A stretch of DNA of 64,000 bases from Prochlorococcus sp. AG-442-N17 (GCA_003212375.1 QCPY01000002.1:35785-99784), one strand, 5' to 3'. Positions 1-64,000 are shown, counted from the first letter of the stretch. Numbers and translations are program-made. Notes: generated from the sequence alone by a model not told the origin.

Positions 1-833
1 TATTTGGATTTTTTCTGGGCTTATTAAATGGAATACCTCATAAACCTTGGGCTAATGATCATGCATTCCACCATAGAAATAATGGTAATTGGGAAATTTA
101 CAAAGGGCCAGTAGATGTTTTAAGTCTTGAAGATTATGAGGATCTTAATAAAAGACAAAAACTTATTTATAAGATAAGTAGACATTGGTTAATGCTACTA
201 CCAGGCGGTTTTTTTTATTTAGTAATTAAAGCTCGATTAGGATTAGTTTTAATTATTTTTAATTTTATTAAGTCTTTAATGAAAGAAAGTTTTTTAAAAA
301 TTAAAAAAAGAAATTATCTAGAACTATTGAATATTCAATCGAGAATTAAACCTCCTTTCTCCGATTATGGAAACAACTTTGATGAATTATTTGATCTAAT
401 AGCAAATAATGTCATTGTGATAAGTGGTTGGGTAATTATGTGTAAATGGCTAGGAACTACTTTTTTCTTAACTTTTTACTCACTAGTATTAACTTTTTCG
501 GCAGCAATATTCATAACTATTTTTTTCGTACAACATAACTATGAAAATGCATATGCAAGTAATACAAAAAACTGGGACATTGTAGAGGGTGCTATTGCTG
601 GGAGCAGCAATTTAGATATCCCAAATTGGTTAAATTGGTTCTTAGCCGATATTTCATTTCATAGCATTCATCATTTATCTGAGAGAATTCCTAATTACAA
701 TTTAAGAGCTTGTCATAAAGCAAATTTACATTTACTGCAAAAATCAAAAGTTCTCAAATTAAGTGACTTTCCAAATTGTTTTAAATATATTATTTGGGAT
801 AGCAAGAATGAAAATCTAATCCCAATTGATTAA
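1..833 (+). CDS. Fatty acid desaturase, N-terminus cut by window edge
   Basis: Frame open from base 3 with ANDHAFHH near the edge and HSIHHLSERIPNYN near the C-terminus; track start at 192 is internal. Confidence 0.8.
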   Translation, partial: FGFFLGLLNGIPHKPWANDHAFHHRNNGNWEIYKGPVDVLSLEDYEDLNKRQKLIYKISRHWLMLLPGGFFYLVIKARLGLVLIIFNFIKSLMKESFLKIKKRNYLELLNIQSRIKPPFSDYGNNFDELFDLIANNVIVISGWVIMCKWLGTTFFLTFYSLVLTFSAAIFITIFFVQHNYENAYASNTKNWDIVEGAIAGSSNLDIPNWLNWFLADISFHSIHHLSERIPNYNLRACHKANLHLLQKSKVLKLSDFPNCFKYIIWDSKNENLIPID

Positions 834-836
834 ATC

Positions 837-989
837 CTAGCTATATCTTCTTCGTATTTTTCTCTTTAGAGGCCTACTACTGTAAGCTTGAGCTCCAATA
901 GCTGGGGGCATATGGTTTTTAACAGGATGAATAAAAGCATTTGCCATGCTCTCTAACATTTTAGAAAGCCAATTCATAATTGATCTCAT
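837..989 (-). CDS. Small hypothetical protein, 50 aa
   Basis: Hand-translated MRSIMNWLSKMLESMANAFIHPVKNHMPPAIGAQAYSSRPLKRKIRRRYS. Confidence 0.5.
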   Translation of the reverse strand: MRSIMNWLSKMLESMANAFIHPVKNHMPPAIGAQAYSSRPLKRKIRRRYS

Positions 990-1527
990 TTGGAAAATCT
1001 AAAAAAGTGTACTTTTATCATCTAACGAAATTACTTAAAAGTAAATCAGTCTTTATGCTGATTTATTTTTTTACTTTATTTAACATCTTTTATTAATCAG
1101 CAAAAGTCTAATGATATTTTTGAATAACCAAAACTGTCAGGCAAAGAATTATCAAAAAGATAGGCTCAAAACTGACAATAAAAATATATAAAACAAAAAA
1201 TAGATCAACTCCAAAGAGAACTCGCATATCCTAATGAATTTATTTATGGTTTCATAAAAAATCCAACAAGCTTAAGACAAAGATAGTAATAAATTAAAAG
1301 CTCAGAAATTATAATAAAAGCAAATATCAAGAAAAAGTACTAAAAAGATAAATTTTTAGAGATTAAATGGATCGGATAATTATAAATATCATCTAACTTT
1401 TTACATCTTTAAAAAATAAATACGCAAACCTAGTAACTAATACTTATTTTTTCTTATTTTCTTTACAAACAAAATTTAAACTTTAAAAGTCATGCTATAT
1501 ATCGTTCGAAATTAAGGAATAAAAATT

Positions 1528-1686
1528 ATGAATCTGTTTTCTTTCTCTTTAAATCAAACTAGAGCAAAAGATAACATTGATTCATATTTTGAATGCATTA
1601 GTGAATGCAGCATTATTGATGGCCAGAAAGAATGTATTACACGATGCGTAGAAGTTCATCTTAAAGGAGGAAATAAAAATGAATAA
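1528..1686 (+). CDS. Cys-rich microprotein, 52 aa
   Basis: MNLFSFSLNQ...YFECISECSIIDGQKECITRCVEVHLKGGNKNE; two CxxxC motifs. Confidence 0.6.
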   Translation: MNLFSFSLNQTRAKDNIDSYFECISECSIIDGQKECITRCVEVHLKGGNKNE

Positions 1687-1828
1687 AAAATATTCTTCTC
1701 AAAGAAAAACAACTTTAAAGTGGAACCCTAATGGAGATCTTTCTGAAATTGATATGCTAAGAATTTTGGATGCAATTTCAGCTACTGAACTTAATCAATG
1801 TCAATTAACTTGCGATTTATTTTTATAA
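1679..1828 (+). CDS. Microprotein, 49 aa, overlapping upstream microORF
   Basis: AAAGGAGG upstream; MNKKYSSQRKTTLKWNPNGDLSEIDMLRILDAISATELNQCQLTCDLFL. Confidence 0.5.
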   Translation: MNKKYSSQRKTTLKWNPNGDLSEIDMLRILDAISATELNQCQLTCDLFL

Positions 1829-1955
1829 ATTAAAAATAACTTTATTTAATATCGTTTAATCGATTTGTTATAAAAAATTAATTCACAATATAAATACTTT
1901 TTTATAAATCCATATACTTATAGCTTTCAACTTTACTTATTCTGTTGTTAAAGTT

Positions 1956-2162
1956 TTAAAGCTCTTTAATATTCTTTTTAGATTTACTCTTTTTAAATAA
2001 GTTTTTAGAAATTTCTTCCCTTGTTAACTGTATAGGTTCTACTCTTGCTGAATCCCCATGAGTAGGACAGTAATAAGTCATTAACATCCATTTTTTATCT
2101 TCTTTCATAATGTTTAAAACCCTATCTAGAATTTGATAGGACTTATCTAGGATATAAATCAT
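1956..2162 (-). CDS. Hypothetical protein
   Basis: ORF track, 68 aa, no recognised motif. Confidence 0.35.
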   Translation of the reverse strand: MIYILDKSYQILDRVLNIMKEDKKWMLMTYYCPTHGDSARVEPIQLTREEISKNLFKKSKSKKNIKEL

Positions 2163-2302
2163 AAAAAGTTTTCATATTTAATCTTTTTTTTGTTTTTGCT
2201 TAACAATATAAAAAGTTGTAAAGAAATAGCCTAATTAGATATAAATACGCATGACTAAAAAAATAATTACTGCTATTTGTAAGATAATTTGAAATTAAAT
2301 TA

Positions 2303-2434
2303 ATGTCTTTAGAATCTATACTGATGGTTGTGGCTCCAATATGTCTTTTTACAGCAGGAGTTATAATTTTGCCAATATTAGTCAAACCACGAAAGCAATC
2401 AGTATCGCCTAAGAGATACGTTAGAGGTTTATAA
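2303..2434 (+). CDS. Small membrane protein, 43 aa
   Basis: MSLESILMVVAPICLFTAGVIILPILVKPRKQSVSPKRYVRGL; one TM helix plus basic tail. Confidence 0.5.
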   Translation: MSLESILMVVAPICLFTAGVIILPILVKPRKQSVSPKRYVRGL

Positions 2435-2544
2435 AATTAATCTACTTTTCTAAACCATTTTTCTTAGAGTTAAAAAGTAAGTAGATACAGAGATAAAATT
2501 AAATCTATATTGGTGGAAAGCTATGTTTCAAAAAATTTGTATAT

Positions 2545-3204
2545 GGAGTTTTCTGGAGCAATTCTTTTTGATTGAAATGGTGTTTTTTTAGATAAAGAAC
2601 CTTTTATAGCTGGTGCCTGATGTGAGACCGCAAGTTAATATAACTACTAATTATAAAAGGAAAAATTATTTGAATTAAAAGGAAAGAAGAATAATAGATT
2701 GTGCCAAAAAAGTAAAAAAACGGATAAATAATGAAAATTCAATCGAAGAATTACTGTTTATTCAAAAAGCAAAATTAGTTCAGCAACTCTCAAAGTCAAA
2801 ACCTTTCAAAGGATTCATAGATATAATTAATTTTTACCTAAATTCAAAATTACCTATTGCACTAGTAACAATTAGCAATAGTGAAAGTTTTAAAATTAAA
2901 AGTTCTGCAATTCCCCTAGTTAAATTTATTCCCGAAAAGGATTCTTGGAGATGATAAATTTATTTCTGCTGGGAAGCCCTCTCCTAAGCCCTATTTGAGA
3001 GCATTAAAACTGTTGGCTGTAGATCCAAAAAAAAATATGGGTTGTAGAAGAGTCATATGCAGGATCTGTCTCTGGATTAAAGGCGGAATGTAATTTTCTG
3101 TTTTTTCCCAAAGATATTAAGACTCTAAGTAAATTAATAAATGAATTTGCTCAAGAAAAGATTCAAAATTTATATGATAAATTTAAAATAAATTTTATAA
3201 CTTG
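2545..3204 (+). pseudogene. Degenerate HAD-superfamily hydrolase
   Basis: Fragments GAILFD*NGVFLDKEPF and ISAGKPSPKPYLRALKLLAVDPKK...EESYAGSVSGLKAECNF split by stops and frameshifts. Confidence 0.75.
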
Positions 3205-3220
3205 AATCCTAAGACATTAT

Positions 3221-3859
3221 ATGTGCGGTAGGTTTGAACTGAAAACTAAATTTGATAATTTACCTAAGGTTTTAAAACAAGACTATCCAAATAGACTTGA
3301 TACTAAATACGAGACTCAGAAATTAATTAGACCTACTGATCCAGTACTTGTACTTAAGAATGAAGGAAAAATCAAGACTACTTTTATGACATGGGGGTTC
3401 ATATCACCTTGGGCTAAAGAGCCATTTGCGAAGGGAATAATTAGACCATTTAATGCAAGATCAGAAACTATTGAAGATAAAAAATTATTTAGTGGAAGTT
3501 GGAAACATAAGAGATGCTTAATACCAGCAAGTGGTTTTTTTGAAAAAAGATATCGTATTAGGAAAGATAATTATGAAACTTTTTGGTTGGGAGGGATTTG
3601 GAGTAAATGGTCTTCACCTGATGGGGCAGAGATAGAAAGTTGTTGTATTTTAACAACTGAGCCAAATGATTTAATAAAACCCATACATCATCGAATGCCT
3701 GTAATTGTCCCCAATGGATTAGAAGAAAAATGGACTGAACTGGTTAAAGATATTACAAAATTAAAAGGTTTAATACCCATATTGATGGGATGGTCATCAT
3801 CAGGATGGATTCTTGAAGAGATTAATAAAGAAACTACTAATCAAATGAATTTATTTTAA
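3221..3859 (+). CDS. SRAP/HMCES (YedK-like) protein
   Basis: Begins MCGRFEL; contains WGFISPW, NARSETIEDKKLF, KRCLIPASGFFE. Confidence 0.9.
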   Translation: MCGRFELKTKFDNLPKVLKQDYPNRLDTKYETQKLIRPTDPVLVLKNEGKIKTTFMTWGFISPWAKEPFAKGIIRPFNARSETIEDKKLFSGSWKHKRCLIPASGFFEKRYRIRKDNYETFWLGGIWSKWSSPDGAEIESCCILTTEPNDLIKPIHHRMPVIVPNGLEEKWTELVKDITKLKGLIPILMGWSSSGWILEEINKETTNQMNLF

Positions 3860-4242
3860 ATTTTAAAATTAGAGGGTATTATTCTCATTGAAATTTATTA
3901 AGTTTATTTGATGTAACCTAGATCCTTAAATAGCTTTAGATTAAATCTTTTTTAATTAATAGCAAAATTAATTAATAGAAAAATTAGATTTTTTAGATGG
4001 CTAAACACTGGCTAAATTTTACCCCTTTCTGCTTTGGCTATTAATTCAACTCTTCTTCTCTATTTAATTCTTTTGATAGCTATTAAATAATTTTTCTTGG
4101 TAAAAAAACTCAAAAAATTAAAAAAAATTATATTAAATTAATACTTTTTGAACATTTTAAAATACACATTACTTTCGTAAAAAGATTCTTTGATGGATAA
4201 TAAATTATGTAAATAAAAATTTATTTAAAACCAACACCAAAA

Positions 4243-4266
4243 CCTAAACCTAAACCTAAACCTAAA
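4243..4266. repeat. (CCTAAA)x4 tandem hexamer repeat, with two imperfect upstream units
   Basis: ccaacaccaaaacctaaacctaaacctaaacctaaa, 5 bp before the desaturase TTG start. Confidence 0.9.
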
Positions 4267-4271
4267 ATAAT

Positions 4272-5450
4272 TTGAGCAATATTAAATTTTCTGGCCTTAA
4301 AGGTCAAGCACTTGAAATAAATATCAGTGATATCCCCAGTATGAAAGAGTTTAAAAGTGTTATTCCTGCTTTCTGCTTTAATCCTGAAACCATAACTTCA
4401 TTACGTTATCTTTTGCAATCAACCATAATTCAGCTAATTGTTGTAGCTATAGGATTATCAATTCCTTTCACTCAAAGAATGATACCTATTTGGATTCTTT
4501 ATGCGATTTTATCAGGAACCACTGCAATGGGTTTTTGGGTAATTGCCCACGAATGTGGTCATGGGGCTTTCTCGAAAAATAGGTTTTTAGAAACCATGAC
4601 TGGATATTTAATTCATTCGTTATTATTGGTACCATATTTCTCTTGGCAACGTTCACATGCAATCCATCATCGTTATACCAATCATATAACTAATGGAGAA
4701 ACGCATGTCCCATTAGTTATTGATGGAAATGGAATTAGCGAAAAAGTTGGTGGTGAAAAAGAATTAGCTTTTTCTAGTAAATTAGGAAAAAATAAGTATG
4801 GAATTCTTCAACTTGTATTGCATCTTATTTTTGGTTGGCCTGCTTACCTATTATCAGGAAGTACAGGAGGGCTTAAATATGGAACTTCAAATCATTTTTG
4901 GCCAAGGGAACCTTTTTCTAAGACTTTATGGCCTTCTGAATGGGCTAAGAAAGTTTGGATTTCAGATTTTGGTGTAGGTGTAGTTATATTTGGACTTGCT
5001 ATATTGGTTATTAAGCATGGAATCTTCCCAATATTAGGGATGTATGTGGGACCCTTATTAGTAGTTAATTGTTGGTTAGTTATCTATACTTGGCTTCATC
5101 ATACAGACTCAGATGTTCCACACCTATCTAATTCAGAATTTTCTTTTATGAGAGGTGCCTTCCTTTCCATTGATAGGCCTTATGGAAAAATTATTGATAT
5201 TCTTCATCATAATATTGGTTCAAGTCATGTAGTTCATCATGTATGCCCAACAATTCCGCACTATCATGCTAAAAAGGCAACTCGTATAATAAAAAAAGAA
5301 TTTAATAAAGCATACCTTTTCAATCCAGACCCAATCCACAAGGCTCTATGGAATATTGCTTGTAGTTGTATTGCTGTCAAATCAGATATCAATAAAGGGA
5401 TGTACATTTGGCAATCCTCCTACAAAAGAAATCTTAAACATAACGTTTGA
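4272..5450 (+). CDS. Fatty acid desaturase (DesA-like)
   Basis: Three His boxes: HECGHGAF, HAIHHRY, HVVHHVCPTIPHYHA. Confidence 0.88.
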   Translation: MSNIKFSGLKGQALEINISDIPSMKEFKSVIPAFCFNPETITSLRYLLQSTIIQLIVVAIGLSIPFTQRMIPIWILYAILSGTTAMGFWVIAHECGHGAFSKNRFLETMTGYLIHSLLLVPYFSWQRSHAIHHRYTNHITNGETHVPLVIDGNGISEKVGGEKELAFSSKLGKNKYGILQLVLHLIFGWPAYLLSGSTGGLKYGTSNHFWPREPFSKTLWPSEWAKKVWISDFGVGVVIFGLAILVIKHGIFPILGMYVGPLLVVNCWLVIYTWLHHTDSDVPHLSNSEFSFMRGAFLSIDRPYGKIIDILHHNIGSSHVVHHVCPTIPHYHAKKATRIIKKEFNKAYLFNPDPIHKALWNIACSCIAVKSDINKGMYIWQSSYKRNLKHNV

Positions 5451-5534
5451 ATTCCACTGTAATATCACATTAATTTACACAAATCTGAAGAGAATATAAA
5501 AGAATGAGAAATTAAGTCTTTTTTATCTTAAATA

Positions 5535-5726
5535 TTGATATGGAAACGGGTTCAATTTAAAGTTATGAGTGGAGACAATCTACACGGGAAGCAACCAATA
5601 AAGTTTTACTCTGAGGAAGTAACTATTACTAAGGTTCAATTATTAGAGAAGCAACTTAGTCTTGGAGATAAAGTTTCAGACTTAGATGAAAAACACAAGG
5701 AGTGGAGCAGGAAGTTATCAGGATAG
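5535..5726 (+). CDS. Hypothetical protein
   Basis: ORF track; start may be the internal MSGDNLHGK. Confidence 0.4.
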   Translation: MIWKRVQFKVMSGDNLHGKQPIKFYSEEVTITKVQLLEKQLSLGDKVSDLDEKHKEWSRKLSG

Positions 5727-6616
5727 TTCTATTTAGCTCTTCTCAATGTAGGAGCTTTATAAAACATTATTTTTAGGCTTAAGATTAGTATTGACACTGT
5801 TAGAACGGGTAAAATATAAAGTATCAAATCAGAATTTAAGAGAGAAGGAATGCGTGCAAAAACCAAATGCATATAGTAAGTAGTAAATGACATAACTATT
5901 TTTTTAATTAATTTATTAATAGCAATTATTTACTAAAATAAAAAGAGTATTTAATCTTGTTTTATGAGTGTAAGAATGATTAAATATTAGTAAATTTTAG
6001 ATTAAATTTTTAAACTACTTAAAAAAAAGAATTTAGATATTTTTTTACTTAAAATAAAATGTTAGAGAGTCAGCCTGTATCCCTACTAGCTGACTCACTA
6101 CTTAATTTTAGTTAGAATTAATATTAAATGAGGATTATTTCTTTAATAAATTAGATACTTATAATTATTTTTTAAATAATAATGGATAAAAATTTAGTCA
6201 CTCAAAAATGAAAAAAGTAAAAAGGCCATGTTGAAACAATCTAGAATAGATTAATCTATGATTAATTAACTGCTGTAATTTTTATTTCATTATTCATTTA
6301 TAAAAGTCATATATTTATCAGCAAAAAATAGGCTTGCCTTTATCGTTTAACTAGATTATAAGAAAATAATTAAATTTTTCCCTTTTAAGGATATTAATAC
6401 CAACTCAAATCACAGTTATAAATCGATTAATGGTAGTATTAGATGGTGTCAACTTGAGATAAATTTAATAATTATCGCTTAGCTAAAGAACTTTAAAGAA
6501 AAAGTCAACTTGCATGAGTTAAGACCTTGAGATCAATAAGTAATATTGATCAATATCTTTAGACTAGAAATAAAATTTATTTTCCAAATCAAGATTCAAT
6601 TTATAACAAAACACCA

Positions 6617-6751
6617 ATGAAAAAATTAAACAAAAAATACGCAGATTTATTGCATCAAGCTTCAATAGCTAAAGGAAGAAAAGAAGCGGTAGGTTTATTG
6701 CACAAAGCAGCAAAGCTTAAAACTAAATTTGATCAGAAGTCTAAGCTTTAG
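6617..6751 (+). CDS. Small basic hypothetical protein, 44 aa
   Basis: MKKLNKKYADLLHQASIAKGRKEAVGLLHKAAKLKTKFDQKSKL. Confidence 0.5.
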   Translation: MKKLNKKYADLLHQASIAKGRKEAVGLLHKAAKLKTKFDQKSKL

Positions 6752-6757
6752 AATAAA

Positions 6758-6907
6758 TTATTTCTCCTTAAGCATTGCCCGCAGTTGAAGATCATCCAAT
6801 TGTTCTAGATAATTTCTGATTGCAATCCATGAGTTGAGACTCTCCATTTTTCCACTTTCTTTAAAGATTTTTGCGGAAACTTGATCAACTAGATCTACAT
6901 GATTCAT
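6758..6907 (-). CDS. Small hypothetical protein, 49 aa
   Basis: MNHVDLVDQVSAKIFKESGKMESLNSWIAIRNYLEQLDDLQLRAMLKEK; overlaps next ORF. Confidence 0.5.
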   Translation of the reverse strand: MNHVDLVDQVSAKIFKESGKMESLNSWIAIRNYLEQLDDLQLRAMLKEK

Positions 6908-7037
6908 AACTATATTCTTCATCAATTTGAATAACTACACCATTAAAAAATTCTGCTAATAATTTTGATGAATTATTAACTAAAACTTTTGAATCTTCTT
7001 TAGAGATTTTCTTTTTAATTGAATTTAAGTATTTCAT
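6885..7037 (-). CDS. Small hypothetical protein, 50 aa
   Basis: MKYLNSIKKKISKEDSKVLVNNSSKLLAEFFNGVV...; start overlaps stop of 7034-7330 (ATGA). Confidence 0.5.
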   Translation of the reverse strand: MKYLNSIKKKISKEDSKVLVNNSSKLLAEFFNGVVIQIDEEYSYESCRSS

Positions 7038-7330
7038 GCGGATTGTGATGTGCGATTGAAATTTTTAAGAATATCAAAGTTTGCTTTTTTTTTGTAAAAC
7101 TCGCATGAATGAGTTAAATGTTGTCCATGAAAAATAAGTTTGTGATGGCAGTTGCAACAAAGTATTGAACCACAATTAGCTTGGCTTAAATAATCAAATT
7201 TTGAACAAGTTATACAGACATGACTACCTATCGATCTACAATAAGTAGGCTCATCAATATATTCCCATTCTTCTTGAGAATTATGATGCCTATCAAATAA
7301 TGAATTGGCTAATGCTATTTTTTTGACCAT
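7034..7330 (-). CDS. HNH/zinc-ribbon-like small protein
   Basis: CITCSKFDYLSQANCGSILCCNCHHKLIFHGQHLTHSCEFY. Confidence 0.55.
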   Translation of the reverse strand: MVKKIALANSLFDRHHNSQEEWEYIDEPTYCRSIGSHVCITCSKFDYLSQANCGSILCCNCHHKLIFHGQHLTHSCEFYKKKANFDILKNFNRTSQSA

Positions 7331-7576
7331 CTTCTAAATAATACATTTGTACTATTATTTATAACCCTTCGCAGACGAGAGGTCAACTATGGCAGCTTGA
7401 AATATTTACCCTATTGCAGCCGTAAATCATAAAAAACGGTTAGTCCCCAATTTTTTGTATCATTTACGCGACAGATTTGTAGCTTTATAAATGAATTCTT
7501 GGATAATTTGAGGTTTTTCTTTACAAAAATAAATATTATATGTTATATTTTTTAATATAATTTACTTTTTAAAAAA

Positions 7577-7684
7577 ATGACACCTGAAGCAGAACGTTTT
7601 AATGGTTGGGCCGCTATGTTAGGTTTCGTAGCAGCTGTTGGCGCATACGTAACAACTGGTCAAATCATTCCTGGTTGGTTTTAA
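7577..7684 (+). CDS. hli: High light inducible protein (Hli), 35 aa
   Basis: MTPEAERFNGWAAMLGFVAAVGAYVTTGQIIPGWF. Confidence 0.9.
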   Translation: MTPEAERFNGWAAMLGFVAAVGAYVTTGQIIPGWF

Positions 7685-7824
7685 TGGAAAGCAACGAAAC
7701 AAAAACAGTTGAGAAGGAAAAAATTGTAGCTGAAAAGCTAAACGGTAGATTCGCAATGATTGGTTTCGTTGCATTGGTTGGAGCATATTTAACTACTGGA
7801 CAAATTATTCCAGGATTTATTTAA
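7684..7824 (+). CDS. hli: High light inducible protein (Hli), 46 aa
   Basis: MESNETKTVEKEKIVAEKLNGRFAMIGFVALVGAYLTTGQIIPGFI; start overlaps previous stop (TAATG). Confidence 0.9.
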   Translation: MESNETKTVEKEKIVAEKLNGRFAMIGFVALVGAYLTTGQIIPGFI

Positions 7825-7846
7825 ACTTCCTAAAAAATTTTTATAA

Positions 7847-7878
7847 AACCAGATTGGTAACCAATCTGGTTTTTTTTT
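7847..7878 (+). terminator. Rho-independent terminator
   Basis: aaccagattggtaaccaatctggttttttttt. Confidence 0.85.
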
Positions 7879-8052
7879 ATTACTTATTTTTCCTCTTAAA
7901 TCCATTAAATTATATGATTTAAAAATAATTAAGTTAATGTATAAATACATATTTTTTATATCATTTAAAAAAAATTTTTTTATCGGTATAAAAACTCTAT
8001 CGGAATAATCAAAAGCATATTAAAGTTGAATCAAATAATTGGAGGGAATCAA

Positions 8053-8154
8053 ATGACCAACCTCGGATTGGAGATTGTATTCTGGCTTATTCTATTAATC
8101 TATCTTGGAGCTAGAATTACTCAAACTAAAAAAGGTTACAAGCAACAGTATTAA
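8053..8154 (+). CDS. MTNLGLE-family small membrane protein, 33 aa
   Basis: ggaggg SD; MTNLGLEIVFWLILLIYLGARITQTKKGYKQQY; relatives at 40229 and 41202. Confidence 0.65.
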   Translation: MTNLGLEIVFWLILLIYLGARITQTKKGYKQQY

Positions 8155-8387
8155 ATAGCACTTTCAACATTCTTCCAATAAAAAAACTGAATTAAGAGCA
8201 GATTTAATATCAAATTTCTCTATTAAAAATTTTTAGGAAGAAAAATTTAAAGAGTTCCACTTTAAAAAAGTGTGTCTTTGCTATTTTGTCTAAAATTCTC
8301 TTTTTTTACTTAAAACTGTAAACTTTGCGGATTGATTTTTAACGGATTCATTCTAAATTAAATTTAATTATTATTTGAAAAAGATTT

Positions 8388-8492
8388 ATGTCTTCGAAAA
8401 AGAAAAATCCCAAGCAAAAAAAAGTTGAAACTAATACTGAATGGTTAGATAGAGTTATTAATCAATTAACAAATAAGGAATTTAGTTATTAA
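8388..8492 (+). CDS. Small basic hypothetical protein, 34 aa
   Basis: MSSKKKNPKQKKVETNTEWLDRVINQLTNKEFSY. Confidence 0.4.
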   Translation: MSSKKKNPKQKKVETNTEWLDRVINQLTNKEFSY

Positions 8493-8553
8493 TTCTTTCA
8501 AATTTTTTTGAATTAAGAAGATTTATACATAAAAATAATGAATCTTATCAGTT

Positions 8554-8643
8554 ATGGGATTATACAAGTTGTTAGCGTTTCTTATGGTTCTTCTTCTTAT
8601 TGGAAGTTCCTTTATTGGTTTATTTATAATTAACTTAAGATAA
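8554..8643 (+). CDS. Small membrane protein, 29 aa
   Basis: MGLYKLLAFLMVLLLIGSSFIGLFIINLR. Confidence 0.4.
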   Translation: MGLYKLLAFLMVLLLIGSSFIGLFIINLR

Positions 8644-8795
8644 AGCACTGTTTTGTATTAATTGAACAAAACCTATTAATAAATTCACTGATGATTTATT
8701 TCATATTTATGCAAGGACTAAATTAATTAAAGAAATAACTTATTAATTCAAGAACAGTTCAAAAAGTCAAAAAAAGTAAAAAATAACTATAAAAA

Positions 8796-8945
8796 TTAAA
8801 TACTTACTTTGGTAAACTGTAAATTATAAATTAATCTGCCTCCATCACCACCGCTATCGTCATCATCATCTCCAAAAGAGGATATTAAAGTATATATGCC
8901 AATTAATCCAAGGAGCATGGAAAGGTAAAGAATTGGATCAGTCAT
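8796..8945 (-). CDS. Small membrane protein with Asp-rich stretch, 49 aa
   Basis: MTDPILYLSMLLGLIGIYTLISSFGDDDDDSGGDGGRLIYNLQFTKVSI. Confidence 0.5.
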   Translation of the reverse strand: MTDPILYLSMLLGLIGIYTLISSFGDDDDDSGGDGGRLIYNLQFTKVSI

Positions 8946-9165
8946 ATATGTGCTTATAAAAATTATGATTAATATTTAATTTTTTCGAGGCATTAATTTA
9001 AGTTCATTATGGTTACTACATAATATTTTTATTATTTAAACAGGAAATTAAACTAGAAAACATTCTAAATATTTAAGAGGAATTTTATAAAGCAAGAGTT
9101 TCATAAGATAAAAAATGATCATAGGTTTTATTTATGACATTAGCTCTTATTAAAAATTTGATTTC

Positions 9166-9426
9166 TTACACAAATCCAGGAATTATTTGCCCTGTTGATA
9201 AATAAGCACCAACAGCAGCTATTAAACCAATCATTGCAAATCTTCCATTAAGTGTTTCAGCAAAATCTTTTTGTTTCTCAACTTTTTTTGATATTAGGCT
9301 TGTGTTTTTCATTTTATTATTATTTGAATAAATTATATTTTCCTCTTGAAACTGTTTTGTTAAATATGCAATAACAAGACAAGTTAGGGACACAATAAAA
9401 ATCAAGAAGCCAGCTAGTAGACTCAT
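9166..9426 (-). CDS. hli: Hli-domain protein with extra N-terminal TM segment
   Basis: MSLLAGFLIFIVSLTCLVIAYLTK...ETLNGRFAMIGLIAAVGAYLSTGQIIPGFV; start overlaps upstream hli stop. Confidence 0.85.
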   Translation of the reverse strand: MSLLAGFLIFIVSLTCLVIAYLTKQFQEENIIYSNNNKMKNTSLISKKVEKQKDFAETLNGRFAMIGLIAAVGAYLSTGQIIPGFV

Positions 9427-9632
9427 TAAAAAATACCTGGGATGATTTGACCTGTGGTTACATATGCACCTAGCAATGCAACAAAACCGATCATTGCCCA
9501 ACGACCATTAACTTTCTCTGCATTTTGAGGGTAACCTTCATATGAAACAGACTCATCTACATATGGACGAGTTTCTGTAGGAAACATATTCTGTCTTCCG
9601 CCTGATTCTGTTGTTACTTGAGAATTAGTCAT
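9426..9632 (-). CDS. hli: High light inducible protein (Hli), 68 aa
   Basis: AEKVNGRWAMIGFVALLGAYVTTGQIIPGIF. Confidence 0.92.
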   Translation of the reverse strand: MTNSQVTTESGGRQNMFPTETRPYVDESVSYEGYPQNAEKVNGRWAMIGFVALLGAYVTTGQIIPGIF

Positions 9633-10207
9633 TAGCTATTAATTAGTTTGTTAATGAATGTAACATATGTATTAAAAAATGTAAACCTAAAAGCCCCAAT
9701 ATTGAGTAACTGAAAATTTACTTGACATTTCTGTATCATAAATGATTAATTTAGTATTTTAAAAGAAATGAATCTTATTAGGCTATAAGCTATTCATGCT
9801 TTCCTTAGTCCTCGCGATAATCAAAAAGCCTTAAGATGAGAGCCCTTAGAGCTATATAAGCATTTATACTCACAATAAGTAATTTTACTTACTACAATAT
9901 ATGTAAGGCATTTAGGAAGTGCTTAGCTGGTTTTCTTCAGTTATCTGGATTTAACCTAATCGTCATGAGAGTTTGCTGGTAGGGATACAAGCAAGCTCTT
10001 TTTAATTTACAGTCAATGTATGTTGAGAAATAAAAGTTGAGGCTCTGTAATTAAAAAAATTCTCTTAAGATAATTGATAAAATTTTTCTAGTAATAAATG
10101 GAATTAAATATAGTTGGAATTAAATATAGTACTCTAAAGTTTATTTTTTTCATTTACCTTTCAAAATAAAATAATTTTGCTAAAAAGGGATATTGATTAA
10201 ATTTAAA

Positions 10208-10309
10208 ATGTCTTTAGATTTTGTTCTTATCCCTTTTTGTATTATGGCTATTGTGTGGCTGTTGAATAGAGAAAACAAGATATACCGCAATAATAAAAAA
10301 GCCCGATAA
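10208..10309 (+). CDS. Small membrane protein, 33 aa
   Basis: MSLDFVLIPFCIMAIVWLLNRENKIYRNNKKAR. Confidence 0.45.
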   Translation: MSLDFVLIPFCIMAIVWLLNRENKIYRNNKKAR

Positions 10310-10782
10310 GAATGCATCTAAAGGCAAAACTTTAAGCTTAATTCTTCAATATATCTATAATTTTTTAAGGTTTATTATTCAGATATAACCTCCACACCAT
10401 ACATAGTAAATTATTGAAAAATTTAAGCATTCAATTTTTTAAAAATTACCTTATTCCAATAAGCTCTTTAAAGGCTTATTATTGTGTTTTTTGTTTGCAA
10501 TGAATTCAATTACGATTTCTTACCAATGTTTTGGAAATCATAACTTCTTTTTTTTTTACAAATATCTAAATTAATCGCATTATTCAAATTTTTTTTCTCA
10601 AGGGGAAAGTCAATACAATTTAATAAAAATTTGTTGAGTGGTAGCACTAAAATACAAAGAATTATTTGACTAGATAAAAATATATTGCATATATGCCATT
10701 AGAACTAAGTAAAAAGCCAACTGAGGAAAATATTTTATTGGATAGTAATAAGTTTATTAATTTTATCGAAGAAATATTTAAC

Positions 10783-11961
10783 CTAAGAAGCTTTCTTCAA
10801 TAAGAACAGTCCACCTGATAGAGATATTAAGACTGGAAGCCATGCAGACAAAAATGGAGTAAGAGTTCCCTTTATCCCAAGAGAGCTAGATACAAAAGAT
10901 AAAATATAGTAGAAGAGAATTAATATTACACTCAACCCAAAGCCCTGACTTTTTGAAGATCTTAGATTAGGTTTGGATCCCAAGCTACTGCCAATTAATC
11001 CAAATACTAAGCATGCGCAAGGCAAAGTAAATTTTTCTTGAATTCTTACCGACATCTTTCTTGCTTCGCGCACATCCCCAGTTTCTTCATAAAGTTTTTT
11101 TGCTGCCAAAGCTTGCTTTAAGGTCATCTTGGTAGCACTTTCTGGAATCTTAGAGACCCTCAAAGGTCCATCACCTAAAGGATAAACATACTTTTCAAAC
11201 CCTATAGTTGTTGTTCTTCCTCCCTCATCTAAAGTAATTAAACGTCCATCACTAAATATCCATGTTGAGTTTTCTGGATCAAAAATGCCTTCATTAGCTG
11301 AGAGGATTTGTTTATATCCTAATTTAGAAAAGTCTAAGACAGTAACATTTTTCATAACATTATCTTCGACTACTCTAGAAAAAAATATTTGATTAAGAAA
11401 AGTATTTCTATCAGTCGATTTATTTGTTTTTGGATCAGTAAAAGAACCATATCCTTTAAAAAAGATATCATGTCCTCTTTCAATAGAAACAGATTTACCC
11501 AAACCATCTCTTAACAATGCCTCTGAGTAATTATTAGACAATGGAACCAAACTATTATTTAAATAAAAAGTTAATCCAGTCATAAATATTGAAAGAATTA
11601 ATGCTGGGATAATTAATCTAGATGTTTTAATTCCCAAACTTCTTAATGCCAATATTTCGGAATTGGAAGATAATTTCCCGTAGGCTAGTAAAGTTGACAA
11701 CAATACTGACATAGGGAATGAGAGAGCCAAAAATCCTGGGAGTTTCAATAACATTACTTTCAAAGCTAATGAAATCGGCAATCCAAATTCAACAATTTTC
11801 CTTATCAAATCAAACATTACCCCTACAGAAAGAGAAACCACTGTAAAAGCAGAAATTGCGAATAGCAAAGGGGGAATAAGTTGTCCTAACAGCCACTTAT
11901 CTAGTATCGGAGTCCTCCTTGATATATTTTGGTAATATTTAAAAAAATTTTTATACATCAA
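10783..11961 (-). CDS. LptF/LptG (YjgP/YjgQ) family permease
   Basis: 392 aa; N-terminal LGQLIPPLLFAISAFTVVSLSVGVMFDLIRK; multi-TM with periplasmic insert. Confidence 0.85.
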   Translation of the reverse strand: MMYKNFFKYYQNISRRTPILDKWLLGQLIPPLLFAISAFTVVSLSVGVMFDLIRKIVEFGLPISLALKVMLLKLPGFLALSFPMSVLLSTLLAYGKLSSNSEILALRSLGIKTSRLIIPALILSIFMTGLTFYLNNSLVPLSNNYSEALLRDGLGKSVSIERGHDIFFKGYGSFTDPKTNKSTDRNTFLNQIFFSRVVEDNVMKNVTVLDFSKLGYKQILSANEGIFDPENSTWIFSDGRLITLDEGGRTTTIGFEKYVYPLGDGPLRVSKIPESATKMTLKQALAAKKLYEETGDVREARKMSVRIQEKFTLPCACLVFGLIGSSLGSKPNLRSSKSQGFGLSVILILFYYILSFVSSSLGIKGTLTPFLSAWLPVLISLSGGLFLLKKAS

Positions 11962-12037
11962 TATTTATAAATATAATTTTGAAAGATATTCATAAAAAAG
12001 CTAATTTATTGTTGAAGCAAATAATTAATAATCTAGT

Positions 12038-13324
12038 ATGAAAAGATTAACAATACAATTTTTACTTCATAAATTACCCAAAATCAGAATTTCGCTTCAA
12101 AGTTTATTTATTACTTTAATAATACTTGGAATACCATTAAATTTATATAAAAACAGATTTTACGATAACTCTTGGACAGTTGGTGAATGGCTTATATCTT
12201 ACGCAGGAGGGTTTGTTAGAAGAGGGTTACCTGGTCAAATTATTTTTTATTTATCATCTAAGTTGGATATAAATCCAATAATTTTAGTATGGTTTTTTAG
12301 TGTATTTTCCTTGCTATTCTTATTGATTTTATTAATTAACTTCTCTTGGAAATTATTTTATAAGCCATTTTTGCTCTCAAGTGTTGTAATTTTAGGTCCA
12401 ATTTCAGAAAACTTTCTTATTCGAAAAGATTGTTTTTTAGTTTTACTATATGGTTTATGTCTTTTAGTCCTAAAAAAAATAAATTTTAAACAAATAAAAA
12501 ATTACTCAGGATTTATATTAATTAATTTTCTCTCAATAATTGCAATCCTTTCACATGAAAGTTATGGAATATGGGCACTTCCAAGTATTCTATTTTTGAT
12601 CTTTTTGTATATAGAAACTTATTTAAAAAACTTTTTAAAATCTTTAATGACAACTTTAGGATTAATGCTTCCATCAATAATTAGTTTCATTTTTTGTATT
12701 ATTTTCAAAGGTAATAAAGACAATGCAATGGCGATTCATGAGAGTTGGAAAGAATTAAAAGATTTAATGCCTACTAATGGACTACTTGATTCAATTAATC
12801 CTGATGGTGCAATAGCTTGGATTGGGCTTGATCTAGATTCTTCACTTCAACTATCAATTTCGACTTTTAGTAAATTCAATCTTTTTATTTTTTGGCATCC
12901 CTTGATGTGGACTATGACAATATTTTTTGCAATTCGTTTATTCAGTGGATTAAAAAAGGATCCCTTTTTCAATCTTAAAAGAATATTGATATTTATTCAG
13001 TTGATACTTTTTATTCCACTTTTTATAATTGCTCATGATTACGGGAGATGGATATTTATTTGGATATGTTCATCATGCTTACTGTTGAGCTATTTAATAA
13101 CCATATTCAACGAGAAATTAATTTCACTTGAAGAAAAATTAAAAAAATTTAAAATTTTTGATAAATTATTTCCAGTTATTAAAACTCAAGGAATTTACAA
13201 TACATTTTTATTATTCCTAGGTATTCCTCATTGTTGTTGGTCTTTAGGAAGATACTTAGTTTCTAATCCTATAGGATTCTCTATTAAAAATTTAATTTTT
13301 TATACGTCTTTATTTTTTAGTTAA
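12038..13324 (+). CDS. Polytopic membrane protein, possibly polysaccharide-related
   Basis: 428 aa, many TM segments, next to glycosyltransferase. Confidence 0.55.
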   Translation: MKRLTIQFLLHKLPKIRISLQSLFITLIILGIPLNLYKNRFYDNSWTVGEWLISYAGGFVRRGLPGQIIFYLSSKLDINPIILVWFFSVFSLLFLLILLINFSWKLFYKPFLLSSVVILGPISENFLIRKDCFLVLLYGLCLLVLKKINFKQIKNYSGFILINFLSIIAILSHESYGIWALPSILFLIFLYIETYLKNFLKSLMTTLGLMLPSIISFIFCIIFKGNKDNAMAIHESWKELKDLMPTNGLLDSINPDGAIAWIGLDLDSSLQLSISTFSKFNLFIFWHPLMWTMTIFFAIRLFSGLKKDPFFNLKRILIFIQLILFIPLFIIAHDYGRWIFIWICSSCLLLSYLITIFNEKLISLEEKLKKFKIFDKLFPVIKTQGIYNTFLLFLGIPHCCWSLGRYLVSNPIGFSIKNLIFYTSLFFS

Positions 13325-13340
13325 TAATAAATAAGAGAAA

Positions 13341-14450
13341 TTAATTATTCCAAACTAGTCTTGAAGAGGCCGCATAATTCCAAATAAAAACTACAATAAT
13401 TCCTGCTAATTGTGAGAATAATGTATTGGGTGAAATTAAATTATAAAAAGAAGAAGCTAATCCTACATTAGCAATTATCGGGAGAGAAGATACAATAAGA
13501 AATTTTAAAAGACCTATAAAAAGGCCTTTATTTTTAAGCCTATTTATACGAAAAGTAAGCCAATTATTAATTAGAAAATTTGAACTTGCAGCAATTACAA
13601 CTGCTAATGGTAAAACTTGCTGGAACGTAAACCCTAAATACCACATAAAAGAATATGAAATTGAAAGTTGTACTAAGACCCCCGTAATACCAACAAAAGC
13701 AAAACTTATGGCTTTTCTTGGTATTAATCTTTTTAAAAAGGAGTGAATAAGGGATACATAGAAATCCCATATTATTGCAATATCTAATTTAGATTCTCCA
13801 TATTTTCTTGGCATGAAATTTAATGGGATTTCTTTACAATCCAATATTCCATTACTCACAGAAAGCAATTCATATAAAAACTTAAATCCATTAACATCAA
13901 TTCTTTCAATTATTTTTAAAACTTTTTCCGATTTGAAGACCATGAATCCACTCATAATATCGGTCAATTTAAAATAATTTTTAGATAAACTATAACTTGC
14001 TAATAAATTTGCTATTGATGACCCTTTTTTACGCTTATCACTCAAACCTTGTATTGAAGAATTATTTAAAAAGCGACTACCTATAATTAAATCTTTCTTT
14101 GTTTTTATAAGCTCCTCAATCCCTTCATATAAATTTTCTACTTTATGCTGACCATCAGTATCCATAACCGCAATTATATCTCCAGAAGCAGAAAGGCTAC
14201 CCTCTTTTATGGCACTGGATAATCCATTTCTATTAAAACGATTAATAAGTCTAATTCTATTATCTTTTTGAGATAATTTCTTTAATAAGTTTGTTGTCCC
14301 ATCAGTTGAACCATCATCAACAACAATTATTTCGATTAAAAATTTATTCGAAAGCTGAATTATTTCTTTAATAATTGAGCTTATATTTTCCACCTCGTTA
14401 AGAGTTGGTAAAATAATGGAGATATAGTGATTAGTCTTTTGTAAAGTCAA
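13341..14450 (-). CDS. GT2 glycosyltransferase with C-terminal GtrA-like domain
   Basis: ISIILPTLNEVENI...VVDDGSTDGT...DTDGQHKVENL; C-terminal TM helices. Confidence 0.88.
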   Translation of the reverse strand: MTLQKTNHYISIILPTLNEVENISSIIKEIIQLSNKFLIEIIVVDDGSTDGTTNLLKKLSQKDNRIRLINRFNRNGLSSAIKEGSLSASGDIIAVMDTDGQHKVENLYEGIEELIKTKKDLIIGSRFLNNSSIQGLSDKRKKGSSIANLLASYSLSKNYFKLTDIMSGFMVFKSEKVLKIIERIDVNGFKFLYELLSVSNGILDCKEIPLNFMPRKYGESKLDIAIIWDFYVSLIHSFLKRLIPRKAISFAFVGITGVLVQLSISYSFMWYLGFTFQQVLPLAVVIAASSNFLINNWLTFRINRLKNKGLFIGLLKFLIVSSLPIIANVGLASSFYNLISPNTLFSQLAGIIVVFIWNYAASSRLVWNN

Positions 14451-14632
14451 TATTTTTTTCTTTTGGTTAAAAAATTCATAATTAATAACCTAAATTTATA
14501 TAGTTTCAAAACTTATAATATTTTATAAGTCACTAATTTTCAAATAATTAAAAATTATATTATTAAATTTAAATTAATCTTTTTAATACTTTAATATTGT
14601 GGGTAAAGTTAATAGATAAGCAGTTTTAATAA

Positions 14633-16000
14633 ATGCAAAAACTTAAAATATTATTTTTAGATATTTATAAAAAAGAAGGGTTTAGAATAAATAAAGATGT
14701 AAACGGTGCCTTTGGAACTGGAAATAATTACATTGGAGGTTTTTTTACAAAATTATTAGCTAGATATCAGAAGGAGTCAATATTCTGGCCTCCAATTTAT
14801 TTTGCATCCACTATGGGTGTAGCTGAAAAATTAGGCAATAATTGCAAATATTCCACAACTTTAAAAGATGCTAATGATGATTTTGATCTTTTTATTCTTA
14901 GTAGCTCAATTGTTGCTTGTGAAACAGAACTAAAAGCGATTGAATATTTAAAGAATTTTGATTTGCCTATATTAGTAATTGGACCGTTTGCCTCAACGTG
15001 TCCAGAAAAATATATTCAACAAGGTGCAAATGTTTTAATTGGAGAGCCAGATACAGCTCTTTTTACTAATTCAAAAATATTAAATCAATTAACTACCTCA
15101 TCACAACTTATTTATCCATCAAATAAACAAGCCAAAATTGTAAATTTACCAATGCCTAGTTGGGAAAATATTTTTGAACACAAAAAATGTGTAATGGGTT
15201 TTTTAGGTAGCGGTTATAGTTTGCCTATTTATGCAAGTAGAGGTTGCCCATATTCATGTTTTAATTACTGCACTTATCCACTTCAGCAAGGAAGAAATTT
15301 AAGAAACGAATCTATTAACCGATTAGTTGATCAAATAGAATTCTATATAAAAAAACTAAAAGTAAAAAGCTTTCTATTTAGGGATCCCGTTTTCACCATT
15401 AATAGAAAAAGAGTCATTGATATCTGTAATGAAATAATTGCAAGAAAAATCAAAATAGTTTGGGGAGCAGAACTACATTTGAAAGATATAGATACTGAGT
15501 TAGCGAGGATAATGGCAAAAGCGGGATTAAGAATAGTTTTTGTAGGAATTGAATCAATAAATCCTGAATCTATAAAAAAAACTAAGAGACAAAATGCACC
15601 TATCGATAAGCAATTAAGATCAATTAAAATTTTAGAGAAAAATGGTATTTCGGTTAAAGCAATGTTTATTTTTGGATTTCCTGGAGATAATTTAAATAAT
15701 GCTTTAAAAACAATTAATTACGCTTTAAGTTTACCTATTACTTATCTTCAATTTAGTGTTTTTACACCTTATCCAGGGACACCAATTTTTTCGGAATATA
15801 AAGATAAAATCACAGCTAAAAATTTTGAAGAATATACTCAATGGGATTTAGTATTTAATCACGAAAACCTTACCACTATGGATATTAAATACCTCTTAAA
15901 TAAATCTTATAAAAGCTTCTATTCTTCAATATTTAGATTGACAAGAATATTTTATAGGCTTGCAAAAATTGAATTAAGAAAAAGATTTGGCATTTTCTAA
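14633..16000 (+). CDS. B12-binding-like radical SAM protein
   Basis: ASRGCPYSCFNYCTYP cluster motif; IFGFPGD and YPGTPIF. Confidence 0.85.
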   Translation: MQKLKILFLDIYKKEGFRINKDVNGAFGTGNNYIGGFFTKLLARYQKESIFWPPIYFASTMGVAEKLGNNCKYSTTLKDANDDFDLFILSSSIVACETELKAIEYLKNFDLPILVIGPFASTCPEKYIQQGANVLIGEPDTALFTNSKILNQLTTSSQLIYPSNKQAKIVNLPMPSWENIFEHKKCVMGFLGSGYSLPIYASRGCPYSCFNYCTYPLQQGRNLRNESINRLVDQIEFYIKKLKVKSFLFRDPVFTINRKRVIDICNEIIARKIKIVWGAELHLKDIDTELARIMAKAGLRIVFVGIESINPESIKKTKRQNAPIDKQLRSIKILEKNGISVKAMFIFGFPGDNLNNALKTINYALSLPITYLQFSVFTPYPGTPIFSEYKDKITAKNFEEYTQWDLVFNHENLTTMDIKYLLNKSYKSFYSSIFRLTRIFYRLAKIELRKRFGIF

Positions 16001-16823
16001 CAATAAAAAAATAGTTTTAATTGGAGATACAGGTCTCCTTTCTAAAGAATTAAATGAAAGTTTAAAAAAGCAAAATATATTCTTTATTAAGTTAAGTATT
16101 ACGAGAAAAGATAATGTCAAAACAAAAAAAGAACTATACAAAATACTTAAAAAAAATCTTAACCTTAAAAATTCCTATATTTTAATAAACTGCTTGGCTT
16201 CACTAAAACCAAAAAATAAATCCGATTACTATATAAATGAACAACTTCCACAAGATTTATTAACTTATCCAACAAAAGATTCTTGCATTTTAATTCAATT
16301 TAGCAGCAACAATATATTTATAAATCAATTAAAAGATAAATATAGTATTCAGAAGAAAAAAGCAGAAGCAAAAATTATTGAAACTAAGAATGGTAAATAT
16401 AAATTAATAAGACTGCCTCTATTGTTACCAAAAAAAGATTTCTATAAAGAAAGTATTCCAAAACAGTTTCGTCTTCTTATGAGATTTATAGATATTCCCT
16501 ATATTTCTTTTGTCCCACCATCAAGGAATATATATAAACCTATAAAAATCAAAGAAGTAGTTGATTTTACTCTTTCAAAAATAAATAATTTTGAAAAAAA
16601 TGAGAAGAATGAAATAATTAATATGAATGGTAATAAAGAAATGAATTTACTTGAAATATCTAAATTACTATTATCAAATAATAAAAAAAGGAGAAATAAT
16701 ATTTTTTTTCAAATTCCTTTTCCTTGGAAAGTTTTAGATTTTTTTATTTATAAATTCCCAAGTATTTTAAATTTGTTAGAGAAAAATACAACTTTGCAAC
16801 AATTACTTTTTATAAAAAGGTAA
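15987..16823 (+). CDS. NAD-dependent epimerase/RmlD-like reductase (divergent)
   Basis: KKIVLIGDTGLLSKELNESL; overlaps upstream gene by 14 nt. Confidence 0.55.
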   Translation: MAFSNNKKIVLIGDTGLLSKELNESLKKQNIFFIKLSITRKDNVKTKKELYKILKKNLNLKNSYILINCLASLKPKNKSDYYINEQLPQDLLTYPTKDSCILIQFSSNNIFINQLKDKYSIQKKKAEAKIIETKNGKYKLIRLPLLLPKKDFYKESIPKQFRLLMRFIDIPYISFVPPSRNIYKPIKIKEVVDFTLSKINNFEKNEKNEIINMNGNKEMNLLEISKLLLSNNKKRRNNIFFQIPFPWKVLDFFIYKFPSILNLLEKNTTLQQLLFIKR

Positions 16824-16828
16824 TAATA

Positions 16829-17614
16829 TCAAATTAAATTTTTATCCCAAGGTGCATCTCTATATCTTTTTAAAAGTGCATGTATTAAATCCCAAGATAA
16901 TCTTTGATAACTTTTTAAAAAATCGGTAAATGTTTGATCTGCAGAATTATCAGCTCCATCAGATATAACTCTAACTATCAAAAAAGGTACTCTTTCTTGA
17001 TAAGCCACCTGCGCAACTGCTGCACCTTCCATTTCAACAGCACATAGACCAGGTAAATCCTTAGAAAGATTATCAATAATATTTTTGTCTGCTATGAATT
17101 TATCTCCAGTAGCAATTAATCCATTAAATACATTTAGGAAGGGTTTAATTTCTTTTTTTGAAATAGATTCTCTTAAAACCTTAGTAGCCCAATAAACCCA
17201 ATCTTGCATCGGATTTATTTTTGATTTTTTTAGGGTTGGTATTATATATTTCTTAAAAAGAGGTCTTGCATCCATATCATGCTGAACCAATTCTGAAGGA
17301 ATTACAATATCCCATTGATTGATTTCAGAAATTGCTGAACCTGCCACTCCAGTAAATAAAAGAAGATTGATAAATTGATTTTTATAAGTGCTGGTTATCA
17401 ACCTAGTGGCTGCTCTAGCAGAACTAACTTTACCCCAGCCGCTCCACGCTACCGAAATTAATAAAGGAAATTTATCATTTCTATCAAAAAACAATTCTCC
17501 AGAAAAAATTGTCAAATCGCCAAAACTTTTTTCAGATAAATTTTTAAGCTTTTTTGTAGTAGAACCTATTTCCTCTGGCATCGCACACAGAATTCCAATA
17601 TGCAAAGTACTCAT
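16829..17614 (-). CDS. mtnN: MTA/SAH nucleosidase family
   Basis: IGILCAMPEEI...FTGVAGS...CAVEMEGAAVAQVA...VRVISDGAD. Confidence 0.85.
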   Translation of the reverse strand: MSTLHIGILCAMPEEIGSTTKKLKNLSEKSFGDLTIFSGELFFDRNDKFPLLISVAWSGWGKVSSARAATRLITSTYKNQFINLLLFTGVAGSAISEINQWDIVIPSELVQHDMDARPLFKKYIIPTLKKSKINPMQDWVYWATKVLRESISKKEIKPFLNVFNGLIATGDKFIADKNIIDNLSKDLPGLCAVEMEGAAVAQVAYQERVPFLIVRVISDGADNSADQTFTDFLKSYQRLSWDLIHALLKRYRDAPWDKNLI

Positions 17615-17667
17615 AGATAATTAAAACAATATAATATAATCTAAGATTTAATATAACCAAACTTCTT

Positions 17668-18183
17668 TTGCCAAAACATCTCAAGAAATTAATTAATGAT
17701 CACATAGATTTTCCAATAAAAGGGATAGTCTTCAAAGATATATTACCCTTACTGCAACATCCTGAAATTTTTACAAAAGTAATTGAAGAAATGTCAGTAA
17801 GTCCAATCTTTAAAAATGCAGATGCAATATTGGCAATCGACGCAAGAGGTTTTATATTTGGCACTGCGATTTCTTTATTCTTATCTAAGCCTATGGTAGT
17901 AGCCAGAAAGCCAGGGAAATTGCCAGGAGATCTGATAGAAAAATCTTATGATTTAGAGTATGGTAAGAATTCACTGGCAATACAAAAAGACTCTATAAAG
18001 AAATATAAGTCTTTTGCTATTGTTGATGATTTATTAGCTACGGGAGGAACTGTTAAATGTGTTTCCGAAATGTTGAAAGAATTTAAAAAAGAAGTTAGTG
18101 GATTATCAGTGGTTATTGAATTAAAAGAACTTCAAGGAAGAGATAAATTCAATTTCCCTGTTGAATCACAATTATTGATCTAA
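17668..18183 (+). CDS. apt: Adenine phosphoribosyltransferase
   Basis: DFPIKGIVFKDILPLL...AIDARGFIFG...ARKPGKLPG...IVDDLLATGGT. Confidence 0.93.
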   Translation: MPKHLKKLINDHIDFPIKGIVFKDILPLLQHPEIFTKVIEEMSVSPIFKNADAILAIDARGFIFGTAISLFLSKPMVVARKPGKLPGDLIEKSYDLEYGKNSLAIQKDSIKKYKSFAIVDDLLATGGTVKCVSEMLKEFKKEVSGLSVVIELKELQGRDKFNFPVESQLLI

Positions 18184-18280
18184 TTAATACTAAATATTTA
18201 TTTCTTGTTTTTAAAGATATGTATATTTTCAATATCTAATTTGTTTACCAAAGATAATGTTTTGTAAAAAAAGAGCGTAT

Positions 18281-18424
18281 TTATTTAAACCAACCTTTTT
18301 TCTTAGTTTTAACTTCTGGCACAGTATTCACCTTTTTGATTTCGTCTGTTTTTCCTTTGATAATCATAAGAGGTACTATTGCGCACAAAGTAAGGAATAA
18401 TATCCAAAATAAATAAAGATTCAT
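18281..18424 (-). CDS. Small membrane protein, 47 aa
   Basis: MNLYLFWILFLTLCAIVPLMIIKGKTDEIKKVNTVPEVKTKKKGWFK. Confidence 0.5.
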   Translation of the reverse strand: MNLYLFWILFLTLCAIVPLMIIKGKTDEIKKVNTVPEVKTKKKGWFK

Positions 18425-18830
18425 AGTTTCAAAATAAATTCTCTATATCTTAAAGATGTTTTCTGTAAGTCTGTGGCTTTCTTTTTATAGTTCTCTTAAA
18501 GATGTATAATCCGTTTCATTTAATCATTTGAAGATTTAAATATTTTATTAATGGGTAAAGCAGCAAATAGGTATAAACCTAAATAAAAAACAATTAATAA
18601 ACTCTGTATAAAAAAGGAGCTTTTAAGCGCCAAACAATTTTATAAATTAAAAAATGTCTCATAAGAAGATTCTTAGAACAATTTATCAGGTAAAATATTA
18701 AGCACTGTGTATATCGAACACTCCGAGAATTGCAACTTTGGCGTTAAACTTTTCAGCGTTTTATCTCACAAATTTTTTAACAAAATACATAATGAAATAG
18801 AACAAATTTATGAATATAAATTAATTAATA

Positions 18831-19307
18831 TTAAAAAAGACTATTTAATTCTTTTTTAATAACTTTATATTCTGAATTGATATCATTTAATATTAAATCT
18901 ACTTCATCTTTAAAATCTTTTAGTTCATTAATTGCTTCTTTACTTTTCTTGAAAAAAATTGATTCAAATGTCCCAGGATTCGCGCTCTCAATCCAATATC
19001 CTGCATAACAATAAACTCTATTAGGAACAAGTTTTATTATTTGAGAGTTCTTAGAAGTTTTATATTGATCAATCATTTTATTAACTAAGCCACCTTTTGT
19101 CTTATTAACCCCAAATTTCAAAATATCTTTTGAAATTGCCTTAACTTTATATGATACATCTCTTCTATTTTGTATTGCATTCTTAGCAAGTATTTTTTCA
19201 AGAGAATAACAATAATCAAATAGTTTTGTATCTTGTTTTTTTGAAGGATAAATAATGCCAATTAAATTTAAAAGCAAAAAAGAAGTGAAAAGTATATTTT
19301 TCAACAT
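18831..19307 (-). CDS. Hypothetical protein with N-terminal signal-like segment
   Basis: ORF track; MLKNILFTSFLLLNLIGIIYPSKK. Confidence 0.5.
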   Translation of the reverse strand: MLKNILFTSFLLLNLIGIIYPSKKQDTKLFDYCYSLEKILAKNAIQNRRDVSYKVKAISKDILKFGVNKTKGGLVNKMIDQYKTSKNSQIIKLVPNRVYCYAGYWIESANPGTFESIFFKKSKEAINELKDFKDEVDLILNDINSEYKVIKKELNSLF

Positions 19308-19369
19308 TTTAATTGAAGCCTATATTTTGAAAGTTTCCCAAGAGATCATAATTAGTGATAATGAAAATT

Positions 19370-19783
19370 TTATTCTTCAAAATTAACTTCATGGAAATCT
19401 TTTACATCCTCATAAAGTGTACTAAAGGACTTTTCTATTAAATCCTTACCTTTTCTAGTAAGTTTTAAAAGTGTTTTTCTTTTATCATTTGGATCTTGTT
19501 CTTTTGAAATCAACCCCAAACCTGCCTTACCTAACCTGTGATATCTGCTAATATAATCTGTTATCCTTGAGGCACTAGCCTTACTCATTTTGAAGTGATC
19601 TTCAATATCCTTTTTACTGCAATTCTGATAGGTGGCTACAAACCAAAACACAGCCATTGACTGCAATGGAACTTGCTGAGAATCATCCAACTTCATGAAC
19701 ATATGAAGGACCCTTAACAAATTATATGATTCATTATCTATCTTAAGTAAATCCTCTAGTTTTGCTTGTGTCATTGCTAACAA
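19370..19783 (-). CDS. MarR-like winged-helix regulator
   Basis: KKDIEDHFKMSKASASRITDYISRY...DPNDKRKTLLKLTRKGKDLI. Confidence 0.75.
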   Translation of the reverse strand: MLAMTQAKLEDLLKIDNESYNLLRVLHMFMKLDDSQQVPLQSMAVFWFVATYQNCSKKDIEDHFKMSKASASRITDYISRYHRLGKAGLGLISKEQDPNDKRKTLLKLTRKGKDLIEKSFSTLYEDVKDFHEVNFEE

Positions 19784-20264
19784 ATTGCTCTTCCAAACTT
19801 ATATAATTTTAACCTATAAGATGTAATTTGCATGCATGGATCCATCAATGGATCATTTTTTATATTTAGTACTAAAAAATCTTCATAAAGATTTTATTTA
19901 ATTAGTTTCAAATTCTACTAAAAGTATTAGAAAATAAAAAATATTTTATTAGGCCATTGTCTAATAGAACCTTAAATTAAATATAATAATTTTCATTAAG
20001 GTGCATCAAAAACCAATTACTAATAAGCATAGTTAGAATTTGCTGATTTTATAGGCAACCAATAAAAAAAAACGAGATCTACTCCCAATTTAAAACCTTG
20101 ATCATATCGATTAAAAGCATTTTTAAGAAGCTAGAACTAAATGAAGTTTTTGAATGTAGTATTTAAAATTTTGAATAGAATTTTAATCTTTTTTTATATA
20201 TTTTGACAGTAAACTTATTAATCCAAAATAGGTTATGTCTTTTTTGCCTCAAATAATTCTAAAA

Positions 20265-20423
20265 CTAAGCAGGTTCGGATATTTTATTTTTCATTTTATC
20301 AATTTTATTTATTAATTCATCCAACCAATCTTTATTATTTTCTAATCTTTTCTTAAAATATGAAATTTTCGGTTGATTAATTTCAAGTGTCTCGTAATCT
20401 CCACTCATAAAATTTTTTTCCAT
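20265..20423 (-). CDS. Small hypothetical protein, 52 aa
   Basis: MEKNFMSGDYETLEINQPKISYFKKRLENNKDWLDELINKIDKMKNKISEPA. Confidence 0.45.
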   Translation of the reverse strand: MEKNFMSGDYETLEINQPKISYFKKRLENNKDWLDELINKIDKMKNKISEPA

Positions 20424-20513
20424 TTTCTAAATATTTTTTAATGTAACTAGCTTTTAAGTCAGTATCAATAAGTAGAAAATACTAAGATACCTAATACAAA
20501 TATATTTAAAGAA

Positions 20514-20699
20514 CTAGAAAGAAATGCTATCTAGCATTAATATATCCTGCGCCTTAATCGTATCAATATTTTTTTCATCTTCAGAATCTTTAAAAGAATC
20601 AATTTCAGCTTGAACTCTTTGCTTGTAGACTCCTTTGATGTATTCCAGTTCTCTACTGTCTTTATTAAGAATTGAGAATGGTAATGTTTTTAGCCTCAT
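20514..20699 (-). CDS. Hypothetical protein
   Basis: ORF track; AAAGGAGG SD just upstream. Confidence 0.5.
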   Translation of the reverse strand: MRLKTLPFSILNKDSRELEYIKGVYKQRVQAEIDSFKDSEDEKNIDTIKAQDILMLDSISF

Positions 20700-20726
20700 A
20701 CTTCCTCCTTTAAAATAATTTTTTAA

Positions 20727-20864
20727 TTAGCACCATTTTTTATCAGCTTCACAAAGAATGTCTATAGTTTGCTGGTTTCTGATTTTCTCTTCAAGAAGTT
20801 CGTCTTCTGATCTTTTTTCAATCTCAGATATAAAATCTTCTTTTTGTGTGTTTTTATTAGACAT
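20727..20864 (-). CDS. Small hypothetical protein, 45 aa
   Basis: MSNKNTQKEDFISEIEKRSEDELLEEKIRNQQTIDILCEADKKWC; preferred to overlapping track ORF 20762-20968. Confidence 0.5.
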   Translation of the reverse strand: MSNKNTQKEDFISEIEKRSEDELLEEKIRNQQTIDILCEADKKWC

Positions 20865-21228
20865 ATACATATAGCTTTTATATTTCTAGTTATAACTAAA
20901 TAGATAAGCAATTCGATAAAAAAGTGCTGTACGGTTTGAAGTACCTCAATATACGGATTAAGGATCAACAGTTAAATTTCAAAAAGGGTAAAATCTTCAC
21001 TATTAAAATTAAATCGAGTCATTCTTTCACTCATTTAATCAGTATGAATTTTTAAATTTTTTTGTAGGTAAGTTCTCTTTCTTAGCTAAATATATATTTG
21101 TTTTATTAGCGTACTAATTTATGATAAAAAAATTAAAAGGTAATAGAAACTTACCGATTTCTGTGTAGAAAAAATTGCAATAAAAGTGCCCAAAATGGTT
21201 ATGCTATAAGAGGATTTTTAAAAATAAG

Positions 21229-21459
21229 ATGGAAAAGAGATTTATTAGAATTACATTTTTCATAGGCTCCATAACAGCCATATCATATTTATTTTTTATT
21301 TTCTTCAGAAATTATAATTCTTTAGAAAATATAGAAGAAAGATGTACACGCAAATTTCAAAAAGAAGTTAAGGAGGGTGTTGGGAAATCTGATAAAGAAT
21401 GGGGTTTAAATATGGATATAGCCAATGATAATTATTTTAAATGTATGAAAATTCCTTAA
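21229..21459 (+). CDS. Small protein with N-terminal TM segment
   Basis: ORF track, 76 aa. Confidence 0.5.
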   Translation: MEKRFIRITFFIGSITAISYLFFIFFRNYNSLENIEERCTRKFQKEVKEGVGKSDKEWGLNMDIANDNYFKCMKIP

Positions 21460-21610
21460 AATTAACACTAAATTACGTGCAAAAATTTATTTTTTCATTC
21501 GGAGAGTTTTAACCTTTAAGGTTAATTTTTGGCCCAATTTTCATTATTAAAAAAGGTTTATGAATACTTAATTTACCTATAAAGAAAGTATTAATCAAAC
21601 CTAAATATCA

Positions 21611-21650
21611 ACCACATCTCTCCTAAATAGATTATTTGATGGCTAATGAA
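21611..21650 (+). repeat. Copy of dispersed ~50 bp island repeat (PRE1-like)
   Basis: accacatctctcctaaatagattatttgatggctaatgaa. Confidence 0.6.
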
Positions 21651-21724
21651 CTCAGAACTAATGCAAATAAATTTCTTCGAAAAAAGAGATTATTTTCATA
21701 ATAAATTCAAAAAAAATCAGTATA

Positions 21725-21960
21725 TTTACGGATATACAAAAAAAGTTTTTCGTAATAATTTGTATTTGTTAAAAGGGAGGGATTAGAAATGATCGATAGT
21801 CCACCAGAGAAGCTAAATAAATTAACTTAAGTAGCAAACTAAATTATAAAGAATGATCATTCTTTTTAGTGCGTTCTTAATTTAATCATAGACATTACTA
21901 AGCATAAATAAATATAGAGATTGTATCCTACAGTTGGGATTCAATCTCTTATTTATTAGC
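21725..21960 (+). ncRNA. Duplicated microORF/structured element, copy A
   Basis: ACGGATATACAAAAAA, AGGGAGGGATTAGAAATG microORF and terminal hairpin match copy B at 40548-40765. Confidence 0.55.
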
Positions 21961-21973
21961 TTTACTTCAAAAC

Positions 21974-22261
21974 TTATCTCAACTTTATTGTAAATTTGAA
22001 GTAAATAATGAACATCCGATTCAAATTGAACAAAGCGGTGGTCAATACCTCTAAGAATTTAAAAACTTTTTGAAAATACGCTTTATAAATAGATTTTTTC
22101 TTCGAAAAATCTCCCATCAATTCTTTATATTCTTTTCTTGCATATTCAATAGATTCGAATATTGAACTTATAATTACTGGTTTTCTTGGTAATTTATCAA
22201 CACAATAATAAGAAATTTCTATTGCATTAATAATTGAAGAAGAGTTAGAAATTTCATCCAA
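21974..22261 (-). CDS. Small ARKEYK-motif family protein, paralog of 36950-37198
   Basis: INAIEISYYCVDK...ESIEYARKEYKELM. Confidence 0.55.
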   Translation of the reverse strand: MDEISNSSSIINAIEISYYCVDKLPRKPVIISSIFESIEYARKEYKELMGDFSKKKSIYKAYFQKVFKFLEVLTTALFNLNRMFIIYFKFTIKLR

Positions 22262-22307
22262 CCTCTTACAAAATTGATTATTAAATTCTATTAAATATAA
22301 GATCTTT

Positions 22308-22409
22308 TTATCTTAAGTAACTAGATCCTCTATAAGTAAGCTTTATTGTCTTCTCTTCTTGTCTCTTGCAATATACAAATGACTTTCCATTGAAATACAT
22401 GTTTACCAT
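22308..22409 (-). CDS. DUF4278-like microprotein, 33 aa
   Basis: AGGAG SD; MVNMYFNGKSFVYCKRQEEKTIKLTYRGSSYLR. Confidence 0.6.
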   Translation of the reverse strand: MVNMYFNGKSFVYCKRQEEKTIKLTYRGSSYLR

Positions 22410-22542
22410 GATGCAGCTCCTATACTTGCTCAAGTCCCCGTCCTATGACTTGAGTCGTACTGCGGTCTAACTAATGGTAGATCGGACGATTTAGTAGCAT
22501 TAGCTACACTCTATTAATAAAGTAATAATACTTAGTTGTCAA
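22410..22542 (-). promoter_or_regulatory. Promoter plus structured ~98 nt leader of the DUF4278-like microORF
   Basis: Minus strand TTGACA-N17-TATTAA, then stems CTAATG/CATTAG and CTCAAGTC/GACTTGAG. Confidence 0.6.
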
Positions 22543-22711
22543 CCTTTAAAGGCATTAAATTACCCTATACCTTCCTTGATTTGGCTAAAAAAGATATTCG
22601 ATAGAGAAAAGATTCGTACCAAAAAGTTTCAAAAGCTTGGATCTCAATTGGAACTCGAATTATCTATTAACAATGGTAAAGTCAATAAAGAGTGAATAAA
22701 ATAAACAACAA

Positions 22712-23569
22712 ATGAGCAAGGTTAAATTGATTAATAAGATCACATATTATTTTGGTTTGGTTATAAAAAAGCTTAGTTATAAAATTGGTAGATTCTTATC
22801 TTTAATTATTCCAGACCTTATTATTTATGGAATGCAAAAAAAATTGCGTGCAGTTAAATACAAAAATCGAAAAATATTTCATATTGAGGATAAGAGTTGG
22901 ATTACTAGGTACAGGGCAATTAGTTTTGAACAAAAAGAGCCCGAAACCTTAAGGTGGATAGAGAGCTTTGATCAAGATCAATGTCTTCTTGATGTAGGTG
23001 CCAACATCGGTTTATATACAATGTTTGCTTTATTTAAAGGACACGAAGTGATAGCTATAGAACCAGAAGCGCACAATTTTTGCCTACTTAATCGGAATAT
23101 AAAGATTAATAATTTTAGTGATAGAGCGATAAGCTATCCCATCGCTTTAAATGACAAGCTAACAATTTCGCAATTAAATTTAGCAAGTTTTGAATACGGC
23201 TCTGCTTTGCATACATTTGACAGAACAATCAATCAATACGGGGATCAATTCAATCCAATTACGAGGCAAGGTATGATTGGATTTACTATGGATGACCTAA
23301 TTTCATCTTTAAATAAGAGAGTCAATCATATAAAAATTGATGTTGATGGTAATGAATTTCTTGTATTAAAGGGTGGTGAGAAAACCTTCAGGAGTGATTC
23401 ATTACAATCAGTTTTAATAGAATTAGACTACAAACATGTGGAATACAGAAGTTCCGTAGAACTGATTGAGTCATATGGATTTAAACTAAATAATATAGAT
23501 TCAGAATCTAAAAAAGGTATTAAAGGAGATTCTCATTCAACTGCAAATCATATTTTTATGAGAGATTAA
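22712..23569 (+). CDS. FkbM-family methyltransferase
   Basis: CLLDVGANIGLYTMFALFKGHEVIAIEPEAHNFCLLNRNI; IKIDVDGNEFLVLKG. Confidence 0.85.
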   Translation: MSKVKLINKITYYFGLVIKKLSYKIGRFLSLIIPDLIIYGMQKKLRAVKYKNRKIFHIEDKSWITRYRAISFEQKEPETLRWIESFDQDQCLLDVGANIGLYTMFALFKGHEVIAIEPEAHNFCLLNRNIKINNFSDRAISYPIALNDKLTISQLNLASFEYGSALHTFDRTINQYGDQFNPITRQGMIGFTMDDLISSLNKRVNHIKIDVDGNEFLVLKGGEKTFRSDSLQSVLIELDYKHVEYRSSVELIESYGFKLNNIDSESKKGIKGDSHSTANHIFMRD

Positions 23570-24361
23570 TTGATGTCATTATTTTTTCCTATTCTAAAGA
23601 GTAATGAAATTTATAAAGGAAGTACGGTAGTACACAATTTTCCCCCTAATGATGTTCAAAAAGTTGTAGAAAAGTCAAGATATTTAAATCTTATTTGGAT
23701 GGATGTTAATTGTTGGAAGACGAAATTAATTACTAAAATCAGACCTTTAGAATCTAAAGAAGTTTTTTACGACTTAATAAAACCAAAGGCAAGCCATAAT
23801 GATCTATTAATAATGTGTATTACAGATGAGCCCCTGCCGCCTATCATGGCTTCTTTGCCTAAACATACACTCCCGACAACTACACCTCTCTGGAGATCAA
23901 CAGTTTGTATTTACAGAAATAACTCCTCTGCAAGTTATCAAGGAGAAATAGTACCTTTTCCAGAAAATGGGACTCTTTTATCTTTCATACCTTTTATGCA
24001 AAAAACAATAAATACAAATAATTACCTTATCTTTCTGAATCTCGAATCAAAACCTAACTCAAGGAAAGGTTCACTAAAATTTTCTACAGTCAACAAGCCA
24101 GAAATTATTATTAAAGATGCTGAAATAAACTCAAATAGTTGCAATTTTATAGATCTTAATAGCCTTAATATTGATAATGATGAACTATTAGTTTGTTACA
24201 CCAAAAGTATGTCTGGGATACCATTATTCTTATCATTTTCTGATGAAGATAGCCCAATGAGTCTTGAGCATACACATCCTCCTGCTTCATTTGTTATTCA
24301 TGGTAATAAAAATAATTTACAAAAGATCATAAAAGAAAACTGGTTTAATTTACTCTCTTAA
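23570..24361 (+). CDS. Unknown protein in FkbM operon
   Basis: 263 aa, immediately follows FkbM stop. Confidence 0.7.
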   Translation: MMSLFFPILKSNEIYKGSTVVHNFPPNDVQKVVEKSRYLNLIWMDVNCWKTKLITKIRPLESKEVFYDLIKPKASHNDLLIMCITDEPLPPIMASLPKHTLPTTTPLWRSTVCIYRNNSSASYQGEIVPFPENGTLLSFIPFMQKTINTNNYLIFLNLESKPNSRKGSLKFSTVNKPEIIIKDAEINSNSCNFIDLNSLNIDNDELLVCYTKSMSGIPLFLSFSDEDSPMSLEHTHPPASFVIHGNKNNLQKIIKENWFNLLS

Positions 24362-25209
24362 TGATTACTAATCGTATATTAAAAGCACTTAAAAACCCAG
24401 AAAAAATTGTCCCGTATATCAGAAACAGATATGCGCCAATTGTCGCTGTAAATCCAATGGATAGAAAATGCACTTTTAGTGATTTATTTATTTGGAGATG
24501 TGGTAATGAATGGAAGACTATGTACGATTTGTTCCCTTACATTAGATTATTAAATAAAAAAGAGGTTCTCTCTACTATTGAAACCTGTAAGTGTCGTTTA
24601 GTAATTCTCTCTAATAATGGAAACTTTTTAAAAGAAACTGAAATCAAATTTGAGCCTACAAAAAAAAATCTATTAAACCTTGCTGATTATATTCCTTCTT
24701 CTATGTCTTCAAACCAATACGGAACATTTATGATATTTCATGAAAATATACCAAGAAAAGAAATTTTAGGTGGAGGATATTTAACAGAAAGAGGCTATGC
24801 AAGTTATGGGTTTGGAGGCAGTAGTACTTTAAGCTACGTCCATGGAAATTTGGATGCAGTATCAGGTAAATTTTGTAGTAGAGGAATTGAAGAACTTACA
24901 TTTTTTAAAAGTACTTTTTTTAAACGGTCTTTTCAACTACAGTATTTATTCACCCCTGGAAATAGCTATGAAATAGCTATTACTAATCCAACAAGTAAAA
25001 GCCATAAAATATCTATTAACTTCTTTAATAACCAGGGAGAGAAGTTTAAGACTATTGAAAAAAAGCTTTCTAATCTTGGAGTAATAATTGTTCAATTACC
25101 TAGTTGCGAATCTAATTTCATAATTTCTATCACAAGTAATTTACCACTAGCTCGCCCTCTAATTTTTAAATCAAGAAATCAAAAATTCTTAGATGTTTTT
25201 CATGGTTAA
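24361..25209 (+). CDS. Unknown protein in FkbM operon
   Basis: 282 aa, 1-nt TAATG overlap with previous gene. Confidence 0.7.
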   Translation: MITNRILKALKNPEKIVPYIRNRYAPIVAVNPMDRKCTFSDLFIWRCGNEWKTMYDLFPYIRLLNKKEVLSTIETCKCRLVILSNNGNFLKETEIKFEPTKKNLLNLADYIPSSMSSNQYGTFMIFHENIPRKEILGGGYLTERGYASYGFGGSSTLSYVHGNLDAVSGKFCSRGIEELTFFKSTFFKRSFQLQYLFTPGNSYEIAITNPTSKSHKISINFFNNQGEKFKTIEKKLSNLGVIIVQLPSCESNFIISITSNLPLARPLIFKSRNQKFLDVFHG

Positions 25210-25670
25210 TGGGCATTAGATAGCAGTTCTGTTCAAATTAATTCAATTGTTTTGATTGGTTGATATATGAGTTTTGTATATTGCTATTACTAACCTAATA
25301 AGGTTATCTAGATTAGTTACTAGATCCTTTTTGGAGAAAGCTTTAGTTAACTTCTTTTACTGGTTATTAATAAGATCAGCCTTGTCACATTACGGCGAAT
25401 CATTGGTACCATTAGAAGTCTCATCTAATTCAATTAAACCTTTTTCTTAAATTTCTAAAATTAGTTTATAGCAAGGATTTAATACTAAGATCCTAAGCTT
25501 AGTTAAACTAGCTTTAATAATTACGAATTCTATTGATAAATGGAGAAAATTTTTAGCTAATTAAGAATAAAATTTTTAAGCAATAATAAGTTTTCAAAGA
25601 TTAATATTTTTCAATCAAAACTTTATTCAAATTTTTATTGATTAAAAATAGATCACAAATTTGAGGAAAA

Positions 25671-25817
25671 TTATTTAGCTCTTTTTAAATAGAGATTCTT
25701 AGTATTTGCCTGATCTGATGTAAAAAACAAGACTAATATTATTCCAACTAAAAAAGAAAATACTAATGCCACTTCCAAAACTTGAATCATCCCGCCAGGA
25801 AGATAGTTTAAAAACAT
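25671..25817 (-). CDS. Small membrane protein, 48 aa
   Basis: MFLNYLPGGMIQVLEVALVFSFLVGIILVLFFTSDQANTKNLYLKRAK; preferred over 25699-25899. Confidence 0.5.
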   Translation of the reverse strand: MFLNYLPGGMIQVLEVALVFSFLVGIILVLFFTSDQANTKNLYLKRAK

Positions 25818-26029
25818 AATCAATTAGATCTCTTATTTCAAAAGTAGCAAATTTTACGATTTGGGGCATTATAGTTATCGTTAATTTTTTTAATATCAAA
25901 GTACATTATATTCCTTAATTTACTGGTCAACTAACACATTAGCTATAGTGACCTCTGCTTTATATCCATCTAGAAGAGTCTCATCGTGACCTTTGATTTA
26001 GCAAATGTTCCTGAGAAATATATGAAATT

Positions 26030-26326
26030 TTATATTTTTTCAATTGGTGCCATTGTTAATCCCCTGATTACAAGTTGCTCGTGATAAAGCTCTGCTTGCT
26101 CAAGATTTCCTCTCCATACTTCCGCCGAATCTGACTTATCTACCTCAATAGCAAGATCCCAAGATCTTTTTTGACTCATTCCTGGAATAATTGTTAAAAG
26201 GCAATTTGCTACATGCTCAAACGTATTGAAATTATCATTTAAGACTATTACTCGTGCTTCTGGATATTTTGCTTTTTTTGTCTTTGGTTCTAAGACTGTA
26301 TTAGGTGAAGTGGTAGAAAATTCCAT
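26030..26326 (-). CDS. clpS: ClpS adaptor protein
   Basis: ARVIVLNDNFNTFEHVANCLLTIIPGMSQKRSWDLAIEVDKSDSAEVWRGNLEQAELYHEQLVIRGLTMAP. Confidence 0.9.
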   Translation of the reverse strand: MEFSTTSPNTVLEPKTKKAKYPEARVIVLNDNFNTFEHVANCLLTIIPGMSQKRSWDLAIEVDKSDSAEVWRGNLEQAELYHEQLVIRGLTMAPIEKI

Positions 26327-26789
26327 TTTTTCAATTGTTGTTGATTTTGTTCTGAGTCAATATTTTTTGATAATGTTTATAGAGATCAATTTCATCTTGA
26401 TATTCACTAGCTAAACCAAGATTAAGTCGTGCTAAAAGCATTATCCTTTAATTCCTGTAGTACTAAATTGGAATCATTATTGTTGCTGGTGATCTAATAC
26501 TAACTATTTAAGTTTAAGTTTTAGTTTTCTGGAAAGTCTTTGGAGAGCAGTCCAATTTGCGTTTTTCCATTGGATTAATATAACCAGTTGTTACTTTTTA
26601 TTAGGAGTCAAGTTATATTTCTTTAAAAGTTTACCTAGTGCTATTGAGTTAATAAAGTTATAAGTAGTCATTTTTAAAACTTTAATTTAAAAACTTTTTC
26701 ATAGTCTTATAAAATTTAAAAGATTTTTTTCTGGTATTTGTAAAAAGAACAACAAGTTTCATTCAAAAAATATTATTACAATAATAAAT

Positions 26790-27023
26790 ATGAATAAAAT
26801 TATGCCTCAAAATCCCTTCCATCTTTATTGGAATAAAGGTTGGTCCTTTCTCTTTTATCTTGAGGGAGGTACTCCTAAAATTGAAGCTAGTGGATTTGGC
26901 ATCGCTATGACTACAGATATTAAGAAGGGAGAATCACCTTCACAAACAGCAGATAGATTAGTTTTTAAAGAGCAACAGAATAGAAAATCAAGATACTATT
27001 CATGGATAAGATCAATAAATTAA
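26790..27023 (+). CDS. Hypothetical protein
   Basis: ORF track, 77 aa. Confidence 0.5.
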   Translation: MNKIMPQNPFHLYWNKGWSFLFYLEGGTPKIEASGFGIAMTTDIKKGESPSQTADRLVFKEQQNRKSRYYSWIRSIN

Positions 27024-27035
27024 TCCTTTTCTACA

Positions 27036-27167
27036 ATGAAAACTCCAGACAGTCAAAAAAAAGCTATTGATGAAATAGTGCAAATAATTCAAGATTTTCA
27101 ATATAATGATGAACTTAGTGACAAATATAAAAGAGAAATTTTAGACCAAGATAAAATATATGAGTGA
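27036..27167 (+). CDS. Small hypothetical protein, 43 aa
   Basis: MKTPDSQKKAIDEIVQIIQDFQYNDELSDKYKREILDQDKIYE; overlaps next ORF. Confidence 0.5.
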   Translation: MKTPDSQKKAIDEIVQIIQDFQYNDELSDKYKREILDQDKIYE

Positions 27168-27396
27168 AGCACATTGGCCAATAATTTCTAATAGATCAGA
27201 AGTTAAAAGATTTATTAATAACGATAAGAGTATTGAAGGCTTCTTCAAGAATATGTTTATTGAACCGAACAATAGTTCGATTATCAGGAAAAGAATCTCC
27301 ATTAATGACAAAAAAATTTTATTGGAAATAGATATGGCTAGGAAAATTAATAAAGGATTACTCTCTAAAGGTTGGAGAAAAACTAAAGTAGTTTAG
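27160..27396 (+). CDS. Small GWRKT-motif protein
   Basis: C-terminal ARKINKGLLSKGWRKTKVV resembles 36950-37198. Confidence 0.5.
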   Translation: MSEAHWPIISNRSEVKRFINNDKSIEGFFKNMFIEPNNSSIIRKRISINDKKILLEIDMARKINKGLLSKGWRKTKVV

Positions 27397-28309
27397 CAAG
27401 TTGTTTGTAGTTGAAAAATGTTCTAAAAACCGTTCTTAAAACTGTTCTAACAAAAAATTTCTCATTTCAAACCTAATTTTAAATCTTAAATGCAGGGGGT
27501 TATCTATGACTTATCCAGCGATCCAAAAGAATATCTTAAACATTTCAGTAAAACATGAGAGTGCATGTTCCATTTTTATGGAGAAAAGAGATAGAAACAT
27601 TTCAGAGAGAATAGAACTAGTTATTTGATGCGGTTGTTATAAGCGAGGGGAATATATTTTACTTAAGAAACAAACTCCAAATTTATAAACTTTGAATTTC
27701 AGTTTTAAATATGAGTAAATACATTTGCTTTGATAAATAATGAGAAAAAATTGCTCGTCATCAACTTCAGCAGATATCAAAATTAAAAAACATGCAAGAC
27801 TAATATTTGAAATAAAAGCAATGTAAAGATGAAGAACCTGTTATCTATCCATTAACTGGTAGCCCCTCCAATTACAACGAAGATTATTAACTAATTTGTT
27901 AACTAAAGGTTTTACAATATTAATAAGAATCGGAGCGCTAACGGCAACCAAAGACATAGTAGTAGCATTAGTAATAGAGAAATAGCATGGACATTTGGAA
28001 TGTAATGCTCCTTATAAATTTGCGTCTTCATAATCTATTTAGCTTTCTTAAGTTTGAATTCTCTTCTGACCAAAAGTCCTATTACAACAACACACATATT
28101 CATTAGAAAAACGTCTAATGGCATTTAAAAAAAGTCTCTACTTAATTAATAGCAAGAATATAAATGATTGAATCAAGAAAAGTACATAAATATTCAGGGA
28201 GAGTAATTACGGGTTAAAAAGCGAGGATTAAAAAGTTTAATCTAATACTGACAAATATTTAAAAAATCAATACCATAAATTTATATATATATTTTAGGAA
28301 TTCAAATTC

Positions 28310-28738
28310 ATGATTAAGAATCTATTAATAGCATTAGCATTTTCGTTGATGCTTATCAACCCAAGCATTTCTATAGCTGCAGAATCTTCTGTAGATGTAC
28401 AAGAAGTTTTTGTAGGTTCTGAGACTATGGATGGAGATGCTCTTAAATATCCAAAAGGCAAAGCGGAAATAAGATTACAACGAGTCGAGCTAGCTGAGGG
28501 AGGAATAGTCCCGCTTCACTCCCATCCAATCCCATTATTAGGTAATGTTGAGCAGGGTACTATTATTGTCAAAAGAGAAGGGATGGAAGATATCACCTAT
28601 TCAGAAGGTGATTCTTTTATAGTTGGACCAAAGACACCAAAACACACAATGGGTAACGCTAAAAGTGATAAGGCAGTTGTTTGGTTTGCGGCAATAGGAG
28701 CAAAAGATGTTCCAATTCTTATTCCCGCCGAAGGATAG
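28310..28738 (+). CDS. Secreted cupin-domain protein
   Basis: Signal peptide; VPLHSHPIPLLGNVEQGTIIVKREG...HTMGN. Confidence 0.8.
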   Translation: MIKNLLIALAFSLMLINPSISIAAESSVDVQEVFVGSETMDGDALKYPKGKAEIRLQRVELAEGGIVPLHSHPIPLLGNVEQGTIIVKREGMEDITYSEGDSFIVGPKTPKHTMGNAKSDKAVVWFAAIGAKDVPILIPAEG

Positions 28739-28763
28739 TTATAACTTTAAATCAATTTATTTT

Positions 28764-28806
28764 ATTGACAGTTGATCTAAAGTAGAGGGATCAAACCCTC
28801 TTTTAA
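28764..28806 (+). promoter_or_regulatory. Island promoter-leader cassette, copy 1
   Basis: attgacagttgatctaaagtagagggatcaaaccctcttttaa before ATG at 28807. Confidence 0.55.
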
Positions 28807-28962
28807 ATGGCAAATCTAGATCAAAAAACGATATTAATAGAAAAGGCTTATAAAGAAATTAAAGAAATTTGTACTAAATTCCAAGACGAATCTGGAGCTT
28901 CAGATATGGAAATAAAAACTTTATCAAGAGAACTTTCTAGGGTTTTGGAAAAAGAAAATTAA
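28807..28962 (+). CDS. Small hypothetical protein, 51 aa
   Basis: MANLDQKTILIEKAYKEIKEICTKFQDESGASDMEIKTLSRELSRVLEKEN. Confidence 0.55.
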   Translation: MANLDQKTILIEKAYKEIKEICTKFQDESGASDMEIKTLSRELSRVLEKEN

Positions 28963-29076
28963 ATGGAATTACTACATCAAATATTTCCTCCTTGGCATAT
29001 TTATCTAGATGTTTTTCTTATTGGTATTGGTTTATATGTTTACCTAAGAATTACTAAAAAAATAAATACAAAATAA
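28963..29076 (+). CDS. Small membrane protein, 37 aa
   Basis: MELLHQIFPPWHIYLDVFLIGIGLYVYLRITKKINTK. Confidence 0.5.
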   Translation: MELLHQIFPPWHIYLDVFLIGIGLYVYLRITKKINTK

Positions 29077-29226
29077 ATGTATCGCTTTCTACTCCCACCA
29101 CTTTTCAAAGTATTCAATAAAAGTACTTTCTTTTCATCACTGAATCAAAATAACTGCCCTGTTTTAGACACTGAAGATATTAAAAAGCAAGAACAAAAAA
29201 AAGCTATTGAAAAATTATACCCATAA
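29077..29226 (+). CDS. Small hypothetical protein, 49 aa
   Basis: MYRFLLPPLFKVFNKSTFFSSLNQNNCPVLDTEDIKKQEQKKAIEKLYP. Confidence 0.45.
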   Translation: MYRFLLPPLFKVFNKSTFFSSLNQNNCPVLDTEDIKKQEQKKAIEKLYP

Positions 29227-29275
29227 ACCTTAATTAGAAATTTCTTAGGTCATTTTTGCTTTATAAGACGTTCCA

Positions 29276-29335
29276 GTTTGCCCTGTGCCTCCGATCACTT
29301 TCCTAAAAAGAAACTTTAATGGATAATAAATTTAT
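29276..29335 (+). repeat. Dispersed island repeat copy (PRE1-like)
   Basis: gtttgccctgtgcctccgatcactttcctaaaaagaaactttaatggataataaatttat. Confidence 0.75.
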
Positions 29336-29514
29336 GAAAAAAGGTTTTGGTAACTCTTCACAAAAGTCCAAAAAATCGCTGAAATCCATTACTAATAATA
29401 GTTAGCAAATAAATAATATTTCTAGATTGGATTTCAAAAAAATTTTAACCGCTTTATTCAGAATATGCTCAAAAAAATTTCGATGATAATAAATAAATGA
29501 AATCTGATAAACAT

Positions 29515-30738
29515 CTAGTTAAATAAAAGTTTTTTTAAATATGAAAAGTTTGATAATTCTAAAGCAGTATAATTTTCAGAAGAAATTCTTATCAATATTA
29601 AAGACAATATATTTTTTATTACATTAATTTTTTTTGTATGATTGAAAGTCTTTAAATCAAAAGAAAAATTAATTTGACATATTCTATGAGAGTCGCATAT
29701 CGGAATACACATTTCTTTTCCTATTGAAATAAATTGATCAATGGAATAGGACATGAATTCATCACTAGGAATATCTGGTAAAGTAAAATCTTCAAGAATT
29801 CCTTTTTTATATGGAATGAAAATAATAATATTTGATTTTAAATATGAAAAACTCTCATAATCAAATTTTGTTATTGAATTATCTAAAGTTTTTAAGACAA
29901 TATCCTTAGTATTTATTCCTGAAACTTGAAACAAATAATCTCCTCCAATGCCAAAACCTCCTACTCTTGGTGACATGTCAATAATTCTTGGAACCGGGTC
30001 TTGTTCTTCAACAATAAATTCTAAATGTATGAAAAATTTTTTTGAATTAGAGAATTGATGTAAAAAACTTTTAATTTTTTTACTTATATACTCAATATAT
30101 GAGTGATATTTATCTTTATCTAAATCTAGTGAATAAATAATATTACAACTATATTGATTCATTAACCTCCTCGATAAGAGCCAAGGATAAAAATGCGAGC
30201 CATTAACAAACCCCTCTAACGAATATTCCTTTCCTATATACTTTTGCTGAAAAAAATTATTATTATCTATATTACTTAAATCATTCTTTAAGATAACATC
30301 AGAAATCCCTCTGCTTCCAGAACCTAAACGTGGCTTTTTAATAAATTTAATTTTTTTAGTAAAGTTATAATCAATCTCTGTAAAAACATTTTCACCTAAA
30401 AATGACAAATATAAAAACTTATCGATTAATAAATATAATAATTCATTATCTGGTAAGAGTAATAGTTCAATTTGCTTATAATTGACTTTTAGTTCGTATG
30501 CTATTTTTATGGCAAAATCTGAACACCAAGATATAAAATAAAAAACACTAAAACATTCTTTTTTAATTATGAATTTTATATCATCTGAAGAAAAGATTTT
30601 AAAACCATGATTTGCCAAATAACATTTTGGATCATCATCTACGATAAATAAATTTGAATTAGACGTTAAATTATTAGTTATTAAGTTCGCAAAATCTAAA
30701 GAAAATTTAGATCCTGGAGATAAAATATAATTTATCAC
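29515..30738 (-). CDS. ATP-grasp family ligase
   Basis: FIKKPRLGSGSRGISDVIL; KYIGKEYSLEGFVNG; RIIDMSPRVGGFGIGG; GTG start overlapping upstream stop. Confidence 0.75.
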   Translation of the reverse strand: MINYILSPGSKFSLDFANLITNNLTSNSNLFIVDDDPKCYLANHGFKIFSSDDIKFIIKKECFSVFYFISWCSDFAIKIAYELKVNYKQIELLLLPDNELLYLLIDKFLYLSFLGENVFTEIDYNFTKKIKFIKKPRLGSGSRGISDVILKNDLSNIDNNNFFQQKYIGKEYSLEGFVNGSHFYPWLLSRRLMNQYSCNIIYSLDLDKDKYHSYIEYISKKIKSFLHQFSNSKKFFIHLEFIVEEQDPVPRIIDMSPRVGGFGIGGDYLFQVSGINTKDIVLKTLDNSITKFDYESFSYLKSNIIIFIPYKKGILEDFTLPDIPSDEFMSYSIDQFISIGKEMCIPICDSHRICQINFSFDLKTFNHTKKINVIKNILSLILIRISSENYTALELSNFSYLKKLLFN

Positions 30739-31349
30739 TTTATTATTGTAATAGTCTTTTCATACAAATATTTATTTTTAGATATGATTATCCTACTAGA
30801 GATAGGTTCAAATAATCCAATAATATCTGATAATTCTGAATAGAAATATTTTTCCTCTTCATAGTCAACATCTTTAGTTAATAAATTAAAAGCCATGGCT
30901 TTTGAACAGACCCTATATAAAGAGACAAGCAAATTATCTCTATAATCCTTAGTAACAAAACTACTACTTAATAAACCTGATGCTACACAATAATCATAAG
31001 AATTTTCCTCTAAATTGGTTGGGAAATCATCTTGACTATGCATAAAACTACAAGTATCGATGTTATCAAATCTTTTTATGGCATACTCTATAAAATTCAA
31101 ATTAACATCACATCCTAAATATTCAAAAGTATTAATCGATCTCATATCATTTAAATAATTAAATAAATCTCCTCTACCACATCCAAGATCTAGCAATGTA
31201 AAATACTCTTTAAATTGAAAATAGTTTATAAGTTCTTGAAAACGAATTTCTTGCTTTCCGCTAGCCCAACCAATAGATTTTAATGAATTTATTCCATATT
31301 TTTCTATTAATCGATCATAGTGATCTGATATAGATTGGTGGCTACTCAT
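30735..31349 (-). CDS. SAM-dependent methyltransferase
   Basis: FTLLDLGCGRGDLFNYL; YDYCVASGLL. Confidence 0.85.
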   Translation of the reverse strand: MSSHQSISDHYDRLIEKYGINSLKSIGWASGKQEIRFQELINYFQFKEYFTLLDLGCGRGDLFNYLNDMRSINTFEYLGCDVNLNFIEYAIKRFDNIDTCSFMHSQDDFPTNLEENSYDYCVASGLLSSSFVTKDYRDNLLVSLYRVCSKAMAFNLLTKDVDYEEEKYFYSELSDIIGLFEPISSRIIISKNKYLYEKTITIIK

Positions 31350-32118
31350 TTTTCTTTAATTTATGGCAAAGGTTAATAAGATTTTCATTCAAAACTAGTT
31401 CTAATTTTTTTTCAGGAAGTGAATTGGCTAGCTTATTTTTCACGAAGTCAATAACATCTCCAGGACATTGATAAGGATAATCGCTACCAATTAGAATCTT
31501 CTGTTCTAGATTCAAGCATAGGTCTATTATGGTCAATTCATGAAGTAATCCCTTTCTTTTAGTGATTGTGTAGGACAAGTCAATCCAACAATTTTTTTTA
31601 TGCCGTATAAGTTGACTAAATTCAAGCATTTTTATATCAAATCCGTGAAGAAAAATGAAATCGTTATCATTATAATTGTCAATTTTATCTAATAAATTAA
31701 AAATTGTATTTTCTTTGTATAGCTGTTTTGTTGACCAAGGATATGTACAAATAAAGCCTGCTAAACCTTTTTCAGCAACAAATTCAAGAAATCTTTGAAA
31801 CCTATTTGACTCGAACAAGAAATTATCAGATAGTAATCTTGGATGATATTTTATGCCAATAATATTTAGATCCGAAATAAGCTTGTTATCAATATTTATT
31901 TTATGTAAGTCATCACTATATGGTAGTACATTATAAAGATCAGTATTTTGTGAATAATCAATCAGGGTTTCCATTGAACTTATAACTTTTTTAATACTTA
32001 ATCCTGGTAAATATGTATTTACTAAGCAAGTCACTCTAGTAGAAGAAAGCTTAGATTTATAATCCTTAAAATCTGATATTTCTATAAAATGTACATTGCT
32101 ATCAGATATTTTTTTCAT
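31342..32118 (-). CDS. Amidohydrolase-2-like TIM-barrel protein, divergent metal site
   Basis: Start re-set to MKKISDSNVHF giving ATGA overlap; IKYHPR, FLHGF, ILIGSDYPYQCPGDV. Confidence 0.65.
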   Translation of the reverse strand: MKKISDSNVHFIEISDFKDYKSKLSSTRVTCLVNTYLPGLSIKKVISSMETLIDYSQNTDLYNVLPYSDDLHKINIDNKLISDLNIIGIKYHPRLLSDNFLFESNRFQRFLEFVAEKGLAGFICTYPWSTKQLYKENTIFNLLDKIDNYNDNDFIFLHGFDIKMLEFSQLIRHKKNCWIDLSYTITKRKGLLHELTIIDLCLNLEQKILIGSDYPYQCPGDVIDFVKNKLANSLPEKKLELVLNENLINLCHKLKKNE

Positions 32119-32837
32119 ATTAGGTTCTCTATTTCCTGACATACCTTCGTAACAGAATCTATTGTTTTTTGTGTCGTAACAGACAAACTATTTATAATAT
32201 CTTTTCTTAAACTTAAGTTATTTGGAGACCAATATCTTAACTGCAAAGTAATCTGCCCTTTTTTAATGGGATTACTTTTATGAATAAGGTCATGGTTAAA
32301 TATTAATGCAGATCCTCTTTCTATTGAAATTGGATTGTAATTTTCATCCTTTTCATACTCTTCTCCAACTATTTTTAGGCCCCAATATGGATCCTTTTTT
32401 ACAGTTACTGTCTCTCTTCCTTTAAATATATTTAGTCTTCCTTGATCACTTAAAGGTAACCATATAATAATACCTTTTGCATTTGGACCTAGTATCCAAA
32501 AATCTTTATGAGGAGGGGCCGAGAATTTACTATTAAGTGAATTATCTATTCGTATTTGTGGGGAAGTCCATTTTAAAGGACTTTTTAAGTGTTCATTTAT
32601 TAAATTTTGGAAATCTTGATCAAATTTTTTATATGTAAAAGATGTAAGATTTATAGATTGGTTAAAAAGTTCAAAGGCATCTCTAAGATTCTCAGTAAGT
32701 GGATTTTTAGACAGTTCGATACCTCCTCTGGAAGATCTATTTATAATACCTAGGTTGTAATATCTATCTATCGTTAAAAGCTCTACAGTTAATTCTTCTA
32801 AGATTTTCAAATCAAACTTATAAATTCTTAAATCCAT
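32115..32837 (-). CDS. 2OG-Fe(II) oxygenase (phytanoyl-CoA dioxygenase-like)
   Basis: HKDFW ... IFNHDLIHKSNPIKKGQITLQLRYW. Confidence 0.65.
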   Translation of the reverse strand: MDLRIYKFDLKILEELTVELLTIDRYYNLGIINRSSRGGIELSKNPLTENLRDAFELFNQSINLTSFTYKKFDQDFQNLINEHLKSPLKWTSPQIRIDNSLNSKFSAPPHKDFWILGPNAKGIIIWLPLSDQGRLNIFKGRETVTVKKDPYWGLKIVGEEYEKDENYNPISIERGSALIFNHDLIHKSNPIKKGQITLQLRYWSPNNLSLRKDIINSLSVTTQKTIDSVTKVCQEIENLI

Positions 32838-33109
32838 CTATTATTTGTTCATACATTAACCACAATCTTATCACTATTAACTATTTCGGATAATGGAAAA
32901 TGCAATACATATATATTATAGATTGTATAGACTACAAAAGATTCTTAGAAGTTCAATCGATTTAAAGGTTAATTAAAATTATTTAACTTTGAAAAAATCA
33001 ATATTTAAAATCATAGGAATAATTTATATCCAAACCTGAAATCTATTTTTAAGAGAAACATTCCTCAGAATAATTATTGTAAAGATATGATATAAATTCT
33101 CTAAATTTT

Positions 33110-33985
33110 TTATATTTTTTTTAATTTAATTAAATAAATTACTTCATTCAATATACGCTCCATTCCTTTTTTATCAATAATTAATGAGGCTGCTCTGGCT
33201 GTTATCTTTTTTTGAGAGATTGAAGGAATTAAAATCTTCTCACCAATCCCTAAAATAGCTTTCGCTTTAAGGAGCTTATTGGCTAATCTATTTTCAGCTT
33301 GTGTTTGTGGGATCACCCAAACCGGTTTAGCAAGACTCATAAGTTCAAGAAGTGTCATTCCACCATTAGTAATAGCCCAATCACATGAAGCCATTATTTG
33401 GGGTAAATTATTTGGGTTTTTGAAAACTTTAAAGTTAAAGTTTTCAGAAGATATTTCTCTTTTATTAAAAGGTCCTTGAATAAGTTTAACTGACTGGTTT
33501 TTATTTGCTAAATATCTTGATACTTTTAATGATCTATTTAATATATCCGCACCGCCAATACAAACTAAAACACCTTTCTTTTCAATATTTGTAGAAATAC
33601 TAGCAATATCATTCCTTATAATGCAATACTCAAAACCTTCTTTGTGAAACGTTCCTATATTTGCATTTTCTTGTTCATTAACATTAATTGTAAGATCAGG
33701 TATGCACTTTGATTGCCAATCTAAGCCAACTATTATCGAATCTGTATTTCTAAGTTCCTTAAATAAGGAATCATTTGCTGAAGGGAGATCTAGTAAGAAT
33801 ACATCTGGTTTAAAAACATCATCATTTTTTAGAAAATTAGATTTTTTTATTTTGTTATTTATTATTAGTGAAACATAATAACCACTATCTATTAAAAATT
33901 CTGAAAGTGAAGTGCTTCTTTTGATATGACCATAACCTAATTGCGAATTCCCTTCTGCAAACAATGTAAATTTGTACTTATCCAT
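33110..33985 (-). CDS. PseG-like nucleotide-sugar hydrolase/glycosyltransferase
   Basis: LFAEGNSQLGYGHIKRSTSL; AITNGGMTLLELMSLAKPVWVIPQTQAE. Confidence 0.8.
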   Translation of the reverse strand: MDKYKFTLFAEGNSQLGYGHIKRSTSLSEFLIDSGYYVSLIINNKIKKSNFLKNDDVFKPDVFLLDLPSANDSLFKELRNTDSIIVGLDWQSKCIPDLTINVNEQENANIGTFHKEGFEYCIIRNDIASISTNIEKKGVLVCIGGADILNRSLKVSRYLANKNQSVKLIQGPFNKREISSENFNFKVFKNPNNLPQIMASCDWAITNGGMTLLELMSLAKPVWVIPQTQAENRLANKLLKAKAILGIGEKILIPSISQKKITARAASLIIDKKGMERILNEVIYLIKLKKI

Positions 33986-34021
33986 AAAGTTAATAAGGAT
34001 ATCTTGAAAATATCTTAAAAT

Positions 34022-35089
34022 TTAATTTTGAATCATCGAATGGCAAAGTGGCTCGCCAAATTTAATATCTCTTGAGGCTTTCTTTCCTAAAATACTTTCA
34101 TAGTGACTTGGCTTGATTCCTAATCCAGGGCGAATTGATCTTACATTTAATGGAGTAAAGATTTCTCCTTCTTTTATATTATCAACTACATATAATGATT
34201 TCCTACTTTGAATTGAAGTTTTTTCACAATCAGCAACCTTTAGTCTGCCGTCTCCTTTAGATAGATTTGCTAATTTTGTTGTTTCCACTAAAGTGGTTAA
34301 CTCTTCAGGAGTAATAGAAAATTGACTGTCCACTCCTCCTTCCCCGTCATTTAACATGAAATGTTTTTCAATTAATTTAGCCCCCATCATTACCGATAAA
34401 AGAGGTATTGTGATGCCTTTTGTATGATCAGAGAGTCCAGAAATTACTTTAAAAGATTTAGATATTTCTTTTATTGCTCTTAGATTAGCTTCTTCAGGAG
34501 GTGCAGGATATGAAGATGTACAGTGTAGAACAATTAATTTAGTCGCACCTTCTTCTCTCGCTGTATTAATTGCTTCATTTATTTCTTGATAGGTAGCTAA
34601 TCCAGTGGACAATATAATTGGCTTCCCAGTCTTGGCAACTTTTTTTATTAAGGGTATATCTATTAATTCAGGTGAGGCAATCTTATATACAGGACAATTA
34701 AGTTCTTCCAGAAAATCAACAGATGTCAAATCAAAAGGTGAAGAAAAAATTGTTATACCAATCTTTTGAGCATGTTTAAACAACTGAGAATGCCATTCCC
34801 AAGGAGTATGAGCTTCCTGATATAAATTGTATAATTTTTTGCCTTTCCAAATACCATCTTTAACAAAAAATTCTGGTGAATTATGGTTAATGGTAATAGT
34901 ATCTGCAGTATATGTTTGGATTTTTATAGCATCAGCTCCACACTCCTTAGCTTTTGAAATAATTTTGAGTGCATTTTCTATATTCCCTTTATGGTTGCCT
35001 GACATTTCAGCAACAATATAAGGATTATTCTCACCTCCAATTTTCCTTCCATTTATATTCACTTCGCCTCCTAATGACTCTTCCATCAA
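34022..35089 (-). CDS. NeuB/PseI-family nonulosonic acid synthase with SAF domain
   Basis: YIVAEMSGNHKGNIENALKIISKAKECGADAIKIQTY; LHCTSSYPAPPEEANL; LSDHTKG. Confidence 0.9.
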   Translation of the reverse strand: MMEESLGGEVNINGRKIGGENNPYIVAEMSGNHKGNIENALKIISKAKECGADAIKIQTYTADTITINHNSPEFFVKDGIWKGKKLYNLYQEAHTPWEWHSQLFKHAQKIGITIFSSPFDLTSVDFLEELNCPVYKIASPELIDIPLIKKVAKTGKPIILSTGLATYQEINEAINTAREEGATKLIVLHCTSSYPAPPEEANLRAIKEISKSFKVISGLSDHTKGITIPLLSVMMGAKLIEKHFMLNDGEGGVDSQFSITPEELTTLVETTKLANLSKGDGRLKVADCEKTSIQSRKSLYVVDNIKEGEIFTPLNVRSIRPGLGIKPSHYESILGKKASRDIKFGEPLCHSMIQN

Positions 35090-35474
35090 ATTTAAAATTA
35101 AAAATTTTTTTTATTTTAATTTATAGCTTTAAACGCTAGTTGAAATTAAAATATTTAGACATTAATCCATAATGCCAAGTTTAGTGGGTATTCCTAATTG
35201 TATTAATTCAATAGATCATAACTTAAAGTTTTCATTTGTTTTTGGTTAACAACTATTCTTTCATCTTCCAGACAATTCCAGTATCAAATTACAGTAAGTT
35301 ATATGATCTAAAAAGGATTTAAAATTCTTCAATTGCATAACTTAAGCCAATATCCCTAAAATAAAATATTCACATCAAATTGAGAAGCACAAAGAGAAGT
35401 ATTTTTATATGAAAAACCAAATTCAAGAGAAAAGTACTAAAGTAATCAAGTAATAATAAATATTCGTAAAGTAT

Positions 35475-36314
35475 ATGGTTAGTAAAGTTATATTTAGGGA
35501 AATAGACAAGGAAGAGGAATCTTCAATAATTGAGTCTTTATATGAATTTGGCTATGCAAAGATTAAATCTTATTTTAATTTTGATGATGCTTTAAGAATA
35601 GGAGATTGGCTTACTAGTAAACATTCAGAACTTATCGCCAAAAATAAATCATATAACGAGAAAATTAGAGCAGGTTCAAAGGACAAAATAATTTTTAGTA
35701 TTCATAAATATAATGATATTTTCCTTGATTTTATAGATACAAGTATAGTCAGAAAAATTTTAATTAAGTTCCTTAATGATCCCTATTACAGACTAATTCC
35801 GAATGAACTTCCTAATTTTACTCTAGGCTACTTCAATGCTAGGTCTAGCGGGAATGAATTACCTTTACATATGGATAACTATGTTCCCTACAGTGGTTCT
35901 GTGCCTCTTGCTTGTCAAGTAGCTTATTATTTTAATAAGAGTGATATTAAAAATGGTTGTACTATTGTCGTTCCTAAGTCTCATAAGTCAGGGACCTACG
36001 CAGATAGAAGTTCAACCGATATAAAGCATATAATCTGTCAGCCTGGAGATTGCGTTGTTTGGGACAGTAGAATTTGGCATGGAACAACTAATAATGTGGA
36101 AAGCCATGATAGATGGGCTTTAATTTCTACCTATAAGCAATGGTTCTTAAAGCAAACCTTGGAAATGACTAGTACTATTTCTTCAAGCCAGTATTCAAAA
36201 TTAAATAATATTCAGAAACAACTTCTTGGCTTTTGTGCAATGACTCCAAAAAATGAATTTGATAGTGTTTCTACCAAAAAGGGTTATGAAGATCTTCCAA
36301 CTCTTATAAATTAG
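35475..36314 (+). CDS. Phytanoyl-CoA dioxygenase-like 2OG oxygenase
   Basis: LHMDNYVPYSG...VPKSHKSG...WDSRIWHGTTNN. Confidence 0.75.
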   Translation: MVSKVIFREIDKEEESSIIESLYEFGYAKIKSYFNFDDALRIGDWLTSKHSELIAKNKSYNEKIRAGSKDKIIFSIHKYNDIFLDFIDTSIVRKILIKFLNDPYYRLIPNELPNFTLGYFNARSSGNELPLHMDNYVPYSGSVPLACQVAYYFNKSDIKNGCTIVVPKSHKSGTYADRSSTDIKHIICQPGDCVVWDSRIWHGTTNNVESHDRWALISTYKQWFLKQTLEMTSTISSSQYSKLNNIQKQLLGFCAMTPKNEFDSVSTKKGYEDLPTLIN

Positions 36315-36353
36315 AAAGTAACCTAAGGATATGGACGCGTATATTAAATCTGC

Positions 36354-36605
36354 ATGGGAGGATATTAAAAACATTCAAAAGATTTAGTTGCAGAATCATC
36401 AGAACTTATCAAAATCCATTAAATTGAGATTTTTCATTATATTGCTTATGCGATTTTTACCTTAAAAGAGGCCTTTAGCTATAAAGGGATTCAAAATAAA
36501 GACCTTACAACTTATAATTGCATTTTTAAAAATGTAAGAATTACTTGGGAATTTACTTAGACGCAAAGATCACAAGGAACTACTGATATGAACACTTGGT
36601 CATAA
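36354..36605 (+). pseudogene. Truncated degenerate copy of SnoaL-like gene 45587-45970
   Basis: gatttagttgcagaatcatcagaact...cttatAattgcatttttaaaaatgta...caaggaactactgatatgaacacttgg; internal stops. Confidence 0.85.
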
Positions 36606-36731
36606 ATGACACATATGTATGGGATAGCAATTACATATGGTCTCATAAGTTTATTATTACTTGGTAGATTTGCTTATTCAACTTTTAAGATTAATAAAAA
36701 AGAACAGATTAGAAAAATAGGAAGATATTAA
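36606..36731 (+). CDS. Small membrane protein, 41 aa
   Basis: MTHMYGIAITYGLISLLLLGRFAYSTFKINKKEQIRKIGRY. Confidence 0.5.
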   Translation: MTHMYGIAITYGLISLLLLGRFAYSTFKINKKEQIRKIGRY

Positions 36732-36949
36732 GAAAGAAAATTATTATGACGACTTTGATAATGATTGGGAAATTTAAACTTTTTTAGCCCTATTAGCTTT
36801 GTTCATTATTTTTCTCATAATATTATTTTTTATTGATATGTCAGAAATACAATAAAGAGTTAAAAACAATACTACTTTAGCAAAAAATGATATTTGCATA
36901 ATGAAAATAACTTTATTTATATAGAACCAGATTTCTACAAAAGAGCAAA

Positions 36950-37198
36950 TTAGAAATAGCTTTTAAATATAGAAGTCTTCCTCCAACCCTCTTCTAGTAA
37001 CTGTTTATATTCCTTTCTTGCATCTTCAATAGATTCGACTCTTGAACCTTTCATTACTGGTTTATTTGATCTTTTATAAACACAACCGTAAGAAATCTCC
37101 ATGGCATTAATACTCGTATAAGGGTTAGAAGTATCTTCAAATGGCTTAAATACTTTTATTCGACTTCTATTATTATTTATCAAAGTAAATTCTTCCAT
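36950..37198 (-). CDS. Small ARKEYK/GWRKT family protein
   Basis: SINAMEISYGCVYKRSNKPVMKGSRVESIEDARKEYKQLLEEGWRKTSIF. Confidence 0.6.
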   Translation of the reverse strand: MEEFTLINNNRSRIKVFKPFEDTSNPYTSINAMEISYGCVYKRSNKPVMKGSRVESIEDARKEYKQLLEEGWRKTSIFKSYF

Positions 37199-37395
37199 TA
37201 ATTACTTTTGTCTCTTAATTCTGGAAAGCAATTGGCAATATGTATTAACTCGTAAATTTCTTTACTATCGTATTGTTTATTAGGCACTCCACTACCAACT
37301 TCTATTCCTTTAGCTTTCATTTTTTCTAAGATTAATTTTAGCCTCTCACTACTAGACATTGACTTAAATCTTTTTGTTCTTTCTTCTCTATCCAT
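37198..37395 (-). CDS. Hypothetical protein
   Basis: ORF track, abuts 36950-37198. Confidence 0.5.
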   Translation of the reverse strand: MDREERTKRFKSMSSSERLKLILEKMKAKGIEVGSGVPNKQYDSKEIYELIHIANCFPELRDKSN

Positions 37396-37841
37396 TAGAC
37401 ATAATATACTTTAATTCTATTTTTTTCTCTTTTAATGGATCAAATCTAATATCAGAATTTCCGACTATCCCAAGTCTTACAAGAAGTAAAGTAATTGAAA
37501 GTTGTGGAGAAGGCAATATCATCTAACGATTCATTATATAAGTAAGAAAACCAGTAAAGGTTAACAATTTAAATCCAATAAAAAAAGGTAAATACTTTTT
37601 GGCTTTTTTACCAAAGGGCAATAATTTATTAACTGAATTTATTATTTTTTTCATTAATATGTTTATATTTTTGGTATTCTAACGAAATATTTTCAAAAAT
37701 TTACTTCTTTTATTAAGCTTCAAAATATATTAAATACTCAAAAAGATTTAGAGAAAGAAGACGTTTAAAAGGAGGGAGAAATTGAACAGGTAGAGGAATT
37801 CAATAAAGAAGGAAAATTGGAATCAACTTTTCAAAATATCA

Positions 37842-37994
37842 ATGATTTATGGTTTTGCTTATCTAGGAATGGTTCCTGCTATTAGTGCAGAATGAGTAGT
37901 ACTTGCAGCTTTTTATAAAACTAAGTTTATTTAAAAGCCAGTTGAGCAATTAAAAAATTAAATAAGACCTTTATAAAGTTCCAAAGAAGATTAA
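37842..37994 (+). pseudogene. Degenerate copy of small membrane gene 44078-44230
   Basis: atgatttatggttttgcttatctaggaatggttcctgctattagtgcagaaTGA...ccagttgagcaatta...agttccaaagaagattaattaaag. Confidence 0.85.
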
Positions 37995-38130
37995 TTAAAG
38001 ATTTTAATTTGGGAATAAATTCTTTTATTGTAAAACCAGAATTAATACTCAAAATAAAATTTAAGTAGAGGCTACAAAATAAAGGTCTAACAATAAAGGA
38101 ATTATTCCAATGTGGAGATTTAAAAAAAAA

Positions 38131-38152
38131 AGAGAGGTTGTAAACCTCTCTT
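38131..38152. terminator. Hairpin terminator
   Basis: agagaggttgtaaacctctctt. Confidence 0.7.
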
Positions 38153-38182
38153 ATAGATCAGTTGTAAATAAGATTTTAATAT

Positions 38183-38347
38183 TTACAAATTTAGCAATCT
38201 CAAATCTTTTTGAGCTTCCCTGATTCTTTTATCAAAGACTGATCTTCTATAAGGAGTAACTTCTCCATTTTTAGTCGCCAAAAGTTTGGCTTGATGAAGC
38301 CTATTGGCTCTATTGATTTTATCTCTTATTTGTAAGAGGTTATTCAT
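38183..38347 (-). CDS. Small basic hypothetical protein, 54 aa
   Basis: MNNLLQIRDKINRANRLHQAKLLATKNGEVTPYRRSVFDKRIREAQKDLRLLNL. Confidence 0.6.
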   Translation of the reverse strand: MNNLLQIRDKINRANRLHQAKLLATKNGEVTPYRRSVFDKRIREAQKDLRLLNL

Positions 38348-38566
38348 AGTGTTGTGCAGTTAATGAGAATCCCGTTCCCTATTCCCATGTCTTGCGTCCA
38401 GTTATATAAATATTTGGATGAACGTTATTGAACGATAACATTCAATAATAAATATTGTGAGAGTAATTCTTCCTAAATTTCCCTACTTTTAAAAAAATTA
38501 CAGATCGCAATTGAGCAAGATAATAATACTTAAAAAGTATAGTCAAGGTCTACCAATCACTAACTT

Positions 38567-38614
38567 TTCACCCTCTCTTTCCTAGTTAGTAAATTTGATG
38601 GATAATAAATTTAT
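38567..38614 (+). repeat. Dispersed island repeat copy (PRE1-like)
   Basis: tcaccctctctttcctagttagtaaatttgatggataataaatttat. Confidence 0.8.
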
Positions 38615-38809
38615 AGTTATTCATTGAGCAAATTGATCTACAAATTTTAACTTTCACTAGGAGTAACCAACAGATAACTTACTTAATCTTTCCTTCAAAT
38701 CAGTTGACATGAAACAAAGAAAAGTTCCGACTAATAAACCATATCTCAGATATCATGGCAAAGGTTTTTAAAAACCTATAAAAAATATTCACGATATATT
38801 GACTATTAA

Positions 38810-39013
38810 ATGGCTTCACCTTCGAGTTGGGAATTCTATAAAGAAGAACAAGATAAAATTTTGTGGGTCCATATTTGTACCCAAGATTTAAGAGGTGTTG
38901 ATATTTCAATTCATAAATGGTGGAAGATAAGGTATCCAGATTACAAAATTAGATTAGTTTCGAAAAAAGAATTTGATCAAATAAAACTTCAAGAACAGCA
39001 ACAGCAACAATAA
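38810..39013 (+). CDS. Small protein with poly-Gln C-terminus
   Basis: MASPSSWEFYKEEQ...LQEQQQQQ. Confidence 0.55.
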   Translation: MASPSSWEFYKEEQDKILWVHICTQDLRGVDISIHKWWKIRYPDYKIRLVSKKEFDQIKLQEQQQQQ

Positions 39014-39089
39014 AAATAATCTTTGGTAAATTTTGATGCTGAATATTTAATCTATTTAGCTAATATGTTTTAAACAGATTAATGAATTA

Positions 39090-39245
39090 ATGAACTCCGC
39101 ATTTACAAAAGTTTCCAATTTGAAAGTTAATAGGGCTTCTAAAATAGCTATTACTCTCGCATCATCAAGTTTCTTCTTATACGTATTAGGTCAAGCACCA
39201 ATTATTAAAAATATTTTTGCAGGTGCCTTTTCTTGTTCTGGCTAA
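39090..39245 (+). CDS. Small hypothetical protein, 51 aa
   Basis: MNSAFTKVSNLKVNRASKIAITLASSSFFLYVLGQAPIIKNIFAGAFSCSG. Confidence 0.5.
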   Translation: MNSAFTKVSNLKVNRASKIAITLASSSFFLYVLGQAPIIKNIFAGAFSCSG

Positions 39246-39293
39246 ATAAAATACTTACTTACGAGATAAGCATAAAATTTAATATATATAGTA

Positions 39294-39338
39294 ATTAACA
39301 TTCGATCAAAACTGAGAGGCAATTAGCCCCTTTTTACT
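39294..39338 (+). promoter_or_regulatory. Island promoter-leader cassette, copy 2
   Basis: attaacattcgatcaaaactgagaggcaattagcccctttttact before ATG at 39339. Confidence 0.5.
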
Positions 39339-39734
39339 ATGAAGTTAAAAAATGTTTTAAAAATTACTGGGAGTCTCCATATCCTATTGGGATTATTAAT
39401 TATTTTCCTACTAATCTTTTCTGTTGAAACTATCGCAAGCAATGCTTCAAGTGAAACATTGCTTCTTGTAAGAGGTACTGCGGATGTTGTATCAGCTAGT
39501 AATTTAGGTATAGGTTTCTTATTGATTATTTGTAGCTCTATCAAAGATAAACAATCTTTAAAAAAAGTTTTAGCTGGTGAACTAGCTTTAATGGCTTGTT
39601 TATTAGCAGTAGCTTTGTTTAATACTTTTAATGCTGGAACAATTGTAGATGGAGGTCCTCCTCCTCCTTTTTGGGTTGTTTTGATAGTTAACCCTATTTT
39701 ATGTATTTATGGATTAGTTAAAAGGAAAGAATGA
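39339..39734 (+). CDS. Integral membrane protein
   Basis: ORF track, 131 aa, about four TM helices. Confidence 0.7.
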   Translation: MKLKNVLKITGSLHILLGLLIIFLLIFSVETIASNASSETLLLVRGTADVVSASNLGIGFLLIICSSIKDKQSLKKVLAGELALMACLLAVALFNTFNAGTIVDGGPPPPFWVVLIVNPILCIYGLVKRKE

Positions 39735-39973
39735 AACGCTTAATTTTATTTATCCCCTTTATTTCTCTGATGTGGGGTTGTGCCAATTCATCAAATAAAT
39801 TAGATATGCCTGAGATTTCTGACACCCAAAGGCAAAGAGAAGTTTGTCTAGATTGGTATGGCTACAGAATCGATACCAAGAGAGCAATTAATGATTTAAA
39901 TCTTAAAATTGAAACCGAATCAGAATTGATTGCTTATTGTGATTTCTTCAAAAATGTAGCTGATATAAAATAG
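39731..39973 (+). CDS. Small lipoprotein
   Basis: MKRLILFIPFISLMWGCANSS lipobox; ATGA overlap with previous gene. Confidence 0.65.
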   Translation: MKRLILFIPFISLMWGCANSSNKLDMPEISDTQRQREVCLDWYGYRIDTKRAINDLNLKIETESELIAYCDFFKNVADIK

Positions 39974-40010
39974 GTAAAATTATTAAATTTTACCTTTTTT
40001 TTCCTCGTTA

Positions 40011-40199
40011 TTAATAATGAAAATAAGGAATTTCTTCTAATGCTTTTGGTGAAAATGAACAGATGCCAAATTGCATACATTCCATTTGATCATCATTCAC
40101 AGCTCTCGAGTTTGAATAATGAGCTGCAAACGTATGAATTAAAGAATGGATTGCATTTTGAATCTTATTTTTATAATGAATTCGGCAAGACATAGTCAA
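40011..40199 (-). CDS. Hypothetical protein
   Basis: ORF track; likely start MSCRIHYKN. Confidence 0.45.
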   Translation of the reverse strand: MTMSCRIHYKNKIQNAIHSLIHTFAAHYSNSRAVNDDQMECMQFGICSFSPKALEEIPYFHY

Positions 40200-40228
40200 C
40201 CTACTTTTTTGAAATGTTTTAAAGACTA

Positions 40229-40390
40229 TTATTCAGATATGCAATAAGGATCACTTTCTGATTTACTGCAAAAAATGGTTTTGCGTAAAAAGGCTTTTTC
40301 ATATTGTTTATAAATACTTTGAGTCATAAAAACTCCAAAATAAATAAATAAGACAGTCAATGTGAGTAGCTCTAATCCCAAGTTGGTCAT
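40229..40390 (-). CDS. MTNLGLE-family small membrane protein, 53 aa
   Basis: aaaggagg SD; MTNLGLELLTLTVLFIYFGVFMTQSIYKQYEKAFLRKTIFCSKSESDPYCISE. Confidence 0.65.
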   Translation of the reverse strand: MTNLGLELLTLTVLFIYFGVFMTQSIYKQYEKAFLRKTIFCSKSESDPYCISE

Positions 40391-40420
40391 TTGATAACCT
40401 CCTTTAATTTGAGTGTTATC

Positions 40421-40468
40421 TAGTACGGTTGATATATAAAAATCAAGCGTAAGAATACTTAAAATATC
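40421..40468 (-). repeat. Inverted repeat arm A, upstream of 40229-40390
   Basis: Minus: ttttaagtattcttacgcttgatttttatatatcaaccgtacta; matches 41125-41169. Confidence 0.85.
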
Positions 40469-40547
40469 AAGTGTTGAATATAATTGAATTTACGAACAAA
40501 GATAAGAGATTCTTTTCATACCAAGTTTTGAATAAATCAGCATAATG

Positions 40548-40765
40548 ACGGATATTCAAAAAAGTAATTTAAACTAGATTCAACTCAATCAAAAGGAGGG
40601 ATTAGAAATGATCGATTGTCCACCAGAAAAGTTCATCAGATTCGTTTAAACAGCCAACTAAATTAATAACATTGCACAATTAAGAACGTTGTTAATTTAT
40701 TCCTACACATAACTAAGTACTAAGAGAAGAGATTGTTTCCTGATATCAGAAATCAATCTCTTTTT
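40548..40765 (+). ncRNA. Duplicated microORF/structured element, copy B
   Basis: acggatattcaaaaaa...aaggagggattagaaatgatcgattgtccaccagaaaag...agagattgtttcctgatatcagaaatcaatctcttt. Confidence 0.55.
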
Positions 40766-40963
40766 ATTGCTTTACCTTGGAATCCAAATTTTTTTAAATT
40801 AAAATTAATACTTTTGAAGATATTTATCTTTTCATTATTGTGAATTTGACATTCTTTTTTGATCCTTAATCCGTACAATTTTGTTCCTCTAACCGCACAC
40901 ATAAAACTTGAGATTAACTATTCAAATGAATTAGAACATAGTTGTAGTCAAGAGGTAAGTCTT

Positions 40964-41116
40964 ATGGCACTAAACGACACATTTACCATTCAAGAGATGG
41001 AAATGGATAAAAAAGACCTTTCATACGTTATCAAGTCAAAAGAACTCGAAGCTTATTGGAATAATGAATGCGAAAAGCATCCTACAAATAACCATTGCAA
41101 AGTTTATTGTGATTGA
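40964..41116 (+). CDS. Cys-motif microprotein, 50 aa
   Basis: MALNDTFTIQEMEMDKKDLSYVIKSKELEAYWNNECEKHPTNNHCKVYCD; internal start of track ORF 40859. Confidence 0.6.
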   Translation: MALNDTFTIQEMEMDKKDLSYVIKSKELEAYWNNECEKHPTNNHCKVYCD

Positions 41117-41124
41117 TACTTAAT

Positions 41125-41169
41125 GTTTTAAGTATTCTTACGCTTGATTTTTATACACCACCCGTACTA
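41125..41169 (+). repeat. Inverted repeat arm B, upstream of 41202-41267
   Basis: gttttaagtattcttacgcttgatttttatacaccacccgtacta. Confidence 0.85.
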
Positions 41170-41201
41170 AAGCATAGACAGATAGAAAGGAGGACGAGCA
41201 A

Positions 41202-41267
41202 ATGACTAATTTAGATTTAGAAAACTTATTTTGGACAATTTTTATTTCCCATCTTGGATTGAGATGA
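41202..41267 (+). CDS. Truncated MTNLGLE-family microprotein, 21 aa
   Basis: aaaggagg SD; MTNLDLENLFWTIFISHLGLR. Confidence 0.55.
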   Translation: MTNLDLENLFWTIFISHLGLR

Positions 41268-41316
41268 TCTCGAATTAGGTATAGCTTCAAACACCAATAT
41301 TCATAAGGAGGATCAA

Positions 41317-41463
41317 ATGAAACTTCAAACACAATTCACAATTCCAAATAAAGATCTGCGAGATCTTGATTATGTCAATAAAGTAAAAGTTTTAGAAAAA
41401 ACTTTTAAGAGAAAATGTCAAGATTACCCAACTAAAGAAAATTGTTTAGTTTGTTGTAACTGA
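41317..41463 (+). CDS. Cys-motif microprotein, 48 aa
   Basis: aaggagg SD; MKLQTQFTIPNKDLRDLDYVNKVKVLEKTFKRKCQDYPTKENCLVCCN. Confidence 0.6.
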   Translation: MKLQTQFTIPNKDLRDLDYVNKVKVLEKTFKRKCQDYPTKENCLVCCN

Positions 41464-41520
41464 CTATTCATTAATTGATTTTCATAGCTTATAAATTCTA
41501 AGAATATCCATAAAATTTTA

Positions 41521-42054
41521 GTGAGAGGTTTAACTATGAAATTAAAATTCATGCCAACAACAATTTTTAGAGAGACTCCAAAAGTGACATTCTTTGATGC
41601 AGGTTTGGAGAAATCTAACGGTTGTGATGTAGTAATTCACTCTGAAGAGGCTATATCTCCTCCAGATGATTTTAAAGATGAACAATATTACGTTCACAAT
41701 CATCAAATTGATCACAACTTAGTTATCTCTGGAGAAAGAACATTTGTTTTATTAAATCCTTCATGGGATGAACCCCATCATGTGATTTATTTAAATAGAT
41801 CAATGGGAGCATTAGAAATTCCTATTGGAACTTATCACAGATCAATCTCAGGGAAAGAAGGTAGTATTGTATTAAATCAACCCAAAAGAGATAAATTTTT
41901 CGATCCCACTAAAGAATTTATCCCACAAAAATTAGACAAAATAAATTTAATTAAGGCAAGAAAGACTCCTCCTGTTTATTGGATTTACGAAAATAATCAA
42001 ATTAAGAGAGTCAGCTTTAATCCCCTAGAACGAAATAGTAAGATCCTTGCTTGA
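41521..42054 (+). CDS. Cupin-like protein
   Basis: YYVHNHQIDHNLVISGERTFVLLNPSWDEPHHVIYLNRSMGALEIPIGTYHRSISGKEGSIVLNQPKR. Confidence 0.6.
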   Translation: MRGLTMKLKFMPTTIFRETPKVTFFDAGLEKSNGCDVVIHSEEAISPPDDFKDEQYYVHNHQIDHNLVISGERTFVLLNPSWDEPHHVIYLNRSMGALEIPIGTYHRSISGKEGSIVLNQPKRDKFFDPTKEFIPQKLDKINLIKARKTPPVYWIYENNQIKRVSFNPLERNSKILA

Positions 42055-42922
42055 TATGAACAAAACAAAAAAAGGGCTTTCAAATAAAAATAATAATTCA
42101 AAAAATCTGAATTTAATTATTAATTCTGATACTTATAAATTGGCTTATGAAGATATTGGTTTGCTCAACAAAAACGAAATGCGCGGAGTCAGAATGCTGC
42201 TCGAAATTACTAAACCAGATTTAATCCTAGAAGAAAATAAAATTCTTTCAACCGTAATAATTTTTGGAGGTGCAAGTATTACAGAAAAATCAAAAACAAA
42301 AGAGAAAATTGCCGATGCAAAAAAGTTAATTGAAAAAAATCCTTCATCTATTTGGCTTAAACGAAATTTAAATCGATTAGAAAATTTGCTAACAATGAGT
42401 CACTATTATCAATCTGCAAGGGAGTTTTCACAACTTGCTTCAATAAATAATCAAAATAAAAACTGCAATTCTCATGTGATTGTGACAGGTGGCGGTCCTG
42501 GGATTATGGAAGCTGCTAATAGAGGTGCATTTGAAGCAAATTGTAAATCTATAGGGTTCAATATCAGTCTTCCAAATGAACAAATCCCCAATGCTTTTAT
42601 CACTCCAGGTCTATGCTTTAAATTTAATTATTTTGCATTAAGAAAGATCCATTTCGTCATGCGATCAATAGGAGCTGTATTTTTTCCTGGAGGTTTTGGA
42701 ACATTGGATGAATTATTTGAACTTTTAACACTCCGCCAAACAGGAATGAAAAATAAAATCCCAATAATACTTTTTGGTAGAGAATATTGGAATAAGATAA
42801 TTAATTTCGAATACTTAGCTGATCTTGGATTGATTGCAGATGAGCACTTAAATCTTTTTGAATATGCAGATACTGCAGCCGAAGCATGGGAAATTATCAA
42901 ATCATCAAATATCTCAGATTAG
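42047..42922 (+). CDS. LOG/lysine-decarboxylase-like family protein
   Basis: VTGGGPGIMEAANRGA; FFPGGFGTLDELFELLTLRQTG. Confidence 0.85.
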   Translation: MLDMNKTKKGLSNKNNNSKNLNLIINSDTYKLAYEDIGLLNKNEMRGVRMLLEITKPDLILEENKILSTVIIFGGASITEKSKTKEKIADAKKLIEKNPSSIWLKRNLNRLENLLTMSHYYQSAREFSQLASINNQNKNCNSHVIVTGGGPGIMEAANRGAFEANCKSIGFNISLPNEQIPNAFITPGLCFKFNYFALRKIHFVMRSIGAVFFPGGFGTLDELFELLTLRQTGMKNKIPIILFGREYWNKIINFEYLADLGLIADEHLNLFEYADTAAEAWEIIKSSNISD

Positions 42923-42945
42923 GGTAGAAATCCAAAAAATAATGA

Positions 42946-43005
42946 AGTTTGCCATACCACCAATCACTTTTCCGAATAGTAAATTTGACGGATAATAAAT
43001 TCACA
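42946..43005 (+). repeat. Dispersed island repeat copy (PRE1-like)
   Basis: gtttgccataccaccaatcacttttccgaatagtaaatttgacggataataaattcacat. Confidence 0.75.
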
Positions 43006-43242
43006 TATACAAATCTTTTGAATTTCATTCACAATTTACAATTTTCCCGTAATCATTTTTATGACTAAAGAAAAGTTTTGACTAATTAAAAGTGAGCCAG
43101 TAGTTATAACAATCGCTCTTAAAAATCAGATAAATTCCATTGACACCTCATCCACATTTTTTTTAAAAAAATTTTTAGTAAAAAAAGCCAATATGTACAT
43201 TCAACAAACTGGCTTTCATAACGATCTTGATTGAATGAGTTT

Positions 43243-43386
43243 TTAAATGACCCCAGGTACAATTTGTCCTGTTGTTATGTAGGCTCCAACTAAAGCAATA
43301 ACACCAACAAGAGCAAATCTGCCATTTAATTTCTCTGCATTTGTTTTTTGAGGATCGATGTTTCTTTTTTGATTTTTGTTTTCCAT
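43243..43386 (-). CDS. hli: High light inducible protein (Hli), 47 aa
   Basis: MENKNQKRNIDPQKTNAEKLNGRFALVGVIALVGAYITTGQIVPGVI; missed by track. Confidence 0.9.
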   Translation of the reverse strand: MENKNQKRNIDPQKTNAEKLNGRFALVGVIALVGAYITTGQIVPGVI

Positions 43387-43502
43387 TAAAATACACCTGG
43401 AATAAGTTGACCTGTTGTTATATATGTTCCGACTAAAATCATGAAAGCCATCATTGCTGGTCTTCCAATGGCTTTGTCGAGAATGTCTTTGTTTGAATTC
43501 AT
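43386..43502 (-). CDS. hli: Divergent Hli-like protein, 38 aa
   Basis: MNSNKDILDKAIGRPAMMAFMILVGTYITTGQLIPGVF; TAATG overlap with downstream hli. Confidence 0.85.
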   Translation of the reverse strand: MNSNKDILDKAIGRPAMMAFMILVGTYITTGQLIPGVF

Positions 43503-43654
43503 TTCGGCATTAAGCTAATGAATAAATATTACTTATTGTAAACAAAAGGGGAGAGGAGCTTGTATCATTTGAACCAATTTATACACAAATGAATCAATTA
43601 TGTCGCACATTACTCTAATATAATAATCTTTATAAACGTCATTAACACATTTAA

Positions 43655-43771
43655 ATGACTATGAACGAAGATTTAGAAAAAAGAATTAAAAACTTAGAAA
43701 AAGAAGTTCAACATTTAAAAGCTGCATTACAGTATCAAACAAAAAATAAGAGGAGATCAATTTATAGTTAA
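43655..43771 (+). CDS. Small coiled-coil protein, 38 aa
   Basis: MTMNEDLEKRIKNLEKEVQHLKAALQYQTKNKRRSIYS. Confidence 0.55.
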   Translation: MTMNEDLEKRIKNLEKEVQHLKAALQYQTKNKRRSIYS

Positions 43772-43865
43772 TTTAAGTTGAATTAACAGGAAGTTGTATT
43801 ATTTGATGTTGATTAAAACTAGATCTCTAAATTAATTTGAAATTGATAGTTAAATTTGTTGGCTA

Positions 43866-44066
43866 ATGGAAGTTTTGCTTTTTGCACTATTTTTTATAGT
43901 GTCACTTACATTCTTTGTCTCAGGTAAAGATGATTTCGGAAGAAAAGAAAAAAGATTAATAATTAAAAATAAAGAAAAAGAGGAGGTGAAAAAAGTGATG
44001 AGACTTGAACAAAAGGAGGAAGTCAAAGAGGATGTCAAAGAGGAAGTTGAAATGGAATCAAATTAA
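43866..44066 (+). CDS. TM-anchored protein with Lys/Glu-rich tail
   Basis: FALFFIVSLTFFVSG then KEEVKKVMRLEQKEEVKEDVKEEVEMESN. Confidence 0.55.
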   Translation: MEVLLFALFFIVSLTFFVSGKDDFGRKEKRLIIKNKEKEEVKKVMRLEQKEEVKEDVKEEVEMESN

Positions 44067-44077
44067 TTAAAGTATCG

Positions 44078-44230
44078 ATGATTTATGGTTTTACATATCT
44101 AGGAATGGTTCTTGCAATTAGTACAGGATGGTTTTTACTTGCTGTTTTAAAAAAACCTGAATTTATTGAAAAGCCAATTGAGCAATTAAAGAATAAAATA
44201 AGACCTCTTTTAAGTTCCAAAGAAGATTAA
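44078..44230 (+). CDS. Small membrane protein, 50 aa
   Basis: MIYGFTYLGMVLAISTGWFLLAVLKKPEFIEKPIEQLKNKIRPLLSSKED. Confidence 0.65.
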   Translation: MIYGFTYLGMVLAISTGWFLLAVLKKPEFIEKPIEQLKNKIRPLLSSKED

Positions 44231-44655
44231 TTAAAGATGATTTATTTTAAAAGCTATTGTTTTATTTAAAAACCAAAATTAATGACTTTTTGAGTTTTCT
44301 TTAAGAATGTAGCTGATGCAAAATAATAGAGATTAATCATCTAATTTATATTATTTTATTTCTAAGTTCTCCGCCTTCCTCAATATTGGATTCTTTAAAA
44401 AAACAAGCGCATCTAATTTTTCTTCATTGTCTTTTTCGATAATACGATATTTCCCACCACAACTAATTTATGGATTGTCTTTGATAAGTAAAAAATCTTT
44501 ATAATTGCTGCATGAGGAGAGAAAAAATAAACAATACTACCAAAAAAAGTTTTTACTTTTGATTAATTAAATCCCTCCACAAGCAAGCCATCAAATAAAA
44601 GAAAGAAAGACTTGAAAAGGTTAGGAGAAAAAGAGAATGGGTCAATTTTCTAAAA

Positions 44656-44760
44656 CTAAATTAAACCAAATAATCCTGCAGTAAAACCAACTACCGCAAA
44701 GAATATGAACTCAATCAAATCCCTTGGGGCAGAGTTCATAAATAAACTGATTTGAGTCAT
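44656..44760 (-). CDS. Small membrane protein, 34 aa
   Basis: MTQISLFMNSAPRDLIEFIFFAVVGFTAGLFGLI. Confidence 0.45.
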   Translation of the reverse strand: MTQISLFMNSAPRDLIEFIFFAVVGFTAGLFGLI

Positions 44761-44764
44761 AATT

Positions 44765-44959
44765 TTATGACTTGAGAGAATCTTTTAAATCAAATTTTTC
44801 AGCTTTTTCAGTTTGACACTTAGTATCATCTTCAACGCATTTGATTTCAGCTTTTTTATTCGTTTGGCTACTGCAGCCGCCCGCCATAACTGGTAAACCT
44901 GTTGTAGCCGTAAAACCGGTTAAACATGCAAAAACGATATAAGGAAAAAGACTTTTCAT
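44765..44959 (-). CDS. Small secreted Cys-containing protein
   Basis: Signal-like MKSLFPYIVFACLTGFTATTGLPVMAGGCSS. Confidence 0.55.
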   Translation of the reverse strand: MKSLFPYIVFACLTGFTATTGLPVMAGGCSSQTNKKAEIKCVEDDTKCQTEKAEKFDLKDSLKS

Positions 44960-45072
44960 TTAATTATTACTTTATGTAAACTTATTATGTTACATAAAAA
45001 GCTCAACTGTGAGTAGCTGATAATTTGACAGGAATTTATCAAGTCATCTTTACGATGTAGTAAGATCGTGTG

Positions 45073-45130
45073 TACCCCAAATCAACCTTAACTTTCCTTA
45101 ATAGATTTTTTAATGGATAATTAATGTATA
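45073..45130 (+). repeat. Dispersed island repeat copy (PRE1-like)
   Basis: taccccaaatcaaccttaactttccttaatagattttttaatggataattaatgta. Confidence 0.7.
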
Positions 45131-45245
45131 TCTGAACGAGTTATTCTTACTTCATTCGAACTTGAAATTTTCGCCGAGATCCAATGCCAAAAAAGGAAAC
45201 TAGCTACTGGCTAATGAACCATGTGCTAGTAGTCATAGCAATCGA
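45131..45245 (+). pseudogene. Duplicated upstream and 5' fragment of the EVE-domain gene
   Basis: tctgaacgagttattcttacttcattcgaacttgaaattttcgccgagatccaatgccaaaaaaggaaactagctactggctaatgaa matches 46131-46225. Confidence 0.9.
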
Positions 45246-45323
45246 TTTAACAACCTTTAAAAAAATGTTCAGGATCTGTTCACGATTTTTACATCTAAAA
45301 TTGATTGCAAAGATTTGATAATA

Positions 45324-45470
45324 ATGGCAATTTCACACTACAGAAAACAAAGGATAATGCTTTTAGCAAGACTCAATCTTGGTTTAGCTAGTGAAGATAA
45401 AGAAGAAATTGATCTTTATAATCATTATCAAAAAAATATTTATTTAGAACAAAATCAACAGCAGCAATAA
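45324..45470 (+). CDS. Small protein with poly-Gln C-terminus, 48 aa
   Basis: MAISHYRKQRIMLLARLNLGLASEDKEEIDLYNHYQKNIYLEQNQQQQ. Confidence 0.55.
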   Translation: MAISHYRKQRIMLLARLNLGLASEDKEEIDLYNHYQKNIYLEQNQQQQ

Positions 45471-45544
45471 AATGATTTAAGGATCAGGCGCGGCTTTAAA
45501 ATATATCGTAATTTTTTACCCAAACTTTGCTCAAACTTTTAACG

Positions 45545-45586
45545 ATTGACAGTCGGTCTAAAATAATGGGCATTAGCACCTTTTTA
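45545..45586 (+). promoter_or_regulatory. Island promoter-leader cassette, copy 3
   Basis: attgacagtcggtctaaaataatgggcattagcacctttttaatg ending at start codon 45587. Confidence 0.55.
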
Positions 45587-45970
45587 ATGTCAAATACTAA
45601 AGCCATAGAAGATTTAATTAATGGTTATGCAAACAGTGAAGATTCTTCTTTTCTAATACCAAACATAACTGAAGATTTTTTAGCTGTAAGACCAAGTGGG
45701 AATCCAATATCTGCTAAAGGATTAGTGGGAATGTTTGATAGTAAAGACTTAGTTGCAGAATCATCAGAACTAATCAAAACCCACAAAATTGAAATTTACG
45801 GTGAGATAGCTTACGCAGTTTTTACTTTAAATGAAATCTTCAGTTATAAAGGAAATCAAAATAAAGATCTTTCAACTTATACTTGCATTTTTAAAAATGT
45901 AAATGGTACTTGGAAGTATTCTTGGATGCAAAGATCTCAAGGCACTACTGATATGACCACGTGGGAATAA
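45587..45970 (+). CDS. SnoaL-like (NTF2 fold) protein; start revised from 45527
   Basis: MSNTKAIEDLINGYANSEDSSFLIPNITEDF...IYGEIAYAVFTLNEIF...NGTWKYSWMQRSQGTTDM. Confidence 0.65.
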   Translation: MSNTKAIEDLINGYANSEDSSFLIPNITEDFLAVRPSGNPISAKGLVGMFDSKDLVAESSELIKTHKIEIYGEIAYAVFTLNEIFSYKGNQNKDLSTYTCIFKNVNGTWKYSWMQRSQGTTDMTTWE

Positions 45971-46071
45971 ATTAATCGCTTACTACTTAAATAAATTTAT
46001 AACCTCAAAAAAATGTATACAAAATAATTTATAAATCTTTCTAGGTTTTAAATAATTAATCATCTACTTAG

Positions 46072-46131
46072 TTTTCCCCATATAACCCCTTACTTTCCTA
46101 AATAGATAATTTGATGGATAATAAATTTATA
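46072..46131 (+). repeat. Dispersed island repeat copy (PRE1-like), intact, upstream of EVE gene
   Basis: gttttccccatataaccccttactttcctaaatagataatttgatggataataaatttat. Confidence 0.8.
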
Positions 46132-46184
46132 TCTGAACGAGTTATTCTAACTTCATTCGAACCTTAAATTTTCGCCGAGATCCC

Positions 46185-46658
46185 ATGCCTCAAAAGGAAC
46201 CTAGCTACTGGCTAATGAAGAGTGAACCAGATGCTTATAGTATTGATAGCCTAAAAAGCGACGGAGTTACCTTATGGGATGGAATCCGGAATTATCAGGC
46301 ACGCAATTTCATGAGAAGAATGCAAATAGGTGATAAAATTTTTTTTTACCATTCAAATTGTAAACCCCCAGGAATCGTTGGTTTGATGGAGGTTATTGAT
46401 CTGAACATTATTGATCCAACTCAATTTCAAAAAGAATCAAAGTACTTTGACCCTAAATCGAGTCCTGAAAAACCAAGGTGGGATTGCGTAAAAGTAAAAT
46501 ATCTTTTAAAAGGAAATAAATTTTTAAGCTTACCTGAATTAAAAATCTTATTTAATGAGGAAGAATTGTTGCTAATTAAAAAAGGTAATAGATTATCTAT
46601 AATTCCTGTAGAAATAAAAATAGCTAATATAATACTCGATAAGATTAAAGCAGAATAA
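46185..46658 (+). CDS. EVE-domain protein
   Basis: YWLMKSEPDAYSIDSLKSDGVTLWDGIRNYQARNFMRRMQIGDKIFFYHSNCKPPGIVGLMEVI. Confidence 0.92.
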   Translation: MPQKEPSYWLMKSEPDAYSIDSLKSDGVTLWDGIRNYQARNFMRRMQIGDKIFFYHSNCKPPGIVGLMEVIDLNIIDPTQFQKESKYFDPKSSPEKPRWDCVKVKYLLKGNKFLSLPELKILFNEEELLLIKKGNRLSIIPVEIKIANIILDKIKAE

Positions 46659-46680
46659 ATACGGTCTAATCTTTGGCATT

Positions 46681-46920
46681 TTATTTAAAATATTTTCCAC
46701 CTAAATAAACTCTTGTAAGTTCTCTATTGTGAAATCCCTTTTCAATTAAGAATCCTGCAATTGCTTTTTGAATAATTTTATATTGATCCAAATTAGGATG
46801 ATCCTCAACAAATTTATTCATAGCTTGTTGAAGATTAATGTTAATTTCGATTGGAAAACTAATTTTTTCACTTTCATCATTGATATTTTTTTGATTTGCA
46901 TCAACATCTATTTCTTGCAT
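46681..46920 (-). CDS. DUF2811-like protein
   Basis: ISFPIEININLQQAMNKFVEDHPNLDQYKIIQKAIAGFLIEKG. Confidence 0.65.
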   Translation of the reverse strand: MQEIDVDANQKNINDESEKISFPIEININLQQAMNKFVEDHPNLDQYKIIQKAIAGFLIEKGFHNRELTRVYLGGKYFK

Positions 46921-47235
46921 AATTTGGATAAAAAGGGAAAAATTTTTAATAACATTATCTAGTTTTCTTTAAAAAAAATTTTTAGTCAACTACCAATGTT
47001 TACTAAGTGTCTCAGACTGTATTATCATGAGAAACTAGTCATGGATTAACTTGTAATAGAAGTTTGCCAAAATTATTTAAATATCTTAAGTAATGTAAAA
47101 ATTTTCTTTTTTTGCTACGTTTTCCACATGTAACTGCTCTAGAAATATTTTCTAAGAATTATCTGTGGAAAAGATGTGAAAAAGAATTATTAGATTGGGG
47201 GATTTTTTTTAAAAAATTCCAATTTAATTAATTTT

Positions 47236-47607
47236 TTAATCCGTTGATTCCCACATTTTTTTTATTTCAAAAAATAAATTTTCAGCAATTGGTATTGGCC
47301 AATACATTTCAAAAGATCTGGTTTGTTCTGAGCTTTCAAATATTAACCTTAAGTTCCACGCATATTTTTTACCCTCTAATTCTGCATACCATGGCATTTG
47401 CTCTATTTCTAAATTAATAGATTCTTCATCCATTAATTGATCTTTTATTTCCAAAAATTGACTATATAGTTTTGAAAGTAATTTGTAAAGTAATTCGAAT
47501 TCATGTTTTTGTAATTCAATAGCCCAATTATTAACTCCAATAAGAAAGCAAAATTTACCCTTTTTGATATCTTTTATTAATCTCCAATTTTTTTCTTCTG
47601 ATAACAA
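47236..47607 (-). CDS. DUF1818-like cyanobacterial protein
   Basis: 123 aa, adjacent to rpoZ. Confidence 0.6.
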   Translation of the reverse strand: MLSEEKNWRLIKDIKKGKFCFLIGVNNWAIELQKHEFELLYKLLSKLYSQFLEIKDQLMDEESINLEIEQMPWYAELEGKKYAWNLRLIFESSEQTRSFEMYWPIPIAENLFFEIKKMWESTD

Positions 47608-47609
47608 AA

Positions 47610-47846
47610 TTAACCAGGAAGTAAATCTGGCTGATCTTGTTCATCACTTAATTCTATTATAGATCTTTGAACTGGTTTGATAGAGGACTCTTCTAATAAT
47701 CCATCAAAGTCATCAAAACGTCTTTGTTTTGCTCTAAAAGCAATTCTTACAGTGGTCAAGTATCTATTAGTAGATTTTCTTATTAAACTTTCACCTCTTT
47801 GTGCAAGATCATTATGATCAATACTAGGATTATGCGATAAGTTCAT
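47610..47846 (-). CDS. rpoZ: RNA polymerase omega subunit
   Basis: [35 protein letters not shown]...[20 protein letters not shown]. Confidence 0.8.
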
Positions 47847-47953
47847 AAAAAAATGCTTTTAAATTTATTATACAATAAAAACCAATTAAACTTTAATGTC
47901 ATTTGAAATTATAAATTTCTATAAAAACTAAATAAACTAAAAAGTTATTTGAT

Positions 47954-49519
47954 ATGGAAAAGAATTATTTAGGAACTCTTGCAATTGATTTGGGAAATAC
48001 AAATACTGTAATTGCTTTTCAAGATGAGAAAGATAAAGATGCAATTTTAATAGAAATACCTGGTATTACATCCTCTCCAGGTGTTGTACCATCAGTAGTC
48101 TGGTTCGAAGGCGAGGGGGAAATGGCAAGAATTGGGGTATCTGCATTGCAAAAGAAAAATTTCACTAATTCAGAAATATATTTTCATTCAAATTTTAAAA
48201 GATTAATTGATAATCCTATTGAAAGACATAATAAGAAATTTTTGACTCCTAAAGAGTCAGGTGAAAAATTCTTTCAAATTCTTTGGCAAAACATTCCAAA
48301 AGAATTAGACATTAAGAGGTTAGTTTTAACAGCTCCAATTGACATTTATAAAGGTTATAGACAGTGGTTAATTAATCTCTGTAAAAATTTAGCAATAGAT
48401 GAGGTTGCTTTAGTGGATGAACCGACTGCTGCTGGTATTGGCGTTAATGTACCCTTAGGTTCGAAAATTATGATAATCGATATTGGAGGAAGTACTATCG
48501 ACATGAGTATAATCAAAACACAAGGTGGTGAAGGGAAATCTGCCCCCATAGCAGAACTTTTAAAATTTCAAGGAAGGGATTTGAGTGACACTTCTAAGCA
48601 AAAAGTAAGATGTGCAGAAATAATCAGTAAATCGGGCTCAAAAATTGGAGGTAAGGATATAGATCAGTGGATTGTTAATTATTTTTTGCCTTTAAATCAA
48701 GATGAGAGAAATCTATCAATAGCTGAAAAATTAAAATGTAAGCTTAGTTCTAAAGAAATTAAATCTGAAAGAAGATATCTATTCTCATTATTTACATCAG
48801 AGAATCAAAAAAAAGAATTTTTTTTGAGTAAAGAAATATTCGAAAAGATTTTGAACGAAAATAATCTTCTAAGTCACTTACATTGCCTACTCAAAGATTT
48901 ATTAAACGAAGCTAGAGGTAATTTTTGTAAATTAGAAGATTTGAACTCTGTGATTTTTGTTGGAGGTGGAACACAAATTCCATTATTAAAAAAATGGATA
49001 TCTAATGAGATTGAAGGCATACAAATTAAGTCTCCACCTCCGATTGAATCAATAGCATTAGGAGCTCTAGCCATGACTCCAGGAGTAAAAATTAAAGATA
49101 TTTTGATTAAAGGATTATCTATAAAATTATTCAACAAAAGAGAACAAAAACATTTCTGGCATCCAATTTTTTCTAAGGGTCAAACTTGGCCAACAGAAAA
49201 ACCATTTGAGTTAATTCTTCAAGCTAGTAAAGATGGTCAAAATATATTTGAGATTATTATTGGAGAAACTAAAAAATACAGAAATTTTGATGTGATTTTT
49301 GAGAATGGTTTACCAAAGTTATCAGAGTTTCAAAATGAAGAAGAAGTTATTAAATGGAACAAAAAACCCTTAAAAATTAGATTAAAAAATCCTTGCAAAA
49401 TTGGAGAAGATAGCTTAAAGCTTTTTTTTCGTATTGCAAAGGATTCATCTCTTTACATTAGATGTCAAGGCATTAATAAAGAAGAGTTAGGCGAATTTAA
49501 TTTAGGGAGTATCTTCTAA
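47954..49519 (+). CDS. Hsp70/DnaK-family protein
   Basis: LAIDLGNTNTVIAF; VDEPTAAGIG; IIDIGGSTIDMSI; FVGGGTQIPLLKKWI. Confidence 0.85.
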   Translation: MEKNYLGTLAIDLGNTNTVIAFQDEKDKDAILIEIPGITSSPGVVPSVVWFEGEGEMARIGVSALQKKNFTNSEIYFHSNFKRLIDNPIERHNKKFLTPKESGEKFFQILWQNIPKELDIKRLVLTAPIDIYKGYRQWLINLCKNLAIDEVALVDEPTAAGIGVNVPLGSKIMIIDIGGSTIDMSIIKTQGGEGKSAPIAELLKFQGRDLSDTSKQKVRCAEIISKSGSKIGGKDIDQWIVNYFLPLNQDERNLSIAEKLKCKLSSKEIKSERRYLFSLFTSENQKKEFFLSKEIFEKILNENNLLSHLHCLLKDLLNEARGNFCKLEDLNSVIFVGGGTQIPLLKKWISNEIEGIQIKSPPPIESIALGALAMTPGVKIKDILIKGLSIKLFNKREQKHFWHPIFSKGQTWPTEKPFELILQASKDGQNIFEIIIGETKKYRNFDVIFENGLPKLSEFQNEEEVIKWNKKPLKIRLKNPCKIGEDSLKLFFRIAKDSSLYIRCQGINKEELGEFNLGSIF

Positions 49520-50062
49520 GGTTTTATTACCCAAGAAAATACCTTCTTCACCATCAACTTCTTTTAAACATAAATATATAGTTTCCTTTTTGCTGGTTGG
49601 CACTTTTCTTCCACAAAAATCAGGCTGAATTGGCAGTTCTCTGTGACCTCTATCAATCATTACTAATAACATTACACTTTTAGGCCTCCCCCATGAAAGA
49701 AGGGCATCCATTGCAGCTCGTATAGTTCTTCCTGTATATATAACATCATCGACTAAAAGAATATCTTTTTTTTCTATGGATGTAGGAATATCTGTAGCTT
49801 TTATTAAACGAGTACCTACTCTATTTTGATCATCTCTATAAAAAGTTGGGTCAATAATTCCTTTTTTAACATTAAATCCTGTTTTAGCTAACATTTCTTT
49901 TCTCAAAACTTCAACGAGATGTACACCTCTCGTAGGGATCCCAACCAAAAGAAGATTATTTAAATCTGAAATCTTTTCAATGATTTCAAAAGTCAATCGC
50001 GAGAAAGTTTTCCTTAGCTCCTCTTCAGTAAGTATTACGATTCTTTTATTTGGATTGGACAT
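49502..50062 (-). CDS. pyrR: PyrR uracil phosphoribosyltransferase/regulator
   Basis: GIPTRGVHL; ILLVDDVIYTGRTIRAAMDAL. Confidence 0.92.
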   Translation of the reverse strand: MSNPNKRIVILTEEELRKTFSRLTFEIIEKISDLNNLLLVGIPTRGVHLVEVLRKEMLAKTGFNVKKGIIDPTFYRDDQNRVGTRLIKATDIPTSIEKKDILLVDDVIYTGRTIRAAMDALLSWGRPKSVMLLVMIDRGHRELPIQPDFCGRKVPTSKKETIYLCLKEVDGEEGIFLGNKTLEDTP

Positions 50063-50199
50063 AGTTCACTTAAAATTAATATTGTTCAATTTCCTTAATA
50101 AATTAGCAAAAGCTAACTAAATTATATAAAAATTGTATGGAACAGCTTTTAAGGCTAAATTGAAGATTACTTCTTTAAAACGCCCATTTTAATTAAGAT

Positions 50200-51822
50200 A
50201 TGTCAAAGATTAGCAGCAAAAATATAAATAAAATAAAAGCTTCTGTAAGTCCAGTAGTTCTTGCAATTCTTGATGGATGGGGACACAGAGAAGAAACTTT
50301 AGATAATGCTATAAAAAAAGCCAACACTCCTGTAATGGACTCTTTATGGCACGCATATCCTCATACTCTTGTTAGTGCAAGTGGAGCTGATGTGGGTTTA
50401 CCAAATGGTCAAATGGGTAATTCTGAAGTGGGCCATCTAACAATTGGTTCAGGAAGAATAATTCAACAAGAACTTGTAAGAATTACAAATATCGTTAAGA
50501 ATAACCAGTTAAATCAAATAGAAGAGTTAAAAGAAATAGCTAATTCAATTAAGAAAAAGAAAGGAACTTTACATATCACAGGTTTATGTTCAGATGGAGG
50601 CGTTCATAGCCACATTGATCATTTATTAGGATTAATAAAATGGGCCTCTGAAGTTGGATTAGAAAAAGTAGCAATTCATGTTATTACAGATGGAAGAGAT
50701 ACTCCAGCAAAAAGTGCATCGAACTATATAAAACAAATAGAAGATTGTATAAAAAAATTTAAAGTTGGAGAAATAGCATCTATATGCGGTAGATATTGGA
50801 TGATGGATAGAAATTTATTATGGGAAAGAACAGAAAAAGCTTTTTCAAATCTAACAGATCCAAATATCAAGGTTAACAATATCTCACCTGAGGATTATTT
50901 GAACAAAAATTATAGCGAAAATATTACAGATGAATTTTTAGATCCTGTAAGAATATCTAAAAATTTCTTAAAAGATGAAGATAGTCTAATTTGTTTTAAT
51001 TTCCGTCCAGATAGAGCTAGGCAAATAATAAAGGCTCTTTCAGAAAAAGAATTTAACGATTTCGAGAGAAAAAACATTCCTAATATAGATATACTCACTT
51101 TCACTCAATATGAACCAAATTTACCAGTGAAAGTAGCCTTCCCACCTGAATCACTCAATAATTTCATTGGCCAGATAGTTTCAGAACACGGTTTAAAGCA
51201 ATACAGAACAGCTGAAACAGAAAAATATCCGCACGTTACATATTTTTTTAATGGAGGGGTCGAAGTTCCTTTACAAGGAGAGAAAAGACATTTAATTCCA
51301 TCCCCACGAGTAGCAACTTATGATATGGCTCCCGAAATGTCTGCTGAAGAATTGGCAATTAGTTGCTCTAATGCGATCAAATCTGGTCAGTATTCCTTTG
51401 TTGTAATAAATTTTGCAAATCCAGATATGGTTGGACACACAGGTAATATGGATGCTGCTATTAAAGCTATCGAAACAGTTGATAGATGCATAGGTCAGAT
51501 AGTTAATGCTACAGGAGAAATGGGCGGTAGTATACTTATCACTGCTGACCATGGAAATGCTGAAGTAATGAAAGGTCCTACTGGAGAACCTTGGACAGCA
51601 CACACTACTAATAAAGTTCCTTTGATATTTATTGAAGGTGAGAAAAGAAAAATACCCAATATGGGTAATGAGATTTATTTACGAGACAATGCTGGATTAG
51701 CTGATATTGCTCCAACGTTATTACAAATATTAAATCTTCCTATACCGAAGGAGATGACAGGAAAATCGCTTATTAAAGAAATTGAATTAAAAGGGTATAA
51801 TAAAGTTATTCAACATGTTTAA
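50200..51822 (+). CDS. gpmI: 2,3-bisphosphoglycerate-independent phosphoglycerate mutase
   Basis: [30 protein letters not shown]. Confidence 0.97.
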
Positions 51823-51847
51823 ATTCAATACATAGCGATTTAGAAAA

Positions 51848-52072
51848 ATGAGTCAAATATTTACTTGGATATGGGTTGGTTCTGGAATTCTTCTCATACT
51901 TTTAGTTTTGCTTCATAGTCCAAAAGGTGATGGTATGGGAGGAATAGCTGCTAGTGGTAGCTCAATGTTTACCAGTGCAAGCAGTGCTGAGGCTTCACTA
52001 AATAAAATAACATGGACTATTTTGACAATATTTTTATCTCTTGCAATCATTCTCAGCGCTGGATGGATTTAG
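51848..52072 (+). CDS. secG: Preprotein translocase subunit SecG
   Basis: LLVLLHSPKGDGMGGIAASGSSMFTSASSAEASLNKITW. Confidence 0.92.
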   Translation: MSQIFTWIWVGSGILLILLVLLHSPKGDGMGGIAASGSSMFTSASSAEASLNKITWTILTIFLSLAIILSAGWI

Positions 52073-52116
52073 TTGCTTAAAACTAAATTACTTTTTACTT
52101 AAATTCATTTTAGATA

Positions 52117-52152
52117 AAAAAAGGGGATTGTTTTTTAACAATCCCCTTTGAA
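52117..52152. terminator. Bidirectional terminator between secG and groEL
   Basis: aaaaaaggggattgttttttaacaatccccttt. Confidence 0.85.
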
Positions 52153-52169
52153 CTAATAACTTTAGGAAA

Positions 52170-53831
<1,662 letters not shown>

Positions 53832-53855
53832 TTAATAATTTTTGAAACAAATAAA

Positions 53856-54167
53856 TTAGCTTACTACAGCTAAAATATCTTTTTCTGAAAGCAAGACGTA
53901 CTCATCTCCTCCCAATTTAATGTCTGTTCCAGCATATTTGCTGTACAAGACTTTATCGCCAATACTCACTTCGGGAGTTTGTCGAGAACCATCGTCGTTA
54001 AGCTTCCCAGGTCCAACCTGAGCAACTTCTCCTACCTGTGGTTTTTCTTTGGCTGAATCAGGCAAAAGAATGCCCCCAGCAGTTTTTTCCTCAGATTCGG
54101 AAACTTTAATAAATATTCTATCTCCCAGTGGTTTTACTGTAGAGACTGTAAGTGAAACAGCTGCCAT
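53856..54167 (-). CDS. groS: Co-chaperonin GroES; start revised from 54230
   Basis: [38 protein letters not shown]. Confidence 0.95.
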
Positions 54168-54381
54168 AGATAAATGGATGGTCAAAAATGCGACGCTAAG
54201 CGTCAAAAATTTGGAAAGAGATTTACTCAAACCGTATGATCAACAACATAATCTGTTGAGTAGCAATTAAACCACTCTTTAACTGTGCGGTTGGCCGAAC
54301 CCAGTTAACGAATATACCCTCGGGATGGTAATATTTCGCATTATGAGCTGTTTTAAAATCAGCTAATCATCACCAAGTTAA

Positions 54382-55848
<1,467 letters not shown>

Positions 55849-55897
55849 CTTAATTAACTTTTATTTATAGTTTTAAGCTCTAAAAAAATTTAAATTT

Positions 55898-56302
55898 ATG
55901 GCAATTTCACTCAAGATCTTAGCTCCAAATCAAAATGTTTACGAAGGAGAAGCAGAAGAGGTAATTCTTCCAAGTACTACCGGTCAAATTGGTATACTTC
56001 CTGGACACATATCATTAGTAACTGCAATTGATATTGGGGTCTTAAGGCTGAGAATGAATTCCCAATGGAAATCCATAGCATTAATGGGAGGGTTTGCTGA
56101 AGTTGAGTCAGATGAAGTGATAGTTTTAGTTAATAGCGCCGAAATAGGTACGGATATTAATATTGAAAAGGCTGAAAATACTCTAAGAGAAGCAAAATCA
56201 GCAATTAGTAAATTTCCTGAAAATGAGAAAAGTCCTGAAAAGATTAAAGCTCTTAATGAAATATCAAAAGCAGAAGCGAGAATTAAAGCATCAAAAAACT
56301 AA
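55898..56302 (+). CDS. atpC: F0F1 ATP synthase subunit epsilon
   Basis: [41 protein letters not shown]. Confidence 0.96.
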
Positions 56303-56305
56303 ATT

Positions 56306-56782
56306 TTATGCCGTACCACAGAAAGCAACCTCAGGAAACTTGAGTTTTGCCTCTTCCAATTTTTTAGTTTTACCCTCTTCTTGCCAATAATTTATTACTT
56401 CAGTAGCTTTATTAAGTATTTCAACTCTTTCATTATCTGTTATCCAACTTTTATTCTCTAGTTCACTCTTTAATTTTTCCCAAGCATCATCTCTTGGCCA
56501 AAAAAAGTAAGCAGTAAGGGGACTGGGACCTCCACCCACTATTTGATCTACTGATAAAGCTACATTATCAGGTAACCACAAAACCTTAATAATAAACCTG
56601 CCCTCATCAGGTTTAGGTGTATAGCCTGTAGGAACTCCATCTTCATCAATTTTAGCAGCAGCCAAAATTGTTTTTGCTCCCATCATCCCCGCATTTGGAG
56701 GGGTTTTTTTTGATTTTTGAGAATTAATCTTTTCTTCTTTTTGCTCCAGCGAATTCTCATTGATCTTATCTGATGAAGTCAT
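56306..56782 (-). CDS. Ycf65/PSRP-3 (cS23-type) ribosomal protein
   Basis: [52 protein letters not shown]. Confidence 0.85.
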
Positions 56783-56889
56783 TAAATATTTTTAGGGTTT
56801 AGTTAATAATTTATCAGCTTATGGTCACTTATAGATCATTTTGATCGAAAATCTTGCTTTTATTTATTCATAACAACTAAATCATTATT

Positions 56890-57048
56890 TTATCTATCAG
56901 AGGGCACTTCATAAAATTCGTAGATAGTTCTTTCTAAAGAATCCCAAAGATCTTTAGGGATATCATTTTCTTCTGCAAACATTCCTAGTTGACTAGCTAA
57001 GCCTCTTGCTTGAGATAATTTGTAATCGTGAGAGTTAGTTTTATTCAT
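56890..57048 (-). CDS. Small conserved-looking hypothetical protein, 52 aa
   Basis: MNKTNSHDYKLSQARGLASQLGMFAEENDIPKDLWDSLERTIYEFYEVPSDR. Confidence 0.6.
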   Translation of the reverse strand: MNKTNSHDYKLSQARGLASQLGMFAEENDIPKDLWDSLERTIYEFYEVPSDR

Positions 57049-57104
57049 GTTTAATTTTTATTCTTATAAAAAAAATAAATCTATTAAATGCATAAGTCAA
57101 ATAT

Positions 57105-58430
57105 TCAAGACTCTAAATCAGAAATTTCTTTTAGAGCGGCTTTACTGAGAATTTCTGGCTTTTTATCATTTACTAGAACATCATCTTCGATCCTTATTCC
57201 AATCCCTTTCCATTTCTCATCGATACTAGGTTGACCCTCAGGAACTGGGATCCTGTCGCTTATATAAATACCTGGTTCGACAGTGAGTATCATGCCATTC
57301 TGTAATGGAACATCATATTCTCCCATCCTGTATGCTCCAACATCATGAACGTCTAAACCAAGCCAATGACCAGTTCTATGCATATAAAGATGTTTATAAG
57401 CTCCCTTCTCAATTATTCCATCAGTGTCCCCTCTCAAGAGGCCAATTTCCTTTAACCCCTCTACCAGAATTCTTAAAGCAACATTATGCACATTAGTAGC
57501 GTTAGAACCTTTTACAGAATTCTTAATTGCAGTTTTCTGTGCTTCTAAAACAATTTCATATATAAGCTTTTGCTCTCTGGAAAACTTCCCTCCGATAGGG
57601 ATAGTTCTTGTTATGTCTCCATTGTAATAATCGATTAATGAACAGCCTGCATCAACCAATAATAAATCTCCATTTTTTAAGTCGGAATTATTTAATGTGT
57701 AATGTAATATGCAAGCATTATCCCCAGAAGCAACTATTGAGTTATAAGCAGGTCCTCTTGCGCCTTTTTCTAAAAAGAATCCTTCTATTAATCCTTGAAT
57801 TTGTCTTTCATTTTTCTTTGAGGCAATAGACTCCCTAACTAATTCGTGGGCTTCAGCTGAAATTTGAGAAGCTTCTCTCATCCTATTTATCTCAAAATCA
57901 TTTTTAATTAGGCGCATTTCATTCAGATAAATTTCAGGAGATTTTATAGAATTTGGTCCTATTCCCACTCTTGAACGAGCTTCAAGTTGTTGAGAGAATA
58001 TTTCCAAAACAATTTTTTCAATTTTAGGATGTTTACCTATTGAATAAACAATCTCTTCCGAATTACCAATATAAGATGATAGTAAAGCCTTAAAATCATG
58101 TATTGAATGAGCTTTATCAGCCTTAAATTCTCTTTCGGCTCCCTCTATACCCCATCGAAAGCCATGCCAAACCTCGCTAATAATGTCTTTAGGAGCAACA
58201 AACAAAATAAACCTTTCTCCTTTCGGCTTATGAGATAAGAAAAGGGCAATAGAATCAGGCTCATCGAAGCCAGTCAGATACCAAAAATTACTATCTTGTC
58301 TAAAAGGATATTCGCAATCGGCATGATGCTTAACTAAAGAAGCACTTGGAATAATAGCAACTTTACCATTTAATTTTTTTAAGAAAATTTCTCTTCTTTC
58401 TTCAAAAACTTTATTATTAGTTCTAAACAT
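57105..58430 (-). CDS. pepP: Xaa-Pro aminopeptidase
   Basis: LLVDAGCSLIDYYNGDITRTIPIGGKF; MHRTGHWLGLDVHDVG; ILTVEPGIYI. Confidence 0.93.
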   Translation of the reverse strand: MFRTNNKVFEERREIFLKKLNGKVAIIPSASLVKHHADCEYPFRQDSNFWYLTGFDEPDSIALFLSHKPKGERFILFVAPKDIISEVWHGFRWGIEGAEREFKADKAHSIHDFKALLSSYIGNSEEIVYSIGKHPKIEKIVLEIFSQQLEARSRVGIGPNSIKSPEIYLNEMRLIKNDFEINRMREASQISAEAHELVRESIASKKNERQIQGLIEGFFLEKGARGPAYNSIVASGDNACILHYTLNNSDLKNGDLLLVDAGCSLIDYYNGDITRTIPIGGKFSREQKLIYEIVLEAQKTAIKNSVKGSNATNVHNVALRILVEGLKEIGLLRGDTDGIIEKGAYKHLYMHRTGHWLGLDVHDVGAYRMGEYDVPLQNGMILTVEPGIYISDRIPVPEGQPSIDEKWKGIGIRIEDDVLVNDKKPEILSKAALKEISDLES

Positions 58431-58503
58431 AAATCTTAGGTTGGCGAGTTTTATAAAAAAGTGGAAGAATGAATTACGAGATATTTAAAACTAATCAATT
58501 TTA

Positions 58504-59481
58504 ATGGAACCAAGTGTTTACATTCTAATTTTACTGATAATAATCATTTTAGTAGGCTCAGCATGTTGTTCAGGGGTAGAAGCAGCATTTTTAGCAGTTA
58601 ATTCTATAAGGATTTTAGAATTAGCATCAAAACAAAAACCAAAAAGTTCTGCTAATCAACTACTCAAACTCAGAAAACATCTTGGGAGAACTTTAACTGT
58701 AATCACAATAACTAATAATGGATTTAACATAATTGGGAGTCTCCTTTTAGGTGTATATGGGGCCTTAATAATAAAGAGTAGTTTCGGTTTAACATTGTTT
58801 TCAATTACTTTTTATGTATTGGTTGTATTACTTGGCGAAGTAGTTCCAAAAGCAATAGGTACAAAATTTTCATTACAAATAGCCATATTATCTGTTCCTA
58901 TTTTGAGGACGTTAAATAGTTTAATGAGACCATTCTTAATATTAATAGAGCAGTTATTTCCTGTTATCACTGCAGAGAACGAAATATCAACTGATGAAGC
59001 AGAAATTAGACAAATGGCGCAAATTGGCTCACAAAAAGGCTTAATAGAGGCTGATGAAGCAGCAATGATACTTAAAGTTTTTCAATTAAATGATTTAAAA
59101 GCTAAAGATTTAATGACCCCTAGAGTATCAGCACCTAGTCTTGATGGGTCCTCAAATCTTGATGAAATTTCAAAACTTATAATTTCAAATAATTCTCCAT
59201 GGTGGGTTGTTTTAGGCGATAAAGTTGACAAAATACAAGGGATAGCCAAACGTGAAAACTTATTAACTAGTCTTATTAGAGGAGATAATAAAAAGTTGCT
59301 ATCGGAATTATGTGAGCCTGTTGACTACATACCAGAAATGATCAAAGTAGATAAATTGTTAACTAGATTTGACAAGGATCATAAAGGAGTGAAAGTAGTA
59401 GTAGATGAATTCGGGGGATTCGTGGGAATAATTGGATCAGAAGCTGTACTCTCTGTATTGGCCGGTTGGTGGAAAAAATAA
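58504..59481 (+). CDS. CNNM/CorC-like transporter with CBS domains
   Basis: SACCSGVEAAFLAVN; LLGEVVPKAIG; ARDLMTPR-like KAKDLMTPRVSAPSLD. Confidence 0.87.
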   Translation: MEPSVYILILLIIIILVGSACCSGVEAAFLAVNSIRILELASKQKPKSSANQLLKLRKHLGRTLTVITITNNGFNIIGSLLLGVYGALIIKSSFGLTLFSITFYVLVVLLGEVVPKAIGTKFSLQIAILSVPILRTLNSLMRPFLILIEQLFPVITAENEISTDEAEIRQMAQIGSQKGLIEADEAAMILKVFQLNDLKAKDLMTPRVSAPSLDGSSNLDEISKLIISNNSPWWVVLGDKVDKIQGIAKRENLLTSLIRGDNKKLLSELCEPVDYIPEMIKVDKLLTRFDKDHKGVKVVVDEFGGFVGIIGSEAVLSVLAGWWKK

Positions 59482-60728
59482 ATACTATGAAGCAGATTAA
59501 TATTGATAAAAGTTATTTACTTTTGAAAAAATGGTGGGAAAGTATAGATCTCACAAACTATGAAAAAAGTAATCTAAATAAAGAAATAATTTCTTTTAAT
59601 CAACAACTCTTTAGACTCAAAGAAAAAAAATTAAGAATTGGAATTTATGGTAAGGCAGGCGTTGGGAAGTCCTCTATATTAAATTTATTATTAAACAAAA
59701 AAGAGTTTAAAACCAATATCATCAATGGTTCCACAAAAAATACTGAAAAAAAAGAGTGGTCTTTAAAACATAAAAGCCTAAAAAGTATCGAATTGATTGA
59801 CTCTCCAGGATTTGATTTTTATGATATTAAAAATCCTGAACAAATATTCTCGCAAATTAATAGTTCAGAACTAATTTTATTTGCAATTGCTGGAGATATA
59901 AATAGAAATGAGACCTCTCAGATTTATTCATTTATCAAGAGTGGAAAAAAAATAGTTCTTGTCTTAAATAAAATTGATATGTGGAACGTGAATGATGTAA
60001 AAAATATATTGCAAAATATAAGATATAAACTTCCTCAAGATATAAATATCCCCATAATACTGAATTCAAAAGATAACATAAAGAATCAGATCACTGATTT
60101 AATAAATAGAGATGGCTCAAGTTTATTAACTCTAAACTCTCTTCAGTTAGCAGATAACTTATTCTTAAAAATAAAACAACAAAGACTAAAAAGAAGGCAA
60201 AGAGAAGCTCAATCTATTATTGGTAGATTTGCAGCAATCAAAGCATCAGGAGTAGCATTAAATCCATTAATTTTTCTTGATATTGCAGGAGGTTTTGCAT
60301 TAGATACTGCATTAGTTAACGAACTTAGTAAAGTATACGGATTAAATCTTAAAAGTGAATCAGCACAAAAAATCATCAAAAAAATTTCTTTAAATAATAT
60401 TTACCTTGGCGCCACTCAAGTTGGTATAAATTCATCTTTTAATTTATTACGTAAAGTTTTCTTAGCCACTGCTCCTTTTACTAATGGAGTATCGTTATTA
60501 CCATACGGACCAGTTGCTATAATACAAGCAGCAATATCAGTAAGATCCACAAGAATTATTGGGAAATTAGCGGCTAAAGAAATATTTAGGAAAAGCAAAG
60601 TATGTACTTTGGATCCATCTAACATAATCAAAAAAATTATTACGAAAGAACCTGAAATTTTTAACTATGCAAATGTTTATCTATCTAACAAAAATTTAGA
60701 TAATAATTTCGCTGTTTTTCTACCTTGA
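59466..60728 (+). CDS. Era-like GTPase with C-terminal DUF697-like region
   Basis: IGIYGKAGVGKSSILNLL; LIDSPGFDF; VLNKIDMW. Confidence 0.8.
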   Translation: MVEKINTMKQINIDKSYLLLKKWWESIDLTNYEKSNLNKEIISFNQQLFRLKEKKLRIGIYGKAGVGKSSILNLLLNKKEFKTNIINGSTKNTEKKEWSLKHKSLKSIELIDSPGFDFYDIKNPEQIFSQINSSELILFAIAGDINRNETSQIYSFIKSGKKIVLVLNKIDMWNVNDVKNILQNIRYKLPQDINIPIILNSKDNIKNQITDLINRDGSSLLTLNSLQLADNLFLKIKQQRLKRRQREAQSIIGRFAAIKASGVALNPLIFLDIAGGFALDTALVNELSKVYGLNLKSESAQKIIKKISLNNIYLGATQVGINSSFNLLRKVFLATAPFTNGVSLLPYGPVAIIQAAISVRSTRIIGKLAAKEIFRKSKVCTLDPSNIIKKIITKEPEIFNYANVYLSNKNLDNNFAVFLP

Positions 60729-61306
60729 CATTTGATACTAAAAATCGAATTGCTTTATTTGGAACTAGTGCAGATCCACCAACAATTGGTCACAAAAAAA
60801 TTCTTGAAGAATTGTCAGCCATTTATTCTAATGTTATTACTTATGCGAGTGATAACCCCAAAAAAAAGCACAAAGAAAATATTTTCTTTCGAAAACTACT
60901 TTTAGAATCACTAATAAAAGATATAAATAATCCAAAAATAATATTTAATCAAAAGATTAGTAGCCAATGGGCAATAGAATCCATTGAGCAATGTAAAAAA
61001 ATTTATGCTGTAAATAAACTTGATTTTGTAATAGGTAGTGATTTAATTACAGAAATTTCCTCATGGAAAAATTTTGAAAAGATTATCCACGAAGTTAAAT
61101 TACTAATAATCCAGAGAGATGGATATCCAATTGAATCTAATACTCTTAAGATGCTAAAAAGTAAAAAAGTTATCTTTGCAATTTCTTCATTTAATATTCC
61201 AAATATTTCTAGTTCAATGGTTAGATTAAATAATAATTATTCCAATTTACCTAAATCTTTAATAGATATAGTTAAAAAGAATAATTTATATGATTCTATT
61301 AGGTAG
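60725..61306 (+). CDS. nadD: Nicotinate-nucleotide adenylyltransferase
   Basis: IALFGTSADPPTIGHKKIL; FVIGSDLITEISSWKNFEKI; ISSSMVR. Confidence 0.85.
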   Translation: MTFDTKNRIALFGTSADPPTIGHKKILEELSAIYSNVITYASDNPKKKHKENIFFRKLLLESLIKDINNPKIIFNQKISSQWAIESIEQCKKIYAVNKLDFVIGSDLITEISSWKNFEKIIHEVKLLIIQRDGYPIESNTLKMLKSKKVIFAISSFNIPNISSSMVRLNNNYSNLPKSLIDIVKKNNLYDSIR

Positions 61307-61310
61307 TTGA

Positions 61311-63008
61311 ATGAAGTTTTTCCTTGCTCAATTGAATCCAATTGTGGGTGATTTAGAAGGGAATGCGAAAAAAATACTTTGTGTAGCAGAAAAAGCACAT
61401 TCTAATTATGCTGATATGGTGCTCACCCCAGAATTATCATTATGGGGTTATCCTGCCAAAGATTTACTTCTAAAAAAAAATTTAGTAGAAAGTCAATATT
61501 CTATTTTAGATAAATTATCCCTATCTATTAACAAAAAGTATGGGGATTTAAGCATTACAGTAGGCATTGCAGAAAGGATTGATGACTCTTTTTTCCCAAA
61601 TCTTTATAATTCTATTGTTCTTATTGAACGTGGTGAATGGAAAACGATTGCACGTAAAATTATTCTCCCAACTTATGAAGTTTTTGATGAGAAAAGATAC
61701 TTTCGATCTGAAGAAAGAGTATCTGTAATCTCCAAAAAAATTAAAAACAAAACTTTCAAACTTGGGATAACTATATGCGAAGATTTATGGGTGAATGAAA
61801 ATATAGAAGGTAGAGGTATTCATAAAAAGAATCCAATTTCAGATTTAAAGAGCAAGAAAATTGATCTTTTACTAAATTTATCTGCATCTCCATATACATT
61901 TAAAAAATTTAAGTTAAGGAATAAAATCGCAAGTTTTGCCGCAAAATATCTGAAAGTACCTGTTATATATGTCAATCAAGTAGGAGCTAATGATGATTTA
62001 ATTTTTGATGGGAATAGTTTCATTATCAATAAAAACGGATCAAAAATTAAGCAATTAAAATCTTTTTCAGAAGATGCATCTTGTTGGTGTATTGATGAAA
62101 AATTAAATTTAGTAGATGAAAATAAATCTTCTGAAATTTCTTCAGTTTTTGATGCTTTAGTTTTAGGCGTTAAAGATTATGCTAAAAAATGCGGATTCAA
62201 ATCCGCCTTAATTGGCTTAAGTGGAGGGATTGATTCAGCGCTAGTTTCAGTCATTGCAACCGCTGCATTAGGTAGTGAAAATGTATTTTGCGTCTCAATG
62301 CCCTCAAAGTGGAATTCAGAACACTCTAAGATTGACGCAAAAGATTTAGTTGAAAGACTAAACATTCGTTTAAATACAATCTCAATTGAGAATATTATGT
62401 CCTCTTTTGAAAACTCTTTTTTAGAGAGCTTAAACTTCAATACACAAGGAATAACTAATCAAAATATTCAATCAAGAATAAGGGGTACCCTCTTAATGGC
62501 TTTAGCTAATCAAGAAAAGCATTTATTGCTTTCAACAGGTAATAAATCAGAATTAGCTGTTGGATATTGCACACTATATGGAGATATGAATGGAGGATTA
62601 TCTGTAATTGGTGATTTATATAAAACTAATGTTTTTAAATTATGTAATTGGCTTGATAGTGAAGACTCAATAGAACGAAGAAAAGCGTATAAATTGGAGA
62701 CCAAAGTTAAAATCATTGGAGATCCCATTCGTAATAAGGCTCCCAGCGCTGAACTAGGTCCTGATCAATTAGATACTGATTCACTTCCCCCTTATTCTTT
62801 ATTAGATAAAATTCTTAAGGGAATAATTGAAGAAAAAAAAGATTTACGGCTTCTTGAACAAGATGGTCATAGAAAAGAACAAATTTTAAAAATAATTGCA
62901 CTAATTAAAAAAGCAGAATTCAAACGAAAACAAGCTCCTCCAATACTAAAGTTAAGTAGTCAGTCACTTGGTAATGACTGGAGAGTACCAATAGCTATCT
63001 TTAATTAA
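61311..63008 (+). CDS. nadE: Glutamine-dependent NAD+ synthetase
   Basis: Nitrilase-like N-terminus; LIGLSGGIDSALVSVIA; STGNKSELAVGYCTLYGDMNGG. Confidence 0.97.
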   Translation: MKFFLAQLNPIVGDLEGNAKKILCVAEKAHSNYADMVLTPELSLWGYPAKDLLLKKNLVESQYSILDKLSLSINKKYGDLSITVGIAERIDDSFFPNLYNSIVLIERGEWKTIARKIILPTYEVFDEKRYFRSEERVSVISKKIKNKTFKLGITICEDLWVNENIEGRGIHKKNPISDLKSKKIDLLLNLSASPYTFKKFKLRNKIASFAAKYLKVPVIYVNQVGANDDLIFDGNSFIINKNGSKIKQLKSFSEDASCWCIDEKLNLVDENKSSEISSVFDALVLGVKDYAKKCGFKSALIGLSGGIDSALVSVIATAALGSENVFCVSMPSKWNSEHSKIDAKDLVERLNIRLNTISIENIMSSFENSFLESLNFNTQGITNQNIQSRIRGTLLMALANQEKHLLLSTGNKSELAVGYCTLYGDMNGGLSVIGDLYKTNVFKLCNWLDSEDSIERRKAYKLETKVKIIGDPIRNKAPSAELGPDQLDTDSLPPYSLLDKILKGIIEEKKDLRLLEQDGHRKEQILKIIALIKKAEFKRKQAPPILKLSSQSLGNDWRVPIAIFN

Positions 63009-63010
63009 GA

Positions 63011-64000
63011 TTATTTATTCTTAAAATTCAATTCAGTGATATTATGCAATGGTCTTCGAATTGATTTAGGATTAATACCCTTTCTTATAGCAAGTATTAA
63101 ACCTGCAGCCTCGAGGTAATTATTCACTTCGATAAGTTTAGAATATTTTAAATTATGGTTGTCAATATTAAGTATATTTTTATTTTTTACAGATATTACA
63201 TTTAAGCCTCTTTCAATACCAGCCAATACTGCTTCTCCTCCTAAGGCACCACTCGGAACAACAAGAGATTCGATTTGATTTGGGTGTAAGGTTAAATTTT
63301 GATTTTCGTCAGTCAAATCTATAAGATCTGGAGCTTCGCTTAAGCCAATCAATACTGATGGCAAAAATGTATATCCTATCTCTTCGGAAGCAGCACGAGG
63401 ATCTAAATTTTCATTTAATTCAATTGGACTTAATGCAGGTGCATGAGCACAGGGAACTTTGAGAAACTTACTTATCAAATGACTAATTACTGCCTCTACT
63501 CCAGCGATAGGATCAACTCCTTTCCCTTCTCTATATGAATTTGTTTTAATCAAATCTAGATTATCAGGAAATTTAGCTACTATCGCGATTGCAGTTATAC
63601 CTTTATCTATTAAGATTTTTCCTGCTGCTATTAAAGCATCGGGATTTTTAATTAAACCTCCACTAATACCTTTTGATTCAAAATCAATTACTATTCCTAA
63701 AGGTTTTTCTGTTAAAACATAAGAATCAATATCCATTCCTAAGGTTGCTACACAGGCATCTGCGACTTGTAAATGTCTCATCAAAATTTCATGTTCAATA
63801 CTAGAATCAAAGATTATTCCAACTTTCTGTTGTTTTACACTTTTAAGGCCAATTTCTCCTTTTACAAATCTATCTAAGCTATAACCTTCTACATAAAAAA
63901 TATCTTTGTTGCTTTCAGAAAGAGATCCCCCATTCATGACATTTGGATGAGTTATTAAGCAACCACTTGCAGAAGCCAACAATTTTGCAGTAGGAAGGGC
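63011..64000 (-). CDS. DUF3326-like conserved cyanobacterial protein, truncated at edge
   Basis: Frame stays open to base 64000 (ALPTAKLLASASGC...). Confidence 0.55.
   Translation of the reverse strand, partial: ALPTAKLLASASGCLITHPNVMNGGSLSESNKDIFYVEGYSLDRFVKGEIGLKSVKQQKVGIIFDSSIEHEILMRHLQVADACVATLGMDIDSYVLTEKPLGIVIDFESKGISGGLIKNPDALIAAGKILIDKGITAIAIVAKFPDNLDLIKTNSYREGKGVDPIAGVEAVISHLISKFLKVPCAHAPALSPIELNENLDPRAASEEIGYTFLPSVLIGLSEAPDLIDLTDENQNLTLHPNQIESLVVPSGALGGEAVLAGIERGLNVISVKNKNILNIDNHNLKYSKLIEVNNYLEAAGLILAIRKGINPKSIRRPLHNITELNFKNK

Follow-up and report, generated by a model that had tools for sequence, protein, structure and literature searches.

In the pseudaminic acid pathway, PseB-C-H-G-I-F, PseH normally acetylates the 4-amine of the PseC product. 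WecE makes a different amino sugar precursor, dTDP-4-amino-4,6-dideoxygalactose (dTDP-Fuc4N), and L-amino acid ligases of the ATP-grasp fold, such as BL00235 and RizA, make dipeptides. Two functional precedents bring ATP-grasp enzymes and surface sugars together. In C. difficile, a mutant in the ATP-grasp_4 gene CDR20291_0245 no longer has the peptidylamido sugar, and the gene is adjoined by one for an FdtB-like aminotransferase (PMC5207246). The type-B flagellin genes there (CDR20291_0244-0247) pair ATP-grasp_4 with a sugar aminotransferase, as do many relatives of the locus described below, but they include FemAB-like and ornithine cyclodeaminase-like genes, no amidohydrolase-like gene is described among them, and the sugar is of the FdtB type rather than one of PseI and PseG (PMC5207246). 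Shewanella oneidensis carries sfmABCDE, with ATP-grasp and methyltransferase genes, in a strain whose pseudaminic-type sugar bears a 236/250/264-Da O-methylated group; the likeness to the present locus (ATP-grasp, SAM methyltransferase and pseudaminic-type sugar) is one of gene description, and neither an amidohydrolase-like gene nor an aldolase is described there (PMC3765264). In the open-licence literature, we found no paper linking an ATP-grasp enzyme with pseudaminic acid and an amidohydrolase, and none linking ATP-grasp with Fuc4N.

The locus considered here lies in a window of 64,000 nucleotides (the whole stretch of DNA that was analysed) from Prochlorococcus sp. AG-442-N17, whose assembly of 1.18 Mb is 72.6% complete and groups with Prochlorococcus. 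We read it as a portable cassette for the N-acylation of cell-surface sugars, in which the ATP-grasp enzyme would amide-link a tailored carboxylic acid to the amine of a sugar precursor, and give this reading a probability of roughly 0.6. Given the two precedents, the cassette would be a variant of known ATP-grasp sugar amidation; the interest lies in the wider pattern of a fixed ligase-amidohydrolase core, a swappable acid-maker and two sugar partners. The genes concerned are these:

29515-30738, minus strand: ATP-grasp gene, 407 aa, GTG start, carboxylate-amine ligase-like
30735-31349, minus strand: SAM methyltransferase (MT) gene, 204 aa
31342-32118, minus strand: gene for an amidohydrolase-superfamily TIM-barrel protein (AH), 258 aa, DxHxH altered to DSNVH
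32115-32837, minus strand: Fe(II)/2OG dioxygenase-like (2OG) gene, 240 aa, operon-specific
33110-33985, minus strand: PseG-like nucleotide-sugar hydrolase gene, TIGR03590 60.4 bits, below cut-off
34022-35089, minus strand: PseI-like nonulosonate synthase gene, TIGR03586 480.9 bits, above cut-off
35475-36314, plus strand, divergent: PhyH-family Fe/2OG oxygenase gene, PF05721 56.5 bits

As a preliminary description of this DNA had it, four minus-strand ORFs fill 29515-32837, overlapping by 4, 8 and 4 nt (ATGA, ATGAGTAG and GTGA), and PseG-like and NeuB/PseI-like genes are their neighbours. All four ORFs are intact; the distance to the PseG-like gene, upstream and likewise on the minus strand, is 272 nt, and PseI follows after another 36 nt. 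The AH start within ATGA is at 32118; the longest possible start of its ORF is at 32142. Short gene overlaps are frequent in compact genomes, so the case against chance rests on recurrence of the gene set elsewhere. Pfam scores fall below cut-off for three of the four operon genes, MT alone passing, and relatives and structure were therefore needed; the family calls made earlier are weak by Pfam for those three, and predicted folds back the ones for AH and ATP-grasp. Elsewhere in the window, at 22712-25209 on the plus strand, an FkbM-type methyltransferase gene, with two genes lacking a Pfam match after it, forms a tight run that resembles a second small surface-modification operon.

Within the Prochlorococcus family the set is rare and absent from nearly all genomes sampled: counting its own genome, ATP-grasp relatives occur in 2 of 300, AH relatives in 4 of 400 and 2OG relatives in 1 of 60. 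The ATP-grasp search reached one other genome of the 300 (G065), which the AH search hit independently about 3 kb away and where a methyltransferase gene overlaps the ATP-grasp gene. The AH profile found G380 and G025 in the family and G655, G539 and G479 in the wider phylum, with ATP-grasp adjoining or near AH in all five. The G380 locus is identical to that of Prochlorococcus marinus MIT 9314 (L097), which has AH, ATP-grasp and PhyH genes; G025 carries pseB-, pseC-, pseF- and pseI-like genes, ATP-grasp, an RraA-like gene and AH; and G479 comes close to the window's set with the end of PseI, ATP-grasp, an HMGL-like gene, MT, AH and a PseG-like gene. Scanning GTDB genome contigs with an AH profile from a four-sequence alignment gave 19 loci in Melainabacteria, Bacteroidota, Anaerolineales, Cohnella, Acidobacteria, Prochlorococcus and SAR11, the last from Pelagibacteraceae AG-337-O02.

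The 23 AH loci compared (the window, L003, L014, L026 and L079-L097) span Cyanobacteria, Melainabacteria, Bacteroidota, Chloroflexi, Firmicutes, Acidobacteria and SAR11, at least six phyla, and 20 of them have a member of the ATP-grasp family nearby, the exceptions being L082, L083 and L085. Apart from the window and G065, the loci were found through AH, and ATP-grasp was looked for only afterwards, so this count is not biased by ATP-grasp. A second sample, taken from the orders or classes to which a Flavobacteriales, a Cohnella and a Bacteroidales genome belong and searched with an AH profile, yielded eight new loci (L122 duplicates L093), of which seven have ATP-grasp no more than about 6 kb away. 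Far from never co-occurring, relatives of AH and ATP-grasp turn up together across phyla, a good part of their loci also with MT and with PseI/PseG, and the two are a real, mobile pair. Neither INPHARED phages nor IMG/VR contigs contained relatives of the window's AH or ATP-grasp proteins, and plasmids gave only weak generic amidohydrolase matches, for an AH relative. Many viral contigs (L028-L078) encode MT-related methyltransferases (E to 1e-13) without either partner; a phage or viral origin was rejected.

The sugar side of the window is recognisable in part. Its PseI is a PseI synthase by TIGR03586 (cut-off 340.25 bits) and is 49% and 48% identical to the PseI proteins of the AH/ATP-grasp clusters L089 and L096, whereas its neighbour falls short of the TIGR03590 cut-off (153.55 bits) and is PseG-like only, with the PseG-like proteins of AH loci L096, L094 and L082 as its best matches among the fetched loci. 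These two genes are shared with the pseudaminic acid pathway; relatives of PseB, PseC and PseF were not found in the examined stretches of the window's contig, and in the genome as a whole PseF was not found and the sole strong PseC-like match lies below cut-off, which, at 72.6% completeness, is not to be read as absence. PseI and/or PseG accompany the cassette in the window, L014, L026, L089, L094, L096, L119 and L121, most of which have PseG in addition to PseI. Most other loci have it with a DegT aminotransferase, which in Cohnella (L092) NCBIfam identifies as WecE (598.7 bits, cut-off 434.85). An aminotransferase paired with ATP-grasp is seen in many relatives, and none was found beside the window genes. 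The linkage to PseI/PseG recurs, but the set also lies beside a WecE-type aminotransferase without nonulosonate genes, and so looks like a portable cassette for attaching acids and not like a pathway confined to nonulosonates.

The WecE context often includes a DPM-like glycosyltransferase, a GH130-like protein and a PhyH-like family, c3, whose members (L081:3163-3939 and relatives) are proteins of about 250 aa without a Pfam match. The GH130-like family, c7 (L081:8061-8984 and relatives; PF04041, 31 bits), lies near AH in several loci and is odd for a biosynthetic cluster.

The window ATP-grasp protein scores 21.1 bits against ATP-grasp_3 (PF02655; cut-off 23.2) and is divergent, with 14-22% identity to the other members of its alignment. 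ATP-grasp_4 matches 15 of the 17 aligned members (E <= 0.001) and the L-amino acid ligase domain LAL_C2 matches 11. The predicted model (17 sequences, pLDDT 79.2) has the L-amino acid ligase 3vot as its top PDB match (E 1.2e-14), with PylC 4ffl and RizA 4wd3 also high; it agrees with the family call and supports an ATP-grasp fold and a resemblance to L-amino-acid ligases. By alignment, the nucleotide-binding and catalytic set of Lys-Pro, Gly-rich loop, acidic metal ligands and Arg is present (K135-P136, GSGSRG at 139-144, E240, D254, R258). Although most relatives share LAL_C2 with L-amino acid ligases, BL00235 (3vot), RizA and PylC are only about 13-14% identical to the window protein, and they act on free amino acids. 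This fold, and the three AH loci that lack ATP-grasp, would also suit a cassette whose natural product is a small amide or peptide left free, with the sugar genes as mere neighbours in a hypervariable island; such a product is unlikely, because linkage to aminotransferase, PseI/PseG and glycosyltransferase genes is repeated in unrelated phyla and the gene families obtained by clustering include no recurrent gene of NRPS size.

Sequence searches of the PDB gave no match to AH even with a 19-member profile, so a fold search was needed. The predicted model (19-sequence alignment; pLDDT 89.9, pTM 0.90) is a TIM barrel, in agreement with the family call, and its PDB matches are amidohydrolase-superfamily barrels: 3cjp (E 1.3e-8), 3irs, 4mup and ACMSD 4ifk. 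PF04909 (Amidohydro_2) matches 18 of the 19 aligned members, the window member falling short of E 0.001 with 17.0 bits against a cut-off of 26.4. In place of the strand-1 metal motif DxHxH, it reads D6-S-N-V-H10, as had been noticed at the outset (SNVHF). The first His of the motif is Asn here and mostly Leu elsewhere (DSLxH in most), and DxHxH is intact only in the AH of L116-L119, L123 and L124, which makes it unlikely that the family's hallmark is a fixed bimetal site. The superfamily's later His and its final Asp are both there, and the conserved residues are H10, K90-x-H92-x-R94, H158 and D213. Compared with the TIM barrels of Amidohydro_2 members ACMSD (4ifk, 4epk) and Atu3138 (4mup), AH keeps H10, H158 and D213 but, in the window, lacks that first His, and it adds the K-x-H-x-R motif. 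LigI and LigJ belong to Amidohydro_2 as well. Two AH genes on short Bacteroidota contigs without ATP-grasp (L083:3273-4055 and L085:2383-3162) appear solitary, each lying downstream of a neighbour from one shared 640-aa family.

Because NagA and dihydroorotase belong to the amidohydrolase superfamily and are both among the PDB matches, and one cluster (L014) carries a PIG-L deacetylase, AH could be imagined as a NagA-like sugar N-deacetylase acting before ligation, or as a ring-closing cyclic amidohydrolase acting after it. Either role is improbable: in the WecE loci the transaminase makes a free 4-amine and deacetylation would be needless, and the fold search ranks uncharacterised amidohydrolases first, the ACMSD decarboxylase being among those that come next. 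The window AH is also divergent, with 20-26% identity to the other members of its alignment and the longest terminal branch of the AH tree (4.66), and with metal ligands lost and pseB/C/F not found, the cluster might be taken for a decaying or repurposed remnant. That is distinctly improbable for a cluster with all ORFs intact and overlaps preserved in an incomplete genome, when the first His is absent from many full-cluster relatives while others keep DxHxH.

The remaining operon genes differ in how widely they recur. MT (PF13649, 33.7 bits, above cut-off) carries the motif LDLGCGRGD at 53, and its cluster relatives, which share a conserved LGW/IGW N-terminal motif, lie beside AH/ATP-grasp in L003, L026, L079, L080, L089, L091, L092, L119, L123 and L124, under half of the loci. 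The operon 2OG gene scores 17.6 bits against PF05721 (PhyH; cut-off 22) and has, judged from its sequence only, the HxD...H facial triad and Arg (H110-x-D112, H186, R201). The searches made found no relatives of it beyond its own genome, and it scores about 9 bits against a profile of the cluster PhyH proteins. The PhyH gene that does recur is the divergent one at 35475-36314, which reaches 95 bits against that profile built without it and has H132-x-D; by this likeness it is probably the window's member of a swappable acid-maker set, outside the span first reported. Its identity as a sporadic carbohydrate cluster protein (TIGR04324) was rejected, at 16.1 bits against 150. The preliminary description's idea of a tailoring and ligation pathway was thus largely right for the AH and ATP-grasp set, and the operon 2OG gene, one of the four it named, did not prove to belong to the conserved set. 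Chance neighbours without shared function are hardly credible, even though the 2OG gene has no recurring partner and genomic islands in this group accumulate surface genes that are unrelated to one another, since the genes co-occur in several phyla and did so again in an independent sample, and overlapping AH/ATP-grasp/MT genes are found also in L013, L025 and L026.

Four gene families alternate in what we call the acid-maker slot: an HMGL-type aldolase (one member scoring 268.8 bits as a 4-hydroxy-2-oxovalerate aldolase, subfamily cut-off 229), an RraA/LigK-type aldolase (the RraA member being nearest LigK), a PhyH oxygenase (c8) and an orphan of 701-718 aa without a Pfam or NCBIfam match. 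The first two occupy one slot with unrelated folds, both of the pyruvate-aldol type, and the known relatives of the slot families suggest that they make the acid. Exactly one family is present in 19 of the 20 ATP-grasp loci and two in none (0 of 200,000 permutations were overlap-free), and the second sample again has exactly one in six of seven loci and two in none; these numbers overstate independence, because the choice of families followed a look at the first loci, a number of contigs are short and not all loci are independent of one another (L091 and L092 come from a single genome, and L123 is close to L124). On the AH tree we count a minimum of nine switches of acid-maker state, so that shared ancestry does not explain the exclusivity, although many branches of the tree are weakly supported. 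The orphan family (L003:8538-10640, L079:1490-3640, L088:8379-10532, also L118) is seen here only in this slot. A further family of 313-336 aa, likewise without a Pfam or NCBIfam match, follows the HMGL-type aldolase in three Bacteroidota loci (L081:6174-7139, L086:7125-8063 and L090:12051-13058).

Under the N-acylation reading, one interchangeable acid-maker per genome would make a carboxylic acid, AH would tailor it and, in some genomes, MT would methylate it; the ATP-grasp enzyme would activate the acid as an acyl phosphate and then form an amide between it and the amine of a sugar precursor. We infer both the order of these steps and the ligation to the sugar amine. HMGL-like and LigK-like enzymes both carry out pyruvate aldol chemistry, which makes a 4-hydroxy-2-oxo acid a plausible early intermediate in the loci that have them, and AH would most likely contribute a hydratase, lactonase or cyclising step on the acid. 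In WecE-type genomes the cassette would acylate dTDP-4-amino-4,6-dideoxygalactose. In the window, where the sugar side is PseI and a PseG-like protein, the expected product is a nonulosonate with an unusual N-acyl group, perhaps on the nitrogen normally acetylated by PseH; there, N7 of the final sugar would derive from the 4-amine of the PseC product, and ATP-grasp may stand in for PseH. Such replacement would not be general, since some clusters retain a GNAT acetyltransferase (L014).

It is also possible, though we hold this more tentatively, that the pattern amounts to a previously undescribed modular amide decoration of surface sugars, with a fixed ligase-AH core that has been carried between phyla, at least four acid-makers that are unrelated and mutually exclusive (the orphan family among them), both nonulosonates and dTDP-Fuc4N as partners, and a new activity for AH with its degenerate metal site. 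If the N-acylation reading is true, roles could be assigned to several unannotated families, and new N-acyl nonulosonates and Fuc4N derivatives would be predicted that mass spectrometry could find. Surface sugars help decide phage attachment to marine picocyanobacteria and SAR11, and the cassette, rare as it is, occurs in members of both. Bacteria would then diversify their surface sugars by swapping one acid-making gene while the attachment core is kept.
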